This document shows positions 1 to 64,000 of a DNA stretch of 64,000 nt, one piece after another. Position 1 is the first letter of the stretch. Each line of letters starts with the position of its first letter. The translations under genes were made by a program, and so were the position numbers. The notes beneath the pieces were generated by a model. It was not told the DNA's origin and made no database searches. It worked only from the letters and a program-made list of their open reading frames with translations. Source of the DNA: a virus; IMG/VR virus record IMGVR_UViG_3300049846_001037, positions 1 to 64,000 of that record, one strand, 5' to 3'.

Positions 1-874
1 GATAGTTTCTTGCACTAAAGTCGTTCATAGAATCGTTGTAACCAAGCTTTGCAGAAGTCACAGCGCCATTCTTTAGGTGGTCCGTAGCAATACCATCGCC
101 ACTAGTGGCTATGTTCTCTCCGCCATCGTAGACAGCGATAGCCTGAGAGTTGATAGATCCAGCCTTGAACTTTGCACCCTCAATGGTGTTGTTAGCCAAC
201 ATTCTATTCTCTATCAAACCATCTGGAATGGCAGAGGAGACGATCTTTTTGTTGGCAATATCAATAGAGCCACCGACCAAGTAATTTCTCTTGACCGATG
301 AATCAATGACCTGAATAGTGCCATTTGAAGAAACCTGACTAGTGCCAACATAATCTACCTGCAACAAGGCAAGAGGAACGCCATTGAACTTGTTGACCTC
401 AGACTTGACAATGGGATTGCTGATGACAATCGTTCCAACTGGATACTGTCTGGTAAGCACGTTCTCGCCAGTCTGTATGTTTTTAGAGGTGACTGGAGTC
501 TGGATTTGTGTTGGATCTGGGTTTGAATTGGAAGAAGCAATCTTTACGTAGACCAACAAGTAAGATGGCTGATTAGCTACTGGAATAGTCTGTGGTAGAC
601 CGGTGAATGACTGAGTTGTAAATATCTTGGCTCTTTCGCCACCGCCCAAGTTGTTTGAGTTGCTAAAGTCTCCAGTGCTGTAGAAGACACCAGGGGTGAT
701 AAGAACAGAAAGGTTGTCGATGGACTTAAATACATTTAGCCCCTCAATGACGCCTCCCAACTTACCGCTGAGGTCTATATTTGTTTGGACAATAGCATCT
801 CTGGCTCCGTCAGTAACGAAGTCAACGTCGCCCTTTCTGAGAATTTGCCCGAAAAATGTTAGTAGTTTTTTCAT
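1..874 (-). CDS. Tail or fibre protein, C-terminal end outside window
   Basis: About 291 codons are visible; the 3' end lies beyond the left edge. I translated the minus strand from ATG at 874, which has an AAGGA ribosome site and follows the stop of the upstream gene by 3 nt. The protein starts MKKLLTFFGQILRKG and is then rich in Ser, Thr, Asn and Val with few charges. The segment IENRMLANNTIEGAKFKAG, around residue 235, resembles the short repeating shaft motif (tI...mla..tI...k...gsI) of many phage tail fibres. By position it follows the lysis-like genes and one more tail protein. A structural role is likely, but the exact one is unknown. Confidence 0.6.
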   Translation of the reverse strand, partial: MKKLLTFFGQILRKGDVDFVTDGARDAIVQTNIDLSGKLGGVIEGLNVFKSIDNLSVLITPGVFYSTGDFSNSNNLGGGERAKIFTTQSFTGLPQTIPVANQPSYLLVYVKIASSNSNPDPTQIQTPVTSKNIQTGENVLTRQYPVGTIVISNPIVKSEVNKFNGVPLALLQVDYVGTSQVSSNGTIQVIDSSVKRNYLVGGSIDIANKKIVSSAIPDGLIENRMLANNTIEGAKFKAGSINSQAIAVYDGGENIATSGDGIATDHLKNGAVTSAKLGYNDSMNDFSARNY

Positions 875-877
875 CGA

Positions 878-1516
878 TTAGCTTCCTTGTTTTAGCAAAC
901 TAGATAGCGTTATCTTGTACATCTGTGGGATGACGGCCTGCATTGCTAGAGGATCAAGATTTCTCAAGTCTATTCTTAACTGTAAATAGTCGTGTTCTAG
1001 GTTGTTGGAGATATAGGTTGTCTTACTGTGGCGGGGCAAACTCCAATAGTTCCAAACGGCGTCTGCTGTATTTGGGATTTTAGCTGTGTTGAATGCAGTA
1101 CCCAACTCAAAGACACTATCGTTAGGTGTTGCATTTCCATTGACAACCGTTGAATTGTTGTTGCTTCCCAGTAGTGACCTAGATATCTGCCAAGTGTAAA
1201 GCTTCCCATCCACCACATCGGGAGTTTGACTCTTGATGAGAGCATTGAACTCGTCAAACGTGTACCTTAGTCCCGTTGTCGTATTCATCGGTAAGTTGTC
1301 GCCAGTTCTAACTCTTACGTCGATATCTATTCTCTGAAAAGTGTTGGTTGTCTGGTTGTCCTCCCAGCTTAGCTGGTACCAGATGTGGTTGTCTGGCTTG
1401 CGGAACAAGCGTGAGTAGTAAACACCACGATCGTTCGAAACAAGCGCATCTGCAGAAACCGACTGGTTTAAGACATAGAGACCAAGTATTGTGTTTTGTT
1501 TTCCAAGGCTCGGCAT
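878..1516 (-). CDS. Unknown virion-region protein, 212 aa
   Basis: The start at 1516 has an AAGGAG ribosome site close upstream. The protein is hydrophilic with no membrane segment or signal peptide. It carries several Trp and Tyr residues (IWYQLSWEDN near 45, WNYWSLPRH near 158) and looks like a mixed alpha/beta soluble protein. It lies between the anchored protein ending at 1526 and a fibre-like gene starting at 874, with gaps of 9 and 3 nt, so it is co-transcribed with both. I do not recognise the family. A tail or baseplate accessory role is inferred only from context. Confidence 0.55.
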   Translation of the reverse strand: MPSLGKQNTILGLYVLNQSVSADALVSNDRGVYYSRLFRKPDNHIWYQLSWEDNQTTNTFQRIDIDVRVRTGDNLPMNTTTGLRYTFDEFNALIKSQTPDVVDGKLYTWQISRSLLGSNNNSTVVNGNATPNDSVFELGTAFNTAKIPNTADAVWNYWSLPRHSKTTYISNNLEHDYLQLRIDLRNLDPLAMQAVIPQMYKITLSSLLKQGS

Positions 1517-1525
1517 CTGAACTCC

Positions 1526-2248
1526 TTAGAAGTTGGTTCTTCCACCGATCACGAATACCGAGTTTCCGAAGTCTGCATAGGGCTTGCCGTAGCCACCCAT
1601 GATCTCAAGATTCTCCACCGGAATGAAGGGAATGAAGTCGTCAACATGACGAGAACCCCAGACATATGGATACTCAATAGAGCTTCCAAGACCAAGGGAG
1701 TATCTGTTGATGTAGAAAAGTTTTGCATCTAGAGCCAAGGCAACGGGTTGCTTTCCAAAGCCGCCATGATAGACACCAGCAATGCCAGGCCTGAATGTGA
1801 AGCCATACCACTGTGGAATGATGTCTGTTCCAACCTTATTCTCATTCTTTGGACCAAAGACACTGTTGATGAAGCTGTTGAGGGGGTTGGTAATCCTTGG
1901 GGCGGCCGGTGCGTTGATGCTGGCTCCATTGAAACCAGCCTTGGCGTCATACTGCTTTAGATCAATGTACTTGGTGAACTTGACTCCACCTTCTTTTGGT
2001 ATGTAGTACTCTTTGTATACAACGTTGTTCTTGGAGTCACGATAGGTGACTTTGAACTTTGTTCCCTTCAACTCAGCAATGAACTCAATGTTGTCAGGCA
2101 ACTTACCCTTTTCAATCGTAAGCGTCTGATTCTGAGTCTGGAGGTTGTTGTTTCTCCAAGTCAAGAAAGCAATGATCAAACCAAGAATCACATATGCAAA
2201 TATGTTCTTGTTGTTCCAGATGAGTTGGAGAAGACCTAGTAAGTTCAT
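1526..2248 (-). CDS. Envelope protein: N-terminal membrane anchor plus beta-rich C-terminus (spanin-like candidate)
   Basis: 240 aa. Residues about 14-31 (NIFAYVILGLIIAFLTW) form one membrane helix, followed by a short Gln/Asn-rich stretch and a basic linker. From about residue 145 the chain turns into alternating polar/aromatic strands with many Gly and Tyr, and it ends in Phe (GGRTNF), as outer-membrane beta-barrel proteins do. The start overlaps the preceding holin-like gene in an ATGA, so the two are translationally coupled. An inner-membrane anchor joined to an outer-membrane-like end would suit a spanin-type envelope disruption protein, but that is inference. It could equally be an unrelated anchored protein. 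Confidence 0.5.
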   Translation of the reverse strand: MNLLGLLQLIWNNKNIFAYVILGLIIAFLTWRNNNLQTQNQTLTIEKGKLPDNIEFIAELKGTKFKVTYRDSKNNVVYKEYYIPKEGGVKFTKYIDLKQYDAKAGFNGASINAPAAPRITNPLNSFINSVFGPKNENKVGTDIIPQWYGFTFRPGIAGVYHGGFGKQPVALALDAKLFYINRYSLGLGSSIEYPYVWGSRHVDDFIPFIPVENLEIMGGYGKPYADFGNSVFVIGGRTNF

Positions 2249-2577
2249 TGGTTGTCTGGATCCCTGTCAACCTTGGGATCGTCCTCCGAAGCGGGTAGCT
2301 GGCTGGCAAGCATAGCTTCGTTATGCTTGCTGGTGAACCAGAATGTGTAGACAATGGTCAAGAAGCCGCCACTTACAGTGAGAGCCTTCCAGTCCAAACC
2401 ATTATGAATGACAGCATAGGCAATGTAGAAATTGAATATCCATGCCATGATCACAAGCCAATATCTTAGGCTCTTGAGGTCTCCCAAGAAGTCAACGATA
2501 ATGTCATCAATCAATGACAGGTAAACGAGTAGTTTGGCAAAAATCATTTTCACCGTGTTTGTAATCAAGTTAAGCAT
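2245..2577 (-). CDS. Two-helix membrane protein, holin-like candidate
   Basis: 110 aa. Two hydrophobic helices are seen at about residues 40-58 (WLVIMAWIFNFYIAYAVI) and 66-83 (LTVSGGFLTIVYTFWF), preceded by an amphipathic N-terminal third and followed by a charged acidic tail. Small size, two membrane spans and a charged tail fit class II holins. It lies directly downstream of an NlpC/P60-like enzyme and overlaps an anchored envelope protein. An exact T4-type late promoter (2601-2608) stands 24 nt upstream and the ribosome site is AAGGAG. The holin function is inferred from size and neighbours, since holins share no usable sequence signature. Confidence 0.5.
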   Translation of the reverse strand: MLNLITNTVKMIFAKLLVYLSLIDDIIVDFLGDLKSLRYWLVIMAWIFNFYIAYAVIHNGLDWKALTVSGGFLTIVYTFWFTSKHNEAMLASQLPASEDDPKVDRDPDNQ

Positions 2578-2600
2578 TGGGACTCCTTTATTATATTAAA

Positions 2601-2608
2601 TATTTATA
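2601..2608 (-). promoter_or_regulatory. T4-type late promoter
   Basis: The minus strand reads TATAAATA exactly, the T4 late promoter consensus. It is 24 nt upstream of the ATG at 2577, in the 34-nt gap after the NlpC/P60-like gene. It would drive the holin-like gene and those beyond it. Confidence 0.6.
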
Positions 2609-2611
2609 AGA

Positions 2612-3148
2612 TCAGTTCAATTGCTCCAAAGTATCACTTTCAAAGATTTCACCTGGTGTCAAATAGCTTGTGTCGGTATCGCTAAATCGAATGCCCTGTT
2701 GCCAGAACAAAATGCCTATATATTCACTGCACCATATTCCGTAATTGTTAGCTCTATTTTTACCAAAAAATGTTATCACATGGCTCAAGCCGACCTTTTT
2801 CACCAAATACTTGATCAGGATTCCAAATTGACCCAAAAGATCATATTTCTCGCCGTAGAATTTGTAGGCTAGTTCTATGAGGGCATTAGCATCAAAATGA
2901 GCTTTGACTCTAGAAAGGTAAACTTCTTTGGTGGGATCGTTGAGGTAAACGCTGAGGGGTATTATTTGGACTCCCTTTCCCCTGTCTGATTCAATGATGA
3001 GTCCGTTGCCAATATACAGGGCCGTATGGTTTACATTGCTTTCAGTAACCCATCGGATTGATCTGCCTATCCAATCTTCACTTCTTACACTTACAATATC
3101 GCCAGGTCTGGCATAGTGACGGATGAAGTTCTCGTCTCTGACTGGCAT
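2612..3148 (-). CDS. NlpC/P60-superfamily (YiiX-like, permuted) cysteine hydrolase
   Basis: 178 aa. The sequence shows GDIVSVRSEDWIGRSIRWVT (16-35), then NHTALYIGNG with candidate catalytic His41, then IIES with Glu53, and WCSEYIG with candidate nucleophile Cys140. His before Cys is the circularly permuted order of the YiiX/YebB branch of the NlpC/P60 papain-like superfamily. Such enzymes cleave amide or ester bonds, including peptidoglycan cross-links. Next to a holin-like gene it could be the endolysin, but lying after the fibre genes it could also be a virion cell-wall hydrolase. There is no signal peptide. The start at 3148 has AAAGGGGG upstream. Confidence 0.7.
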   Translation of the reverse strand: MPVRDENFIRHYARPGDIVSVRSEDWIGRSIRWVTESNVNHTALYIGNGLIIESDRGKGVQIIPLSVYLNDPTKEVYLSRVKAHFDANALIELAYKFYGEKYDLLGQFGILIKYLVKKVGLSHVITFFGKNRANNYGIWCSEYIGILFWQQGIRFSDTDTSYLTPGEIFESDTLEQLN

Positions 3149-3160
3149 GGCAAACCCCCT

Positions 3161-3832
3161 TTAGAGCCCTATGAAGCATTGACTTGTTCCTGCTGGTTTT
3201 ACTACAAAACCGTGGTAGGCAAAGTTTGTAGATACGCTTGGATCTTCAATCATCGTATAAGATCCGCCAGTAGCAACAACCCTATATGATGTAGCTAATG
3301 TAACGTTTGTTGCTGCAGCACCACCCTCAGTACCTGTCTCAACTATCTGAGACTGGTTTACACCAGGAACAATCGCAGTACCAGCATTGTTATTCCTTAT
3401 AGAAAAAGCATCATACAACAATGTGTTCTTTACAGTTGGTGTTAGGGTTCCAGTAACCACAACAATGGTCGTTCCGCTGATTTGAAACAACGGCAACTCT
3501 ATTGGGTCCGAGGTCGCTACCCCATACATATCAAAGGCGGCGATAGCTGTTTTCGAGGAGGCTGCCAAAGTTGCAACAACATTGTTAGAACCAGTTGGTG
3601 GGTTGACCATATACCAAGATTCAACCCTTATGAGAGTGCTATTGTTGGTGCCAGTAATGTACGTTAGGTTGTTACCGCCGTAGGTTACGCTAATACCTGT
3701 AGATGTAGCCGTCCTAATTCCCAAGCTAACCAATAAAAGTTTGTTAGTGCCAGTTGGGTTTACAGTGTGGGCATACGTAACAGAACTGGCATTGAACTGA
3801 GTTGCAGTATTATTTCCAGTAGTTATAGGCAT
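3161..3832 (-). CDS. Jelly-roll-like adhesin domain protein (one copy)
   Basis: 223 aa. It contains the family signature NKLLLVSLGI ... ISVTYGGNNLTYI ... VESWYMVNPPTGSNNVVAT, a beta-sandwich domain common in phage and bacterial surface proteins (leader strand, VTYgG strand, W-x-NPPtGsnnvvvT strand). Related domains occur twice in the protein at 15789-17066 and in degenerate form in the next gene upstream. The ATG overlaps the upstream stop by one base (TAATG). It has no signal peptide or membrane segment. It is probably a small fibre-tip or fibre-bound adhesin; the ligand is unknown. Confidence 0.55.
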   Translation of the reverse strand: MPITTGNNTATQFNASSVTYAHTVNPTGTNKLLLVSLGIRTATSTGISVTYGGNNLTYITGTNNSTLIRVESWYMVNPPTGSNNVVATLAASSKTAIAAFDMYGVATSDPIELPLFQISGTTIVVVTGTLTPTVKNTLLYDAFSIRNNNAGTAIVPGVNQSQIVETGTEGGAAATNVTLATSYRVVATGGSYTMIEDPSVSTNFAYHGFVVKPAGTSQCFIGL

Positions 3833-4446
3833 TACTCGCCCTCCAGTCCAACTATCACTATTCCCCAGTCCGATTGCTCGCTCAGAGTATTTTCAACGTT
3901 TAGCCTATCAAACAACATGGCTATCTGAGCTGATATAGCTTCACACCTGAAACCATTGTGAGTTAAGTCCCACTCAATTCTCTGTGCGCCGAAAAGATTA
4001 TTGACATAGGAATTTGTGTTGTTAACGGCACCAATTCCAATGGTAATGCTGTTTGGTTTTGAAAAAGATGAGACACCAATCTGTGTAACCTGCTTTCCAG
4101 CTCCAGAATTGGTTCTATAGACTGGTGATGTCTGCTTGATACCATTATACACAGAGCAAAACACCGCCGCAGAAATGGAGGAGTCTGTATTTATGGAGAT
4201 GGTATGATCTCCAATCAATGGCGACTCTAACCCCCAGACCTCCATTCTCAAATTGGTTTCTATCTGAGCAACATTAATCAACGACATTTGCTGCGAACCA
4301 CATGATATAGAAGTTATTTCTTGATCTATGTCTGGGACAAAGCATACGCTAACCATCAAAAATGGGTTAGTTCCAGAAACATTACATGTTCCAGAAATGA
4401 CGGAACCTTCTCCGCTAAATACAGATGTGTTAGGTAGAGATATCAT
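3832..4446 (-). CDS. Divergent jelly-roll-like adhesin domain protein
   Basis: 204 aa. NPFLMVSVCFVPDIDQEITS, then SCGSQQMSLI, then RMEVWGLESPLIGDHTISIN align by eye with the three signature strands of the neighbouring 223-aa protein (leader strand, VTYgG, W-x-NPPtGsnn), with the G/P turn changed. The overall length is similar, so this is a diverged duplicate. It starts 1 nt after the stop of the large fibre at 4448-7642 and ends in a TAATG overlap with the next gene, so all three are expressed together. It is probably an accessory adhesin or chaperone of that fibre. Confidence 0.5.
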   Translation of the reverse strand: MISLPNTSVFSGEGSVISGTCNVSGTNPFLMVSVCFVPDIDQEITSISCGSQQMSLINVAQIETNLRMEVWGLESPLIGDHTISINTDSSISAAVFCSVYNGIKQTSPVYRTNSGAGKQVTQIGVSSFSKPNSITIGIGAVNNTNSYVNNLFGAQRIEWDLTHNGFRCEAISAQIAMLFDRLNVENTLSEQSDWGIVIVGLEGE

Positions 4447-4447
4447 A

Positions 4448-7400
4448 TTAGTTCATGTAAAGCATCAATGATGCTTTGGTGACGTTGGTTGGGGTTGCAT
4501 CAATGTGGAACGTGAGAATGTCGCCAGCCGTTATACCAGACCATGTAGTTATTGATGTATCGGTGTTCTTTGATACTGATGACAATGTTGGTTTCTCTGT
4601 ACCAACAATAGACGAGTTTCCTAGAACCAAGCTGGCTTGAGACCAGTTGGCATAGGTTGTTCTTCTTACGTCTACAGAAAGAGTTCCTGTAACGTCTGCT
4701 ACCAGTACCCACTGATTCAAAGTGCATGTGAATGGAACCGTGACAAAACCTTGTGTTCCAGAGGAAAGAACTGATCCAGCGCCGTCCATGTTGAAGTTGA
4801 TCATTCTCTGGAGAGAACCGGCAGAGCTTCCTGAAATTGTAATGCCCTGACCAGCGGTGCCTGTAGATATTGTGATGATTCCAGCTCCGGCAATTGTGTT
4901 AAAGTTTAAGGAGTTGCCAGTCTTGCTTATGAATAGAGCGGTGCCATTTCCTGAGTTGTTGACGTTTGTCACAACTGCACTGCCAGATAAGTTCAATACG
5001 TTTAGGGCATTGATGGTTGGAGCAACAATAGAGGTTGTTCCAGATATTGTTGAACCAGTGAAGTTGGTGGTATTGAGTGTCGTGATAGTAGCCAACGGAG
5101 ATGTTAGAGAGGTAAGGGCAGTTAAGCTTCCTCCAACTATGGCTGTGGTTCCAGATATATTTGATCCAGTAATGTTGGTTGCATTTATGGTCGTAATGGT
5201 TGCAAGCGGCGATGTTAAGTTAGTAAGGGCTCCAACGGTTCCAGCAACCAAAGATGTGGTTCCAGATATTGTGTTTCCAGTAATATTTGTAGCACTGATA
5301 GTCGTAATAGTGGCCATCGGGCTTGTCATTGATGTTGTATTTGTCAATGTCTGAGCATTAATGGTTGAACCAGAAATGCTTGTTCCAGTCAATGTTGTGA
5401 AAAATGCTCCGTCAGCAGATGTTAACGGACCACTCAAGTTCAGCGCATTGGCATTAAGTGTGGTGCCAGAAATGGTTGTTCCAGTAATGCTCGATGCCGT
5501 CAGCGTAGTTACCGAAGCCAATGGGGTTGTGATTGATGTAAAACCATTGACTGTGGATCCAACGACAGATGTGCCGCTTACTGTTGAACCAATGACACTA
5601 GTAGCATTTACCAATGGTGAGGTAACGGAGGTAAAACCATTGACTGTTCCTGCCACTAAAGCCGTTCCACTGATGTTCGTACCAGTTATGTTCGTAGCAT
5701 TTAGGGTAGTTACAGTAGCCAAAGGAGAGGCTACTGATGTAAAGCCGTTGATGGTGCCAGCTACCAAGGCAGTACCACTTATGTTGGTGCCAGTGATATT
5801 TGTAGCATTGAGAGTTGTTACACTGGCTAATGGTGATGTGACAGAGGTAAAGCTATTGACTGTTCCACCTATGACTGATGCTCCAGTAAAGGTCGTTGCG
5901 CTGAGGGTGGCTACTCCAGCCATGTTTGAAGATGGATCAATGGTGATGGTAGTGTTTAGTAGACCACCACCGCTTGTTCCAGACCAAATTGCAATACCAG
6001 AATTATTGGTGGTTGCTGGAGTCGTTATTGAAGATCCAGGACCAGTTGAGCTGCCTGATATGGTGATCAAATTTGCGTTTGTAGTAATCGTAACACTTCC
6101 TGCACCAGCAAGAGTGTTGAAATTCAAGTCATTGCTAGTCTTTGTTCCAGCAAAAACAGACTGTCCACCGCCGAGGTTACTGCCACTGACGATGACATCA
6201 TTTCCAGACTGCCTGATCACTGTTCCAGTCAAAAGATTGGCTCCAACGGTTGCTCCAAAAACAGACGTAAAGCCGTTGACTGTTCCTGCCACTAGGGTAG
6301 TTCCACTGATGTTAGTTCCAGTTATGTTGGTGGCATTAAGTGTTGTGACCGTGGCTAAAGGAGAGGTGACAGAGGTGAATCCGTTGACGGTTGATCCAAC
6401 AACAGAGGTACCACTTATGGTTGAGCCAATGACGTTGGTGGCATTTACTAGTGGGGAGGTTACGGACGTAAATCCGTTGACAGTTCCAGCAACTAGAGCA
6501 GTTCCACTGATATTCGTGCCAGTGATGTTCGTGGCATTAAGGGTAGTTACAGTAGCCAGTGGCGTGGAGACTGACGTGAATCCATTTACAGTACCTGCAA
6601 CCAGAGCAGTGCCGCTGATATTTGTGCCGGTGATACTCGTAGCATTTAGTGTGGTGACATTGGCTAGGGGTGTAGTAATTGATGTAAAGCCACTGACTGT
6701 GCCTGCAACTAGAGTAGTTCCACTAATGTTAGTACCAGTGATATTGGTAGCATTGAGGGTGGTGACACTTGCTAGGGGCGTAGTAACTGATGTGAAGCCG
6801 TTGACGGTGGATCCAACAACAGAAGTGCCACTTACTGTTGAACCAATGACACTTGTGGCGTTTACCAATGGAGATGTAACGGATGTAAAGCCATTGATAG
6901 TGCCAGCCACCAAGGCCGTGCCGCTTATGTTGGTCCCAGTGATGTTTGTGGCATTCAATGTTGTAGTAGTTGCCAACGGCGTTGATAGAGATGTGAAAGC
7001 GTTGACCGTTCCACCAATGACCGAGTTACCAGTAAAGGTGGTAGCAGAAATGGCTGCTGCCCCATTGATATTAGAATTTGGATCAATGGTGATTGTGGTA
7101 TTGAGTAGTCCTGCTCCCGTGGTGCCAGACCAAACAGCAATGCCTGAGTTGTTGGTTGTTGTAGGGGCTGTGATGGTCGAAGCCGCAACCGAAGAACCAG
7201 AAATAGTCAAAACATTGGCAGTCGAAGAAAGAGAGATGCTTCCGACTCCAGATATTTGCTTAAACTGCAAATTATTCAATGACTTAGAGCTGAAAATTGG
7301 CTCACCAGCGCCAAGATTTGTTGCGTTCACAATGACGGCATTACCAGACAGATTCAACACATTCAAGGCATTGACAGTAGGAGCAGTCAATGAACCAGAT

Positions 7401-7642
7401 ATGGTTGTGCCTGTTAGGCTTGTAAAGCTTGCAGATTGCCCACTAAGTCCAGACTCTATGACTAGGCTTCCGCTAACGTTTCCACCATAGACTGATAGGT
7501 ATGGAAGATTGGTGGCGCTGGATGTTCCGCTAAGGTTGGTCTGTATCTGACCAGAATTTGACAAAGTGACTTCGTATGGCAAGCCATCTTGGCTTGTCAA
7601 GAAGATTTGGGTTCCAGAATCGAATACGTATTGGACTGTCAT
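4448..7642 (-). CDS. Long repetitive tail fibre with conserved C-terminal tip domain
   Basis: 1064 aa. Residues about 60-930 are a low-charge shaft of repeats of about 35 aa built on TTLNATNITGTNISG followed by TALVAGTVNGFTSV, repeated about ten times, with two inserted modules of the type GLGxGEPIFSxKxLNxLxFK ... SLSSTANVLTISGS. The last 120 residues, from MINFNMDGAGSVLSSG, form a non-repetitive tip nearly the same as that of the 920-aa fibre at 17606-20368 (shared core GTLSVDVRRTTYANW, SIVGTEKPT). The shaft probably folds as a trimeric beta structure and the tip would contact the host. Because of the repeats the opposite strand is also open for 2 kb; I regard that as a shadow. Confidence 0.75.
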   Translation of the reverse strand: MTVQYVFDSGTQIFLTSQDGLPYEVTLSNSGQIQTNLSGTSSATNLPYLSVYGGNVSGSLVIESGLSGQSASFTSLTGTTISGSLTAPTVNALNVLNLSGNAVIVNATNLGAGEPIFSSKSLNNLQFKQISGVGSISLSSTANVLTISGSSVAASTITAPTTTNNSGIAVWSGTTGAGLLNTTITIDPNSNINGAAAISATTFTGNSVIGGTVNAFTSLSTPLATTTTLNATNITGTNISGTALVAGTINGFTSVTSPLVNATSVIGSTVSGTSVVGSTVNGFTSVTTPLASVTTLNATNITGTNISGTTLVAGTVSGFTSITTPLANVTTLNATSITGTNISGTALVAGTVNGFTSVSTPLATVTTLNATNITGTNISGTALVAGTVNGFTSVTSPLVNATNVIGSTISGTSVVGSTVNGFTSVTSPLATVTTLNATNITGTNISGTTLVAGTVNGFTSVFGATVGANLLTGTVIRQSGNDVIVSGSNLGGGQSVFAGTKTSNDLNFNTLAGAGSVTITTNANLITISGSSTGPGSSITTPATTNNSGIAIWSGTSGGGLLNTTITIDPSSNMAGVATLSATTFTGASVIGGTVNSFTSVTSPLASVTTLNATNITGTNISGTALVAGTINGFTSVASPLATVTTLNATNITGTNISGTALVAGTVNGFTSVTSPLVNATSVIGSTVSGTSVVGSTVNGFTSITTPLASVTTLTASSITGTTISGTTLNANALNLSGPLTSADGAFFTTLTGTSISGSTINAQTLTNTTSMTSPMATITTISATNITGNTISGTTSLVAGTVGALTNLTSPLATITTINATNITGSNISGTTAIVGGSLTALTSLTSPLATITTLNTTNFTGSTISGTTSIVAPTINALNVLNLSGSAVVTNVNNSGNGTALFISKTGNSLNFNTIAGAGIITISTGTAGQGITISGSSAGSLQRMINFNMDGAGSVLSSGTQGFVTVPFTCTLNQWVLVADVTGTLSVDVRRTTYANWSQASLVLGNSSIVGTEKPTLSSVSKNTDTSITTWSGITAGDILTFHIDATPTNVTKASLMLYMN
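5030..7460 (-). repeat. Coding repeat array of a fibre shaft (about 105-bp period)
   Basis: Tandem imperfect copies encode LNATNITGTNISG plus VAGTVNGFTSV. Neighbouring copies differ mainly at silent positions, and variants alternate (VAGTVNG, VGSTVNG, IGSTVSG), which suggests repeated duplication and exchange. Confidence 0.7.
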
Positions 7643-7654
7643 TGTTTATCCACC

Positions 7655-10600
7655 TTAGAATATCCTGTGTATAGTAGCCCTTATTGAAGGCCTTGTTGTT
7701 GCATTGGCTCCAACTGGCGCTATTTGTGCTGCCGTTGTAGTTGCCGTCATTTGGAACTTGATGGTAGATCCACCAGTTACATTGACAAGGAATTGATTGC
7801 CAACTTCCGAGAACACGCTATTGGCTGTCAGTGTTGCGCCAACTTGACTTCCAGCTACCTCAGCGCCATCTTTAACGGCTCTTATTTCAATGGTTGAGGC
7901 TGGCGTAGATGTTCTGTTGACTGTTGCTGTGAAGTTCACCGCATAGACACCACCAACCGTGCCAGTAAACAATGTTCCTCCCGCCGTGTGAGTCCAGCCA
8001 TCCAGCAAGACATTGGTGTTAAAAGTGATATCTTGGAATGAATTAGCCACGCTGACTGTCTGGGTTGTTGTGTCGTAAGAATAGGCATAGCCTCTTGCGT
8101 TGACGCCAGATATCTCGTTAGCGAACAAGACGTTGACAGTTGAGGAAACAGATCCAATATTGCTTGTGCCAGAGTTGTTGACGACAATGTTGGCACCACT
8201 TCCCAGTGTCAGCGATGCATTTGCTGTTAGGGTGTTCCCTGTGATCGAGGTAATGTTTGCCACCTGACCAAGTATTGCTGTTCCAGAAATAGTCGTTCCA
8301 GTAATACCACCAAAGGAAGCAACCTGACCCAAGAACGAGGTTCCAGAAATCGTATTGCCAGTGATAGACGTTATGCTGGCAACTTGACCCAAGAATGATG
8401 TTCCTGAGATGATGTTTCCAGTAATCGATGTGATGTTGGCAGTTTGACCAAGTATTGAGACGCCAGAAATGCTTGTCGTTCCGGTGATGGTAGCGAACTT
8501 GGCGCTGGTGCCATTCAATCCACCAGTCATTGCATCGCCAGTGATATGAACAAACGAACCAGTAGCCACCAACTGGAATCTATTCCAATCAGTTGAGGTC
8601 AAGTAGCCATCAGTAGTCGATGTAGACTGACCAATACCAATAGTGCTGCCAGTTACTAGGATTGGGGCTGTACCAGTGATGATTATGTTCGACGTAGAGC
8701 CAGATATAGTCAGAACATTGGCTGTTGAAGATAACGTGACAGATCCAATGCCAGATATTTGCTTAAACTCCAACGTGTTCAGGTTCTTGCCAGAGAATAT
8801 TGGCTCACCAGAACCAAGGTTGCTGCCGTTTGTGACTACAGCACTACCAGACAGATTAAGCGTATCGATGGCGTTGATGTTTTTTGCTACCAGCGTATTG
8901 CCACTGATGCTTGTGCCAGTCAGGTTCGTTGCATTGAGCGTTGTAATGGTTGCAAGCGGAGACGTTAACGATGTCGTATTTGTTATCGTTTGGGCATTGA
9001 TGGTTGAGCCAGTAATGAGCGTGACGCCAGTGATGTTGGTGAAGACCGCAGTTGTACCAGTGAATATTTGACCGCCGACAACTGGAGAGAACGATGAGGT
9101 TAGAGCATTTATCGTTCCACCAACAACTGATGTAGTTCCAGATATGGTGTTGCCAGTCAAACTCGTGGCATTAATGGTGGTAGCTGTGATAAGCGGAGAA
9201 GTCAACGATGTTGTATTGGTTATCGTTTGAGCGTTGACGCTTGATCCGGTGATGTTGGTGCCAGTGATGTTGGTGAATACTGCCGTTGTGCCAGTGTGAA
9301 TCTGTCCACCAACAACGGGTGAGAATGATGATGTTAGAGCGGTTACTGTGCCGCCAACAATGGTGGTTCCACTTATGCTGGTTCCAGTGATGCTCGTGAA
9401 GTTGGCGGAAGTTCCACTCAAACCACCAGTCATGATACCACCAGCGGTATTTAGAGGGACATAGCTCGTGGCGTGATTGTGGTCGCTTCTAGCAAAACTG
9501 TTAGCTATACCACCATCATTGACAGTGTTGGTTAGATCAATGGTCGATGGCGTGGAGGTTGTGAGTGGATCAGCGCCATTAGGAAGATGTCTTGATGCAT
9601 GCCCAGATGGAACAATACCACCAACAAGGTTAACATTAGTGATGCTGTTTCCACCCATATCCAAACCACCAGTCATGGCTCTTGTGCCGTTAACTAGGAG
9701 GTATTGGGTATGGTCGTCACTTAGAAGACCCAACAATTGGTTGTGGTATGTAATACCACCGCCTCCCACAACCGATGTAGCCTTATAGGATGGCGTTGGT
9801 CTTGTGTCTTCTATTTCAATAATAGTTCCAGAGCCTTGCTGAACTATGATATCAGCAATGTGAATGATTGCATCTTTGAAGTATTCTGGTTGAGTTGGGG
9901 ATGCTGCAAGACTGGCTCCAGAAAAGCTTACATACTCGCTTTGAGCATACAAGAATAGCAAGACATCTGCACCGCCAGCATACCACATGGCATGTTTGGC
10001 GTAGTATCCAGATGTCATTGCGGTCAAGCCGCTGCTGTTGAGATCAATTTGTGTATTATTGATTTGACCAGTCAGGTTATAGTTACCGCTCCAAACTATG
10101 CCAGTACCTGCGACCGTATGGTATATTTCAGCAAAAGCAATTGGGTTTGTCTTTGGGGCTGGTTCGTACTTGTGAGTAGAGTAGTAATACTCTCCTCCGG
10201 TCATATCAAAATAGAGTCCAGATGGATTTGATATGACAAGACCATTAGAGACAATGCCACCAAAGACATCTCTTAGATACTCATCAACCTTGTTTCCAAA
10301 GTGATGGGCATCCATGCTGATATTGCCAACCGAAGTAACATAGGTTTCATTGGCTACAACTCTTCCAAGCAATATCTTTGTTACATCACCATTAATAGCG
10401 GAGGATGACTTGGAGATGTTACCATTAGCATCAACAAAGACATAGACATCATCCCAGGCTGCAATACCTGTATATGTCTGGGTTGGCCAGGTTTGTTTAA
10501 TCAGAACATCATTTGACTCAAGATATCCTATGCCAGCATTTACCTTAACAGCCAAACCAGAGCTTGCTGGCAACTGCACCATGGTTCCACTGGTTATCAA

Positions 10601-13549
10601 TCCCATTGTGGATCCGTCTTTCCAAAGCTGGGCTACCTCAGCTAGAGAGGACTGAGTTGGTCCGGCATAGTATGCGCCCACCGAGAAGGTGGAGAAGTCT
10701 TCTGGGTCTCCAGCAAGAGTTGTAACCAAAGGTGATGCAATGTTTGTCTTTTTTCTTGCAAATGTTCCCTGAAGTGATCCATAGCTTGTGGGATGCTCAA
10801 TAGAAACATCATATCCGTTGGCTATCAATGTCAGAGCATTTGCAATGAGCTGTGTTGGACCACCAGTATTGGGATTAGAGATACCGGTAGAGAATCCATC
10901 AATGAATGTATTCAACAATCTGACTTCTGAATTATTGTAGGCCGTAATAGCTGTCGAACCCGTAACTGCTGGGTAAGGTGGGTTCTGGATGATGGTATTG
11001 TCGGCCTGGAAGAAGTTTCCAGAACCATTGATGACAGCAAACCTTGTCAGTCCACCATAGACATCCGAGAACAATGAGTCCTGAACATGAATGGCATTCT
11101 GAGAACCAGAGTTCAAAACATCATTATTGATCGTGAAAGCCTGCTTGATATTGCTCAATGGAAGTGATGTTAAATTGAAGCAAGCCAAGTAGTTGGAGTT
11201 ATTGTTCTCAGGTGTTAGTTGAGCTACACCCCATGTTGCGCCAAGGTAAACCCTATACATGGACATGTAACCATTGCTTCCAGGTTCATACCAATTCAAT
11301 AGGTATGAGCCATGATCAGTGGTGCCCATGAGGGTTAAGTCTGTAAGGCTTGCTGTGGTTGTTCCGCTAAAGAGGTGCTGACCTGGGAAAGCTGCATTGA
11401 TGATGGTCGTTGAAGCATTTTCACCTCTAACGGTGACGTATGGCTTTAACGATATTGGGTTTAACTCAGTAAAGACACCAGGACCAACTTCAATGACGTA
11501 TTGGGATGTGGGACCATTGTCGGTGATAGCAGCAAGAGCAGCTTTGACGCTGGTGAAATCACCACCCTTTTGTGCAACCGTTATTATATGCTGATCTTTG
11601 TTAGCTAAGAAGAATGGTGCATTGGGGTTGATGTCATTCTTTAGATATGGAGAATAGGCAGAGAGAAATCCAGTTGCTCCTGATGATTGGACTGAGATGT
11701 TGTAAGTGTTCTCATTAAATGCAACTGCATAGCCCCTGAGGTTTGGAGCTGACCCATCCTCTGGTATGGATATACCTGTAGCCCAGTTCGAAATACCAAG
11801 AACAGGCAAGCTTACTCTAGCTCCATCCAATATCTCTAGACCCTTACCAGTTCCGTCAACTCCGATCAAAGCCGATGCTCTTGTTGTGAGGAACAAGCCT
11901 GAGCCAGATGCAACGACGCCAATGGGTGGATTGGATGCGCCTGCTATGACGTAGAAGTTCTCACAAGATACTTCTAGTGGAGTTCCGCTAACAGAAATAA
12001 ACTCAAAACCATGATCAGATGTGTTATCTTGCGTTGTGTCAGCATATTCAAAGTAGAACACGTTGGTCGTGCCGCTATTAGCAATAACCCTAGCTGCGCC
12101 GTGGCAGTTCTCAAAAGCAACCTTGTGAATGAGCGTAAAGTCACCAGGATTGGTCGAAACAAGACCATGATATCCCACTGGAACATTTTGAATGGTGAGG
12201 AAAGAGAGGGTAGTTGATTGCCCAATGTGGAAAAGGTCGTTTGATCCAGTTGGTTGTATTCTGACGGCATATTGGTCTTCACCCTGTACATATGTAAACT
12301 CTGGTACGGTTAGCTGGGGCTCGGAGTATATGCCAGGACCAACAAGAATCAAGTATCCATGATCTGCAGTAGGAGGATCAAGGTTGGTGTTGATGTAGTC
12401 AATGGCCTGATAGATGTGTTGGAAGTCCCCACCCTTCTGTGAAACTGTAACAGCATGATCCTTGCGGTACGTCATGAAGAACGTATTTGCTTCACTAATA
12501 AATTGTTTATCTAACGGAGTATAGGATATCATGTAACCCGTAGCACCAGAGCTCTGTATATACACGTCATATCCGGTGTTAAGGTTAAATGGAGTTGAGT
12601 TAAGGACTATGTTTGGGGAGCCCTCGTCCTGAGGCACATAGACACCTGTAGCCCAGTTTGAGATGCCCAATACTCCAGCATTAATATTGGCTCCGCTTTC
12701 GGTTACAACAGCATATCCAGTACCGTCAACACCCTCCATTGCGGCGGCTTTAGTTGATACGGTTAGACCAGAACCTACGGCATGTACGCCATAGTCTGGA
12801 TTTGTTACATCGCCATAGGTATAGAAGTTTTCACAAGAAACATAGCACTGAGATCCACTGACTGCTGTAAATCTGAATCCAGTTTGACCAGCATTGGCTG
12901 TGGCATCAACATACTCAAGGTAAAGTGTATTGATGTTTCCAGTATCGCAGTAAGAGTCAATGCCGTAGAAGCAGCCAGCAAATGAGACCTTATGGAGTAG
13001 ACCATACTGGTCTACATTGTTGATCTTTAGTCCAGCGTAGCCTGGATTGGAGTTCTCAATGGACATGAAGCCGATTGAGAACGGACCATTAGCCTCAAAG
13101 GTATGTCCAGTGCCTGTTGATACAACCGTAACTGCGTACTGGTCAAGACCAAGGATATGCACGTCTGTAGGAATAACGATGTCGTCTTCTTCGTATCTGC
13201 CAGGATAGACAAGCACAACCCAAGGCTCAAGAGGCGTTGGCATTTGAGTTGCAGCATAAGCGGCAGCATCTTTGATCGATGAGAACTGTCCTTGTCCTGG
13301 GTTCTTCTGGACGATAGCGGTTTTGGCCGGGCTGAGGCGTGGGTCATTGACTAGAACATTGAAGACGCCACTGCTGTCAACCGTGACAACTTGCGACCAA
13401 GCATTGCCAGATCCAAAATAGTGGAAACCGCCACCGTCTTCCCTGAGTGCTAGGGAGCCAGTAGGTGCAATAGAATTACCAGTCGTAGGAACTGCATCTA
13501 CGTCTAGGATGTGAACTTGGTTGACTGTTATTCTGCCTTGGTCGCTCAT
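7655..13549 (-). CDS. Giant tail fibre: three beta-helix domains, repeat shaft, C1q-like tip
   Basis: 1964 aa, the largest gene here. After a short N-terminus (residues 1-80) come three tandem right-handed beta-helix-like domains, each beginning with a VxPGxY-type strand: LVYPGRYEEDDIVIP (about 110), LVGPGIYSEPQLTVPEF (about 400) and VGPGVFTELNPISLKP (about 690). Near residue 1285 is HNQLLGLLSDDHTQYLLVNG followed by TRAMTGGLDMGGNSI and then HASRHLPNGADPL, motifs widespread in phage fibres. An ISG-repeat shaft like that of the 1064-aa fibre follows. The last 150 residues (GYAYSYDTTTQTV to the end) look like a C1q/TNF-type jelly-roll tip. The beta-helices could bind or cut polysaccharide, but I cannot identify catalytic residues. 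Confidence 0.75.
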   Translation of the reverse strand: MSDQGRITVNQVHILDVDAVPTTGNSIAPTGSLALREDGGGFHYFGSGNAWSQVVTVDSSGVFNVLVNDPRLSPAKTAIVQKNPGQGQFSSIKDAAAYAATQMPTPLEPWVVLVYPGRYEEDDIVIPTDVHILGLDQYAVTVVSTGTGHTFEANGPFSIGFMSIENSNPGYAGLKINNVDQYGLLHKVSFAGCFYGIDSYCDTGNINTLYLEYVDATANAGQTGFRFTAVSGSQCYVSCENFYTYGDVTNPDYGVHAVGSGLTVSTKAAAMEGVDGTGYAVVTESGANINAGVLGISNWATGVYVPQDEGSPNIVLNSTPFNLNTGYDVYIQSSGATGYMISYTPLDKQFISEANTFFMTYRKDHAVTVSQKGGDFQHIYQAIDYINTNLDPPTADHGYLILVGPGIYSEPQLTVPEFTYVQGEDQYAVRIQPTGSNDLFHIGQSTTLSFLTIQNVPVGYHGLVSTNPGDFTLIHKVAFENCHGAARVIANSGTTNVFYFEYADTTQDNTSDHGFEFISVSGTPLEVSCENFYVIAGASNPPIGVVASGSGLFLTTRASALIGVDGTGKGLEILDGARVSLPVLGISNWATGISIPEDGSAPNLRGYAVAFNENTYNISVQSSGATGFLSAYSPYLKNDINPNAPFFLANKDQHIITVAQKGGDFTSVKAALAAITDNGPTSQYVIEVGPGVFTELNPISLKPYVTVRGENASTTIINAAFPGQHLFSGTTTASLTDLTLMGTTDHGSYLLNWYEPGSNGYMSMYRVYLGATWGVAQLTPENNNSNYLACFNLTSLPLSNIKQAFTINNDVLNSGSQNAIHVQDSLFSDVYGGLTRFAVINGSGNFFQADNTIIQNPPYPAVTGSTAITAYNNSEVRLLNTFIDGFSTGISNPNTGGPTQLIANALTLIANGYDVSIEHPTSYGSLQGTFARKKTNIASPLVTTLAGDPEDFSTFSVGAYYAGPTQSSLAEVAQLWKDGSTMGLITSGTMVQLPASSGLAVKVNAGIGYLESNDVLIKQTWPTQTYTGIAAWDDVYVFVDANGNISKSSSAINGDVTKILLGRVVANETYVTSVGNISMDAHHFGNKVDEYLRDVFGGIVSNGLVISNPSGLYFDMTGGEYYYSTHKYEPAPKTNPIAFAEIYHTVAGTGIVWSGNYNLTGQINNTQIDLNSSGLTAMTSGYYAKHAMWYAGGADVLLFLYAQSEYVSFSGASLAASPTQPEYFKDAIIHIADIIVQQGSGTIIEIEDTRPTPSYKATSVVGGGGITYHNQLLGLLSDDHTQYLLVNGTRAMTGGLDMGGNSITNVNLVGGIVPSGHASRHLPNGADPLTTSTPSTIDLTNTVNDGGIANSFARSDHNHATSYVPLNTAGGIMTGGLSGTSANFTSITGTSISGTTIVGGTVTALTSSFSPVVGGQIHTGTTAVFTNITGTNITGSSVNAQTITNTTSLTSPLITATTINATSLTGNTISGTTSVVGGTINALTSSFSPVVGGQIFTGTTAVFTNITGVTLITGSTINAQTITNTTSLTSPLATITTLNATNLTGTSISGNTLVAKNINAIDTLNLSGSAVVTNGSNLGSGEPIFSGKNLNTLEFKQISGIGSVTLSSTANVLTISGSTSNIIITGTAPILVTGSTIGIGQSTSTTDGYLTSTDWNRFQLVATGSFVHITGDAMTGGLNGTSAKFATITGTTSISGVSILGQTANITSITGNIISGTSFLGQVASITSITGNTISGTSFLGQVASFGGITGTTISGTAILGQVANITSITGNTLTANASLTLGSGANIVVNNSGTSNIGSVSSTVNVLFANEISGVNARGYAYSYDTTTQTVSVANSFQDITFNTNVLLDGWTHTAGGTLFTGTVGGVYAVNFTATVNRTSTPASTIEIRAVKDGAEVAGSQVGATLTANSVFSEVGNQFLVNVTGGSTIKFQMTATTTAAQIAPVGANATTRPSIRATIHRIF
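10700..13310 (-). repeat. Triplicated beta-helix coding module
   Basis: Three units of about 290 codons share the order VxPGxYxE, then a GxDQYAVxV/GENAS strand, then SFxxxxNFYTYG or SCENFYVIAG, then VLGISNWATG (units 1 and 2). Units 1 and 2 are clearly closer to each other than to unit 3. Confidence 0.6.
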
Positions 13550-13553
13550 CTAA

Positions 13554-15779
13554 TTAGAGAGTCCTTTGTAATATAGTCGTTACGTGCCAGTTTATGTTGT
13601 TGTTTATTTCTCCATTGACTCTTACCAATACGTTTGGTGAAGAGGCAACAAAGGTTGCATTCCAAGCAGCTTGATCTTCATTTGTATAGCTGGCCTGAAT
13701 GGTTCCCAATGTAACAGTGCCTGCAATGTTCTTTGCCATCACCGTTCTAACATAGGTAGCTCCATCGCCTGCAGTTCCAGCTGATCCACCAGTTCTTCTT
13801 GCTACCACCCTGGACTCAATCAAACAACTTGAATCTGTAGGGATTGATATTGTCTGTAGGTCAAAGTTTGCATTGCTGGTAGTTGCCCCCGACGCCATAA
13901 TTACGCTATAAGTAACAGCGTTTGCAGACTCATTGCTATACAAATTCAGTCCGCTAGGGGTTATTATATCAATTACGTTTTGATAATTTTTTACCTGTAG
14001 GGCTGTGTTTCCTGAGATGATGTTGAAATATCCAGCATTAGCATAGGTGGCAGCAAATGGAACCAAAAGTGATCCAACATTGTTCGTATTGGCTGCTGAT
14101 GTAAGAATGTCAGCACCAGACATGGTTAGATTGCCAGTCATGCTATCGCCAGTTACATTTACATATTCACCGGCACCACCTGAGGAAACTATGTTATCCA
14201 CATAAATTGTTCCCCAATGAAGGTCTGGTGATCCCAAGTCTTGAGTTCCACTTGTTTCTGGATAGACGTTAGTGCCATTGCCTACGATAACTCCAGAAGT
14301 AGATGCAATGAGTTTGATGGTGTTGCCAGCACCGAGAGTGATGTCAGCCCCAGCGCCACCAAAGTCAACAGTAAAGTCTTGTCCGTTAGTGTTATTTGAC
14401 AGAAGAAGTTCTGGAGAACCTGGCATTGGCTCTATTTCATTCGTATAAATTAGCGTTCCTGACATTCTCAATGGACCGGTCATTGTGTCGCCAGTCACAT
14501 TGACATAGACATCCTGAACGCTCAAAAAGACCTCATCAGTTCCAGAAGAAACCGTCAGGCCGCTACCCACAAGGCTCTTGAACTGTAGGTCTACGCCGCT
14601 CTTCTGCTTGAAAACACCAACGCCAATGCCGACATTCGAAGCCGTATTGACCTCTCCCGTGTCTGTTCCACTAATGTAAACAGTGTTAGCATCTGAACTT
14701 ATGGTGATGGAACCAGAAGCAGCCAGTGTCTTTAGGTTAAGAGTGTTGGCTGTTTTGCTGGCAAAGAAGCCTTCACCGCCGCCAACGTTTGACACTGAGG
14801 CAACCACATCATTTCCATTTACCCTCAATGAACTGGCTGCTGAAATAACGTTGCCAGAGATGAAGTTGCCGCTGAAAAGATTGCCACTAAATGTAATAGC
14901 TCCAACAGAAACAAACTGAGGATTATCGTTGACCCCTATTTGTATGTCGTCCGCATTTGATCCAATGGTTATGTTGTTGCCAGAAGTTATAGTCTTGAAG
15001 GCAAGTTCTGTTCCAGTCTTTGTAAGGAACCATCCATAGCCTGTACCTGTATTGAATCCATCCGTAACCGAACCAACAGAAGATCCGCTTATCGTAATGG
15101 AGTCTGGTCCAGAAGAAAGACTGATGCTTCCAGCACCAAGCAAAGACTTGAATCTAAGGGCATTTAGCTCGATGTCGCTGTAGACCTGTTCACCTGAACC
15201 CAAACCAATGCCAGATATGATGACATCATTACCACTGAGTCTTACGATGGTACCAGAGACAACAACGGCAGTCATGTTGTTGAAGGATGGGTCGTTATTG
15301 ACACCTATCTGCAGTTCGCCAGCAGATGATCCAATGGTTATGTTGTTGCCAGAGGTTACTGACTTGAATACGAGATCGCTTCCGTCCTGATGTGAATACC
15401 AACCATAGCCAGTGCCGGTGTTTGAAGCTGTAGCCGAACCACCAGTGACACTTATTCCCTTGATGAATAGAGCGTTTGTGCCAGATTCAACAACAATGTT
15501 GCCTGATGCAATGATGGATTTGAACTGAAGGTCTTGCCCAACCTTGCTTGAGAATAAGCCAATGCCAGTTCCAATGTTTGATGCAGTAACAGAAGATGAC
15601 ACACCTGTTGTTACCAGCGTATCAACATAAAGTGTTCCTAGTGGAAAGGCAGATGATCCAATTGAGTTGTTTCCAGAAACAGCAAATAGGATATCAGCCC
15701 CAGACGCCATCGTAAGGTCGCCTAGCACTGTATCCCCAGTTCTCCTTATGTAACCACTGTTAATGTATATGTTTGCCAT
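13554..15779 (-). CDS. Tail fibre with TGDxMTGxL shaft modules
   Basis: 741 aa. Two module types alternate: a fibre module of the form VxxTGDxMTGxLxMSGAD ... NxxGSxxxPFxTxYVDxxVSSG, at the start (about 10-60) and again at about 430-590, and a beta module TGTGYGWFLTKTGTELAFK ... ITSGNNITIGS repeated about six times between. The C-terminal 120 residues are non-repetitive (NVLVRVNGEINNNINWHV near the end) and probably form the tip. The gene begins 9 nt after the stop of the 425-aa adhesin and ends 4 nt before the giant fibre. It shares its IxxTGDxMTG modules with the fibres at 21857, 27035 and 59134. Confidence 0.7.
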   Translation of the reverse strand: MANIYINSGYIRRTGDTVLGDLTMASGADILFAVSGNNSIGSSAFPLGTLYVDTLVTTGVSSSVTASNIGTGIGLFSSKVGQDLQFKSIIASGNIVVESGTNALFIKGISVTGGSATASNTGTGYGWYSHQDGSDLVFKSVTSGNNITIGSSAGELQIGVNNDPSFNNMTAVVVSGTIVRLSGNDVIISGIGLGSGEQVYSDIELNALRFKSLLGAGSISLSSGPDSITISGSSVGSVTDGFNTGTGYGWFLTKTGTELAFKTITSGNNITIGSNADDIQIGVNDNPQFVSVGAITFSGNLFSGNFISGNVISAASSLRVNGNDVVASVSNVGGGEGFFASKTANTLNLKTLAASGSITISSDANTVYISGTDTGEVNTASNVGIGVGVFKQKSGVDLQFKSLVGSGLTVSSGTDEVFLSVQDVYVNVTGDTMTGPLRMSGTLIYTNEIEPMPGSPELLLSNNTNGQDFTVDFGGAGADITLGAGNTIKLIASTSGVIVGNGTNVYPETSGTQDLGSPDLHWGTIYVDNIVSSGGAGEYVNVTGDSMTGNLTMSGADILTSAANTNNVGSLLVPFAATYANAGYFNIISGNTALQVKNYQNVIDIITPSGLNLYSNESANAVTYSVIMASGATTSNANFDLQTISIPTDSSCLIESRVVARRTGGSAGTAGDGATYVRTVMAKNIAGTVTLGTIQASYTNEDQAAWNATFVASSPNVLVRVNGEINNNINWHVTTILQRTL

Positions 15780-15788
15780 CTAGATTCC

Positions 15789-17066
15789 TTATAGCCAAAT
15801 GAACTGAGTGTTTTTTGATCCTGCCGTGGCAGCTACATACTCTTTTATCTCATACAATATTGCTGCAACCTGGGCGGTTGCGTTGAATGATGATGTTTTG
15901 CTTCCTGCTGTCAGTCCAGGTGCGGAGACGCCTCCAAAGACGAAGTTGTTACAGTTATTGTTGTAATCTATCGGTCTTGAACTGCTGTCAATAGTAACGT
16001 TGCTACCCGCAGTTCCAGCAGCAGCAGTTCCGACAATCACGGAGTTAGCTGACACTGTTACGGTAGTTGCTGTATTTGGTGGACCCTGCGTGTCAGCAAA
16101 ACCAACGTTTCCAAAACCATTAGAATTTGTAAACGATATAGCTTCTGCATTGTAGGGATTAAAAGGCCCCGAAGCCCACGTTACTACAACGTTATTAGCG
16201 CCAGTCGGTGGATTGGCTAGACCCCACGCTTTCATTCTCATTGTGGTGGTTGTGGTAGTTTGTGTATCCAGTAGCGTCATGGATTGTCCGCCATAAGTAA
16301 CGCTTGATTCATTGGCAGCACCAGTACTTATTGCAGTTAGAACTAATAGATAGCCATTGCTTCCAGTATCCTGAGTGTGAGAAAATGTGTCAGTGGTTGA
16401 AGCTCCAGGGTTGGTCGTCCTGTTTGTTTTATTGCCAATAGTAAGAACACCGGATTGCTTGATTTCTATGGAATGCAACGAAGCATTGTTGCTCTGCTGT
16501 GAGGTGATGGTTTTTGAGCCATCAGTTAAAGCGGCCGAGTACCATCCAGCAGAGTGATAGGTTCCACCCGTACTTTCAGACGTTTTAGTGGAATCAACTC
16601 CATCAACTCTAACAAAAGACGTTCCATAGAAAGAACACCAAGTCTGATTCCAAATAATAGAGCTTGCTGCGACCCTTGAAACAGTTAAACTTGATCCAGG
16701 ATCATTGCTGAAACCAACATTGTTATCGTTTACTGTTCCTAAAGTCGCACCACCAAAAGCTTGTGCATGGAGCGAACAAGTTGTGTTTGGAGCAGAGTCA
16801 TATGTCACAACGATGTTATTGCTACCACTTGCTGGATTGTTTAAACCAAATATGTAAAACGATGTTGTTCCATCGGTAAAGGTAGTCTGCAACTGTGTCA
16901 TAGCGACACCGTTGTAGGTTACGCTAGTAATGGTCCTTGCGCTAGGCACATAGCAATACGCCAACAAAACTCGACCAGTTGAAGATCCAGTATCAAGAGC
17001 TACTGTCTTTGTTGTAGCGCCTTGGAAGAACTCTGTGTTTGTTTCGTTGCCAATTGTTACGGCCAT
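15789..17066 (-). CDS. Two-domain jelly-roll-like adhesin
   Basis: 425 aa made of two tandem copies of one domain. Copy 1 shows VLLAYCYVPSARTITSVTYN, GVAMTQL, then FGLNNPASGSNNIVVTYDS (about 1-205). Copy 2 starts GVLTIGNKTNRT and shows SSVTYGGQSMTLLD, KAWGLANPPTGANNVVVTW (about 208-425). Both begin with a TIGNxTN strand, as does the 223-aa protein at 3161-3832 (ITTGNNTATQF). It has no membrane segment. It lies between small unknown proteins and the 741-aa fibre and is probably a virion surface adhesin with two ligand-binding sandwiches. Confidence 0.6.
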   Translation of the reverse strand: MAVTIGNETNTEFFQGATTKTVALDTGSSTGRVLLAYCYVPSARTITSVTYNGVAMTQLQTTFTDGTTSFYIFGLNNPASGSNNIVVTYDSAPNTTCSLHAQAFGGATLGTVNDNNVGFSNDPGSSLTVSRVAASSIIWNQTWCSFYGTSFVRVDGVDSTKTSESTGGTYHSAGWYSAALTDGSKTITSQQSNNASLHSIEIKQSGVLTIGNKTNRTTNPGASTTDTFSHTQDTGSNGYLLVLTAISTGAANESSVTYGGQSMTLLDTQTTTTTTMRMKAWGLANPPTGANNVVVTWASGPFNPYNAEAISFTNSNGFGNVGFADTQGPPNTATTVTVSANSVIVGTAAAGTAGSNVTIDSSSRPIDYNNNCNNFVFGGVSAPGLTAGSKTSSFNATAQVAAILYEIKEYVAATAGSKNTQFIWL

Positions 17067-17067
17067 G

Positions 17068-17358
17068 TTATGCTGCCTCTGGGGAGTTCAAGTTTGTTAT
17101 CAACGGCAAGTTGTATGTGTCTGTTGAATACCAATCACCGCCATAGATGACATCTTTTCCAACGAAGAACTCTGAAACATCCTTTGTTCTGGATTGCAAT
17201 GCGGCATCGTTGGAAAAAACCCAACTTTTGAAGTCGCTAAAGCCATGCGTAGATTGGATGGTGTCCAAGTCTTCCTTTGAGACAACATAGCCAATTGGTG
17301 TTTCAGTATAGACACCATCAAGAATTTGAGCTTTCACCACTATATATGGCACGTTCAT
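17068..17358 (-). CDS. Small unknown protein in fibre cluster, 96 aa
   Basis: It is a soluble acidic protein, MNVPYIVVKAQ ... WVFSNDAALQSRTKDVS, with no recognisable domain. The start overlaps the stop of the upstream 83-aa gene in an ATGA, and it ends 1 nt before the two-domain adhesin, so translation is coupled on both sides. Small genes next to long trimeric fibres are often fibre assembly chaperones or attachment proteins. I infer something similar here without sequence proof. Confidence 0.5.
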   Translation of the reverse strand: MNVPYIVVKAQILDGVYTETPIGYVVSKEDLDTIQSTHGFSDFKSWVFSNDAALQSRTKDVSEFFVGKDVIYGGDWYSTDTYNLPLITNLNSPEAA

Positions 17359-17606
17359 GCTCCTTGATTAACCGTTGTGATATCAGACCATGTAGCATCA
17401 TCTATTTCCTGCTTCTTGTTGCTCTTGATGTGCTTGGTTTCATCAACCTCTATTTTGCACGTTAGATTGTTGATGTTAAAATGTCTAACCTCAATGTCTG
17501 TTCCGGTGTCATTAAGGTCAATGTCTGGGGCATAGTAAAAATCAGAGTCTCCAGCCCCAACTTGATTGACCACAACTAGATCTATTGTATATTTCTTCTT
17601 AGCCAT
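17355..17606 (-). CDS. Small unknown protein, 83 aa, fibre-associated
   Basis: I place the start at ATG 17606 (MAKKKYTIDLVVVN), which overlaps the stop of the 920-aa fibre by one base (TAATG). An upstream in-frame codon at 17615 would add only three residues. The central part VRHFNINNLTCKIEV resembles KSYDINGQTCKVKT in the 63-aa protein at 21031-21222, so these two small proteins may be distant relatives, each following or lying between fibre and lectin genes. Its function is unknown; a small fibre-assembly or connector role is possible. Confidence 0.5.
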   Translation of the reverse strand: MAKKKYTIDLVVVNQVGAGDSDFYYAPDIDLNDTGTDIEVRHFNINNLTCKIEVDETKHIKSNKKQEIDDATWSDITTVNQGA

Positions 17607-20368
17607 TATGACCACTTCCTCAACTTAATAGACAGCGTGGCTCTAGTGATAAGGGTTGGGGTCTGATCAACATGGAAGTTCAGGATGTCACCAGCATTGA
17701 TGCCAGACCATGTGGTTAGCGATGTATCCTGACCCTTGAAGCCATTCGTTATGGTGGGCTTCTCGGTTCCAACGATGGATTGATTTCCGCTGATGAATGT
17801 TGAGCCAGTCCATGTTGCATAGGTGCTTCTTCTTACGTCAACAGATAGAGAGCCAGATATGTTGGAGGTAAGATCCCAAGAGATAGCTGAGGCATTATAT
17901 GGTATCTCAATGTGACCCTGAGATCCAGATGCAATAACGCTACCAGCACCATCAATGATGAAGTTCAACATTGTTGTATCACCAATGTAGGTGGTTCCTG
18001 AGATGGTAGTACCAGTCAAACCAGTGAAGTTACCAACATTGGCGGTAACAACACCTATATTAGCTGTTTGGTAAAGACCAGAAGTTCCTGAGACCGTAGT
18101 GCCAGTTAGTCCAGTGAAATTGCCTACGTTAGATGTAATTACACCAATGTTAGCTGTTTGGTAAAGACCAGAAGTTCCAGAGACCGTGGTGCCAGTTAAG
18201 CCTGTGAAGTTACCAACATTGGATGTAATTACACCAATGTTAGCTGTTTGGTAAAGACCAGAGGTTCCAGAGACCGTGGTGCCAGTTAGTCCAGTGAAAT
18301 TGCCTACGTTTGAGGTAATTACACCAACGTTAGCTGTTTGACCAAGCAAACTGCTTCCAGAAATTGTGGTACCGCTCAGTCCAACAATAAAGGCTGTTTG
18401 CCCCCTTAGTGAAGTTCCTGAGATGGTGGTTCCAGTCAAACCAGTGAAGTTACCTACGTTTGAGGTAATAACACCAATGTTTGCCGTTTGACCTAGTAAA
18501 CTTGATCCAGATATTGTCGTACCACTCAAACCAACAATGAAAGCGGTCTGTCCTCTCAGTGAAGTACCTGAGATGGTGGTTCCAGTTAGACCAGTGAAGT
18601 TACCTACGTTGGAGGTGATGACTCCAATGTTTGCGGTTTGGAACAAGCCTGAGTTACCAGAGACCGTGGTTCCAGTTAGACCAGTGAAGTTACCTACGTT
18701 GGAGGTGATGACTCCAATGTTTGCGGTTTGGAACAAGCCTGAGTTTCCAGAAACCGTAGTGCCAGTCAAGCCAGTGAAGTTGCCTACGTTAGAGGTGATG
18801 ACACCGATATTGGCTGTCTGTCCAAGAAGGCTATTGCCAGATACAGTAGTACCCGTTATACCAGCGGCAACAATGTTTTGAACAAATAGATTTGTGCCGC
18901 TGATAGTAGTTCCAGTTATGTTAGTAAACGAGGCTGTCGTTCCAGTGATGATTCCTACGCCAAGAGAATTCAAAAACTGAGTATTGATCACTGATAGGTT
19001 CTGGAAGATGCCATTGGTTCCAGATATAGTGGTTCCAGTTATACCAGCAGAGTTTACAACATTAGCATTGATGATAGGCGCTGTTATAGAACTGCTTGTA
19101 GTAAGATTAGTGAAGACGCCCGACAAGAATGGTTGAGCTAAAGTTCCGATTGTCTGAGATCCGCTTATTTGTGGAACAATTCCAGAACCATTGATAAGAG
19201 TGATGGCTGTATTTGCGCCAGCATTAAGAATAACACCGCTAACTCCAACCAAACTTGCAGTTCCATTAGCCTGAAAACTTGTGGTTCCAAGAGAAGTTCC
19301 AGCAAATGAACCATTAGTGATTTGACTATTTGGACCATTGAGAGTGAATCCAAAGTTGATATTCTGACCACTTATCAGGGTGCCAGTGATTCCGATTCCA
19401 TTGATGACATCACCATTAATGGTGGTTCCAGAAATGGTAGTTCCAGTCAAACCAGTGAAGTTACCAACACCGGCTGAAACCGTGGTGAATGTTGGAGTTG
19501 AGCTTCCAGACACCATGATGTTGCCAGTTGTGTGGACAATGGATATGTTATTGGTTCCAGAAATTGACTTGTATTCAGGACCATTGCCAGCGGCATTCAC
19601 ACCCAAAACTGAGTTTGCACCGTCATAACCAAGTTCCGCTGGCGGAGCCGGGGCAACCAAGATGTCAATATTTGGACCAGAAACTCTTGTAACAAATCCA
19701 ACTGGAACCACAAAATTTGGAGAAGATGGTCTAGTTGACGTAAGGTTTCCAGAAACGCTTGGGGATAAATATAGCTGAGTTCCAGCAGATACACCAGAAA
19801 CACCAATTGAAGCGGCATTGACAGTATGGACAATGCCACCTGCTGTAACGTAGCCATCGTTACCAGTCAAGATGTCGTCAGTAACCAAACCAATAAAAGC
19901 CTGATTTGCAGCTTCGTTGGCCAATGCAGCGTGAACAGTAGGCCTATTTCCTAGAGCGCCATTGATGTGAACGGCTACGCCATTAGAGAGAGTTGATCCG
20001 GTGTTGTTTCTTGCCCTAATCAACATCTCCTGTCCAACGTTTACTGTAACATTAGATGAGTCATTGTAATAAGCCAGTGTATGTTCTGTGTTGTCATAGA
20101 AAACCCTTCCCTCGGAGTAGGTTGGGTTTGCTGCCAAAATGTCAGTGTTGATGTAGTTGCCAGAGGAGAATGAGAGCGGACCAGTCAAAGTGCCACCAGC
20201 GAGCGGCAAATAGCTTCCAGATGGGCTGACAATCTCTGAGCCAGAGATGATCACATTCTGGGCATAGATTGTGCCAAAAGGATTGTTCGAAGTACCCAAA
20301 GCCTGGGCTCCGCTCACTTCTGGATAGACGACCGTTCCAGATGGTATTCTAAATGGATATGTTGACAT
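17606..20368 (-). CDS. Long tail fibre with 30-residue repeat shaft and conserved tip
   Basis: 920 aa. The N-terminal 60 residues carry the common fibre module (VVYPEVSGAQALGTSNNPFG, then TIYAQNVIISG). Residues about 75-250 are a less repetitive part with SGVSAGTQLYLSPSVSG. From about 300 to 800 the shaft is a tandem array of the 30-aa unit NVGNFTGLTGTTVSG plus SGLYQTANIGVITS, about eight good copies. The last 120 residues (MLNFIIDGAGSVIASG onwards) match the tip of the 1064-aa fibre. The gene follows the 216-aa lectin-like gene with a 12-nt gap. Confidence 0.75.
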   Translation of the reverse strand: MSTYPFRIPSGTVVYPEVSGAQALGTSNNPFGTIYAQNVIISGSEIVSPSGSYLPLAGGTLTGPLSFSSGNYINTDILAANPTYSEGRVFYDNTEHTLAYYNDSSNVTVNVGQEMLIRARNNTGSTLSNGVAVHINGALGNRPTVHAALANEAANQAFIGLVTDDILTGNDGYVTAGGIVHTVNAASIGVSGVSAGTQLYLSPSVSGNLTSTRPSSPNFVVPVGFVTRVSGPNIDILVAPAPPAELGYDGANSVLGVNAAGNGPEYKSISGTNNISIVHTTGNIMVSGSSTPTFTTVSAGVGNFTGLTGTTISGTTINGDVINGIGITGTLISGQNINFGFTLNGPNSQITNGSFAGTSLGTTSFQANGTASLVGVSGVILNAGANTAITLINGSGIVPQISGSQTIGTLAQPFLSGVFTNLTTSSSITAPIINANVVNSAGITGTTISGTNGIFQNLSVINTQFLNSLGVGIITGTTASFTNITGTTISGTNLFVQNIVAAGITGTTVSGNSLLGQTANIGVITSNVGNFTGLTGTTVSGNSGLFQTANIGVITSNVGNFTGLTGTTVSGNSGLFQTANIGVITSNVGNFTGLTGTTISGTSLRGQTAFIVGLSGTTISGSSLLGQTANIGVITSNVGNFTGLTGTTISGTSLRGQTAFIVGLSGTTISGSSLLGQTANVGVITSNVGNFTGLTGTTVSGTSGLYQTANIGVITSNVGNFTGLTGTTVSGTSGLYQTANIGVITSNVGNFTGLTGTTVSGTSGLYQTANIGVVTANVGNFTGLTGTTISGTTYIGDTTMLNFIIDGAGSVIASGSQGHIEIPYNASAISWDLTSNISGSLSVDVRRSTYATWTGSTFISGNQSIVGTEKPTITNGFKGQDTSLTTWSGINAGDILNFHVDQTPTLITRATLSIKLRKWS
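17985..18860 (-). repeat. 90-bp tandem coding repeats, nearly identical
   Basis: Eight units of 90 bp encode the 30-aa shaft repeat. Three consecutive units around 18060-18330 are almost the same at DNA level, including silent sites (the phrase GCTGTTTGGTAAAGACCAGA recurs at 90-bp spacing), which points to recent duplication. Confidence 0.75.
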
Positions 20369-20380
20369 TGTTCTCTCCGA

Positions 20381-21031
20381 TTAGGCCAACGTTACGTTGT
20401 CTAGCCTATCTCCCTTGTATGTGATTTGACTTAAATCTATGTTATATACTCCATATTGTCTGAAACCAAAATATCCAGCTCCATAGGTATATCCTGGTGT
20501 GGCTTCATCTGTTGCCGTGTAGTCACAGCTATCGACCAGAACATCGTCGATATACACTGTTAGGATAGAGCCTTCAAACAAAAGACGAACCTTACATGGA
20601 AACGAGATTGTGTGACTGACTGATTTGACTGACAAAGAAAACAAATACGGATACATCTTATACCATGTCACGGAATCTCCAGCAGCACTTATCACAACCT
20701 CGTAGCCGCCACCGGTAGTGATAGCTGCGCTTGTTGGGTCTTGTGATCTTAGAAAAATATCTAGAGTTTGTTGTCCATCGTAAATCTGGGCGTTGCTGAC
20801 GTGTAGTGTCACATCATAATGGTAGTCTGTTCTTGGAACGTAAAAGAAGGCCCATGGATCGGGTGAGGGAGTGTGTCCCTGCATTCTAAGAACATTGCTT
20901 GTTCCAGATACGAACTCACCGTTGGGTACCTCAGGAGCAACCGAGATATTGTATTGCCCAAGGCTTGTTCCTGAGTAGTTGGCCTCTGGAAGTCCACTGT
21001 AGTTGACGTTGACCAGCGTTGAGTAGCCCAT
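20381..21031 (-). CDS. Concanavalin/laminin-G-like lectin-fold protein
   Basis: 216 aa, beginning MGYSTLVNVNYSGLPEANYS. It is clearly paralogous to the 207-aa protein at 21232-21855: same MGYSTL start, SGTSxxQY, SPxPDPW near 75, a DVTLHVSxxxxYDG strand, FLRSQD/YLRAT, then a VYxDxVxVDxxDY hairpin near 165 and a GYFGFRQYG/GKWGLLNYG strand. This order resembles LamG/concanavalin A-like sandwiches, in which the final strands read dGxxvdxxDyt...GxxGlxxyg. It ends GDRLDNVTLA. It is probably a virion lectin binding cell-surface glycan. The ATG overlaps the stop of the 63-aa gene by one base. Confidence 0.55.
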   Translation of the reverse strand: MGYSTLVNVNYSGLPEANYSGTSLGQYNISVAPEVPNGEFVSGTSNVLRMQGHTPSPDPWAFFYVPRTDYHYDVTLHVSNAQIYDGQQTLDIFLRSQDPTSAAITTGGGYEVVISAAGDSVTWYKMYPYLFSLSVKSVSHTISFPCKVRLLFEGSILTVYIDDVLVDSCDYTATDEATPGYTYGAGYFGFRQYGVYNIDLSQITYKGDRLDNVTLA

Positions 21032-21222
21032 TAGTTTTGCAAAAACTCCTCTTCTGTTATGGACGTGCCATTAAGAAGAACTTCTCCCTGTAGCGTCTTT
21101 ACTTTACATGTTTGTCCGTTAATATCGTATGACTTTGCCTCATAGTTGGTACCCAGAGGCACATCTGGTCTATATCCAAATGGAGCGTTTTCTACGATAG
21201 GAACGAGTTTGTAGTATCCCAT
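21031..21222 (-). CDS. Small unknown protein, 63 aa, between two lectin paralogues
   Basis: MGYYKLVPIVENAPFGYRPD begins with MGY, as the two flanking lectin-like proteins do, then shows KSYDINGQTCKVKTLQGEVL. No domain is recognised. It is sandwiched between the paralogues, with a one-base TAATG overlap downstream and a 9-nt gap upstream. A similar TCK-containing small protein follows the fibre at 17606. It may be a stabiliser or connector for the lectin proteins. Confidence 0.5.
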   Translation of the reverse strand: MGYYKLVPIVENAPFGYRPDVPLGTNYEAKSYDINGQTCKVKTLQGEVLLNGTSITEEEFLQN

Positions 21223-21231
21223 GATATCCTC

Positions 21232-21855
21232 TTAGAAAGCGTTGTCACGCCTGTCTGCTTTGATTGTGTAGGCATTGAACGACTGGGTGAATGGACCATA
21301 GTTCAACAAACCCCACTTGCCAGTTCCATTGACCGTATAACCAACACTGTAGTCATAGTTGTCAACAAATACATTGTTTAGATACACACTCAGAACATCA
21401 TCAACCAAAGTAATTCTCCATTTTCCTGAGTTTGGAACCGTGTAGGTTATTTGTTTTCTGGTCCCGTAGGTATCTCCCCATGTGATGAGGTTGTTGCCGC
21501 CCTGATTTGATGCAGTAATAGAGTAAGCCACAGATGGAAATGTAACAATGTCGTTGGCCCACGTTGCTCTCAAATACAAAACAAGTCCTGCTGATCCGTC
21601 GTAAAATGGATATTGACTCATATCTAATGTGAGATCAAAATGGCTCGATTCAAGTACGGACCTCATGGTGCCCCACGGATCTGGAGCTGGACTACCATTA
21701 AACCACTCCAACTTATTGTTGTTTGTCTGGATTGTGTTGTTTACGACCTGCCCAGCTTGCGAGCTCAAAATATACTGATTGAAGCTGGTTCCAGAATAAC
21801 TAACACCCGCTTGCAGTCCACTAAAATTCGTGTTGATGAGGGTTGAGTATCCCAT
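21232..21855 (-). CDS. Concanavalin/laminin-G-like lectin-fold protein (paralogue)
   Basis: 207 aa, beginning MGYSTLINTNFSGLQAGVSY. It shares with the 216-aa gene downstream the start, the SPAPDPWG segment, the HFDLTLDMSQYPFYDGSAGL strand, the VYLNNVFVDNYDYS hairpin and the final DRRDN. It is a product of gene duplication followed by strong divergence of the loops, as expected of receptor-binding lectins. It begins one base after the 1721-aa fibre gene ends and is probably co-assembled with it. The ligand is unknown. Confidence 0.55.
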   Translation of the reverse strand: MGYSTLINTNFSGLQAGVSYSGTSFNQYILSSQAGQVVNNTIQTNNNKLEWFNGSPAPDPWGTMRSVLESSHFDLTLDMSQYPFYDGSAGLVLYLRATWANDIVTFPSVAYSITASNQGGNNLITWGDTYGTRKQITYTVPNSGKWRITLVDDVLSVYLNNVFVDNYDYSVGYTVNGTGKWGLLNYGPFTQSFNAYTIKADRRDNAF

Positions 21856-21856
21856 T

Positions 21857-24800
21857 TTAGTATTGGTAGTTAGCTATGATAATGCTTCCAGATGCAGGAG
21901 CCGAAACCGTATTGATGGTCGATCCAGACAACCAGAAGTCAAATGATGGAGCGCCAATTCCAGATGGAGCCTGATACAATCCATTGATGTAGAGCTGAAT
22001 GCTCCATGCATCGTAAGGAGCATTGCCCAATGAGAAGACTGTGTTGCTGTTGTTAATAGCACCGGCAGGAATCTCATTCCATACAATACTTCTTGTTGCG
22101 TTTCCATTGATAGTTTGAACCTGTATGTTGGCATATGGTTTTGCAATAGTTCCAAGATCATCAGTGCCTGAGGCAGTTGGAACAAAGTCTCCCTGCGTGG
22201 CAATCGTTCCAGACCCAGCCAGAATGCTAATCTTCTTTCCACCAGCGCCAGAAGTTCCAGAAATGGTAATGTTGCCAGCGACAGATGCCTTGAGGATGAT
22301 GTCACCAGTTCCACCCTGACCACCATCCAAGATGATGCCGCCACTGCCTACTCCAGAGACAACGAGCAATTCCGAACCACCAAAGTCCATGATGCCTTGG
22401 TTGGTGTAGAAGTTTACGCTACTGCCGCTTATTCCTACTCTCTTACCATTGGTATAGCCATTAAGGTTGATTCCCTGACCCTGTGCTGTTAGATTGATTC
22501 CACCGCCACCGCTCAAGATATTGACGCTCTGGCCTCCACCTTGAATGGTAATTGGACCAGATCCACCATTGATACCGATATTTCCAGCGCCACCTTGCAA
22601 TGTTATATTGCCAGCCGAGCCATTGATGGTTGCGCCAGATGATGGGTTGATAACAATTGATTGTCCAGCCTGAGCAGAACCAATATAGAACGTCGGAGAA
22701 TCAGCAACAATGTCTGTTCCGCTCGTATAGAAGACATCCCCACGGAATCTTAGATAGAGTCTGTCATCAACCGTTCCAGTATATAGGCTTTCCTGCTGTC
22801 CGTCCGTTAGGATCATTGTTCCCGACCCCTCAGCGACAGCATAGCTACCTATGACACGGGAGTAGATTCCGGTAGCTGTGTTGTTTCGACCCAAAGCAAT
22901 CGTATTTGTGCCAGACAACGTGTTATACATGCCAGCAGCAAACGACTGTGAAGCATCGTTGTAGGCAGTATTCAACAGACCAAACACAGCCGTCATAGTG
23001 CCAGAGTTTGCGTTTGTGTTACCTGCTGTTAGCGAAGCATAGGCATCAGCAAAGTTGCTGCCACCAAAGACAACGGCAGTGGCACCATTGGTTCCTATCT
23101 TGTTTGAGTCACCAAATGCAACGGTAGCATAAGCCTCGACACGATTGCCTTGACCACCAACCATAGCATAGCTAGAGTTTGATGTGGTTGTGTTGCTGCC
23201 ACCAACAACAGTTCCAAAGTTGCCAAAGTTGTGGTTATTATTACCTACCGTCAAGCTGAATACGGATGTTGTTTCGTTGTTGGAACCAGCCATCAAGGTA
23301 TATGGATTTCCAGTAGAAGCATTTTGGTATCCAAAGACTGCATGGAAAGACGTGCCACTTATGAGATTCTGGTAACCGGCTATAATTGACTGTCCACCAT
23401 TGTATATCTTGTTGTCGTTACCAAAGGCAGCGACAGCAATTGAAGAGCTATCAACAAAGTTGTATTGTCCGTAAATAATTGAGTTGTTGGAGTTGTTGGT
23501 TCCAGAGTTGTAAGTACCACCAATAAAGTTTCTTGATGCACTACCAGAAGCCATATTGCTGTCGCCAATCAACATTGAGTTGGATGAACCATCCAATATC
23601 TGATTGTTGTAGCCAGCAATTATGCTGTAATAGTTTGAATTGTCATTAATTAAGTTATATGCACCACCAACAATGTGATAATAACCACCAACGTAGTTGT
23701 TGTAACCACCAAGGAGGTGATATCCAGAGTTGCTGAAAATAACGTTTTGGTATCCGCCAACAATGCTGTAGTTATTGTTGCCGCTCAAATAGTTCTGACT
23801 ACCGCCAACAATGCTTTGATAGGCGCTAATGACTCGATTGGCGTTACCGACAACCAGATTGTCTCCACCATTCTCAACACTATTTAAAGTGCCAGCAACA
23901 ACCATCTGGTTGCCAGTTACAGCATTGCCATAACCAGCTACGAGGTTTTGGTTGTTGTTACCACTGACGCTGTTGTTGGATCCAAAGACAGCCGAGGAGT
24001 TTGCGTAGACAGAGTTCTGATCACCAGCAACAATAGACTGATAGCTGTTTGTTGTAAAGTTATTTGCTCCCAAAACGGTGGTGGAATCGCTAGAGACCAA
24101 CTTGTTTTGATATCCAGCGATGAGGTTTTGGTATCCACCGTTGATAGAGTTTGCATTTCCAAGCGCCGTGTTGTAGGATGCAAAAGAACTTACAAAGTTT
24201 CCATATCCAGCTAACAAAGAGTAATCGCTGCTGGTTGAGTTGTTGAATCCAAACAAGGCATTTTGGTTTCCAGTTGAAACCAAGTTAATACCAGCAGCAA
24301 TAGAGCCACCCTGGGCCGTGCCTAGATTATTTCCCTCACCAGCAATGATGTTGCCAGCAGAACCCATTGTATTACCATTGGAGGATGTTTCAACAATTAG
24401 CGAAGCACCAGAAATCCTGAGATTTCCGGTCATGGTGTCACCGCTTACGTGGACATAAGATCCACCCGTTCCACTGGTAACGATATTGTCAACATAGAGG
24501 GTTGTTCCTGAGTCTAGCCAGACGCCGCCTGCAAATCTCATCAATAGAGAGTTGGCGACATTGTTTGTTGAACTTGCTCCAGTATCACCGCCCTCAGCAA
24601 GAACCCAAGAGCCAGAGGCATTTGCTATTCCACTATAACCAATTGCTACCGAAGTGAATCCATTTGCTTCTGAATATCGGCCGCCAGCAAACGAATAGTC
24701 ACCAGAAGCAACCGTTGAAAGTCCTTGTGCGTGAGATCCACCTCCATATGTTTTTGTGGAAACACCCTCAGCGTGAGAGTTTCCGCCGAAGGATTGAGTG

Positions 24801-27022
24801 CTGTTACCTTCAGCGTGAGAATTGTCTGCAAAAGCCAGTGTAGATGCACCCTCTGAGTGTGAACCATATCCATTTGATACTGTTGAAACACCCTCTGCAT
24901 GAGAGGCTACCCCTGATGCTATTGTGCTAAAGCCCTCAGCATGGGACTCTTGTCCATAAGATACCGTGCTCCAACCCTCTGCGTGAGAATAATCACCTAA
25001 TGCAACAGAAGAAAGACCCTCAGCGTGTGAAACGTTTCCGCTGGCGAGCGTAGAAGCACCTTCAGCATGTGCTTCAAAACCATAAGCTACCGTGCTCCAA
25101 CCCTCTGAGTGAGAATAATCCCCAAGAGCCTTGGTATCATAACCCTCAGCATGAGAAGTTGTTCCAGATGCAACTGACAACTCACCCTCAGCGTGAGAGA
25201 TGTCTCCATATGTTTTTGTTTGGCTTCCCTCAACATGAGAGTAGTTTCCGTATGCTTCGGTCGTATCTCCTTCAGCATGGGAACCAAATGCATATGTTCT
25301 TGTTAGGCTTCCCTCTGCGTGAGAGGCATTTCCAGAAGCTATTGTTGTGCTTCCTTCCGAGTGAGATGCCTGTTCCCATGCCTTGGTACCAATACCTTCG
25401 GCGTGAGACACTTGTCCATGAGCCTGATTGCTGGCTCCCTGTGCGAAGCTCGACTGTCCTGATGCAATGTTGTTTGCACCAACAGCCATAGCCCATTGTC
25501 CTGAAACAGTGTGGGCCACGCCGACCGACATTGAATACTGTCCATCGGTTATGTTGCTTGCGCCAATTGATAGAGGGCCGGTCATGGTGTCGCCAGTGAT
25601 GTGGACGAACATGCCAGCACCCATGCCAGTTGAAACAACATTTTGTGCGTAGATGGTCGCCCAAGGCCTATCTGCCGTACCTAGAGTCTGCGTTCCGCTA
25701 TCCTCAGGCATCAAGTTCTTGCCAGTTTGGATGATGACACCAGAAGGGGCTCCGAGATACAGCATGTCCGCTTCTGTGCCAGTAACCATATGACCAACAA
25801 CCATCGTGCTAAGTCCGCTGACGGTGTTTCTAACACCGAAAGCTATACCACTTGCCTCATTGATGTTGTTGTATGCGCCAAAAGCAAAAATTCCAGTACC
25901 GTTAGTTATTGTGTTGTAAGCACCAAAGGCTATAGATGGATCATTGTAGTTGTTAGTTCCACTGACTACGTTTCCAAATCCCATTGATAAAGAGTTAAGA
26001 GCGTAGTTCTTGTTGTTAATACCAAACATTTGAACGTGCCACGCATGACCCTCATTGCCAGCACCAAAAACATAGGGGTAATTTAGTCCGGAAACCGTGT
26101 TTCCGAATCCCATCACACGTCCACCCTGCGTGTTATATACAATGTTATCGCTACCAAATGCGGTAGAATCAAATGCCTGCACTGTGTTATTTACACCAAA
26201 TGCAGCACCATTGAATGCTAGAACGTAATTGTCTTTACCAATAGCAATAGCTGGGAAAAGTGGATTTGAGCCACTGGCAAAATTATTGCGACCAATAGCA
26301 GTGGCATTTGAATCTGCTGCTTGGTTCAAGAAACCAACAGCCACAGCACCACTTCCATCAGCAAGATTCTGGTGTCCTACAGCAGTGGCTAGTAGATCCT
26401 CTGATGTGTTATTTGTTCCAAGGTTGATTGGACCCATGCTGATGATGGTACCAGAGTCCATAGTGAGATTGCCGTACATGCTGTCGCCGCCACGGAAAAC
26501 GAAATCTCCAGATGGCGAAGTTACGTTGAGGGCAAAAATCTTTCTGAATGGCTTGGCAGCAGTTCCGAGATCGTTGGCACCAGAAATGTCTGGGAAGAAG
26601 TCAACACCAGAAGCTAGAACAATGTCGCCTGTGATGGTATCGCCAGTGATGTGAACATAGGGTCCGTCAAACTGAACACCATTCAAGGAAAGGTTGTTTG
26701 TAAATACGGTATTGAATGGAGCAGATGGACTTCCGATGTTGTTGATACCAGAGCCAGCAGTCAAGACATTAGCACCAGTACCCATCGTGAGAGAGCCAGT
26801 CATGCTATCGCCAGAAGACCTTACGAATCCAGTGGATCCCTCTACGAACAAACCAGTGACATAAAGATTCTTGGCGTATGCAGAAAGGAATGGCGATGCT
26901 GCAGAACCAAGGTTGCTGGTTCCAGATGCCTCAGCCAAAAGATGGATACCCGATCCGAGAGTGATGTTCTCTCCGACTAGTGGCTTCTTGATATCGACAT
27001 TATTGATTCTAGTTTGACTCAT
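21857..27022 (-). CDS. Giant fibre with YadA-head-like beta-roll repeats
   Basis: 1721 aa. The N-terminal 200 residues hold three fibre modules (SGDSMTGSLTMGTGANV ... NNIGSPSAPF type). Then come long arrays of short left-handed beta-roll repeats. One array is IAFGxxNxV / IVAGxQNxV repeats of 14-16 aa (about 205-450 and 850-1390). Another, about residues 535-785, holds 17 copies of [SA]H[ASV][EQ]G at 14-aa spacing, the signature of the YadA/Hia head of trimeric autotransporter adhesins. A Gly-rich part follows (INGGSGPITIQGGGQ). The C-terminal 75 residues (WNEIPAGAINNSNTVFSLG to IIIANYQY) match in pattern the C-ends of the fibres at 27035 and 59134. Confidence 0.75.
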   Translation of the reverse strand: MSQTRINNVDIKKPLVGENITLGSGIHLLAEASGTSNLGSAASPFLSAYAKNLYVTGLFVEGSTGFVRSSGDSMTGSLTMGTGANVLTAGSGINNIGSPSAPFNTVFTNNLSLNGVQFDGPYVHITGDTITGDIVLASGVDFFPDISGANDLGTAAKPFRKIFALNVTSPSGDFVFRGGDSMYGNLTMDSGTIISMGPINLGTNNTSEDLLATAVGHQNLADGSGAVAVGFLNQAADSNATAIGRNNFASGSNPLFPAIAIGKDNYVLAFNGAAFGVNNTVQAFDSTAFGSDNIVYNTQGGRVMGFGNTVSGLNYPYVFGAGNEGHAWHVQMFGINNKNYALNSLSMGFGNVVSGTNNYNDPSIAFGAYNTITNGTGIFAFGAYNNINEASGIAFGVRNTVSGLSTMVVGHMVTGTEADMLYLGAPSGVIIQTGKNLMPEDSGTQTLGTADRPWATIYAQNVVSTGMGAGMFVHITGDTMTGPLSIGASNITDGQYSMSVGVAHTVSGQWAMAVGANNIASGQSSFAQGASNQAHGQVSHAEGIGTKAWEQASHSEGSTTIASGNASHAEGSLTRTYAFGSHAEGDTTEAYGNYSHVEGSQTKTYGDISHAEGELSVASGTTSHAEGYDTKALGDYSHSEGWSTVAYGFEAHAEGASTLASGNVSHAEGLSSVALGDYSHAEGWSTVSYGQESHAEGFSTIASGVASHAEGVSTVSNGYGSHSEGASTLAFADNSHAEGNSTQSFGGNSHAEGVSTKTYGGGSHAQGLSTVASGDYSFAGGRYSEANGFTSVAIGYSGIANASGSWVLAEGGDTGASSTNNVANSLLMRFAGGVWLDSGTTLYVDNIVTSGTGGSYVHVSGDTMTGNLRISGASLIVETSSNGNTMGSAGNIIAGEGNNLGTAQGGSIAAGINLVSTGNQNALFGFNNSTSSDYSLLAGYGNFVSSFASYNTALGNANSINGGYQNLIAGYQNKLVSSDSTTVLGANNFTTNSYQSIVAGDQNSVYANSSAVFGSNNSVSGNNNQNLVAGYGNAVTGNQMVVAGTLNSVENGGDNLVVGNANRVISAYQSIVGGSQNYLSGNNNYSIVGGYQNVIFSNSGYHLLGGYNNYVGGYYHIVGGAYNLINDNSNYYSIIAGYNNQILDGSSNSMLIGDSNMASGSASRNFIGGTYNSGTNNSNNSIIYGQYNFVDSSSIAVAAFGNDNKIYNGGQSIIAGYQNLISGTSFHAVFGYQNASTGNPYTLMAGSNNETTSVFSLTVGNNNHNFGNFGTVVGGSNTTTSNSSYAMVGGQGNRVEAYATVAFGDSNKIGTNGATAVVFGGSNFADAYASLTAGNTNANSGTMTAVFGLLNTAYNDASQSFAAGMYNTLSGTNTIALGRNNTATGIYSRVIGSYAVAEGSGTMILTDGQQESLYTGTVDDRLYLRFRGDVFYTSGTDIVADSPTFYIGSAQAGQSIVINPSSGATINGSAGNITLQGGAGNIGINGGSGPITIQGGGQSVNILSGGGGINLTAQGQGINLNGYTNGKRVGISGSSVNFYTNQGIMDFGGSELLVVSGVGSGGIILDGGQGGTGDIILKASVAGNITISGTSGAGGKKISILAGSGTIATQGDFVPTASGTDDLGTIAKPYANIQVQTINGNATRSIVWNEIPAGAINNSNTVFSLGNAPYDAWSIQLYINGLYQAPSGIGAPSFDFWLSGSTINTVSAPASGSIIIANYQY
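24670..25425 (-). repeat. 42-bp coding repeats (SHAEG beta-roll array)
   Basis: Seventeen in-frame 42-bp units encode SHAEG-type 14-residue repeats plus one degenerate unit (YSFAGG). They correspond to the YadA-type head motif of trimeric adhesins and are placed in the middle of a phage fibre. Confidence 0.75.
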
Positions 27023-27034
27023 AAATCATTCCTT

Positions 27035-30000
27035 TTAGAACGCAAGTCTTTCGTAGTCTATGAGAATATTGGTTCCAGTTGGTGGAGCCACTGTAAATGT
27101 GACCATGTTTCCTGAGGCCTCATAGTCAAATGAAGCACCAGGGGTCATCCTCAAACCGCCCCTGTAGACCCTTTGTGTTCCCGTAACCATTGGATAGGTG
27201 GTTGTAAATGTGTTGGTAATGCCATTAACAAACTCAGGCGGTATTTCATTGTAGACCTGATAGGTTGCTGGCTGTCCATTGATGTTCTTGAAGTAAGACC
27301 CGCTGAACGGCAATGCGGCTGTTCCAATGCTGTAGTTGCCAGAGGTAGCTGTGGTTATGTTTCCAGAAATTCTCACTCCGATAGTTGAGCTGTTTGTAAC
27401 CGTCAAACTGTTTCCAGCCGTTAGATTCTCCAACAACAAACCATTGGTATCTATTGAGAAGTGATTTCCAATACCTACAGAGCCATGATAAATATCAAAT
27501 ACGGCAAAAGAACCACCAGTGAATGAAACACTACTTGAATTTATGGTCTGCCTATAGCTTGATCCACCACCGCCAGTGAACGAGTAAAAGGTTATGTCTG
27601 GATCTAATGCGTCTGTTGCACCAATAGATATGTAGCCATAGTGAGGTGTTCCAGCACTGTAATAGTTTAGGGAGGTGCCAGTGTACTTGGCATCTACATT
27701 GGTATATGCACCAACACCGCTAGAGGCAGATATGACCAGTCCACTAAAGCTGTTTGTTCCAGATATGAATGCAGTTCTGAGAGCCGATGAAGAAAGTGTC
27801 AGGTCTCCCGTCATCGTATCGCCAGTTATGTGAACAAAGGCACCAGAGCCACCCACATATAAGTTGTCGGCATAAATGGCATTGAGTGGGCTGGATGGAG
27901 AACCAATATCTGAGGTTCCAGACTGGTTGAGCGTGATGCCCACACCACTCAAGAACGTCAAGTCGCCGCTCATGCTATCGCCAATCTTTAGAACAAAGCT
28001 ACCAGTTCCAGAGACACCTACGGGGACGATGTAGTTGGCATAGATGGCATCCCAAGGCTTTTCAATTGTGCCCAAGCTGTGAGTTCCGCTTGAGTCTGGA
28101 GTGATGTTGAAGTAAGACTCTGTTCCAGAGTTATTTAGAACGATGGTTGGAGCAGAGTTGACCAACAACTGCAATTCCGTGTTGGCATCAACAATGACAG
28201 GACCAGTCAAGCTTGTGATATTGACCTGTTGGGCTGAGTGGTAGATTTGGCTACCAGTCATCGTTATGATGCCCATGGCGCTGATGTCAAGAGTTCCAGT
28301 TGACAATAGTTCTGGTAGAGTCAAGGCTCCCGTCATCAAATCGCCAGTGACGTTTACGTACATGTCATCCAAGCCAGGTGAAACAATGCCCGTGGCAAAG
28401 ATCATTCCCATTGGATTAGATGGCGAGCCTATGTTGTTTACACCAGAACCAGAAGCGGTAATGCTTGAGCCCGTGCCAAGATTGAGGACACCAAGCATTG
28501 TGTCGCCAAACTTACTGATGAAGTTTCCAGTTGACTCTGCAGTTACAATGCTTGTTGCATAGATGGTTCCGAATGGGCTACCTGGGCTACCAATGTTGAT
28601 TGTGCCTGACGAGCTGTTTCCAAGTGATGAACCAGCCTCAAAAGTCATTGCTCCAGTTACGGATACATTGCCAAGTACGGCATCCTCAATGGTTACTCCA
28701 GAGCCAATGGCATTCATGTAGATGTTGTCGGCATAGACAGCTCTGTAGTGGAGCGTTGGAGATCCCAAGTCAATGGTTCCGCTTTCGGCTGGAAGAACAT
28801 CATCGTTTACATAGATGTTTGAAAGACCGATCTCCATCTTCTGAACGCCACTGGGGCTGATGGCAAAGCGAATGTTGTTTATTGCATTGACATTGAACTC
28901 GCCAGCATTGAAAGTCATGCCGCCAGATGGAACGAGCGAATTCAATGTTTCAACATTGATGTCTGAGCCAAAGCCCATCGTCAAGTCACCAAACATGGTG
29001 TCGCCAGAGAGTCTGACGAACATGCCTGAGGCTACAGCTCCCTCGATGTTATCAACATAGAGGTTTGCAAAGTGATTGCTTGATGATCCCAAATTGAACG
29101 TGCTCGGCGTGGCTGGTACGATGTCTGCATTGTTTGTGATAACAAAAGGACTTGCGCTAAGAACACCGTTGAGGTCAACGTTGTTTGACGTAACAGTAAG
29201 GATGTTGCTGTTTAGGTTGATGTCGGCAGCAGAGGTGATGGTTAGGTCGCTTGAGGCATTGTTGATGCTGTCAGTGCGAAGGCTGGCCCCTGTTGACATG
29301 ATAAGGTCGCCAGTCATTGTGTCGCCCGTGGTGCGGACGAATGGACCAGAAGTGATGCTTACTTCATCTGCCCAAACCTTTCTCCATCTGTTGGTGGTGG
29401 AGCCAAGATCGAAGGTGCTGCTGGCGCTTGGAACAGTGTGTCCTGCGACAACTACACCTGCGACATCTGAAATGATGCTGACGCCAGAGTTCTTGGCAAA
29501 GATGGTTACTGTGTTCAAGCCGCTTAGGGTAACGTTGTTGTTGCTGACGAGTTGGGCTGTAGAGTTACCGCTAACGATGATGCTTGCGCCAAGTCTAATG
29601 GAGTCATTGCCGTTGACTGAAACAATGTTGTTGGTGTGAACATTGTTTGAGTACATGTGGGCAAATGGAGCCGAGTTCGTGCCTATTTGGTTGGTTCCAG
29701 ATGATGCTGTCTGTAGGTTTCCACCAGAAAGAGTGATGGAGCCGTTTACAGTAGCGCCGGTGACAGGGACATAGTTTCCAGAGATGCCAAGACCGCTTAC
29801 AATGAAGTTTTCGATGCTTACAACTGAGGTCTGTAGGCTATTGAACCATTCGGCTACAATGTTGTCTCCAGCCGTTGTGAACGTAACATTCAGGGCATTA
29901 CCACCGTTGAAGGCGCTGAACATGACCGAGCCAGCTCCAGTTCCGCTATAGTTGACTTGGAATTGGTTTGGGCTGGGCAGTCCCGTTACTTCCGTAAAGC

Positions 30001-30184
30001 CAGGAATGATGATGTTGGACGGGTTGCTTAGCTGGGGAATATGAGATAGGGAAATCGTGTATGGGTTAGAGAGTGGTACGACATGAGCCTCGCCGCTGAT
30101 GATAACGCCAGCGTCGATTTTCGTGGAGTACACGTCGATTCCCGGAGGGAAGTTAAGGATTGCGCCTGATGGTTCGGATGCCAT
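27035..30184 (-). CDS. Baseplate-proximal fibre, TGDxMTG module type
   Basis: 1049 aa. The N-terminal 145 residues are non-repetitive (GVIISGEAHVVPLSNPYTIS, NIVAEWFNSLQTSVVSIENF) and probably attach it to the baseplate, since this is the first fibre gene after the wedge genes. Then about nine modules of 70-90 aa follow the pattern MFVRLSGDTMFGDLTMG ... FNLGSSxxxFANLYVDNI. A globular part lies at about 830-960. The C-terminal 80 residues, YNEIPPEFVNGITNTFTTTY to ILIDYERLAF, repeat the C-end pattern of the fibres at 21857 and 59134. A candidate promoter-like element lies in the 58-nt gap upstream. Confidence 0.7.
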   Translation of the reverse strand: MASEPSGAILNFPPGIDVYSTKIDAGVIISGEAHVVPLSNPYTISLSHIPQLSNPSNIIIPGFTEVTGLPSPNQFQVNYSGTGAGSVMFSAFNGGNALNVTFTTAGDNIVAEWFNSLQTSVVSIENFIVSGLGISGNYVPVTGATVNGSITLSGGNLQTASSGTNQIGTNSAPFAHMYSNNVHTNNIVSVNGNDSIRLGASIIVSGNSTAQLVSNNNVTLSGLNTVTIFAKNSGVSIISDVAGVVVAGHTVPSASSTFDLGSTTNRWRKVWADEVSITSGPFVRTTGDTMTGDLIMSTGASLRTDSINNASSDLTITSAADINLNSNILTVTSNNVDLNGVLSASPFVITNNADIVPATPSTFNLGSSSNHFANLYVDNIEGAVASGMFVRLSGDTMFGDLTMGFGSDINVETLNSLVPSGGMTFNAGEFNVNAINNIRFAISPSGVQKMEIGLSNIYVNDDVLPAESGTIDLGSPTLHYRAVYADNIYMNAIGSGVTIEDAVLGNVSVTGAMTFEAGSSLGNSSSGTINIGSPGSPFGTIYATSIVTAESTGNFISKFGDTMLGVLNLGTGSSITASGSGVNNIGSPSNPMGMIFATGIVSPGLDDMYVNVTGDLMTGALTLPELLSTGTLDISAMGIITMTGSQIYHSAQQVNITSLTGPVIVDANTELQLLVNSAPTIVLNNSGTESYFNITPDSSGTHSLGTIEKPWDAIYANYIVPVGVSGTGSFVLKIGDSMSGDLTFLSGVGITLNQSGTSDIGSPSSPLNAIYADNLYVGGSGAFVHITGDTMTGDLTLSSSALRTAFISGTNSFSGLVISASSGVGAYTNVDAKYTGTSLNYYSAGTPHYGYISIGATDALDPDITFYSFTGGGGSSYRQTINSSSVSFTGGSFAVFDIYHGSVGIGNHFSIDTNGLLLENLTAGNSLTVTNSSTIGVRISGNITTATSGNYSIGTAALPFSGSYFKNINGQPATYQVYNEIPPEFVNGITNTFTTTYPMVTGTQRVYRGGLRMTPGASFDYEASGNMVTFTVAPPTGTNILIDYERLAF

Positions 30185-30219
30185 TTTTACCTCATTTTAT
30201 ATATCTTTTATGTAATACT

Positions 30220-30227
30220 TTTTTATA
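30220..30227 (-). promoter_or_regulatory. Late-promoter-like TATAAAAA upstream of fibre
   Basis: One mismatch from TATAAATA in the 58-nt AT-rich gap before the 1049-aa fibre, 36 nt from its ATG. It would allow separate expression of the fibre cluster. Weak evidence. Confidence 0.3.
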
Positions 30228-30242
30228 AATTATGGGCTGCTT

Positions 30243-33200
30243 TTAAATGCCCGATCCGCTTATGGTGATATAGCCTGGAAGATCCAAGGTGGGCTGGACA
30301 TTCTGACCTGTGGAATTAATGATAATATTGTTCATGATATTACCCGTTTCCCAGTCGGTTCCAGTATTGGAGATGATTGGAACCAATGTCGTGGTGTCCA
30401 AAACCTGCTCTTTTTCAAAGACAGATGTAGCGATGGTATGCGCTGGTTTTAGTTTTTCGATGATCTTGTTCATAATGAAAATAAATGACTCGTCCAAGCC
30501 CTTAATCAAAACATTGAACTGGAAGTTGGGCTGAGGATCTAACTCAAAAAACTTGTTATCAACAATGGTGCTATCAGAAAGGGATGAACCAGCCCAATCT
30601 TCCTGCAAGTTTATGGCCACCTGATAATTGGGTAGCGTTGAACTAGAATCGTAATAGGAAACCTTAATGTTATCGAAATAGCTGAATTCAGACTCAGGGT
30701 AGTATGTATCACTATTTAGAGAGATGCCACTGACGGGTGTGATGTGTCCCGCAAAACCAATAGTGCCGGTTCCGTAGAAAAGATTCTCTCCCAAATAGGC
30801 ATTGAGACCAGAGTAGTTGGTGCCAAAATCAACCTTGAGACGATTCCAACCGAAGGTTCTTGGGTATTGGATTAAGTATTGTTTTTGAGCAATGTCGTTG
30901 TTGGGGTCGGTAAAGATCTGATAGTAGTAGGGCAACGTAGTGGTCGAGATGCCACTAAAGTTGGCAACCGTCGCATAGAACTGAGTCTTCAATGCTTGAT
31001 TTGAAACCTCGTAGTGATAGACCTCGGTTCCGGTAGATGCAAGTATCATCAACGACTTAGGATCTCCATAGTTGCCATTGATACCGAGATCTCCCCATCT
31101 CAACCCAGGATTGTCTAGCGAACCAAGTGAACCATAGAAGACACCATCAACATAAATACCACTACCCTTGATGAACTCAATAGTCGATATGCCAGTGGAG
31201 ACAGGTATGGTTGAGACACCGCCATTCGTCAGTGGCGTGAATGTTTCCGTATTCGGATCAAATGAGTTCGTATTTGATGAGATGTACCAGAAGGGGGCAG
31301 TGTTTGTTGCGAACATGCTGAATGTTTCCTGATTGTAGAATGGAACACTCGTGATGTTTCCAGTGCCATACAGCTTCCAATTTGAAATCACAAATGACGT
31401 ATAGATTCCCATCTTAAACTGAATCGATAGCTTATCCGAGTTTCCTACAATGCTATTGGAGGCGTTGGGGAAAGCAGCGACATCTCCAGTTGTCATGATG
31501 GATGTGTTTGAGAACAAGATATTTGGATTGGTGCCTGTCGTATAGACGTATGGGTTTAGGATGCCATCAGTAACACCCGAAACAACAACTGCCCTTGTTG
31601 TAGAAACAGTGCTGTCGAAATAGGTCTCAACAAAACCAAAATCCTTGCTGATAGCAAATGGGTCTGATGTCGTGAACTCGAACTCGGCTGTGTCTGTATC
31701 AATGCCAAATCTGAACTTGTTGTATTCTCCACTTGTGCCGGTTCTGATAACATCTATGTAAGTTGCAGTCCCAGAGTTTAGACTGTCAAGGAAGTCAACC
31801 TCAACATGGTTGGCCGCTGCCAAGACTCCAGAATTCAATATGGGAGAAGCAGATACATTTACCCCAGAGGCGGGGCAAATGATCATGAGACAATCCTCTT
31901 TGTCTGTCAGGGGAACGCCAACTAGATCGCTGATTCTAACCCCATCCGAGTAGGTGGATGATATCTTATTGAGATTTCCTGCACTAAAGTTTTCTAAGAA
32001 AAGGACGTTTTCGTGCAGGCTAAACTCTCTTTGATAGACGTTTTCGTTGCTTAGAATGTATCTACCGTCAACGTTTTCTACGTTCACCCAGATGTTCTTT
32101 GTGCCAGATCCAAACAAATCATTGACATCAAAGCTGTCATTCTTCTCAAAGAAGTCAAGCGTACCGAAGTTCTGAGAGGCAAACTCTATGCTCCTGTATT
32201 TCTTTAGGAACTTTGGCATAGCTCCAGTAAATTGACTCAATGCAACGTTTGGTCCACTGTTATTGTTGCTATACCTCACATAGTAGTCTGTGAAGTTCGC
32301 AGAAACATCCGTGTAATAGTTTAGAGGAATGTCGCTAAACGTCACGTCTGGATTATCTGCGCTGACCGTGTTGATGTCGTAGGCAAGACCTGAATTGTTG
32401 TAGAACTCAATGGTCCTAGTCAAAACATTGTCATTGTTGAATGGTGAAATGAACTGGATAGTCTTCTCAGGAAGTCTCCAAGCCAATGACGACTCTGTTC
32501 TGTTTAGCGAGAACTCATCAATGACTACGCCTTGACCATCAGCATTGTAGGTGTTCCACCAATAGCTGAACTGAGGATCGTTGAAGGTCGGAATGGTTCC
32601 ACTACGTAGAGCCAATGGAGATGTTCTTACCTCAGTCGAGTCGGTTGTGTTGATCCAGTTAGTTCCACGGTAAGATGTGTTGTCTCTGCTATAGATGATC
32701 TGATACTGAACACCAGTGTTGACAGTTCCAGTAAAGCTTATTATTCTGCTGTCGTCATTGTAGTTGGTAACAATTAGGTCGGATGGGAAGAAGATGATGT
32801 CCGATGGATCAGCAACACCAATGACAAAATCGCCAGATGTCTTGACGGCATTCCATGTAAGTTCAACCTGATTGTCTACAGACAACAGATTTGTGTAGTT
32901 GATGACCGTAACAGCATCTTCGGTTCTTGGGTCAATGGTTAGGAACGAGGCGGCCGTATCCAGAGCCAAGTTCATAGACGCATTGGTTGAGCCGCTTTGG
33001 AAAACCCTGAACATGGCTCTAAGCATTGACCTATAGATCTCATCACCGTTTGTGAGTGTGTTTAGGCGTGGAGGCTTCGGGAAGTCAATCAAAATACCAA
33101 AGTTGTCCTCAAGAGCATCAGGCGAGGCAGTATTGATGTATCTATTGTTAGCTATCTGGTCGTATTTTCTCTTGGCGTCAGCAAAAACTTCACCATAGGC

Positions 33201-33305
33201 ACCAATGAAGGTGTACAGGTTGGAGTGAACCATTCCATCGTCTTTACGATAGATGGAGCTGAGTCCGTCAAATAACGAGTCAATAGATGGATTGCCTGAG
33301 TTCAT
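30243..33305 (-). CDS. Baseplate wedge protein, P2 gpI-like N-terminus with large extension
   Basis: 1020 aa. Residues 1-130 (SLFDGLSSIYRKDDGMVHSN, then FADAKRKYDQIANNRYINTA, DNFGILIDFPKP) have the helical pattern of the tail protein I / baseplate wedge family, which joins the J protein to the fibres. The remaining 880 residues are beta-rich with sandwich-like segments (around residues 490-590 and 880-940), perhaps decoration or fibre-binding domains. It starts 1 nt downstream of the J-like gene and precedes the first fibre, the classical J-I-fibre order. The long extension resembles the size of T4 gp7-like wedge proteins, but I see no specific similarity. Confidence 0.65.
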   Translation of the reverse strand: MNSGNPSIDSLFDGLSSIYRKDDGMVHSNLYTFIGAYGEVFADAKRKYDQIANNRYINTASPDALEDNFGILIDFPKPPRLNTLTNGDEIYRSMLRAMFRVFQSGSTNASMNLALDTAASFLTIDPRTEDAVTVINYTNLLSVDNQVELTWNAVKTSGDFVIGVADPSDIIFFPSDLIVTNYNDDSRIISFTGTVNTGVQYQIIYSRDNTSYRGTNWINTTDSTEVRTSPLALRSGTIPTFNDPQFSYWWNTYNADGQGVVIDEFSLNRTESSLAWRLPEKTIQFISPFNNDNVLTRTIEFYNNSGLAYDINTVSADNPDVTFSDIPLNYYTDVSANFTDYYVRYSNNNSGPNVALSQFTGAMPKFLKKYRSIEFASQNFGTLDFFEKNDSFDVNDLFGSGTKNIWVNVENVDGRYILSNENVYQREFSLHENVLFLENFSAGNLNKISSTYSDGVRISDLVGVPLTDKEDCLMIICPASGVNVSASPILNSGVLAAANHVEVDFLDSLNSGTATYIDVIRTGTSGEYNKFRFGIDTDTAEFEFTTSDPFAISKDFGFVETYFDSTVSTTRAVVVSGVTDGILNPYVYTTGTNPNILFSNTSIMTTGDVAAFPNASNSIVGNSDKLSIQFKMGIYTSFVISNWKLYGTGNITSVPFYNQETFSMFATNTAPFWYISSNTNSFDPNTETFTPLTNGGVSTIPVSTGISTIEFIKGSGIYVDGVFYGSLGSLDNPGLRWGDLGINGNYGDPKSLMILASTGTEVYHYEVSNQALKTQFYATVANFSGISTTTLPYYYQIFTDPNNDIAQKQYLIQYPRTFGWNRLKVDFGTNYSGLNAYLGENLFYGTGTIGFAGHITPVSGISLNSDTYYPESEFSYFDNIKVSYYDSSSTLPNYQVAINLQEDWAGSSLSDSTIVDNKFFELDPQPNFQFNVLIKGLDESFIFIMNKIIEKLKPAHTIATSVFEKEQVLDTTTLVPIISNTGTDWETGNIMNNIIINSTGQNVQPTLDLPGYITISGSGI

Positions 33306-33306
33306 A

Positions 33307-34914
33307 TTAGACTGATTCCACTGTGATTAGGTCGGATTCAAAGTACTGGTTTGGAGCGCTTGTTTCGTCAGTGATCTGCTGCTGGGCAACGTCAAAGAGT
33401 TCAGACCTCTTCTTGGTAATTCTGACGCTGTTTACAATTACGTTATCGACACCCTCGACATTGTGAGCAGCCTGAATTAGATCAGACTCTTCAACAGTGT
33501 TTCCTAGCTGAGTGTTGTTGATGGCTGACCTTATGGCATCCTCAACATTGGCAATAGTGGTCTGCTCGGTAACAGCAGTTTCCTTGAACTGCTTGTAGAG
33601 AACAACATCCATATCAACGTCCACCAAAATCTTCTGAGCCTCTTTGACCAAGACATCGGCGGTAATGATGTGTCTATCGTCAGCATCAACTACGCCCTGA
33701 ACAGTGTTGATGGTCTGATTGTAGGAATAGGCAATGTTGACCGACAAAATGTTTCCACTGTAAGGTGTTCCACTTGGGTTGAATGTTCTCAAGTATTCCA
33801 TCTCATCGGGGTTCCACAAGATGTAGTCGTTTGCCCGTACCGAGTGGGCAGTCTCGTTGTCGTCGGCTATGAAGGCCGTATAGTGGTATCTTGCTCCACT
33901 TGGATTGACGTAATCGACCCCCGAAGGAGCTGGAGACCTAGATTCGTAAAGCAATACGTTGGTTATGTTTCCGCTTGGAGATGTTGAAGCTGTAACTGTC
34001 AGTGGTGAGTTTGCGTCCACGGGCAGAAGTGGGAAATTGTATTCGAAACCTCTTGTGAACTGGTCAGCATAGTTCCAGTTAGCAATGATGGTATCTGGGT
34101 TGTTATCTGGACTCTGCTGCACGTAAGAGATGGGCGAGGTCACTGTCCAGATGTCAACCTTTCCACCAAAGCCACCGTCTCTTGTCATGAGCGGGTCTCC
34201 AGGACCAACCACAAGGGCATCCAATACGCTGTCTTGGCTTAGTACTGTTCCCTCGTAGCCAGTCTTAGTTCCAACGTTGCTTCCCAAGAGGATGTTTAGA
34301 GCCCTGATGGCTAGATCGTTGTTTGACTCCTGATCAACGCCACCTGTCGTTGAGTTCTGGTTGGTGACATTGAATGGGAAGTTGCCATTGCGCACCTTTG
34401 TAATGGTGTAGGGACCAACATTACCTTCTGTGCCAGGATTGTCTGAAACAATGTCAACAGTGATCTCATAATTGCCGGTATTTGGATTGAAGTAGACACC
34501 CTCAAGAGCTGGGTCAAATACGGCATCCGTTCTTGTGGAGAATGTGATTTCCTTAGAAGTTACACCAATGTTTGTTCCCAAGCTGGTGCCCTGAGGAATC
34601 CTTACAATGCTCGACGGAACCGTTGGAGTGTAGAAGGTGACTTGTCCAAAAGCCTTCTGTGAGCCTCTGCGGGTGATGCCATAATTTGAAACAAGATCAT
34701 CCAACTCTTGAGTTGTCATCAAGTTGGCGTTGGCAATAGATTGTGATAGGCTCAATCTATCCAACTGATTGTAGAGATTTTCAAACTCTGCAGACGGAGA
34801 GTTGACAACGATATCTCTAATGACTTGACCAGGGAATGTGTCGGCCTGCTCAGACGATCTAAGTATGTTGGTTATAAGGTCTAAGACGACCTCATCTCTA
34901 GTTCTTGTTGCCAT
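33307..34914 (-). CDS. Baseplate J-like wedge protein
   Basis: 535 aa. The N-terminal part RTRDEVVLDLITNILRSSEQ, then LDDLVSNYGITRRGSQKAFG and VTFYTPTVPSSIVRIPQGTS, follows the baseplate J (P2 gpJ / Mu gp47, T4 gp6-type) pattern: a helical start, the alpha/beta linker N-GI-R-gs-A-G and the rIPqGT strand. The C-terminal part (residues about 420-515) has the expected VEDAIRSAINNTQLGNTVEE and the HNVEGVDNVIVNSVRI strand. J-like proteins form the wedge ring that triggers sheath contraction. It lies 3 nt after the gp25-like gene, in the conserved 25-J-I order. Confidence 0.85.
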   Translation of the reverse strand: MATRTRDEVVLDLITNILRSSEQADTFPGQVIRDIVVNSPSAEFENLYNQLDRLSLSQSIANANLMTTQELDDLVSNYGITRRGSQKAFGQVTFYTPTVPSSIVRIPQGTSLGTNIGVTSKEITFSTRTDAVFDPALEGVYFNPNTGNYEITVDIVSDNPGTEGNVGPYTITKVRNGNFPFNVTNQNSTTGGVDQESNNDLAIRALNILLGSNVGTKTGYEGTVLSQDSVLDALVVGPGDPLMTRDGGFGGKVDIWTVTSPISYVQQSPDNNPDTIIANWNYADQFTRGFEYNFPLLPVDANSPLTVTASTSPSGNITNVLLYESRSPAPSGVDYVNPSGARYHYTAFIADDNETAHSVRANDYILWNPDEMEYLRTFNPSGTPYSGNILSVNIAYSYNQTINTVQGVVDADDRHIITADVLVKEAQKILVDVDMDVVLYKQFKETAVTEQTTIANVEDAIRSAINNTQLGNTVEESDLIQAAHNVEGVDNVIVNSVRITKKRSELFDVAQQQITDETSAPNQYFESDLITVESV

Positions 34915-34917
34915 GAC

Positions 34918-36033
34918 TTAACTCCCTGAAATTAAGGATACCGTAGAGCCTATCTGCTCTATTTTTCCTGATTTTGATAGCACTTCAATTCTCACTGATA
35001 TATCTGTTGGGCTTATGGATCTAACTTCAATGTTGTTTATTTGAGCAATTTGCTCTGCCAAGCTTATGTTTTGAATGCCCTGCTGGTTTCTTTGCTTCTG
35101 TCTTATGGCAAACAGGAGATTTACAACTTCCGCTTGCACCAAAGACTGCATCAAAAGTCCATCGCCCTTCGCAATACCGACCATAGTGGGTAGATTAGTG
35201 CCATCGGTAGCGTCGAATGGATTTGAACCCTTCTCCGTGTAGAGTCTCTTGAAGTAGTCTTGAATCAACTTGGAGAAGTCATAGACCAGTTGCAGCCTTC
35301 CAGACCTATCAATATTAAGGTCATTGAGTTGTCCAACACCCAAACACTTGGGGCAGTTTGGCTGTGTTGTCCTGTAGCGAACAAAGAGAGTGGGACGTGT
35401 GCTAAGAAGGGCTCTTCCATAAAGCCTAAAGACACCCTGATTTTTGTTGTTCATCCCAACGAACTCATAATTGATCGTCTTGTCTAGGTTCACAGCATTG
35501 ATGCGTTTCTTGTCAGCATAGTAACTAAAGATAATGGTGGATCCAACATCGGCCACGTTTGTAAACTCTATCTGTCCATATAGCTGATAGAGGTTGTATC
35601 GAGTGAATGGCTGATAGACTATCTCATCGTTTGACAGAACTATCTTCTGTTTAGCTGTGACACTGTTGGTTTTGGGTGGAAACTTAAGGCTCACCAAGTT
35701 GGAGACTGGAGAGGTTACTATGATTTCTTCTGTGATTGGAGTTGCTATATTCAACACAACCGACTGGGACATGCTGAAACTACCATCGTTAACATATGGG
35801 AAATTGGTGGTGAAAGTTACAGATGCTTCTGGGTCAATCTGTCCCGCATACGAGGCAATGTTGTAGGTCACATGATTGCCGCTGACCGGGGTGTTTGTTA
35901 GAAGAGAGATGACATCAAGGTTTACCTGTTCGTCACGTATTCTGTGGTCACATGGAGTGTCCAACAACCTTAGATCAAGGCTGCTGTTGGGTGACGGTTC
36001 TGCATTGAAGTTAATGTCATCAAATAGACCCAT
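34918..36033 (-). CDS. Baseplate protein with gp25/gpW-like C-terminal half
   Basis: 371 aa. The N-terminal 220 residues are beta-rich and unrecognised. A CPKC pair (Cys227, Cys230) and CLGVGQ follow, a knuckle-like turn. From about residue 240 the pattern DLNIDRSGRLQLVYDFSKLI, then YFKRLYTEKGSNPFDATDG, TNLPTMVG, ending in long helix-strand-strand (INNIEVRSISPTDISVRIEV), fits the gp25/GpW lysozyme-like wedge family in order of elements. Its place directly before the J-like gene supports this. The added N-terminal domain and the Cys pair are unusual for the family. Confidence 0.6.
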   Translation of the reverse strand: MGLFDDINFNAEPSPNSSLDLRLLDTPCDHRIRDEQVNLDVISLLTNTPVSGNHVTYNIASYAGQIDPEASVTFTTNFPYVNDGSFSMSQSVVLNIATPITEEIIVTSPVSNLVSLKFPPKTNSVTAKQKIVLSNDEIVYQPFTRYNLYQLYGQIEFTNVADVGSTIIFSYYADKKRINAVNLDKTINYEFVGMNNKNQGVFRLYGRALLSTRPTLFVRYRTTQPNCPKCLGVGQLNDLNIDRSGRLQLVYDFSKLIQDYFKRLYTEKGSNPFDATDGTNLPTMVGIAKGDGLLMQSLVQAEVVNLLFAIRQKQRNQQGIQNISLAEQIAQINNIEVRSISPTDISVRIEVLSKSGKIEQIGSTVSLISGS

Positions 36034-36034
36034 G

Positions 36035-37855
36035 TTACTTTACGGCTCCTGAATTTATCAAATCGAGTAGCGATTGCTTTTGAGCTTGTAGTTCTTTTTG
36101 TTCGTTGGCAATAGACTCTGCGCTTGATATCTTTTCGTTGACAGATCTTGCCGCCAATTCTGCTTCATTTTTAATGCTATCAACACTATTCTTCGTGTCA
36201 TTGCCTGGGTTCTGCATGTTCTTCTTCAATGCACTGAGGGTCGGGCACTTAGATAGCGTTTTGGTGTCAACGTTCTTTAGGACTGCATTGAAGTCCACGG
36301 CGTTCATATTCTTGTTGACCATGCCCAAAACGGTGGCTTTTGCATTGCTTATGAGATCATTCCCAGTGGCCACGACCTGTCCATACTCAGAACTTATCTC
36401 TTTCACAGTCAAATCCTTGACGCTCTTTATGCCTTCTACAAGTCCGTTTTTAATGGATGCAAAGTCAATGTCAGGAAAAGACAGATTGGGATTTGAAAAA
36501 TCTACTCCACCGAAACCTGAGAATGCTGCCATGAACTGGAACCCGCCACTGCTCTGCATCTTCTTTAGATCAATCATATTCTTTAGCATGGAGGTATTGT
36601 TGGCCGTTATTTTGTCATCAATTGACTTGATCATGTTCTGGATATCAGTGGCGCTGAACTTTGACAAAAGTTCCTTACATACACTAGTATCATCTTGGTT
36701 TGGTAAAGATCCAGAGCCAGTAGTTGTCTTTACGTTGATGTGTTTTTCCTTGAAGTTTGAGATCGATTCCTCTGACCTCAAAACATCAAGAATGGACGTG
36801 GCCTTATCAAGCCCAACAGTTCTGGTAAATTCATTGGCCCCCGTAGCAGGCGCTAGTTCAATGATTTGGTTCTCTACTAACTGCTTTTCACGCAGAGCCT
36901 CTTGGGTTTGCTTGGCTTTATCAACAGCCAAACCAGACCTTACGGCGTCTTGTCTTTCTTGCCTCAACTTGTCGTTTTGCTTCTTTTTCTCGGTGGCCTT
37001 TGCTTCATCTGGCTCAACCGCATCATACACAGCCATGATAGTGCTTTTGAAATCACCAACGAACTTGTTGATGTTCAACTCTAACTTGGACGCACCGGCT
37101 TTTATGGGGGTGGCAAGTTTCTTCTTGACCTCGACGCTTGTCTTGTAAAACGTTATCTTGTCGTTCTTCTTGTTTATCTCCGCCTGAGCTGCATTCTTCT
37201 CATTCGGTGAAGCAAAGGTGTTGTCGATGACTTTCTCTAATTCCTTTATCTCAGACTTTAACTTTTCAATTTCACTATTGTCGTCAGAAATTGAGTTGTC
37301 TACTCCATGAGCAAATGAAAACTGAGGATAGACTTCAACGGCTGTGGCAAGAGTATCAATGAAGGCGTTGACTTCGGATTCAACATCAGACCTTCTCTTG
37401 CCGATAAACTTTGCTATGTTGATCTGTTTGACAAGAATATTGACTTGTTCTTGGGTGATGGGCTTGATGAAAGAAAACTCTTGTGGACCTACCTTAATGT
37501 CCGGATCAACCTTTGGGTCCGCTGCCCACTCAGGCTTAACTGTCACAATAACTTTTATGTCTGTGATGTCATCAAGCGACTGATTGTAGCTGTATATCAG
37601 TATTACTGTGTTGTTTTTGCTGTATATGTATGCGAGCTGGTCAAGAACTCCAAACTTAGCCTGCAGGGCTGGTTGGGCTGAGATAGAGGTGCTTGATGGA
37701 TTTCCAGGCACACCGGCTATCTTGTAGGCAGCTCTATTGGAGTTGCTTAAACCAACCTTGACGCTACCTAAATACTCTTGCTTCCATTCAGAGTCTTGTA
37801 TGGGTCCGTAGGTTGAGCCCTGAGCTTGGACTGCAAAGAATCTATTGTCTGCCAT
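36035..37855 (-). CDS. Unknown baseplate-region protein with coiled coil, 606 aa
   Basis: The first 170 residues are mixed alpha/beta (FFAVQAQGSTYGPIQDSEW). From about 190 the chain is strongly helical and charged, with coiled-coil heptads (EIEKLKSEIKELEKVIDN, KKKQNDKLRQERQDAV, a final QKELQAQKQSLLDLINSG). There is no membrane helix. It sits between the PAAR-like tip gene and the gp25-like gene, with 1-nt gaps on both sides, so a structural baseplate role is likely. I do not recognise the family. The opposite strand is open for 347 codons, which I reject as a gene. Confidence 0.55.
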   Translation of the reverse strand: MADNRFFAVQAQGSTYGPIQDSEWKQEYLGSVKVGLSNSNRAAYKIAGVPGNPSSTSISAQPALQAKFGVLDQLAYIYSKNNTVILIYSYNQSLDDITDIKVIVTVKPEWAADPKVDPDIKVGPQEFSFIKPITQEQVNILVKQINIAKFIGKRRSDVESEVNAFIDTLATAVEVYPQFSFAHGVDNSISDDNSEIEKLKSEIKELEKVIDNTFASPNEKNAAQAEINKKNDKITFYKTSVEVKKKLATPIKAGASKLELNINKFVGDFKSTIMAVYDAVEPDEAKATEKKKQNDKLRQERQDAVRSGLAVDKAKQTQEALREKQLVENQIIELAPATGANEFTRTVGLDKATSILDVLRSEESISNFKEKHINVKTTTGSGSLPNQDDTSVCKELLSKFSATDIQNMIKSIDDKITANNTSMLKNMIDLKKMQSSGGFQFMAAFSGFGGVDFSNPNLSFPDIDFASIKNGLVEGIKSVKDLTVKEISSEYGQVVATGNDLISNAKATVLGMVNKNMNAVDFNAVLKNVDTKTLSKCPTLSALKKNMQNPGNDTKNSVDSIKNEAELAARSVNEKISSAESIANEQKELQAQKQSLLDLINSGAVK

Positions 37856-37856
37856 C

Positions 37857-38354
37857 TTATCCGCCTATATTGACCGTCGAGCTGCCGCTTGTGATCTTTC
37901 CAGAAATAAGGACTGGGTAAGGACTAATGCTAAGAGCTGTTGAAACAGAAACTATCCAAGCCAAGAAGGCTGGATCGCTTATTAGTATGTCATCGCCAAC
38001 CCTAGCTGCAGGTGAGACCGTAGCCGTGTTCAGGTTGATGAGCGGTGCGTTCATGTTGACGTTTTGTGATTCGACAACGATCTGTTGTCCAGGAGCATTG
38101 ACGGGACCAGATGAGATCTGACCAGTAGCCTGAAGGGCTGTGAGTGTGTCCACAATGGACTTGGCTATAGCATCCCTAAAATTCTGATAGTTAATGGGGA
38201 TTTGGATGACCTGCCCATTGACCTCTACAACCGTTTTCCATGTTTTTTCAAGATCCATGGTCACGCCATTGGCAACCACCTCTCCGCCAAGGTTGTTGTC
38301 TCGCATGGCTTTTTCAACTATGATTCTGGCTGTATTTAGGTCTATGCTTGCCAT
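37857..38354 (-). CDS. PAAR-like baseplate tip protein, 165 aa
   Basis: The C-terminal half reads LINLNTATVSPAARVGDDIL ... PVLISGKITSGSSTVNIGG. The elements AARxGD and GxIxxGSxxVxIgG are those of PAAR and PAAR-like proteins, which cap the membrane-piercing spike of contractile systems. The N-terminal 90 residues are helical (FRDAIAKSIVDTLTALQATG). The gene lies directly downstream of the spike candidate, as in many myoviruses. A promoter-like TATAAAAA lies 20 nt upstream of the ATG, over the stop of the spike gene. Confidence 0.65.
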   Translation of the reverse strand: MASIDLNTARIIVEKAMRDNNLGGEVVANGVTMDLEKTWKTVVEVNGQVIQIPINYQNFRDAIAKSIVDTLTALQATGQISSGPVNAPGQQIVVESQNVNMNAPLINLNTATVSPAARVGDDILISDPAFLAWIVSVSTALSISPYPVLISGKITSGSSTVNIGG

Positions 38355-38373
38355 TGGGTTCCTCTATATTAGT

Positions 38374-38381
38374 TTTTTATA
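38374..38381 (-). promoter_or_regulatory. Late-promoter-like TATAAAAA (one mismatch)
   Basis: The minus strand reads TATAAAAA, one base from the T4 late octamer, 20 nt before ATG 38354. The same variant is found at 30220-30227 and 50990-50997. The evidence is weak because the regions are AT-rich. Confidence 0.25.
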
Positions 38382-39597
38382 AAGAGTTGTTATTATTTTC
38401 CTGGGCTTCCTTAGACTTATCTAAGCTGCCTATGAAAACATCGTTGCTGCCTTGGGTTATCTCGCCCACAAGCCTGTTGTCTACACCCGCTGGAACAAAG
38501 AAACATGGTCCCATGATGGTGTAAAACATCGAGGCAATTTGGAACATTTGAGTCTGATTAAATGTAGCTTTTGTGAGCAATCCAGGATGGTCTATTTGAG
38601 ATTGAGTGGGAGTAGTTATAGGTATAACAACTCTGTCACCCTCTCTGGCTGCACGTTGCTGGGCGGTATTGGTGAACTTGACATCAGACGGCTGGCTTAG
38701 TCCATCAGTGGGTGGAACGACAACTTCGGTTGGCTTCAACATATTGCCTTCGTTGAAGTTGATCTTTCCCTTCTTGTCGATTTGAACTAGAGCTCCAGAT
38801 GCCAGTTTAATCTCACAAACTATCTCGTTTCCAGCTTGGTTGAGAACCTTCTTGCCATCCTCATTGACAACCGTGCCTATGGTAACATCAGCTATTTTGG
38901 TGTTGTCAGAGTCTCCAAAAAGAGTTCCATCAGCAAACTCATTGACAGTTATCTTTAGCTCAGTTAGAGCATTGCCGCCATTAGTGGTGATGGGATCTTT
39001 GCCATCGTCTGTGATGATCTTTTCTTTTCCATCAACACTTCTTTTGACCATGCCCATATGAAGGTCGCCAGCCTCGTTGCTGACATAGAACTCCAATGAG
39101 TCAATGAGGATGGAGCCATCTTCTGGATTGATGACAATCTTGTTTAGGTTCTTGTCTCTAATCGTGACTTGTTCGCTAAGGTAGATCTCTGAATCCTGAA
39201 TGCTGTTTAGCGAGATCTCTCCGATATCCATTTGACGAATTCTAGATGGCTTGCCCGTCGAGTCTGGCATGGCATTGAGCAAGTTCTCATAGTCAGACGG
39301 CATCAGATAGGAGAGCATAACCATCTGATTAAAGGCATATCCTATGATGACGATAGAGCCGACCTCAGGAACAAAGTGAATGCCGCTTCTAAAACCAATG
39401 TAGGGACGACCAATGCTAACCTTATCAGCACCACCACGAATAGGCCACAACCACTCCAAGTCAACTGTGTTTTCCTTTGGATAGACGTTGCGTATCTTGG
39501 CGATCTTCATCGACAAACGCCTAGTGATACCCTTGACGTTATCAAGGACTCCCTGGCTGTTGCCTACGTCTAGTTTTGACTTTGGTTTACCGTTCAT
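38377..39597 (-). CDS. Baseplate spike protein, OB-fold plus PAAR-like end
   Basis: 406 aa. I chose ATG 39597 (MNGKPKSKLD), with AAAGG upstream, over an in-frame TTG two codons earlier. Residues about 30-110 (KIAKIRNVYPKENTVDLEWL, then FVPEVGSIVIIGYAFNQMVM) follow the OB-fold of gpV/gp5-type spikes: vxxv.p....v.l.WL...g...P.vGs.v.v.f....p. A beta-prism-like middle follows (SLNSIQDSEIYLSEQVTI). The C-terminal part has AAREGDRVVIPITTPTQ and GEITQGSNDVFIGS, PAAR-like elements on the same chain. It lies directly after the hub gene. Together the proteins form the central spike that breaches the envelope. Confidence 0.7.
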   Translation of the reverse strand: MNGKPKSKLDVGNSQGVLDNVKGITRRLSMKIAKIRNVYPKENTVDLEWLWPIRGGADKVSIGRPYIGFRSGIHFVPEVGSIVIIGYAFNQMVMLSYLMPSDYENLLNAMPDSTGKPSRIRQMDIGEISLNSIQDSEIYLSEQVTIRDKNLNKIVINPEDGSILIDSLEFYVSNEAGDLHMGMVKRSVDGKEKIITDDGKDPITTNGGNALTELKITVNEFADGTLFGDSDNTKIADVTIGTVVNEDGKKVLNQAGNEIVCEIKLASGALVQIDKKGKINFNEGNMLKPTEVVVPPTDGLSQPSDVKFTNTAQQRAAREGDRVVIPITTPTQSQIDHPGLLTKATFNQTQMFQIASMFYTIMGPCFFVPAGVDNRLVGEITQGSNDVFIGSLDKSKEAQENNNNSL

Positions 39598-39606
39598 GTC
39601 CAACCT

Positions 39607-42600
39607 TTAGAGACCGAAGTCTCCTGGAATGTATTGCGAAGTATTAGGCGTCTCTTGTGCCTGCTTTTGTGCAGCAGCTATCTGTTTAGCAAAAGTAGTC
39701 TGAACCTGAGTCTTGGTCAGGTTAGACTTGTCAGCCACATTACCCTTTGCTTTAATTGCCTTTTCTTGAGCCTTCTTTAGATTCTGCTCGTCTGTGCTTG
39801 CTTGTATTATATTAAATTGATTTACAGCCAAACGATTACTTTCTATGATCAAGGTCTTGCCATAGTCCAAGTAAGCAGGCAATTCTCTTCCGTCATTATC
39901 CGTATATTGCCTATAGTCGTAGTTTGTGTCCAAACTAGCTATCAATTGATTGAAGGCTAGACAGGCAGCGCCGATTTGCTTTTTGATGGCAGTCGTCTTA
40001 ACTGCCTGATCTGAAAGGAATCCGAATATGCCAGTTGGATTTTGTGTCTCTATGGTAGCTTTAGAGTCAGCCAAAAACTTGATGATGAACGCTTCTTTCT
40101 TGCCGATAGTAAAGAGATCCTTGCTGGTTATGCCATAGTTTTCGCAAAACAACTTAAAACTTGACCTGATAAAGCCTAATGCATATCCAAGATCTTCCTT
40201 ATTTATGTTCAGGTCTTTTGCGGACAGTGGAAAGTTGGTCTCGTTTACACCATTGATGAGGTCATAGTTTGCCTTATTGATCTCAGAAATAGTGTTACTA
40301 TTCAAGTCAACAATAAGTCCAATGAGTTCTGGGTTTACGTGAGACGTTATCTGATAGACGTTTCTTAGAATACGAGGGACATTAGATGGATCATTGCTGG
40401 TTGTTGCCTGAGACGTGTCATCTGTGAATCCAAAGGCTGTTCTAGATGCTTGTATTGTCGTTGAAGCATCAGCTCTGATAAATTCTCCCGTTGACGTGTC
40501 CCTTATGGGTTCGCCCGTCTCTGGGTCTCTCAAGACAATATCTTCTAGGGCTTGCTGATTAAGCGAGCTGGTTAGGACATAGTAGTGGGTGGCAACCTTT
40601 GATGTCTCAGCCCCTACAACTTGATTAGTCTTTTGATCAACAACAAACCTGTTGACTCCCAATGTAGCTGGGAATCCAGTGACGATCCTTCTGCCACCAA
40701 CGAGAGTTAGGGTTGTTTTGAATTCACCACCAGCAGAAATCTCGTGAGATATCTCTTTGATGTAGAAAACAATGTCCCTTGGCTTGATGTAGATAGAGCA
40801 TCCAAGTCTGAGTTCGGGTCTTCCAACAATGGTCAACGAAGCACTTAGGAGTTCCATGTTGTTCTTGGTCATGTAGGCCTTGCCGAAGTCTCTGCAGTCA
40901 GCAAAACTATGCAAGAACATCCTGTTGGATATCTCGTGTGCATGGAATCCATAGTCACGAATGAGGGTTAGATCTTGGTGGATGTTGTAGATCTGAGCCT
41001 TCTCAAGCGTAACGTTAGCTGCCTCAGCATAGTCTCCAGTAACACCAATGCGGGTTATGATGCCCTCGGCCGAGTCATTGATATTGAGAGAAACCAAGTC
41101 AATATCTTCAACAATGTAGTTTGTGTCGTTGAGAGGAATTCCAATGTTGTAAAGTGGTGGCTTTAGAACAAAGTGACCATTGGTGTCCATGTAGAACTCG
41201 TACATGAGGCTTTCTGCCACCATGCGAGCAAGATCAGCTTTGGCAACATAGTCTCCATCCATAGAGGCCTCAGGGGCTCTGATGTCCCACTTGAATGGGT
41301 AAACCATGTTGAGGAAGTTTTCTTGATCAAGAACCTCAAGGATGTTCTGGGAGAATATCTGCTTCCAGTGATCCATGATGCCAGTTCTCTTTAGAATTTC
41401 TTCCCTACCAGCCTTGGTAAGCTTTGCGATGGTATTCTGGGCCTCGATTTTGTTTGTTGAGACAGCCTCTTTACTGGCTTTGAAGTCTGGCAATTCTTCT
41501 ATCTTTTCCCTTACACTACTGATGTCTCTTTGAAGTTGTTCCTTCTGGCTTAGTACTGGTTGTAGGGCAATGTCTCTTCTTTTCTCAGCAACAACTCTAT
41601 CTTCGGCGGTTGAATTAGCTATGATAGTTGCATAGTTGTCTCTAATTGACTCTTCCTGTGTCTGAACAGTCTTCAATTTGGACTGCAAAGAGGCATGATC
41701 AGCGCCGAGCTTTTTCCACCTATCGCTTGGAGCAGGTTGACCGTCAAAAACGACTGCATTATAGAGGTTGGCTTCTTGAACATCCAGATTAGTCAATTGC
41801 TTGACTGGGGACGGAAATGTGTTGTAAATAACATTGCCGTTCTCATCTGTGCATGGATCGCCGTATTCATTTAGCACAGGCTTGCTTAGATAGGAGCTGA
41901 GAGCTAATTGGCTTTGGGTTGTTCCAATGACACCGAGGTTGAAGTCAGAGACAGTCAAAAGGTCGTCGGTGCTATATCTGATCAAGTCCTTAAAGATGTC
42001 CAAGGCATGACTCTGTGCATATCTGTTGGCTGTCGCAGACAACTCCACGTTGTTGGCTACTGTCTCAAATCCACCAGGAAAGATGTTGACCTTGGAAGCT
42101 TCCATCCAATAACCATTGGTCTTACCAGATAAGTTGATGGAGAGCGATGATCCAGGTGAGATGTTCTGGGAAACATTGAGGATGACTCCCAAAAATATTC
42201 TTTGATAGAAGGAGTCTAGCACTGGAATCTTGATTGGTTGCTTTAGAATGGATTCCCAGCGAGCTGCGCCCTCTGGAGTTGTCGTGTCGGGATTATCAAA
42301 ATCCTCTTTTTTTAGAGATATCTTGCTCGTGACAGATATGGGTGTAATGTAGTCGATGACTGTTTTGATACCAGGGTCATCTGCATTGTCTGGTATAAAC
42401 CGACATTCACTGAGTCCGTCAGAGACTATCTTTGATGGTATGACAACAAGCCCCTTGTTTCCCTTACTTGTGTCATAAAAAGCAAATGTAACACCAAAGT
42501 CTGATATAGAACTTCCGCCTCCGAATGGCTTGAGTGTTGATGAGAACTGCTGTGCAACACTAACCTTGTCAATCTTGTAGCCGCCCTGAGCTGAGTTTAT

Positions 42601-43044
42601 TCCAGTGTTTAAGGCAATCATGTCGGACTGAATCTTTACTTTCTCAGTCTCATTGGCTGTTGGAAAATAGGTATCAATGACCTCTCTTAAATTTTTGGTG
42701 CCCGCAGGTATGGCTACTGATCCATCAACTGCTGGGGCCTTCTCAGATGCCGTAGACGTTTTTGGTTGCAGAGACTTTACAAAGATCTCAACCGAGCTCA
42801 TCTTCTTGATAAAGCAATATCCGAATCTGTCAACATACCTGTCGTTAGTATTGTCAATGGTGATGTTGAAGCTTCCAGCAATGCTGTCAGTAGAATGGCT
42901 AGTCGTAGCAGAAATCACATCGTTGGTGATGTCCTGCTCGAACTTGCTCCCCCTATTGAGTATGATAATGGCGTCTGGCGCATCGTACGTGTAGTTAAAG
43001 TACTGCGGGATAGACGAGCCATTAAACTTACTTAGGTCTGCCAT
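39607..43044 (-). CDS. Baseplate hub protein (gpD/gp27-like), very long
   Basis: 1145 aa, about three times a standard gpD. The N-terminus AIIILNRGSKFEQDITNDVI then FNITIDNTNDRYVDRF and SVEIFVKS is the usual start of hub proteins with the gp27/gpD fold. Near residues 260-320 is the strand LGVILNVSQNISPGSSLSIN. A helical insertion with a coiled coil (about 450-530, VAEKRRDIALQPVLSQKEQL) interrupts the fold. It resumes with NNMELLSASLTIVGRPELRL, GCSIYIKPRDIVFYIKEISH and the FKTTLTLVGGRR strand near 760, another hub signature. The last 280 residues are helical. It lies between the tube adaptor and the spike. Confidence 0.75.
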   Translation of the reverse strand: MADLSKFNGSSIPQYFNYTYDAPDAIIILNRGSKFEQDITNDVISATTSHSTDSIAGSFNITIDNTNDRYVDRFGYCFIKKMSSVEIFVKSLQPKTSTASEKAPAVDGSVAIPAGTKNLREVIDTYFPTANETEKVKIQSDMIALNTGINSAQGGYKIDKVSVAQQFSSTLKPFGGGSSISDFGVTFAFYDTSKGNKGLVVIPSKIVSDGLSECRFIPDNADDPGIKTVIDYITPISVTSKISLKKEDFDNPDTTTPEGAARWESILKQPIKIPVLDSFYQRIFLGVILNVSQNISPGSSLSINLSGKTNGYWMEASKVNIFPGGFETVANNVELSATANRYAQSHALDIFKDLIRYSTDDLLTVSDFNLGVIGTTQSQLALSSYLSKPVLNEYGDPCTDENGNVIYNTFPSPVKQLTNLDVQEANLYNAVVFDGQPAPSDRWKKLGADHASLQSKLKTVQTQEESIRDNYATIIANSTAEDRVVAEKRRDIALQPVLSQKEQLQRDISSVREKIEELPDFKASKEAVSTNKIEAQNTIAKLTKAGREEILKRTGIMDHWKQIFSQNILEVLDQENFLNMVYPFKWDIRAPEASMDGDYVAKADLARMVAESLMYEFYMDTNGHFVLKPPLYNIGIPLNDTNYIVEDIDLVSLNINDSAEGIITRIGVTGDYAEAANVTLEKAQIYNIHQDLTLIRDYGFHAHEISNRMFLHSFADCRDFGKAYMTKNNMELLSASLTIVGRPELRLGCSIYIKPRDIVFYIKEISHEISAGGEFKTTLTLVGGRRIVTGFPATLGVNRFVVDQKTNQVVGAETSKVATHYYVLTSSLNQQALEDIVLRDPETGEPIRDTSTGEFIRADASTTIQASRTAFGFTDDTSQATTSNDPSNVPRILRNVYQITSHVNPELIGLIVDLNSNTISEINKANYDLINGVNETNFPLSAKDLNINKEDLGYALGFIRSSFKLFCENYGITSKDLFTIGKKEAFIIKFLADSKATIETQNPTGIFGFLSDQAVKTTAIKKQIGAACLAFNQLIASLDTNYDYRQYTDNDGRELPAYLDYGKTLIIESNRLAVNQFNIIQASTDEQNLKKAQEKAIKAKGNVADKSNLTKTQVQTTFAKQIAAAQKQAQETPNTSQYIPGDFGL

Positions 43045-43052
43045 ACTTCTCC

Positions 43053-43874
43053 TTAGAAGAGTCTTCTGCTCAGTGCTGTGCCAGCATTCAAGATGCTTGC
43101 GTCAAGGCCAGCCTCTCTGGTGATGCCAGGGATGTCATCTAACTGTATGTTGTTTAAGAATCGGAAGCTAAAGCTATACTTTATGGTATGAGGCGTGTCT
43201 TCGGATTCTGTGTACTCCAGATTCTCGAAGTAGCCCTCATATTGATTCTTGTCAAAGATGCAGACTGCGATGGGAGCAAACGAGGCTTGTAGACTGATCC
43301 TGCTTGCTGTTGAGGGATTAGAAAGGTAGGCAACTCCATTCGTTCTGTAGATATTGATCAATTTCCTGAACCCTCTCCATGCCGCTGAATCCTTCAAGTC
43401 CCTGTTATACCTCTCCAACATATTGCCGATGACGCCATCTGCACGTAAAGTTCCCATATCTGGATACCAATATTGCACTCTCCAGCCGCCCAATGTTCTG
43501 ATTGGAACAACGGTCTTCGGTGGTTCTGTAATAGATAGATTGCTTGGGTTGACAAACATCTTAAAGAAGTAGCCGTCCTTGAAGTTGTCAACGGAACCAG
43601 CAGGTGGTTTAAGAAGCTGTCCATCCCTGTTCTTCAACATGAAAGACACTGGCTTCTTGTATGGGAATGAAGACTGCTGTTGAACAATGTCAGCAAGTCC
43701 AGGAATGCCCGTTTGCCCAGCTAGCTTCTGAACTTCCGTAATGATGGGGTTGCTGCCTATCTGTCCTGCAGCAGCACCAGCACGACTAGACAATACTGGT
43801 GGCAGATTATCTGCAACCTCGCCTAGAAGTTCGGGTCCACCGTTTAGTAAGTTGATCGGATTAATGCTGGCCAT
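43053..43874 (-). CDS. Distal tail tube or hub-adaptor protein (CIS-tube/LysM-type)
   Basis: 273 aa. FFKMFVNPSNLSITEPPKTV, then RTLGGWRVQYWYPDMGTLRA, and EGYFENLEYTESEDTPHTIK with YSFSFRFL follow the order of the CIS-tube / LysM-type tail proteins that join the tube end to the hub: an F-NPs strand, a Gly-Trp strand, and a G-fenlex-e strand before a final beta pair. The N-terminal 65 residues are low-complexity and Gly/Ala/Pro-rich. It lies between tape measure and hub, as expected of such an adaptor. The assignment is by pattern only. Confidence 0.6.
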   Translation of the reverse strand: MASINPINLLNGGPELLGEVADNLPPVLSSRAGAAAGQIGSNPIITEVQKLAGQTGIPGLADIVQQQSSFPYKKPVSFMLKNRDGQLLKPPAGSVDNFKDGYFFKMFVNPSNLSITEPPKTVVPIRTLGGWRVQYWYPDMGTLRADGVIGNMLERYNRDLKDSAAWRGFRKLINIYRTNGVAYLSNPSTASRISLQASFAPIAVCIFDKNQYEGYFENLEYTESEDTPHTIKYSFSFRFLNNIQLDDIPGITREAGLDASILNAGTALSRRLF

Positions 43875-43891
43875 TGGATTCTCTTATTCTA

Positions 43892-45853
43892 TCAAAAGTT
43901 ACCCTTTTGCTGTTTGTGTAACAAATCAAGGGTTTGTTGTTCCATTTGCATAAACTTCTTGTGTAAAGACTTCTCATCAATCATAACATTAAATGACAGG
44001 TTGACTCCGCCACCGGCTCCACCAGCTCTCATTCTGTCCTTAAAGGGTTGGGCTTTTGCCATTGGAACAACCTGATTGCCAGCGTGGACCATCATCAAAC
44101 CACTGCGGGTAACATCAGAACCAATAGCGCTATGACGTATTCCGCTAGTTTTTTCTTGTGGCTGATCAACCTTGTCGAATGCATCGCCCATCTTTTTGGC
44201 AGCTTCCTTTTCCTTGTCTGTGCCTTTCCATCGAGCCAGAAGCTTCCATATAAAAAGTATGGGTTTGGCAATCATGCCGACCAAGATTTCCTTGAGCATG
44301 TCAAACATTCCCTTAGTTGACATATTGTTGTCGATGGCGGCTTTGTGTATCTTTTCCAAGTCACTCTTTGCCGCACCTTCATCCATGCCACCAGACATGA
44401 GTCTTTGGAAGACCTGCGTGGTTTGCGTGTCCATGCCGACCTGCTGACCCATCTTTTCAATCATCAACTGCTTGGTCATTGGATCAGAGATGCCACCAGT
44501 TGTAGCGTTCAACATTCCTCTGAATGATTGAATTGTCTTGCCAGCATCAAACTTACCAGCGCCAGGCAAAGCAAAGTCAGAACCTCTTTGCTGCATCTGG
44601 AACAACGTCTGAGCATAACCACCGGACATTCCCGACAACTTGCCCATGAAGACCTGCCAGCCCTCTGAGGCTTTGGTGATGCCCAAGATACCAGAAGCAA
44701 TCCTATTGATGTCGGCTGCATTGGCAGCAAACTTCAAACTCTTTAGAGCGCCAGTCATTCCATTGACAACTCTAACAACGCTGTCAGCAGACATACCAAC
44801 GTCTTTGAATGCTTCGCCAAGAGAAAAGACCGTACTAACCAACTCAGACATCTTGCCAAAGCCAGCGTCAGCAGCCTTTGAAGCTACTGTAAAGATCTTG
44901 TTATAGGTATCGGTTAGTTGTTTAGCATTCCTCGAATCTTTGCCAAACGTCCTGACGATCTGAGCATATTGTTCTGCAACTTGGGCAGTGCTCTGATTGG
45001 TGGCCTTAGCAAATGACATTACATCAAGAGCAAGGTTATTAAGTGCGTCCCCTGTCTGCGGAATTACTCCAAGAGCCTCAAGACCAGTTGATTTCAGTTC
45101 TCCATAGATCTGACCAGCTTCCTTAACGGTTAAACCATATCTAGTCATCAACTCTATCTGATTACTAAATAGATTCTGAGACTCTTTCCTTGTGTTCTCA
45201 AATGAATCGGCAAACTTTCCACTCTCAGCAGAAGCCTTGTGCAGCTCACCACCCATCATCCTTACGCCGTCGATGATGTCAGCAATAAAACCTATGATAA
45301 TACCCCAAGGACCAAGCGCCTGAAGCATTTGCTTTGGGTCTTGAGCAATACCTATGCCTCCGGCTCCTGTTTTTGCAGTACCCTGAGCGACAGAGGTTGC
45401 GGTTGTGTGCCCACTTTCGGTTTGGAAGGCTCGCTTTGCACTGAGCTTAAGATCAGAAAGATAAGCCCTTAACATCTGACCTTTCTTTCTCATGATGTCT
45501 AGTTCTTGATCTTGAATCTTTCTAGCCTTTTCATTTTGAAGATTGATGTTGTTTAGGATTGATTCCTGCTTCTCTAACTCAACATCCATATTAACGAGAG
45601 TCTTTAACCTCTGAGCCTCAATGGAAGCCAAAGCCTTGTTGGTCTCAGCAATCTTCTTCAGAGCAGCGTATTCTGTTGCATACGTCTTCATCACCTGCTG
45701 TCTTAGACCCAAAACAGCATTTGCTTCTGATTTAGTGTTTTTTGTAGCCAAGTAAACTAGCTGAGCTTTCTTAGAAAGATCTACAGAAATCTTAAGCGCC
45801 TTTTGATAGGCGTCAGCTAGCTCTTTGGCTTGAGCTGGTGTTAAGTCGGCCAT
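43892..45853 (-). CDS. Tail tape measure protein
   Basis: 653 aa. The N-terminal 140 residues are a long charged coiled coil (YAALKKIAETNKALASIEAQ). Then comes a Gly/Ala-rich hydrophobic segment (LGPWGIIIGFIADIIDGV, about 183-200), then the TP901/T4-like tape measure core with repeated helices such as FGKMSELVSTVFSLGEAFKD and ADSVVRVVNGMTGALKSLKF. A second hydrophobic helix lies near 525 (ILVGMIAKPILFIWKLLARW). The protein is compatible with a tail of roughly 95-100 nm if the usual 0.15 nm per residue holds. It lies between an unknown gene and the tube adaptor. Hydrophobic segments may later form the DNA channel. Confidence 0.8.
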   Translation of the reverse strand: MADLTPAQAKELADAYQKALKISVDLSKKAQLVYLATKNTKSEANAVLGLRQQVMKTYATEYAALKKIAETNKALASIEAQRLKTLVNMDVELEKQESILNNINLQNEKARKIQDQELDIMRKKGQMLRAYLSDLKLSAKRAFQTESGHTTATSVAQGTAKTGAGGIGIAQDPKQMLQALGPWGIIIGFIADIIDGVRMMGGELHKASAESGKFADSFENTRKESQNLFSNQIELMTRYGLTVKEAGQIYGELKSTGLEALGVIPQTGDALNNLALDVMSFAKATNQSTAQVAEQYAQIVRTFGKDSRNAKQLTDTYNKIFTVASKAADAGFGKMSELVSTVFSLGEAFKDVGMSADSVVRVVNGMTGALKSLKFAANAADINRIASGILGITKASEGWQVFMGKLSGMSGGYAQTLFQMQQRGSDFALPGAGKFDAGKTIQSFRGMLNATTGGISDPMTKQLMIEKMGQQVGMDTQTTQVFQRLMSGGMDEGAAKSDLEKIHKAAIDNNMSTKGMFDMLKEILVGMIAKPILFIWKLLARWKGTDKEKEAAKKMGDAFDKVDQPQEKTSGIRHSAIGSDVTRSGLMMVHAGNQVVPMAKAQPFKDRMRAGGAGGGVNLSFNVMIDEKSLHKKFMQMEQQTLDLLHKQQKGNF

Positions 45854-45871
45854 GTTGGTCTCTTTTGGTTA

Positions 45872-47152
45872 TTAGTTTTTGGTGCTAGGAGGGGTATTTT
45901 TTAGGCTCTGCACCAATTTGGTGAAGATGTTAAGGGGGTGGTGGTTCTTGCTTGCATAAAGGTTGGCAAGTTCAAGAATTTGTTTCTTGTACTGATTTGC
46001 TACCTGTGGATTCTGCAGAGCTTCCATAGGAATTTTCTTCCACTCAAAATCTCTTTCTAAAGATTCCTTTTGAGCTGTCTCGACCTTCTTCAAAATAACA
46101 TCGACCTTTCTTGCTGTAGGGATGTTTTGCTTTTGAAGCTCTTCTCTCAACCTGATCAATTGAGGATAGTAGTTTATGGCAGTATCCAAATCAGCAAATG
46201 CTTCATTTGGAATTCCAAGTTTTTGAACTATTTCTTTCTGTGTGTTCCTTTGTTTTTGTAGAGATTCCTTTTGTTTTTGTTTATCTTCGGGACTCTCAAC
46301 TCCAAAGAATTTTTTATCTTCAGCAGACATCCATTCAAGATCGTCTTCCTTCTCTTCTTCAAAAGCATCAAAAATGGCTTTTGGAACAGCCAGATCTGTT
46401 TTGGATAGACCTGTTGCACTCTTTGGATTCTTACCAACAAGAAAGATTGTGTCATCCTTGGCTGTGTCAAAAACAATGTATTTGCCATTGATGGGCTTTA
46501 TTTGTTCAAGTTGTTCAACTATCTTTGCATGAAGTTTTGGATTTGCTTTCTTTAGGTCTTCAAGTCTTTCTTGGTTAATGGTGACGAGCTCTTTTTTCTG
46601 AAAAGCGGTCTTTGTAAAAGAGGTGAGTTTTCCAAATCGATATCCCTGCTGTTGAGATACGAGTTCAGGCACAGCCTCCTCAATACTTGAGCCGGTTCTT
46701 CTCTTGTACTCAAGATTCATGGCTCTATATTCGGCTGGATACTCAACTCTGATCTTCTCGTAGATTTGCTTAACAGGAACGTTTACGGTGCAATAGTCGA
46801 GAAGTTCTTCTATTACAACTCCAATGGTTGCGTTGTTCTTTTCTCCAATATCCTCCGCCATTTGTTTGACAGCCCTTTGGACGGAGGCAATGAGGTCTTC
46901 GCTTGGAGAAAAAGTGTCGCCAGCAAACTCTGTCTCAAGTGTTCCGCTGAACGAAACAGTTGTTTTGTTGATTCGAACTACCACACCAACACTGATCGTA
47001 TTCTTTATTACTACAGGAGGCTCATAGGCAAGCAGGAGATTTCCATCCCAAGCAAGACCATAATCTTGTAGGTTTTGAGCCAATGGAATACCGCCAGGAT
47101 GCTCTATCTTGACAGCCTGACGAAAACTCATGATTTTAAATGGTTTTTCCAA
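45872..47152 (-). CDS. Unknown tail protein between chaperones and tape measure
   Basis: About 420-427 aa. The start is uncertain. TTG 47152 has an AGAGG site 9 nt upstream, while ATG 47131 (MSFRQAVKIEH) has none that I can see. The N-terminal half is alpha/beta with TISVGVVVRINKTTVSFSGT and KNNATIGVVIEELLDY. The C-terminal half is highly charged and helical (SPEDKQKQKESLQKQRNTQK). No domain is recognised. It sits next to the tape measure, so it may be a tail assembly factor or part of the tape measure complex. If ATG 47131 is used, the start SFRQA recalls the SxRQADL leader of three head-side proteins. Its upstream region overlaps the plus-strand promoter at 47167. Confidence 0.55.
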   Translation of the reverse strand: MEKPFKIMSFRQAVKIEHPGGIPLAQNLQDYGLAWDGNLLLAYEPPVVIKNTISVGVVVRINKTTVSFSGTLETEFAGDTFSPSEDLIASVQRAVKQMAEDIGEKNNATIGVVIEELLDYCTVNVPVKQIYEKIRVEYPAEYRAMNLEYKRRTGSSIEEAVPELVSQQQGYRFGKLTSFTKTAFQKKELVTINQERLEDLKKANPKLHAKIVEQLEQIKPINGKYIVFDTAKDDTIFLVGKNPKSATGLSKTDLAVPKAIFDAFEEEKEDDLEWMSAEDKKFFGVESPEDKQKQKESLQKQRNTQKEIVQKLGIPNEAFADLDTAINYYPQLIRLREELQKQNIPTARKVDVILKKVETAQKESLERDFEWKKIPMEALQNPQVANQYKKQILELANLYASKNHHPLNIFTKLVQSLKNTPPSTKN

Positions 47153-47166
47153 AGTATCACTACCTC

Positions 47167-47195
47167 TTGACAAGTATTGGTTTGGGTGTTATAGT
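47167..47195 (+). promoter_or_regulatory. Sigma70 promoter of the plus-strand gene
   Basis: TTGACA (47167-47172), a 17-nt spacer, then TATAGT (47190-47195): a perfect -35, an optimal spacer and 5 of 6 bases of the -10. It points into the gene starting at 47230. It is a host-type rather than a phage late promoter. Confidence 0.8.
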
Positions 47196-47229
47196 TGTCT
47201 CATAAATCGAAACTTTCTTGGAGGCCGCC

Positions 47230-47547
47230 ATGAAGTTCTGGGAAAAGTGGTATTGGGCAACCTACATCCGAGGCGAGAACCCCATACTTTCTTTTATCGG
47301 GGGACTCATCAAGGGGTTTTGGATCCCCATCGTCGTCTCGGCCATCTTCTGCCTGCTCACGGACCCTCAGTTCAAGAGCCATAGCCTGAACCAGTTCGAT
47401 GTGGGAGCCTACGTGGCTTACTACTGCTACTTCTGGAAGGTGGTGTTCTACGCCATCTACAAGCATACCGTTGGATATCTGGTGTATGCGTGGCAGCACT
47501 GGGATGAGGTTGTGAACTTCGTCAGGCGAGTGCTCTGGCTCGATTAG
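47230..47547 (+). CDS. Moron-type two-helix membrane protein, 105 aa
   Basis: It is the only plus-strand gene. ATG 47230 is chosen because GGAGG stands 5 nt upstream; an in-frame TTG at 47218 overlaps that site. The protein starts MKFWEKWYWATYIRGENP and is unusually aromatic (eight Trp in 105 aa). One membrane helix is FIGGLIKGFWIPIVVSAIF (about 22-40); a second hydrophobic, Tyr-rich span covers about 58-88 (VAYYCYFWKVVFYAIY). Roughly three quarters of its codons end in G or C by my count, unlike the fibres and baseplate genes. It has its own promoter and terminator, and its stop (TAG) overlaps the stop of chaperone GT. A host-altering role such as superinfection exclusion is typical of such cargo, but the function is unknown. 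Confidence 0.75.
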   Translation: MKFWEKWYWATYIRGENPILSFIGGLIKGFWIPIVVSAIFCLLTDPQFKSHSLNQFDVGAYVAYYCYFWKVVFYAIYKHTVGYLVYAWQHWDEVVNFVRRVLWLD

Positions 47548-48415
47548 AACTCGATGGTGTCGAACTCAACAGGCCCGTCAGTGGGATCTTGAATGCCCCC
47601 ATTGACGGGCTTTTCCATTGCACGTTGTATGTACTCTAGGTCATCAACTTTAGGCGTGTACATCTCAACCGCCTTGGCATCTTCTGGTCTTTCGTTGAAC
47701 AAGGCCTTCAAGTCGGCAAGAGCCTGATCTCCACCCTCTGCAGCAATAGCATCAAAGAATGTCGTGTTCCTATGGTCGTCGTGGAACAACTTGAGGTCGT
47801 CAGTATTGACCTGCTCACCATTGCGGATCTTCTCAAGGTTGGACATCTTATGACGTTGCTCGATAGCCTTGATGGTTTCCTTTGGATGTGGTGAGACCAA
47901 AGTAGCCAAATACTCAATATAACCCATCATGAGCTCATGTTGATCATTCTGACGATTTACATTGTGCCTCGTCAAGATGTTCCACTGCTCATTGGTTAGA
48001 TTGAGATACTTGTCTTCGTTGGGGACTCCGCCTAACTCGAAAACGACATCGAGTTTACTTGTAATAGCGAAGTCCTTTTTTAGTTTTTTAGTTCTTGCTC
48101 CGTGACATCGCCACCAATTGAAGCCTTAGTGAATATCTCGCTAATGTATTTCTGCTCAAGATTCAGCAAGAACTCTTTGGCGTCTTCCTTGCCCTCTGAC
48201 TTCTCACCATCAACTGAAACAATGATGGATGAAAGAATGTCAATGGTGCTTGTCAACATGGTCTTGATGTCAGCTTTTTCATCGCCAAGAGCCGACATAT
48301 CGACTTCTAGGCCCAAAGTATCACGAGTTGTAAGCTTACGGACAACGATCTTGTGTCCCCCTACCTCGATCTCCTTCTCTACGTCCTTCGAAAATACTAT
48401 TTTTGAGATTGCCAT
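47544..48415 (-). CDS. Tail assembly chaperone GT (product of -1 frameshift)
   Basis: It would be made when ribosomes slip -1 at the A-AAA-AAC site (48089-48083) near the end of the G gene and read on as CTA-AAA-AAG-GAC. The extension of about 179 codons has no good start of its own: the frame stays open from the slip site without an ATG until well inside, and there is no ribosome site. It reads KKDFAITSKLDVVFELGGVP, then NLTNEQWNILTRHNVN, and is acidic and helical. The total is about 290 aa, close to lambda gpGT. It binds the tape measure during tail assembly in known systems. The C-terminal tail (PVNGGIQDPTDGPVEFD) is encoded over the terminator of the plus-strand gene. Confidence 0.75.
47571..47614 (+). 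terminator. Rho-independent terminator of the plus-strand gene
   Basis: On the plus strand the arms 47573-47585 and 47598-47610 pair over 13 bp (GCCCGTCA with TGACGGGC, then G-T, then TGGG with CCCA), with a 12-nt loop and TTTT after it. It starts 24 nt past the TAG. It lies within the coding end of chaperone GT on the other strand. Confidence 0.6.
48034..48055 (-). other. Hairpin downstream of the frameshift site
   Basis: AACTCGA and TCGAGTT pair perfectly (7 bp, 8-nt loop) 27 nt after the slippery heptamer. This is farther than the usual 5-9 nt, so its role in stimulating the slip is doubtful. Confidence 0.3.
48080..48415 (-). CDS. Tail assembly chaperone G
   Basis: 111 aa. ATG 48415 (MAISKIVFSK) is preferred, with GGAGAGG 6 nt upstream, over ATG 48448, which would sit beside the terminator. 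The protein shows IEVGGHKIVVRKLTTRDTLG, the strand-turn-strand and R-kLt-rD pattern usual at the start of phage tail chaperones, then an acidic helical body. The gene lies between tube and tape measure, the invariant location of the G/GT pair. It ends GAA-CTA-AAA-AAC-TAA, which places the slippery site at the last sense codons. Confidence 0.75.
   Translation of the reverse strand: MAISKIVFSKDVEKEIEVGGHKIVVRKLTTRDTLGLEVDMSALGDEKADIKTMLTSTIDILSSIIVSVDGEKSEGKEDAKEFLLNLEQKYISEIFTKASIGGDVTEQELKN
48083..48101 (-). other. Programmed -1 frameshift signal
   Basis: The heptamer A-AAA-AAC (48089-48083) is in the correct phase (X-XXY-YYZ) and followed at once by the zero-frame stop TAA. GGAG (48101-48098) lies 8 nt upstream, like the internal Shine-Dalgarno that stimulates dnaX frameshifting. 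The -1 frame is open for about 179 codons after it. Confidence 0.75.
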
Positions 48416-48450
48416 GTCCTTCCTCTCCTTGTGGTTATGGGGTTCCATTC

Positions 48451-48499
48451 ATTATATTAAAACTGAAGGGCTCAGGCTCGATGGCCGTGAGCCCTTCAG
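48451..48499 (-). terminator. Terminator after the tail tube gene
   Basis: A perfect 12-bp stem (CTGAAGGGCTCA with TGAGCCCTTCAG; arms 48463-48474 and 48488-48499) is followed on the minus strand by TTTTAATATAAT. It lies in the 74-nt gap between the tube gene and chaperone G and may set the excess of tube and sheath over downstream proteins. Confidence 0.75.
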
Positions 48500-48522
48500 A
48501 GTAGTGCTATTTACTTGTGATA

Positions 48523-49017
48523 TTAAACATTGACTGCAACATCGTAGTCAAATGGCGAGTTCTGGCCATCATCAACGGATGTTACGTCAAAGGCTGCTGT
48601 TTCTGAAACTATGATTTCTCCAGTGATCGTCTTAGGATCAGAGTAGCTGGTCATGTAGCAACCACGATAGACAGTTGTTCTGATGTTGGTTCCGTCAGGA
48701 AGCAACAAGATCTCCTGAATATCAATGGGTACCCTCAACTGAGCCAACATTCTGAATGTATCAGCATAGCCGAAGAGATTGATCATCTTCTTCTTGAAAA
48801 GAGCCATCTTGGTTACATTCAACTTGTAGTCAGTCAATTGCCAGATACGGGAAATGATACGGTCGCCAATACCAATTCCTCTGACTGGGGTTGTTGCTCT
48901 GTCCTGAGATGGTTCTAGGGACTGAACAACACCGATGAGGCTTCCATTGACCAAAATCTGGGCCGCAGTGGAAACCGCAATTTGCTGTTGGTTTTGTAGT
49001 ACGTCTGTTAATGCCAT
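48523..49017 (-). CDS. Tail tube protein
   Basis: 164 aa, the usual size for a myovirus tube subunit. It lies 20 nt downstream of the sheath and has LVNGSLIGVVQSLEPSQDRA near 23, RPVRGIG-like segment TTPVRGIGIGDRIISRIW (43-60), and a C-terminal strand pattern GCYMTSYSDPKTITGEIIVS (about 120-139). It is beta-rich, as expected of the two stacked beta sheets that form the hexameric tube. The location directly after the sheath and before a terminator and the chaperones makes the call fairly safe, although no single motif is diagnostic. Confidence 0.75.
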   Translation of the reverse strand: MALTDVLQNQQQIAVSTAAQILVNGSLIGVVQSLEPSQDRATTPVRGIGIGDRIISRIWQLTDYKLNVTKMALFKKKMINLFGYADTFRMLAQLRVPIDIQEILLLPDGTNIRTTVYRGCYMTSYSDPKTITGEIIVSETAAFDVTSVDDGQNSPFDYDVAVNV

Positions 49018-49037
49018 GTTAGCGTCTCCTGTTTAGA

Positions 49038-50849
49038 TTATAGCTGCGTCCTGATTGTGAACGTGACTTTGATCCTGTTCAATGGGAAGACAGGAACATA
49101 CTGGACCGTTGACAAAATCTCAGTGGGGTTAGACGGGTTAACTGTAACCGTGATGGCCCCGATTGAGCTGATGATGTTGTCTTGAGCCAATTGCTGCATT
49201 GTTGCAAGGATGGTTGACTTGACTGCTGGAACAACAATTGCAGGAATCAACTTCTTGCCGATGTATTGCTCAGTTGTGTATCTGACAGCCTGTGAAACGA
49301 AGTCTGTCAAGGTAACGACTGAGAACTCACCGACTGCTGGATTGGACTGGTCAGTAGTTAGCTGATGTCTGACAAATATGTTGGATCCCAATTTGTCGAT
49401 AACGCAAACACCAGCGCCACCCAAAATGTCCTTCTCAATTTCGAGATAGGTATCGTTGGGGTGTTCCGTTGTCGCAGCGGAGATGTTAACGAAGTTAGAC
49501 AACCTCTGGCGAGTCAATGGTGTAGCAACGTCAGATAGAGGATTGCAGGACAAAGCACCGAAGGCGGTAGCCAAGAATGCGCTATCGACAACGATGTTCT
49601 GGAACCTGCCGTTTGGATCCTGAATCTGGACGGTGCACTTGCCAGGAGCAATGAGCGTTGATCTCTTGTCGTGTAGTGAGTTTTGAGCTTCGAAAACGTA
49701 GGTGTCAACAGTGTCATTGTCACCAACGTTAGCAACACCTAGCGAACCAACAGAAACTCTTTCCTTCTTGTTCTGTGGGCTCGACATGGTTTCGCAGTGC
49801 AACAAAACAGCCTGAAGGATAAGCGACTTCTCAGAAGTCGTTATCTCGTTCAAGCTGGCTCCGCTGCCGACTGTCAAAGGAACAATGATGTCAACCGTTG
49901 AACCCTGCAACTGATTGAGCGAAGCCTGGAAGTCACCAGTTGTTGTTCCAACTCCAGACATCTGAGTTAGGTTAACAACTGAGGCTCCGTTGGCAAAAGC
50001 CAATCTTGCGCCCAAAGTCAATGGGTTCAAATGGTTTAGAACGTAGTTACCCTGACCGGCTCCAGAGGCGATCAAAGTCCACTCAGCCTCAGGACCGTAT
50101 TCCTGAACCACAAGGCTGTAGTCAACAAAGTTCTTTGGAGCATAGTCAGAACCGCTCTTAGCGTAGGTGTAGTCAACAAAGTAGGTTCCCGATAGAGCAG
50201 GAACGGTTGCATATGAATAGCCATAGGCAGTTGATGGAACAGCACCCCATAGCAATGTGCCGCTTGGGCTTAGAACATAGCCGCTGTTGTCTCTTCCAAA
50301 GCCAAGTGAATCAACTCCAGAGACAGTGCCAGAAGCAGGATAGACATAGCCGCTCGTACCAGTGACCGAAACAATGGTCACGCCAGAGTATGAAAGAGCT
50401 ACGTCATGGTTAGAGGTCTGAGTTACCAACTCTCCTTGAACGAGAGTATACATTCCAGTACCAGCTAAGCTTCCCGTGTAGGTCACGTAGAATGAAGCTC
50501 CAACTGCTGGGGTGGTGGAAGCGGGGTATTGGTTGGCGGCCGTGGACCAAACGATTTGGTCGCCAGAAAGGAAGTATCCGCCACCATAAGCACCAGTGCC
50601 CGTTGTGGGCCAATCAACTCTTGCGCCACCAGCGCCTGAGTAATCGTAAACAGAATTGATTGATGTTATTCCTGAGTGTGCTAATGTGTCAGATACTCTG
50701 GAGATCGGTTGAAAGACTGACTCACCAAAGGTGTCTTTGGTGGTGCGGCCCAAGCCGATCAAAGATAGAATGCGAGTACCACCAGGTAGCTGAACGATAT
50801 TGCTATCGATTTCAACTTCGGTGGTTACTCCCGGAGGGGTATAAGCCAT
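49038..50849 (-). CDS. Contractile tail sheath protein
   Basis: 603 aa. It starts MAYTPPGVTTEVEIDSNIVQ, the typical YxxPGVyxxE start of sheath proteins, followed by LPGGTRILSLIGLGRTTKDT. A variable beta-rich insertion (about 80-260) is followed by the conserved core. The C-terminal part shows DVATPLTRQRLSNFVNISAA, VCVIDKLGSNIFVRHQLTTD and VSQAVRYTTEQYIGKKLIPA, with the closing strand LNRIKVTFTIRTQL, as in sheath families whose C-terminal arm links subunits. It is the strongest evidence that the phage is a myovirus. A 172-nt AT-rich gap lies upstream. Confidence 0.9.
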   Translation of the reverse strand: MAYTPPGVTTEVEIDSNIVQLPGGTRILSLIGLGRTTKDTFGESVFQPISRVSDTLAHSGITSINSVYDYSGAGGARVDWPTTGTGAYGGGYFLSGDQIVWSTAANQYPASTTPAVGASFYVTYTGSLAGTGMYTLVQGELVTQTSNHDVALSYSGVTIVSVTGTSGYVYPASGTVSGVDSLGFGRDNSGYVLSPSGTLLWGAVPSTAYGYSYATVPALSGTYFVDYTYAKSGSDYAPKNFVDYSLVVQEYGPEAEWTLIASGAGQGNYVLNHLNPLTLGARLAFANGASVVNLTQMSGVGTTTGDFQASLNQLQGSTVDIIVPLTVGSGASLNEITTSEKSLILQAVLLHCETMSSPQNKKERVSVGSLGVANVGDNDTVDTYVFEAQNSLHDKRSTLIAPGKCTVQIQDPNGRFQNIVVDSAFLATAFGALSCNPLSDVATPLTRQRLSNFVNISAATTEHPNDTYLEIEKDILGGAGVCVIDKLGSNIFVRHQLTTDQSNPAVGEFSVVTLTDFVSQAVRYTTEQYIGKKLIPAIVVPAVKSTILATMQQLAQDNIISSIGAITVTVNPSNPTEILSTVQYVPVFPLNRIKVTFTIRTQL

Positions 50850-51021
50850 CTGTTTGCTCCTTAGTTGCTTGTCGTAAATTTTTTGACTTCGGTTGAGCCG
50901 AGTTTCACTTTTTTGAGACAGTTGTTAACTAGGAAAAACATAAAAATACAATAGAAAAACAGGTGTATTTCTGAATCTACAATACTAGATTTTTATAAAA
51001 TAATGAGCTTTTCCCAATGAG
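50850..51021. other. Largest intergenic gap, upstream of the sheath gene
   Basis: It is 172 nt and AT-rich. On the minus strand it contains TATAAAAA (50997-50990), a short hairpin AATCTA/TAGATT just after it, and an imperfect hairpin near 50882-50905. It likely holds the start signal for sheath and tube transcription, but nothing decisive is seen and no ORF of note is present. Confidence 0.35.
50990..50997 (-). promoter_or_regulatory. Late-promoter-like TATAAAAA upstream of sheath
   Basis: One mismatch from TATAAATA, 141 nt from the sheath ATG. It is plausible because this gap must start transcription of very abundant proteins, yet AT-rich DNA makes chance matches likely. Confidence 0.3.
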
Positions 51022-52197
51022 TTATATATTGATTTGAGGAGTTATATTTAACACGTTGGGAACAACTGGATTTGTAAAGGCCAAATTGGTGTAAACCGCT
51101 GGGGCCATGTAGGGGTAGATGGGATAGTTGCCCGATGGAATGGCTGTTCCAGAGGCAGAAGTAATGATATCTACGCTCCTGTAATCAGTCCAGAATATGA
51201 AGCCATCGCAGCTAACAGAAGTGGAGAAGATGTGGTCGTTGATGTAGTCTTCCTCTCCCTGCCCGCCCTGAGCCCACGAAGTAAAATTGAAACCAGCAGA
51301 GTCATAAGGCTTTTTCTTCTTTTCTACCAAAAACCTCTCTACTAAGTCTCCAAGTTCCTGAGCCTCAATTGTCGATCCAGCATAGCATTCAAACTGAATA
51401 GACATCTCATAAATGCCACCATAAGTAGCATAAGTCATCTGGTCCTGGTAGTAGGTTTGAACCTGATATTGATCTCCAGCCCAAAGAACATCGTTCAACT
51501 TGATGACGGTTCCTGTTAGTCCAGGCACAAGGCCGCTGGCATTCACAATGAATTGGTCTGGCTCAACTGCCTGTATGACGGTTCCTGTGATGCTGGTTCC
51601 ACTGTAAATGAGATAGAACTGGTCTTGGTTTGCGCTGATGGCTACACCAATTGTGTGGATGCCTGTGCCAGATGGAGTAATTGGATTTGGAGTTCCATCT
51701 TCTCTGGGACATTCTAAAGCATAGATGAGCGAAGATGGGTCGTAGGTGTTTGGTGGCGGAAGCGTTATGATGATGCCAGTTGAGACTCCGCTATTGAAGT
51801 TGACACCCGTTCCACTAGTAAAAATGGCTTGAGTGATGTCTGTTCCAGTTGGGTATCCAATGGTGGGGTCAAGAGCCCAACGTGGATCATAGTCAAGTGT
51901 GTCGGGTAGATTTGTCCTCTGTAGATTGTCGCCAACCAGATCGTTGTCTGCCTGTATTGGGATCAACTGGACTCTTCCATAAATGTCTTGAATGAAGTCG
52001 TCGTAATGAATACGCCTCTGGTTGTTGCTTACATTCTTAACGATGATGGATGGAATACGTGCAGCCTCAAGACTGAACCTGTCAGAGACCTGTGTCTGCT
52101 GATACAGTCGGCTCTTACGTGCTTCCTTCCTGATGAAGTCAACCAAAAGGTCGATGATCTTCTTGGTGACGACTGAATGGTTTAGAATGAAAGACAT
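51022..52197 (-). CDS. Neck or tail-terminator protein
   Basis: 391 aa. The N-terminal 70 residues are helical and basic (IIDLLVDFIRKEARKSRLYQ). The middle is beta-rich (SGTGIHTIGVAISANQDQFY). Near residue 265 is YGGIYEMSIQFECYAGSTIE and LGDLVERFLVEKKKKPYDSA, which has the strand plus helix form of tail-completion/terminator proteins that end in a dimer-like helix. It ends 172 nt before the sheath gene, the place of T4 gp15/gp3-type proteins. A terminator role is inferred from position and shape. Confidence 0.5.
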   Translation of the reverse strand: MSFILNHSVVTKKIIDLLVDFIRKEARKSRLYQQTQVSDRFSLEAARIPSIIVKNVSNNQRRIHYDDFIQDIYGRVQLIPIQADNDLVGDNLQRTNLPDTLDYDPRWALDPTIGYPTGTDITQAIFTSGTGVNFNSGVSTGIIITLPPPNTYDPSSLIYALECPREDGTPNPITPSGTGIHTIGVAISANQDQFYLIYSGTSITGTVIQAVEPDQFIVNASGLVPGLTGTVIKLNDVLWAGDQYQVQTYYQDQMTYATYGGIYEMSIQFECYAGSTIEAQELGDLVERFLVEKKKKPYDSAGFNFTSWAQGGQGEEDYINDHIFSTSVSCDGFIFWTDYRSVDIITSASGTAIPSGNYPIYPYMAPAVYTNLAFTNPVVPNVLNITPQINI

Positions 52198-52751
52198 TAC
52201 TTGGACGCCCCTATGATTTTAGATATGTCCCCGATGTTATGCTTTGTCTGCTGGTCCTTGTTCTCTTGGTCATACAAGAAAGTTACCACTTCCCTGTTGG
52301 TCACAACGACAATGAAGTTTGGAAGCAGTCTTATGCCCTGACTATTGTCTCCAGATATACGCTGGCCAAGGTTTAACTTTTTCAACAACTCAAACAACTG
52401 TTCTCTGGTCAAATATGGCGAGAACCTTTGGTTGTATCTGTCCTGAGCATGAACCGACATCGAAAAGCCAAACTTATCCTTTTCATCTTGGATGTAGTCA
52501 AAGCTAGTGAAACTTGACTTCATGCTTTCAATGTCCAACTTCATCTCAGCGGCCTCTTGCTTTAGCTGCTGGATGTACTTCTCTATCTTTCTGTACTCGT
52601 CTTCACTAGAAGCATTCTGTAGATAGTTCTGCTGTATCTCAATGGCTTGAGTTACATAGCGATACCTCTTCTGCGTATCCTTTAGCTTGTCCTCAAGCGT
52701 CTTATACTTTGGGTCAAGCGCAATGATGCTTCTGAATGAGATGATGATCAT
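52197..52751 (-). CDS. Coiled-coil neck-region protein, 184 aa
   Basis: Residues about 12-85 form a long charged coiled coil (LEDKLKDTQKRYRYVTQAIE, IEKYIQQLKQEAAEMKLDIE). A small alpha/beta C-terminal domain follows (FGFSMSVHAQDRYNQRFSPY, then LPNFIVVVTNREVVTFLYDQ). The VHAQDRYNQRF ... VVTxxxVVTFLY pattern resembles small toxin-like or RelE-type folds only superficially. The ATG overlaps the upstream stop in an ATGA, and its stop shares a base with the next start. Its function is unknown; a tail or neck structural role comes from the context. Confidence 0.5.
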   Translation of the reverse strand: MIIISFRSIIALDPKYKTLEDKLKDTQKRYRYVTQAIEIQQNYLQNASSEDEYRKIEKYIQQLKQEAAEMKLDIESMKSSFTSFDYIQDEKDKFGFSMSVHAQDRYNQRFSPYLTREQLFELLKKLNLGQRISGDNSQGIRLLPNFIVVVTNREVVTFLYDQENKDQQTKHNIGDISKIIGASK

Positions 52752-53521
52752 GATAGGAAGTTTGGCAGAGCAAAGATCTTCTGGGCAAGGCCAGGATCGG
52801 CTCTGGTCACATCAAATTCAAGGTGTAGTAACTTGTTTGAGTCAACCAAGCTGTAGCTTACGTTTGTGGCAATGTAGCGTCCGAGTTCTCTAACGGGAAC
52901 ACCCGTCTCAGGGTCGAACATATAGCGTATCATGATATCTCTGTCACTAATGATGTTGACATATTCTCCATTGCAATTTCTGATTGGAACAGTCCAGAAG
53001 TGCATGTTGTGTTCGATCATCAAGCCCTTGTCCTTGGAGGCCAACTTCTGGGCAGTCATGCCCTCATTGACAAAGAACATCTTGTCATCCCTTTCTGGAT
53101 TCATGAGAAGTTCATAGCCGCCAAGTACTGGAATATTGGGGTCTCTCTTGGTGATACCAAAACCATTGCAGATGGGACAGTTGCTACGGGCTTGCTGGCG
53201 TACCTTGTCCCAGCAAAATGCGCAGCGCTTGTAGCCTGGGTCGGCATCCTTGTCTGGAATGATGAGTTCCCTGTAAAGTATTACTAGCTCACCAAGCGAC
53301 TCCAATAACTGCTTTTCCCTATTGATCTGCTCATCCCAAACCGTTATTGGCAGACCAGTAATGGGGTCAGTGCCAAGGCGTGACCTGATGAAGCAATTGT
53401 CAAAAGACGCCTTCATTGGATTCTCGAAGCAATCCATGTAAGAACGGTGCTTTCCTCTGATTGGGTTATCAGGGATAGGGTTGCCGTTGCCGTCTGTTAT
53501 TTTGCAATTACTAGGAGCCAT
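52748..53521 (-). CDS. Neck-region protein with a four-cysteine zinc knuckle
   Basis: 257 aa. CAFC (Cys100, Cys103) and CPIC (Cys115, Cys118) with NGFG after the second pair form a CxxC-x11-CxxC zinc-ribbon pattern, similar in its second half to DnaJ-type CPxCxGxG. The C-terminal 100 residues are beta-rich (HNMHFWTVPIRNCNGEYVNI, RYIATNVSYSLVDSNKLLHL). It lies between capsid-side and tail genes, in the place of head-tail connector proteins. The zinc knuckle probably stabilises the fold rather than binding DNA. Confidence 0.55.
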   Translation of the reverse strand: MAPSNCKITDGNGNPIPDNPIRGKHRSYMDCFENPMKASFDNCFIRSRLGTDPITGLPITVWDEQINREKQLLESLGELVILYRELIIPDKDADPGYKRCAFCWDKVRQQARSNCPICNGFGITKRDPNIPVLGGYELLMNPERDDKMFFVNEGMTAQKLASKDKGLMIEHNMHFWTVPIRNCNGEYVNIISDRDIMIRYMFDPETGVPVRELGRYIATNVSYSLVDSNKLLHLEFDVTRADPGLAQKIFALPNFLS

Positions 53522-53770
53522 TTAGTCCTCGAATGATATCTTTATGGTGATGGGTATCTTGGTTTCAACCATAGATCTAACTTTGTCTTCAATGTCCTTT
53601 CTCTTTATCTCAGGATCTTTTCTCATCATGTCCTGAATAATAGTGTTCACAATGGAGGACTTGACCGTGTTTAGATCGGCAACAAAGTCCTGCATGGCGT
53701 ACGTAATGTATTGCTGATGAGACTGGATATGCCTATTGCATATCTTGTCAATCTCTTTCTCGTTTATCAT
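53522..53770 (-). CDS. Small helical unknown protein, 82 aa
   Basis: MINEKEIDKICNRHIQSHQQ begins a mostly helical, charged protein that ends in one strand (IPITIKISFED). ATG 53770 has AGAGG 7 nt upstream. It overlaps the preceding gene by 23 nt and ends directly before the four-cysteine protein starts. No family is recognised. Perhaps a small neck or assembly protein. Confidence 0.45.
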   Translation of the reverse strand: MINEKEIDKICNRHIQSHQQYITYAMQDFVADLNTVKSSIVNTIIQDMMRKDPEIKRKDIEDKVRSMVETKIPITIKISFED

Positions 53771-54860
53771 GTGGTGGCCTCTTTTTGCTACGAATTAGGT
53801 CTCTGTATTTTCTAACCCTATTCTGCCACTCTGGCCCATTCATCTCGTTTGAGTAGTCGTAGTTCTGCCTCAGGGGATTGGGAACACCGCTCCCCTCTAT
53901 TTGCTTTACCTTTTCATAGTATTCTGGGTCTTCAATGAGATGGTCTTTGGCTATCTCTTTTGCCAGACCTCTGTCATTTGTGTGTTCCATTTCATGGTCA
54001 GCGCCTTCTTGCAATTTCTTAGAGTCGAACTTACTGTCAGGCATCCCATCAGCAGCCCCGCCATGTAGACGGTCAACTGAGCCGGTTGACTCTAAGCCAC
54101 CTGAATTTCTGCCGAAAGAAGATATGACTTCCTGTATCGTGACAGTCTCCAGAGACCCGTCTTGGTCATGAACAACCGATATCTCTTTGTTGGATGGAAA
54201 ATTCTTGTCCTCCAAAAAAGCGGCTAGGAGAGGCATCTGTGAATCAGAGTACATCTCACAAACGAACCCAGAAACCCTAACCCAACCCTCTGTTATTAGG
54301 TAGGCTAAGAAGGCTGGCACGTCGCTGCTTAATTGCATTGCCATTCTCTTCTCTTTCTCACCCAATATGTCGGTCTGATTGATGATCCACTCTCCGTGAT
54401 GGATGTCGTCTGGTACCTCAAATGCTTGTCCATACTTATTTATCCAATAGCGTCCCATGTCTATTTTGACTGGCTGAAGTTGGCTGATGATCCTTATGGA
54501 GCCCTCACGCCTAACCTTCTCCATCTCTTCTTCTCTCAAAGACCTCGCATTGGGATCTTCTTCAAGATCTCTTTGGGCATGCCAGTCATCCACCTTCTTT
54601 TGCTCATAATATGGTATAGCCTTCTCTAATTCATTCATGGTCTTACGAAGTATCTCTATCTTCTGGTAGGTGGAAAAACCTGGACCAAGCCTATAGCCAC
54701 TCTTGGACACGTAGTATCTGTCAAGCAAATAGTGTAGCTGTTTGAACTGTGGCTCAAGCAACATGGAACCAGCGGAATCAAGCTTACGCCAGGTGTTGAG
54801 GTCTTGATCATAGTTGTTTTCATACCAACGAGGATTAAGCACGATTCCACCTTTCTCCAT
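53748..54860 (-). CDS. Head-region protein with DUF5661-like C-terminal segment
   Basis: 370 aa from ATG 54860. A GTG at 54842 has a better ribosome site (AAAGG with 7-nt spacing), so the true start may be six codons later. Residues about 65-115 are helical and charged. Residues about 160-250 form an alpha/beta part (GEWIINQTDILGEKEKRMAM). Residues about 283-318 carry GADHEMEHTNDRGLAKEIAK followed by DHLIEDPEYYEKV, the motif of the phage and archaeal family DUF5661, whose function is unknown; several conserved His, Glu and Asp could bind metal. The C-terminal tail is basic (RSKKRPPHDKRERD). Confidence 0.6.
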   Translation of the reverse strand: MEKGGIVLNPRWYENNYDQDLNTWRKLDSAGSMLLEPQFKQLHYLLDRYYVSKSGYRLGPGFSTYQKIEILRKTMNELEKAIPYYEQKKVDDWHAQRDLEEDPNARSLREEEMEKVRREGSIRIISQLQPVKIDMGRYWINKYGQAFEVPDDIHHGEWIINQTDILGEKEKRMAMQLSSDVPAFLAYLITEGWVRVSGFVCEMYSDSQMPLLAAFLEDKNFPSNKEISVVHDQDGSLETVTIQEVISSFGRNSGGLESTGSVDRLHGGAADGMPDSKFDSKKLQEGADHEMEHTNDRGLAKEIAKDHLIEDPEYYEKVKQIEGSGVPNPLRQNYDYSNEMNGPEWQNRVRKYRDLIRSKKRPPHDKRERD

Positions 54861-55386
54861 GAGTATCAAAGTATATTACTTCTGGACAACCAGCTGATCC
54901 AGAGGGGGTAATTTTGTAGTAATCAAAATTGCCGTCAGAATATATTGCTGGAGCGCTCATATCTATTACACCAAAATAAGCAACCGACCCGTTGATTTGG
55001 TTTTCCTCAGCGCCTTCAAACTGAAAGGTTCTATTAGTGTCTAACTGTTCTTTTGCCGACTGTCTAGCTTCTCGTGATGAGAAAGCCAGACCACCTGGAC
55101 CCGATAACAAGATGAATGCTGGCTTAATGTCCTTGTAAGATCTCACCTCATTATCATACATAGCCTTAGCCCAACTGATGACACCACACCTTTCAAGGTC
55201 TTCGACTTTGATATCTGGAAACTCTCTAGCAAGGTTTCTCTTGAACCTATCTGGGTTGATGCTGGCGTCCATCAAGATGGCAAAGAGCTGACTGCTGATC
55301 TTCTCGTGAAAAGGGGTCAGTCGTAAACATGGGTTGTTTACTGTTTCGAATGTTTGGAAGAGGTCAGCTTGTCTGTATGAAATCAT
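54835..55386 (-). CDS. Unknown head-side protein with SYRQADL leader, 183 aa
   Basis: It begins MISYRQADLFQTFETVNNPC. The first ten residues are almost the same as those of the proteins starting at 56991 and 62309, although the rest is unrelated. The body is alpha/beta with ISSQLFAILMDASINPDRFK and DIKPAFILLSGPGGLAFSSR. It starts 1 nt after the stop of the connector-like gene and overlaps the start of the DUF5661-like gene. The common leader may be a targeting or cleavage signal. The body's function is unknown. Confidence 0.55.
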   Translation of the reverse strand: MISYRQADLFQTFETVNNPCLRLTPFHEKISSQLFAILMDASINPDRFKRNLAREFPDIKVEDLERCGVISWAKAMYDNEVRSYKDIKPAFILLSGPGGLAFSSREARQSAKEQLDTNRTFQFEGAEENQINGSVAYFGVIDMSAPAIYSDGNFDYYKITPSGSAGCPEVIYFDTHGERWNRA

Positions 55387-55387
55387 C

Positions 55388-55894
55388 TTAGAAGAATCTT
55401 CTAGACCTTAGGTGTCTCATACGGACAAAGTTTGGATTTGGAACAAGCGTTCTTGTGCTGCCGATTCCAAGCAGAGCTGGTCTCTCATTGGCTTTGATTC
55501 TCTCTTTCTCGGCCTGATACTTGGCTTCGTTCTGCTGGGCAATATTCATCATGTGGCCAGGAAGGTCTGGCGGATTGTAGTTGATGCCCTGATCGCCGAC
55601 CGTGAAGTTTCTTGCCTTCTCTGTGATGCTCTGAGCCTGTAAAGCAAAGACATAGGCTCCCAAGATGATGACGTTGATCCAATCTCTTGGTACAGTATCG
55701 AGGGTGTAGAATGTCTTGGTAGGATGTGAGTTGACATCCTGCAAAGCCAAATCAATGTAGGCAAACAATTGAGCGTCGTCAAAAATTTGGCAAGCCTCAT
55801 CGGTGTCATTCAAGACACTCCTGAGGTAGCTGATCATGTGATTTTCTCTATCTGAGTAGAGGTCATCACTGAGAGGAAATAGAATTGTGGGCAT
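55388..55894 (-). CDS. Head-tail connector/adaptor-like protein
   Basis: 168 aa. SYLRSVLNDTDEACQIFDDA, then LFAYIDLALQDVNSHPTKTF and VPRDWINVIILGAYVFALQA give a helical bundle typical of gp6/gp15-type head-completion adaptors (a short helix with DDA-l--yi--al--vn, then an inserted loop). FTVGDQGINYNPPDLPGHMM, a loop, precedes a long helix (NEAKYQAEKERIKANE) and a basic end (RHLRSRRFF). It is located between the Ig-like protein and other neck genes. The call is by pattern of helices and position. Confidence 0.55.
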   Translation of the reverse strand: MPTILFPLSDDLYSDRENHMISYLRSVLNDTDEACQIFDDAQLFAYIDLALQDVNSHPTKTFYTLDTVPRDWINVIILGAYVFALQAQSITEKARNFTVGDQGINYNPPDLPGHMMNIAQQNEAKYQAEKERIKANERPALLGIGSTRTLVPNPNFVRMRHLRSRRFF

Positions 55895-55904
55895 CTGTGG
55901 CTCC

Positions 55905-56591
55905 TTAGATTACCTTTCTGAATTCACGCATTTCTTTTAAGCCGAGACCTTTGTAGGTAAAGACATATTCTCCCGGCGATAGTGTCATCTTCCAAACTCC
56001 GTTGTCGTCAGTAATAGCAGACGATATCTTTACGTTGTTTGGGCTCTTGGGCATGAATGTGTTCTTCTCAAACACATTGACATGAACACCAGCAAGTGGC
56101 TTGTTGAACACGTCCACCACTACATCCTCAACCTCAATTCTTCCATTAGATCTCTTGGGTTGGTCTATCTTAAAGTTCTTGATGTCAAAACTTTCTGGGA
56201 TATGGTCCTCTGCAGGCTTCTCAGCAGCAGGGCTTGGCGTTGGTGGAAGGTCTTCTTTGATGGCATTTGATGTTATAGCTGAGTTCTCTATGACCTCAAA
56301 TGTCTCAGTAGCTTCCGTGACATTGCTAATGCTACCAGGATGTTTCGCCTGAATGTGAACCACATAATTGCCAGGTTGGGCATGGGGCGGTATTGTAAAC
56401 TCATACAAATACTTTCCAGTGCCAACTTGCTTCATGGGCGTCTCGTTCAAGATATTCAAAAGCTCTCGATGGCTCTTGTCAAAGAACTGAATGTCAACTC
56501 TGACGTTATCCATCTCAACAGCTTTTTGATGGCTATCTTGAAAGGCGGCCGGTATCTTTACTACCATTCCATTTGAAAATCTTCCTAGCAT
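55905..56591 (-). CDS. Two-domain Ig-like virion protein
   Basis: 228 aa. Domain 1 (about 1-100) is an Ig-like sandwich: VRVDIQFFDKSHRELLNILN, GTGKYLYEFTIPPHAQPGNY, VVHIQAKH. A Pro/Glu-rich linker (about 115-140, LPPTPSPAAEKPAEDHIPE) leads to domain 2 (about 150-228), carboxypeptidase-regulatory-like: VVVDVFNKPLAGVHVNVFEK, DDNGVWKMTLSPGEYVFTYK, where G-tD-nG-w-m-L-PGeY is the usual signature. Such domains decorate phage capsids and tails and may bind glycans weakly. It starts 10 nt after the 129-aa gene ends. Confidence 0.6.
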   Translation of the reverse strand: MLGRFSNGMVVKIPAAFQDSHQKAVEMDNVRVDIQFFDKSHRELLNILNETPMKQVGTGKYLYEFTIPPHAQPGNYVVHIQAKHPGSISNVTEATETFEVIENSAITSNAIKEDLPPTPSPAAEKPAEDHIPESFDIKNFKIDQPKRSNGRIEVEDVVVDVFNKPLAGVHVNVFEKNTFMPKSPNNVKISSAITDDNGVWKMTLSPGEYVFTYKGLGLKEMREFRKVI

Positions 56592-56601
56592 TTCCCTCTC
56601 C

Positions 56602-56991
56602 TTATCTAAACCCGAATCTTAGTCTGATCTCCTTGATCTTTGTTGATGGAACCCATCCTACATCGTTCTCGGCATAGTCAACTCCCACTTCTCCCCTGAG
56701 AGCCTTAAAGAACTTAAAGTAGGCCATTTCGGCATCAGCCATACTTTGCAAATCCTCTGTGGTAAACTTGCCGGGCGCTGGCTCAGAAAAACCACAAGAC
56801 GAAAGAACGGAAGCCAAAAGATCTTTTACATTCCCCTTTGCCTCTGGTTTATCACACTCTAAAGTGGAAAGGTCAACAGAGGCATGGAATGGGCCAGCAT
56901 TAGCGGGTCTACCCATACGACACTTGACAGAGCAATTTGACTGAGATATCTCAAGTGTCCTAAAGAGATCGGCTTGTCTATAGCTTATCAT
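56602..56991 (-). CDS. Unknown head-side protein with SYRQADL leader, 129 aa
   Basis: It begins MISYRQADLFRTLEISQSNC, sharing the leader of the proteins starting at 55386 and 62309. The body is helical with a few Cys residues and ends in KIKEIRLRFGFR. The ATG overlaps the stop of the Ig-like protein upstream in an ATGA, which couples their translation. The 62309 protein has a comparable length (135 aa) and also ends in a basic strand (WVIRLKIKPI), so these two could be remote relatives beyond the leader. Confidence 0.5.
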   Translation of the reverse strand: MISYRQADLFRTLEISQSNCSVKCRMGRPANAGPFHASVDLSTLECDKPEAKGNVKDLLASVLSSCGFSEPAPGKFTTEDLQSMADAEMAYFKFFKALRGEVGVDYAENDVGWVPSTKIKEIRLRFGFR

Positions 56992-57905
56992 ATCAAAAAG
57001 TTATACTGAGATGTGCCTAGGTAACGGAAGTTAGACGAAGAAGCGCTGGCAAAGGCAGAGTCAACGTCAATGTCGTAGGCAGTCTTGTATACCTTGTTAT
57101 CCTGCTGAGTTCCCTCAACCAACAATACGTATGTTCCTGGGTTGGCTGTCATCGTGAAGGTTCCACTGACATTTGTGTATGCAATCTCTATTGCATCGGC
57201 TGTGGTTAGAGTTCTAGCACCCTTCTCAAATAGTGAAATTCTCATGCCAGACAAACCAACACCATACTCAGTTGTGTAAGTATCAGAAATTACAAGTGAT
57301 CCATTGTTGACCTGAACAAGCGTAATGTCACCGAAGTTGAATGTTGGGTTGCCGCTTGGAACTGTTTTAGCCACCGTATTGGACAGGTATCCAGAGGCGC
57401 TATAGGTGGCATAGTAGTCACCTGGATTGAGATAGACCGTGTAAAGGCCACTGACAGTCACGGTAGAAGCAACCACGTTGTTGGTGCCACCAAAGGCAGC
57501 AATTGAAACCGCAGCATTGTTGATGCCCGATCCACTCGTGTTGATGACGTTGCCAGAGACGATGACTGATCCAGGTATGTTAACAGAAGCACCCGAAAGC
57601 AAGGGAAGAACACTGAACGAATCAGTGTACTCTAGCGAGTTGCCGCTGTACATGGCTCTGTAGTCAACAACTCTGTTTGTTATCGTGGCGTTAGGTGAAA
57701 CTGAATAGAGATAATAGAATCTATTGAGGTTGTCTGGATCTTGAGTCATTGTTCCAGAGGTAACATCAAAAACCTTAGTGCCAGCACCGATATAGTAGTA
57801 GACATCAAGCGATGCGCCAGACACACCAACGTTGATGGGGTTTCCATCGGCGTCTAGGAAGTTGGCAAAAAGTGTTACTTGAGTTCCTTGGAAGAAGTCT
57901 GACAT
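56988..57905 (-). CDS. Ig/carboxypeptidase-regulatory-like virion protein, 305 aa
   Basis: Three beta-sandwich parts can be traced. Residues 1-105 resemble an Ig-like module (TQVTLFANFLDADGNPINVG). Residues about 110-195 form a regulatory-like domain (VIVSGNVINTSGSGINNAAV, SGLYTVYLNPGDYYATYSAS). Residues about 200-285 are a second (GVGLSGMRISLFEKGARTLT, VSGTFTMTANPGTYVLLVEG). The G-y-v-LnPGdYyatysa signature occurs twice. It follows the beta-propeller-like gene by 9 nt. It is probably an exposed capsid or collar protein mediating weak carbohydrate contacts. Confidence 0.6.
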   Translation of the reverse strand: MSDFFQGTQVTLFANFLDADGNPINVGVSGASLDVYYYIGAGTKVFDVTSGTMTQDPDNLNRFYYLYSVSPNATITNRVVDYRAMYSGNSLEYTDSFSVLPLLSGASVNIPGSVIVSGNVINTSGSGINNAAVSIAAFGGTNNVVASTVTVSGLYTVYLNPGDYYATYSASGYLSNTVAKTVPSGNPTFNFGDITLVQVNNGSLVISDTYTTEYGVGLSGMRISLFEKGARTLTTADAIEIAYTNVSGTFTMTANPGTYVLLVEGTQQDNKVYKTAYDIDVDSAFASASSSNFRYLGTSQYNFLI

Positions 57906-57914
57906 TGTTCCCTC

Positions 57915-59132
57915 TTAGAATATGAATTTCGTCTGGAGTTTCTTGCCGTTAATATCAACGATGTAGTGTCCTTTGTTCCATGCGGTTCCCTCAACGGCCC
58001 TGATGGTTCCAAATAGGTGTATCTTATCTGCGTCTACCAGCATGCTGTATATGGTCGGCGGCTGAAATGATTGAAACGGTGTTGGTGGAATGTAGTAAAT
58101 GGTAGACCAATTGCTGAGTTGAATGAAGTCTCCAACTGGGTTTCCACTTGTATCAAACGCAGCAAAGCTATGTCTCGGCACCCTACTCTGAGCTCCGCTT
58201 ATGTTTTTGACATCCGTGAACATTCCACATATATAAACCCTATCATTATTGAATATCATCTGAAAAATCCTATTGTCACCAATGAACTGATTTTTCATGA
58301 TACTAAAGTTTGGGGTCGTAATGGCAGCACCGGTGATGTAGTTTGTAGCTAAGGGAGAATAGTTACTCATTGATAATCCAGCTATCGTTGCGCCTTGTCC
58401 AGCAGAAACATACACTCTTGAATTGTTGTAAAAAACAAAGTCTGGTTGAGTGTTTGCAGAAACAGTCCAAGAGTATTGGGTTATGGAGCTTGGATTTGAA
58501 ACATTGAACGACTGCAAATACGTTGGGTAAATGAATGTACTAACATAAAGAATGCTAGTCGAAGGATTGAGGCTCATAGAGAGTATTCTTCCAGATATAT
58601 AGTTCGTCGGCGTTGAAGTGGGCGACATCTGGTAAAAATACGAGGTTAAATTTGTTAGGTTCACACCTATAAAATGGTAAATGTTAGTAGAGCCATTATA
58701 CAGAATGAACATGCCTCCAGCCCAAACCGTGTTGGTGTTGCTGTCATACTCAAGACAAGATATGACTGGAAATGGCATTGCAGATGCAACTATTGAGTAT
58801 TGGTTCTCAGGTAACAGTGCTGTAAATGTGTCTGTTGAGATTTGATAGAGAGTCATGAAGAGATTTGGTGATCCATCTACCTTCTTGAAAGCACCACCAA
58901 GAACTATCAGATCTCCTGATATCTGCTTGATGACACTGATTTGTCCGTCAAACGTATGCGATATTGGATCAAGGTTTCCAGAAACGAGATCGATGACGGC
59001 AAAATTAGACCTTGGTTGTCCATTAATTGACACAAAGTTACCGCCAAGGAATGCCTTGTCCCCTACTTTAATAGAGGAAAAAACAGACCCTACGATGCCA
59101 TTAATGCCTTTTATGTCCAACTGGTTTATCAT
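57915..59132 (-). CDS. Beta-propeller-like virion protein
   Basis: 405 aa from ATG 59132 (MINQLDIKGING), 1 nt after the fibre stop. Repeated units of the type AFLGGNFVSINGQPRSNFAV, LIVLGGAFKKVDGSPN, VWAGGMFILYNGSTN, VYICGMFTDVKNISG and IHLFGTIRAVEGTAW recur about every 50-75 residues. They match the blade motif lyvGGxFxxvnGxxxxniaxld of secreted delta-60-like propellers. A six- or seven-blade propeller is expected. It sits directly behind a head-side fibre and may be its cap or a glycan-binding partner. No catalytic residues are recognised. Confidence 0.6.
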   Translation of the reverse strand: MINQLDIKGINGIVGSVFSSIKVGDKAFLGGNFVSINGQPRSNFAVIDLVSGNLDPISHTFDGQISVIKQISGDLIVLGGAFKKVDGSPNLFMTLYQISTDTFTALLPENQYSIVASAMPFPVISCLEYDSNTNTVWAGGMFILYNGSTNIYHFIGVNLTNLTSYFYQMSPTSTPTNYISGRILSMSLNPSTSILYVSTFIYPTYLQSFNVSNPSSITQYSWTVSANTQPDFVFYNNSRVYVSAGQGATIAGLSMSNYSPLATNYITGAAITTPNFSIMKNQFIGDNRIFQMIFNNDRVYICGMFTDVKNISGAQSRVPRHSFAAFDTSGNPVGDFIQLSNWSTIYYIPPTPFQSFQPPTIYSMLVDADKIHLFGTIRAVEGTAWNKGHYIVDINGKKLQTKFIF

Positions 59133-59133
59133 A

Positions 59134-60522
59134 TTAGTAGATGTAGAATCCCGCAACTGGAGCTGTTGTTGGTGCATACATGCTTCCAGTTAAGAACAAC
59201 GATGTTCCAGATATGACATACTGTGTTGCTGGAAGAATCAATATGCCGCTAACAAAAATCATTGCACTTGTGGGGGCGTTGGCGAAGTAGAAGTGCTTGT
59301 TCACTCCGTCAGTAGTTCCCGTCAATGATTCATTGAAAATGAAGTTTGTTGGAGTTCTATCATTGATGGTTTTGACATAGAGATTTGCAAATGGAGTTCC
59401 CGAAGCACCAATGTTTCCTACTCCAGAAACGGAGGTGGAAATGTTTGAGCCGCTTTCAAGAACTATGCTTGCATTTCCACTGAATGTAAGGTCTCCAAAG
59501 ATGTCCGAACCAGACTTGGCTACTATGGCATTGAGGTCTAGTCCACTTACACCTACGAGATTGTTTGCATAGATGGTATCCACAGGATTGGATAGGCTAC
59601 CTATGGATATGCCTGAGCTAAACTCAAGATCAGAAAGCACCGTAATTGGAGACATGCCAGTGATGTTGGTTGCGTGGAGCGTTTTGGTATAGATGTCGCC
59701 AAATGGATTTGTGTCGTCGCCAATCTGGTTTATGCCAGATACAGAGTTTAGAATGGACGCACCACTTCCAAAGGTAAGGTTTCCACTCATGGTGGAACCA
59801 CTGGTTGAAACTAGTCCGTTTAGAGATGAGATACCTGTTCCAGACGAAATGACACTATTTGCATAGATGGTGCTGTAGTATACTCCCGTGGTTCCAATGT
59901 CAAACACATTGTCTAGCTCAGGAACAAAGTTTCCGCTAACAAGTATGTAGCCCTGCGAAGCTAATCTAAGCAAGCCAGAGCCTTCAAGATTTGCATATAG
60001 ACCAGTGATTCCAACTGCATATGAAGATATACCTACCGAGAAACCACCTATTTGATATGAGAAACTGGAAATATTGCGGGCAAACACGCTCTCAGTTACG
60101 CTTCCGTTTGATGATATGGTGGAGTTTCCAGACATCACCCAATTCAACCCAGAAGAAACTACATCGGTGATATTAAGGGTTGCGCCAGACTCTATGGTAA
60201 GTGGTCCTGTAACCGTGTCGCCAGTTATGTGGACAAATGCAGAAGCACCAAAGGATGTTCCTGTGGTTAAGAACTGAAGCCTCTCAGCGACATCGTTGAA
60301 ATTACCAGCAGGATCAGTTCCCAACACTCTCTCTATCTGATCAAGAACAGTGTAAGCAACGTTTACATCATAGGCTACAACCTTGTTTCCCGACTGAGTG
60401 ACAACGCCATTGCTATCCCTGATCTCATCCAACACATAGAGAAGTGTTGAATTGGTACCAGAGCCGCTAGGATTAAGATCGAAGTCACTAGGATAGTTGC
60501 TTGTTCCAGTGATGTATGCCAT
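59134..60522 (-). CDS. Head- or collar-side fibre, same family as the tail fibres
   Basis: 462 aa. It contains about four copies of the module SGSTMSGNLTFGSGASIL ... INQIGDDTNPFGDIYTK and an AFVHITGDTVTGPLTIESGA element, the same family as the fibres at 13554, 21857 and 27035. The C-terminal 75 residues (FNESLTGTTDGVNKHFYFAN to APVAGFYIY) share the fibre C-end pattern. It lies far from the tail fibre cluster, between capsid and neck genes, so it may form whiskers, collar fibres or head fibres. It is followed at once by the propeller-like gene. Confidence 0.65.
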   Translation of the reverse strand: MAYITGTSNYPSDFDLNPSGSGTNSTLLYVLDEIRDSNGVVTQSGNKVVAYDVNVAYTVLDQIERVLGTDPAGNFNDVAERLQFLTTGTSFGASAFVHITGDTVTGPLTIESGATLNITDVVSSGLNWVMSGNSTISSNGSVTESVFARNISSFSYQIGGFSVGISSYAVGITGLYANLEGSGLLRLASQGYILVSGNFVPELDNVFDIGTTGVYYSTIYANSVISSGTGISSLNGLVSTSGSTMSGNLTFGSGASILNSVSGINQIGDDTNPFGDIYTKTLHATNITGMSPITVLSDLEFSSGISIGSLSNPVDTIYANNLVGVSGLDLNAIVAKSGSDIFGDLTFSGNASIVLESGSNISTSVSGVGNIGASGTPFANLYVKTINDRTPTNFIFNESLTGTTDGVNKHFYFANAPTSAMIFVSGILILPATQYVISGTSLFLTGSMYAPTTAPVAGFYIY

Positions 60523-60525
60523 TGC

Positions 60526-60786
60526 TTACCCCTTTTTCTTTTTGAAGTATTTGATGAAAAGCATGCAAAAGAGCATGTATGCTTGAGATATCAGTATGAC
60601 GTAATGGTTGTGAGCGCTGAAATACAAAACCAATGCGAAAAAGTGAAAGATTAAAGAGCTCGTTGCAAGCAAACTGTAACCATTAACTTTTTTGGATCCC
60701 TCCCTCAGTTGCGAAAAAATCTTGAAAAAGTTTGACACAAAGAGTAGGGTTATGATGATGTAGATGGCAGAAATTATAGTTTCCAA
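60526..60786 (-). CDS. Small membrane protein with three helices, 86 aa
   Basis: The start is TTG 60786, with AGGAG 6 nt upstream. Hydrophobic helices are at about residues 5-22 (ISAIYIIITLLFVSNFF), 42-58 (LLATSSLIFHFFALVLYF) and 63-79 (YVILISQAYMLFCMLFI), and the tail is KKKKG. It lies 3 nt before the head-side fibre and after other small genes. I do not recognise it. A holin-like or host-membrane role is possible, as is a simple unknown early function. Confidence 0.45.
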   Translation of the reverse strand: METIISAIYIIITLLFVSNFFKIFSQLREGSKKVNGYSLLATSSLIFHFFALVLYFSAHNHYVILISQAYMLFCMLFIKYFKKKKG

Positions 60787-60801
60787 AATGATCTCCTTAG
60801 A

Positions 60802-60990
60802 TCAATCGTTGATGTTGAAGGCCTCGTTATAGGAAGAGGCCAGCATGTCGGCGCATTTCTTTTTGTTGTCCTTGAGTTTGGAGGCTATTTCCCTTGTCGT
60901 CTCTCCCCTCTTCGTAGACACCTTGCTTCCTATTGTTTCAATAGACCTTATCATTTCCTGCACTTTCTTTGCAGCCGGTTCTTGCTTCAT
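60802..60990 (-). CDS. Small basic helical protein, 62 aa
   Basis: ATG 60990 (MKQEPAAKKVQEMIRSIETI) is chosen because AAGGAG stands 5-7 nt upstream; an upstream extension would overlap the next gene. It is charged, mostly helical and rich in Lys. No domain is recognised. It lies between two membrane protein genes. Confidence 0.45.
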   Translation of the reverse strand: MKQEPAAKKVQEMIRSIETIGSKVSTKRGETTREIASKLKDNKKKCADMLASSYNEAFNIND

Positions 60991-61000
60991 TTGATGCTCC

Positions 61001-61558
61001 TTAGGCAAAAAGCTTTTTGGCCATCTCAATGATGATGCTTACAGCATCGGGACCAAAAAAGATTGAAGTGATTAGGATGACAATGAGTAAAACGACCATC
61101 ACAATGACCCTTAGGTTGTTGAGCCCAGAGATCAACTCTTGCAGGAACGCAAGAGGTTTCCACTTCTTCTTTTCGACAGGAGCCTTTTCCTTCAACGCAT
61201 CTTTTGTTTGCTCAATTGTTTTTAACTCAGACAGGTTGGTGTTTAACTGTTGAAGGGCATACTTAATTTCTTTTAGGTCGTCATCCTTATTTAGTAGTCT
61301 TGTTTCTGTTTGTAGTATCTTGATCTGGTTTCCAAGTTCAATGATCTTCTCTGCGTCTCTGTTCTTCTGTACATGCAAATTCTTTAACATCTCACCCATG
61401 ATGGTGATGTTGTCGCTCAATGCGCTTAGGGCTTCGGCCTGATCTATTGACTCTCTTTCAAAGTTCTTAAGAGATGCTTGCGTGGAAGCAATGAGGTCTA
61501 TTAGGAACTCAATCGAAACAGGCTCACTCTTTTTAGTTGTTCTCTTTTTTAGGGGCAT
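61001..61558 (-). CDS. Coiled-coil protein with C-terminal membrane anchor, 185 aa
   Basis: ATG 61558 (MPLKKRTTKKSEP) has AAAGGA upstream. A longer in-frame extension to 61675 would lie inside the neighbouring gene and is rejected. Residues 15-120 are a long coiled coil (FERESIDQAEALSALSDNIT, EIKYALQQLNTNLSELKTIE). One membrane helix lies at about 150-170 (VIVMVVLLIVILITSIFFG). It begins inside the last codons of the 94-aa gene. A tail-anchored coiled coil suits a scaffold for membrane-linked assembly or a spanin-like role, but this is open. Confidence 0.5.
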   Translation of the reverse strand: MPLKKRTTKKSEPVSIEFLIDLIASTQASLKNFERESIDQAEALSALSDNITIMGEMLKNLHVQKNRDAEKIIELGNQIKILQTETRLLNKDDDLKEIKYALQQLNTNLSELKTIEQTKDALKEKAPVEKKKWKPLAFLQELISGLNNLRVIVMVVLLIVILITSIFFGPDAVSIIIEMAKKLFA

Positions 61559-61817
61559 TGGCTTTCCTTTGGTCCAAAATCTTCGCAGACATATCAAGGA
61601 TGACGGCGGAAGAATTCTTCTGCTTCTTCTGCCCAACCATCTTACCTCCAACCATGACCCAACCATTCTCGACAACTACTTGACGAGCTGGGTCTACTTT
61701 GATGGGGTCAACAGGATCCTGTGTCAGATCCGGGTTGTGCAAATGCTGACCGCCTACGCCCGTAAAGCGCAGTTTGCCCTTGGCTTGATCAAAGTATTGT
61801 TGGTATTTGTCATCCAT
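61533..61817 (-). CDS. Unknown small protein under a late promoter, 94 aa
   Basis: MDDKYQQYFDQAKGKLRFTG opens a hydrophilic protein with a Gly-rich turn (GVGGQHLHNP) and a Lys-rich C-terminal tail (KKENN). There is no membrane helix. A T4-type late promoter lies 25 nt upstream at 61842-61849, immediately after a terminator, so this gene starts a new transcription unit. No family is recognised. Confidence 0.5.
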   Translation of the reverse strand: MDDKYQQYFDQAKGKLRFTGVGGQHLHNPDLTQDPVDPIKVDPARQVVVENGWVMVGGKMVGQKKQKNSSAVILDMSAKILDQRKANAPKKENN

Positions 61818-61841
61818 ATGATAGTCCTCTATATTATTACT

Positions 61842-61849
61842 TATTTATA
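61842..61849 (-). promoter_or_regulatory. T4-type late promoter
   Basis: The minus strand reads TATAAATA exactly, 25 nt before ATG 61817. Its first T is also the end of the T tract of the terminator at 61854-61879, a compact terminator-promoter junction. Confidence 0.65.
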
Positions 61850-61853
61850 AAAG

Positions 61854-61879
61854 AAGGAGAGTTCTTGCGAACTCTCCTT
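61854..61879 (-). terminator. Terminator with 11-bp perfect stem
   Basis: AAGGAGAGTTC pairs with GAACTCTCCTT around a 4-nt loop, followed on the minus strand by CTTTT and then the late promoter. It lies 22 nt after the stop of the 135-aa gene. Confidence 0.75.
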
Positions 61880-61901
61880 TGTTTGTATAACTTTAATTGT
61901 C

Positions 61902-62309
61902 TTAAATTGGTTTGATTTTTAGTCTGATGACCCATTCATATCTACCAACTGAATGTCCATTTGAGACTGGCGGGGTGTCGCTTATGGCAGCAAGAAGATC
62001 CATATATTCATTCCTAACCCTTCTAGAGAAGTCATCAAAGGTCTCATCTTCTTCGGAATATATATCTGCCCATAGACCGTTGCCACCGATGGCCTCTTCA
62101 ATCCTTTTTACTATTTTATCAGTAATCTCCGTAGCAGAAGCAGGCACCTTTATGTGAACATTGGTAACAGCATAGTACCTGCCATTCTTTCTACCATGAG
62201 CATTTCCATTGTGTTCTGTTGGAAAAAGGATGGTGAAGTCCACGTCCACTGGTGGCACAATGGATTTCTGCAGTGAAGGTAGAAGGTCTGCCTGCCTAAA
62301 AGATATCAT
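61902..62309 (-). CDS. Unknown head-side protein with SFRQADL leader, 135 aa
   Basis: It begins MISFRQADLLPSLQKSIVPP, the third member of the leader-sharing group. The body is alpha/beta: RYYAVTNVHIKVPASATEIT, then IVKRIEEAIGGNGLWADIYS and a C-terminal strand YEWVIRLKIKPI. The start overlaps the stop of the 59-aa gene in an ATGA. A terminator follows. The function is unknown. Placed two genes after the capsid protein, it may be packaged in or attached to the head. Confidence 0.5.
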   Translation of the reverse strand: MISFRQADLLPSLQKSIVPPVDVDFTILFPTEHNGNAHGRKNGRYYAVTNVHIKVPASATEITDKIVKRIEEAIGGNGLWADIYSEEDETFDDFSRRVRNEYMDLLAAISDTPPVSNGHSVGRYEWVIRLKIKPI

Positions 62310-62485
62310 TTCAAGATGTTGTCGATGAATGTATCTGGCTGAGTATATCTGATGTTTGTCTTTATAGATGGTCTCTCTGAGCCATCAACGCCACCAACGA
62401 CATGATCAAGTCTTCCGCTCTTGTCGGATGTGACAGCTTGGTTTAGTTCATCTGCTTTGAAATCGGGTGCATTCTCAGTGCTCAT
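62306..62485 (-). CDS. Small unknown protein, 59 aa
   Basis: I found this by direct reading. ATG 62485 has GAGGAG 6-7 nt upstream, and the stop overlaps the next ATG (ATGA). The protein starts MSTENAPDFKADELNQAV and is acidic and polar with no domain. The clear ribosome site and coupled overlap make it a real gene, the first after the capsid terminator. Its own promoter is not evident; read-through or a weak site near 62520 would be needed. Confidence 0.55.
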   Translation of the reverse strand: MSTENAPDFKADELNQAVTSDKSGRLDHVVGGVDGSERPSIKTNIRYTQPDTFIDNILK

Positions 62486-62530
62486 TTTTATCTCCTCAGG
62501 GCAATAGCCTCTGTGCTATTACTTTATTAT

Positions 62531-62562
62531 AAAAAAAGACCCCAGGTTTTACCCTGGGGTCT
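62531..62562 (-). terminator. Strong terminator after the capsid gene
   Basis: AGACCCCAGG and CCTGGGGTCT pair over 10 bp with a 6-nt loop, followed on the minus strand by seven T residues. It lies 26 nt after the capsid stop. A small second hairpin (AATAGC/GCTATT, 62503-62520) lies just beyond. Confidence 0.85.
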
Positions 62563-62587
62563 CTTCACTCAATCTAATCAGTTAAGA

Positions 62588-63574
62588 TTAGGCAGAGGCG
62601 AGAGTGTACTTGGCAACGCCACGAGCGTTAGCAACGGCGATACCAATGATCTCGTTAACAACCCAGCCCAACTTCAACTGCTTGGGCTCGTCGGCTGGTA
62701 GAACTTCGATGTCCTGACGGATTGGCATTGGGCCAACGAAGTCAGCATCGGCAACAGCGTAAATCGTACGAGCAGGAACAACCTTCGATACGATTACGTC
62801 TGCGGTCCACAAACGGCCGAACAAGCCCGTCTGGAGGACTTCACGCTGAGTAACTGGATCGAACGAGGTCTGATCGAAGGTACGGAAGCCAGCGAAGGTA
62901 CGGATGTTCATGAAGATTCTGGCTGTGATCAAATCCCACTGGTCAACTTCAGAGTACAAGTCGGCCAACTTGTTCTTCTCAAGAACGGTGCCGGTCGTTG
63001 GGGTTCCGGTGACGGCTACGTTCTCCAAGGTCGAAGCGAATTCCAAAGCGGCGAAGATGTTGGCATCTTCCTGAGCCTGGATTTCCTGACGAGCCTTCTG
63101 CTGAGCACGGTCAATGACGTTGAACCTGCGTCTCTTGACTTCTGAGATACGGACGGTTGGGTTTGAAACAACCTCGAACTCAGGAACCGAGATACGGTCG
63201 CCCTTGATTCTGCTCTCTGGTACTGCGCCATTGCTTGAGACAACGATGGCGTTTACGTCGATATCCTTGTCGTAAACGGCCAAAGCGCCCTGAGGAAGTG
63301 GGTCAACACGGAGAGCCTTACGGCCAACTCCCTGGTAGTCCAAGTTCCTACGGATTGGGTTTGCCATTGCCTGAGCGAGAGCGATCTTGCCACGCTCGTT
63401 GGAAAGAGCCTTGATCAAAAGGGCTTCTTTCTCGGCATCTGTTGGCTGAACTTCAGGGTTTGCTTTGCCAGCTTCTGGGTTAGCAAGGGCCTGAGCGTAA
63501 GCCAATAGCTGTTCCAATGAGTCTTTCTTTGTGTAGGCGTTCATTACTCCGCCATTGTTAAACATTGTTGCCAT
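62588..63574 (-). CDS. Major capsid protein (HK97-fold type)
   Basis: 328 aa. The N-terminal arm is helical (LEQLLAYAQALANPEAGKAN). Near residue 70 begins IALAQAMANPIRRNLDYQGV followed by GRKALRVDPLPQGALAVYDK, a motif of HK97-fold capsid proteins from large phages. Next come KRRRFNVIDRAQQKARQEIQ (the region of the spine helix) and the C-terminal end KLGWVVNEIIGIAVANARGV, typical of the final P-domain strand and loop (mxeeiGiavxna-gva). Codon use is more GC-rich at third positions than the fibres, fitting high expression. AAGGAG precedes ATG 63574, and a strong terminator follows the gene. Confidence 0.75.
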   Translation of the reverse strand: MATMFNNGGVMNAYTKKDSLEQLLAYAQALANPEAGKANPEVQPTDAEKEALLIKALSNERGKIALAQAMANPIRRNLDYQGVGRKALRVDPLPQGALAVYDKDIDVNAIVVSSNGAVPESRIKGDRISVPEFEVVSNPTVRISEVKRRRFNVIDRAQQKARQEIQAQEDANIFAALEFASTLENVAVTGTPTTGTVLEKNKLADLYSEVDQWDLITARIFMNIRTFAGFRTFDQTSFDPVTQREVLQTGLFGRLWTADVIVSKVVPARTIYAVADADFVGPMPIRQDIEVLPADEPKQLKLGWVVNEIIGIAVANARGVAKYTLASA

Positions 63575-63588
63575 TGATTTGTTTCTCC

Positions 63589-63783
63589 TTATTTAATTTT
63601 TTTGACGTAGTTCAATCTAAGCGTCAATGGATTTGTGCAAATAACTTTTGCTTTCTTTTTCTTGATAAGAATACGTGCTTTCCCTGGTCTTACCGGAGTC
63701 AGCTCAATCATATTGCCGTTAAAAACGGGAATAGATTTTTGTTCACTTGCAGGAAAGAAATTAGGCATCTCAGCCAACCTCAT
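63589..63783 (-). CDS. Small basic protein upstream of the capsid gene, 64 aa
   Basis: MRLAEMPNFFPASEQKSIPV leads to a Lys/Arg-rich chain (KARILIKKKKAKVICTNPLT) that could form a short beta barrel. It ends 14 nt before the capsid ATG and starts about 28 nt after the stop of the next upstream gene. No family is recognised. A capsid-bound or head-assembly accessory is possible. Confidence 0.5.
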   Translation of the reverse strand: MRLAEMPNFFPASEQKSIPVFNGNMIELTPVRPGKARILIKKKKAKVICTNPLTLRLNYVKKIK

Positions 63784-63810
63784 CGAACTTTATCTAGATG
63801 GTTATAGCAA

Positions 63811-64000
63811 TTAAGCTACTCTGTATGGGTCGTTCTTTAGGTAGAAATGCAAGAACGGATTGCCAGCCGAAGGTGACTTTGTTACGTAACCAACGACCGT
63901 GAGGCCTGAAGTGCTGGCAGGTGCACCAGCGACTGAAGCCGTCAACTTCGAGTTTGCAGAGCAATACAACGGAGCGCCAACTGTGTAAGCCTGAGCGCCC
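63811..64000 (-). CDS. Virion protein, N-terminus outside window
   Basis: The last 62 codons are visible, read from the right edge to TAA at 63813-63811. The C-terminus is beta-rich and small-residue-rich (AGAPASTSGLTVVGYVTKSP) and ends LKNDPYRVA. Its place before the capsid gene and a composition like capsid decoration proteins suggest a head protein, but too little is visible for a firm call. Confidence 0.5.
   Translation of the reverse strand, partial: GAQAYTVGAPLYCSANSKLTASVAGAPASTSGLTVVGYVTKSPSAGNPFLHFYLKNDPYRVA

Follow-up and report, generated by a model that had tools for sequence, protein, structure and literature searches.

An early-type antisense cassette of moron type at the tail chaperone junction of a large myovirus

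Within the tail operon of an unclassified large bacterial virus, a full transcription unit in antisense orientation was detected (window positions 47167-47612, plus strand). It consists of a promoter, a GGAGG motif, a gene for an aromatic, predicted membrane protein of 105 amino acids, designated P0001, and a terminator hairpin. The window, that is the whole stretch of DNA analysed, comprises 64,000 nucleotides and corresponds to bases 1-64000 of the 205,426-base IMG/VR record IMGVR_UViG_3300049846_001037, a myovirus. As judged from the sequence, the cassette is an autonomous, oppositely oriented unit of moron type with a predicted terminator of its own, and comparisons with relatives indicate a long-resident reverse moron and not a recent pick-up. 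The cassette itself, the classes of its promoter and codons and its conserved position are apparent from sequence.

The features of the cassette and its neighbours are listed in Table 1. In agreement with the initial annotation, P0001 is the only credible plus-strand gene in the 64 kb; each of the remaining plus-strand ORFs either overlaps a minus-strand gene or is short with a GTG or TTG start. The promoter, the GGAGG motif and the aromatic membrane-type product described there were found again, and so was the overlap of the P0001 stop codon with that of the minus-strand GT frame. The cassette had also been placed between GT and the next tail gene, which is correct, but this next gene encodes a 419-aa protein and only after it does the likely tape measure gene follow. 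A terminator was indeed predicted, as a hairpin at about 47571-47612 followed by TTTT (-28.3 kcal/mol, z -4.4, 0 of 200 shuffles as good), but its stem comprises about 15 pairs including G-U instead of the proposed 13 bp. Read on the opposite (tail) strand, this hairpin has CCTGTTGAG after it and no U run, and by its sequence it should therefore not stop the tail transcript. A strict terminator scanner, the rules of which admit only loops of 3-8, listed neither this hairpin nor those of the two relatives described below.

Table 1. Features of the antisense cassette and the adjacent part of the tail operon (window positions)
Feature	Position	Strand	Basis or remarks
Promoter TTGACA-17-TATAGT, early-type family beginning TTGACAAG	47167-47195	+	11/12; 25.9 bits; twin at genome 165300 (-)
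Shine-Dalgarno (SD) sequence GGAGG	47220-47224	+	Read in sequence; GGAGG in G004, AGGAGG in G039
P0001, 105 aa, ATG 47230, TAG 47545-47547	47230-47547	+	ORF; G004 homolog, E = 1.2e-13
Predicted terminator hairpin and TTTT, within the 3'-terminal part of GT	47571-47616	+	Folding
GT frame of the tail chaperone, entered from G by frameshift	47544-47975	-	ORF; aligned with G004 and G039
Tail chaperone G, ending in A-rich stretch ACTAAAAAACTAAAAAAGG beside the GT frame	48080-48415	-	Sequence
419-aa protein, divergent from cassette	45872-47131	-	Homolog in G004
653-aa protein, likely tape measure	43892-45853	-	By position
Tail tube	48523-49017	-	Used for finding relatives
Tail sheath	49038-50849	-	Used for finding relatives

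Some further observations concern the tail genes. The A-rich sequence ACTAAAAAACTAAAAAAGG (window 48070-48100, minus strand) is the place where the frameshift into GT would occur, and a similar A run is located at the same place in the relative G004. Between the tube gene and G, the tail strand contains a strong hairpin, CTGAAGGGCTC...GAGCCCTTCAG followed by TTTT (window 48464-48500, minus strand); HK97 likewise has a putative terminator after the major tail subunit (HK97 record). For the likely tape measure protein, no family match was obtained. An N-terminal peptide resembling MIS[YF]RQADLL/F recurs in about nine proteins, which start at window positions 52751, 55386, 56991, and 62309 and at genome positions 86602, 87045, 167538, 168122, and 169332, all on the minus strand, and relatives (G002 L109, G039) have starts of the MNYRHLIAYLGQ type in its place. 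The shared peptide looks like a reused targeting tag, perhaps packaging proteins into the head.

The initial annotation had interpreted the combination of a host-type promoter and an own terminator as the layout of a moron. While the moron-type unit was corroborated, the idea of a generic host-type promoter brought in from outside was not, the promoter of the cassette being a member of the phage's own early-type promoter family. No other plus-strand site of the whole record reaches 11 of 12 matches, whereas the minus strand has 22 such sites. The strong promoters of the minus strand are concentrated at 180-205 kb, upstream of short genes, and an extended motif starting with TTGACAAG is common to many of them. 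Scored against a matrix of 12 of these promoters, which did not include its own sequence, the cassette promoter reached 25.9 bits, compared to 13.5 bits for the next plus-strand site of the genome and a maximum of 11.2 bits in a shuffled genome. A near-twin at genome position 165,300 on the minus strand (51 bp, 80%, E = 5e-5) drives another stand-alone unit consisting of GGAGG, an 86-aa gene with a GC content at third codon positions (GC3) of 0.77 and its own terminator. The probability of an 11/12 promoter occurring by chance in the 100 nt before the ORF was calculated as 0.0006, 0.0013, and 0.0015 for the three records harbouring the cassette. The label 'early' was assigned by sequence alone, from the sigma-70 consensus and the place before short non-structural genes.

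The twin cassette with its own terminator (promoter 165300) and another isolated early-type cassette (promoter 164914) were noted at genome positions 164,600-165,300 (minus strand), outside the 180-205 kb cluster. The phage also encodes a sigma-70-family factor with regions 2 and 4 (genome 90,759-91,508, minus strand; Sigma70_r4, E = 2.8e-15). Such a factor would be compatible with a second promoter class serving other genes and is a candidate for the switch to late promoters.

Codon usage was examined as well. That about three quarters of the third positions of P0001 are G or C, as initially reported, was confirmed (GC 0.47, 0.33, and 0.77 at codon positions 1, 2, and 3). Median GC3 is 0.745 in 18 genes behind promoters of the early type versus 0.47 in 47 tail-region genes (Mann-Whitney, 4e-9). 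In a two-model codon test, P0001 scored +0.28 per codon towards the early model, while all 47 tail-region genes were negative (-0.49 to -0.10). P0001 thus follows the codon pattern of the phage's own early-type genes, which explains its high GC3. Early expression, one of the possibilities envisaged in the initial annotation, is suggested by the promoter class as well as by the codon usage. ARAGORN detected 26 tRNA genes in genome 64-204 kb, all of them at 99-115 kb on the minus strand; this cluster and the GC-rich early-type codons would fit a use of host tRNAs early and of phage tRNAs later.

Relatives were collected through the major capsid protein (80 loci) and then by sheath alignment, tube and sheath both serving as finders. 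Single-sequence scans with the 419-aa protein and with the sheath yielded no relatives, and alignments of the tube and of a 273-aa protein yielded no new contigs. Among 38 records examined from the capsid loci, one (G004, 35.9 kb) encodes a P0001 homolog (E = 1.2e-13), whose gene runs antisense to the tail genes and is flanked by the ortholog of the 419-aa gene on one side and by the block of GT, G, tube and sheath on the other. The promoter TTGACA-16-TATAAT (12/12) and GGAGG precede a gene for a protein of 101 amino acids, which is 36% identical to P0001, retains IRGENPI and GFWIP and overlaps the GT stop in the same way. A long hairpin ending in GCGGGCTTTTCTT lies inside the GT codons. This protein conservation ruled out a spurious ORF. 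Tail coding on the opposite strand was also considered and rejected, as the 99-aa minus-strand ORF at 47200-47499 has no counterpart of at least 80 aa in G004.

The sheath alignment led to a second record, G039 (127 kb); the sheaths of G004 and G039 are 53% and 61% identical, respectively, to that of the phage. At the same junction, G039 contains an antisense ORF of 78 codons with TTGACA-17-TATTAT and AGGAGG. Its stop directly adjoins the GT frame, and the GT codons again contain a hairpin, ATCCTTGCTCAG/CTGGGCAAGGAT, with TTTTG behind it. The promoter has GG directly before the -10 box, as other promoters of that phage do. The product shares only the FWIP membrane motif with P0001 and has one clear membrane segment, not two, and the A1 profile gave no match in G039 at E<=10. 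However, FWIPVVLVLAFCFFT of G039 aligns with FWIPIVVSAIFCLLT of P0001 with an hhalign score of 27.0, whereas none of 200 shuffles preserving the hydrophobic layout exceeded 19.4. Position, orientation, signals, the shuffle-controlled hhalign result and the short motif together suggest that the two genes are orthologs. The hairpins differ among the three genomes and are located at different places in GT. Comparison with relatives had been proposed initially as a test of the plus-strand gene, and ORF, promoter and tail-to-tail stops proved to be conserved.

In several more distant relatives the cassette is absent from the junction. In Bacillus phage G, Mycobacterium phage Myrna, Rhodococcus phage E3, and Gordonia phage Stormageddon, as well as in six metagenomic relatives (L118, L119, L122, L123, L124, and L125), the chaperone gene runs straight into the tape measure gene. 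Mechanically predicted antisense ORFs of L121 and L126 overlap the chaperone region itself, and these two were counted neither as having nor as lacking the cassette; L120 ends too early for comparison of the junction. The 419-aa protein is also missing from the distant relatives; in G039, a 722-aa protein takes its place. The two-gene insert, composed of the cassette and the 419-aa gene or its stand-in, therefore characterises a single clade, within which it has persisted despite large divergence. In a quite different myovirus, L130 (IMGVR_UViG_3300027983_000014), an unrelated antisense ORF of 107 codons (10512-10835, minus strand) without a match in INPHARED has a short chaperone-like frame on one side and the next long gene on the other. 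Its stop overlaps the chaperone-like frame, and TTGTAA-17-TATCAT and AAGGAG are found upstream. The junction may thus have received antisense genes more than once.

Morons are usually regarded as patchy additions and are best known from temperate phages. Regarding the properties of such elements, the cassette has its own promoter, also kept in G004 and G039, and a predicted terminator consisting of hairpin and TTTT, the relatives also having hairpins. It lies between genes that are adjacent in relatives lacking it, although the insert here takes in the 419-aa gene as well. Its composition differs from that of the surrounding genes (GC3 0.77 versus a median of 0.47), which does not apply to the orthologs (0.49 and 0.44). 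Three divergent records of large myoviruses thus retain a reverse-oriented moron at a single tail junction. Of the protein sequence, little beyond a membrane motif is preserved, while the layout of antisense orientation, promoter, SD, hairpin and tail-to-tail stops stays the same, which argues for a lasting function tied to the junction. Position and layout being conserved, the cassette is more interesting than the window by itself suggested.

P0001 contains 26% aromatic residues, and its membrane location is predicted from two putative segments at about residues 26-44 and 59-77. The initial annotation could liken the protein to nothing recognisable, and no match was obtained in the protein family libraries searched, including Pfam and holin families. 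Relatives were detected neither in INPHARED by tblastn up to E 1, nor in IMG/VR by single-sequence patterns, nor in GTDB genomes, and a two-sequence alignment revealed none in IMG/VR beyond G004. The AlphaFold model was poor (pLDDT 60), and the Foldseek result was therefore set aside.

The best clue to the function is the position, since HK97 gp15 is encoded at the same junction. By analogy with HK97 gp15 and T4 Imm, the early-type antisense cassette is tentatively proposed to specify an early-made inner-membrane exclusion protein that would protect the infected cell, a reading that falls somewhat short of an even chance. Host RNA polymerase with the housekeeping sigma factor would read the cassette from the phage's early-type promoter soon after infection, and the transcript would stop at the hairpin hidden in the GT codons. 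P0001 would then insert into the host inner membrane by its two predicted membrane segments and interfere with DNA entry at the step where the tape measure protein of an incoming phage contacts the membrane, so that further phages would be blocked. Later, transcription of the tail operon would cross the cassette in the opposite direction and should switch it off; expression before the tail operon and silencing by opposing tail transcripts are thus to be expected. A more far-reaching version, which appears unlikely, sees the position itself as the timing switch of an early exclusion gene: on early, silenced automatically late, and passed on with the tail genes under its protection, next to the tape measure region, the relatives of which it would exclude. 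Nothing was found that points to lysogenic conversion, a role considered in the initial annotation.

Exclusion was preferred to the other functions considered, namely a general role in host takeover, control of lysis and interference by transcription as such. An early membrane protein could also inhibit or redirect a host envelope enzyme, a transporter or a membrane-bound defence system, and with this the early type of promoter and codon usage would agree, as would the fast divergence of P0001, which fits an arms race with a host target, and a second early-type gene (promoter 180489) for a small hydrophobic protein. Such a role is nevertheless considered rather unlikely, since the phage has a whole early region for genes of this kind, and the location at one tail junction in three records would be left unexplained. 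Small size and two predicted membrane segments might likewise suggest a holin or antiholin, but there are no lysis-type genes adjacent, the only peptidase-like candidate seen being 44 kb away (2612-3148), an early-type promoter would provide the wrong timing for a holin, and no holin family was matched, making lysis control improbable. That the transcript and not the protein is effective, holding down the tail operon early in infection by antisense transcription, might be suggested by the antisense orientation and the strong promoter that all three genomes have in common; however, the hairpins would end the transcript just inside GT, so that little tail sequence would be covered, and the kept SD and the protein-level match (E = 1.2e-13) show selection on the protein, which renders interference very improbable. 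A recently acquired foreign gene with its own signals, as GC3 (0.77 versus the tail-region median of 0.47) and absence from distant relatives might indicate, is hardly credible in view of syntenic orthologs in two phages with such divergent sheaths, a promoter of the phage's own class and a GC3 matching its early-type genes.

If the proposed exclusion function holds true, the theme of exclusion genes beside the tape measure gene, known from HK97, would extend to large phages with contractile tails. It would also provide a search rule for exclusion proteins, namely antisense genes with early promoters at chaperone/tape-measure junctions.

Among known systems, HK97 gp15 is a superinfection exclusion moron for a small predicted inner-membrane protein with a putative terminator of its own (PMC10883804; HK97 record). 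It follows the frameshifted chaperones and precedes the tape measure gene, corresponding to the chaperone/tape-measure junction of the cassette. In contrast to the antisense cassette, gp15 is in sense orientation, has 62 aa and belongs to a temperate siphovirus; in the present phage, the 419-aa gene separates the cassette from the likely tape measure gene. HK97 gp23, annotated as 'reverse moron product', is similar by layout: it is an antisense single gene with a putative own terminator in the tail region. The junction is a different one, between I and J, and the unit overlaps the sense moron gp22 and not merely the end of a tail gene. The phrase 'reverse moron' was not found in the literature searched. 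T4 Imm blocks DNA entry of superinfecting phage in a lytic myovirus (PMC11436027; T4 record note). Imm, too, is small and acts at the membrane, and its gene is grouped with non-structural genes, but that gene lies outside the tail operon and is not antisense. No sequence match of P0001 was obtained to gp15 (hhalign probability 0.5 over 11 columns) or to Imm (hhalign probability 0.7 over 14 columns; no Pfam match), and the likeness therefore concerns a possible mode of action, not family membership. The twin cassette of the phage itself (genome 164,925-165,300, minus strand) resembles the antisense cassette in its near-identical promoter and leader, GGAGG, GC3 of 0.77 and own terminator, but it is located on the minus strand outside the tail operon, and its product, 86 aa in length, is unrelated and lacks the membrane motif.
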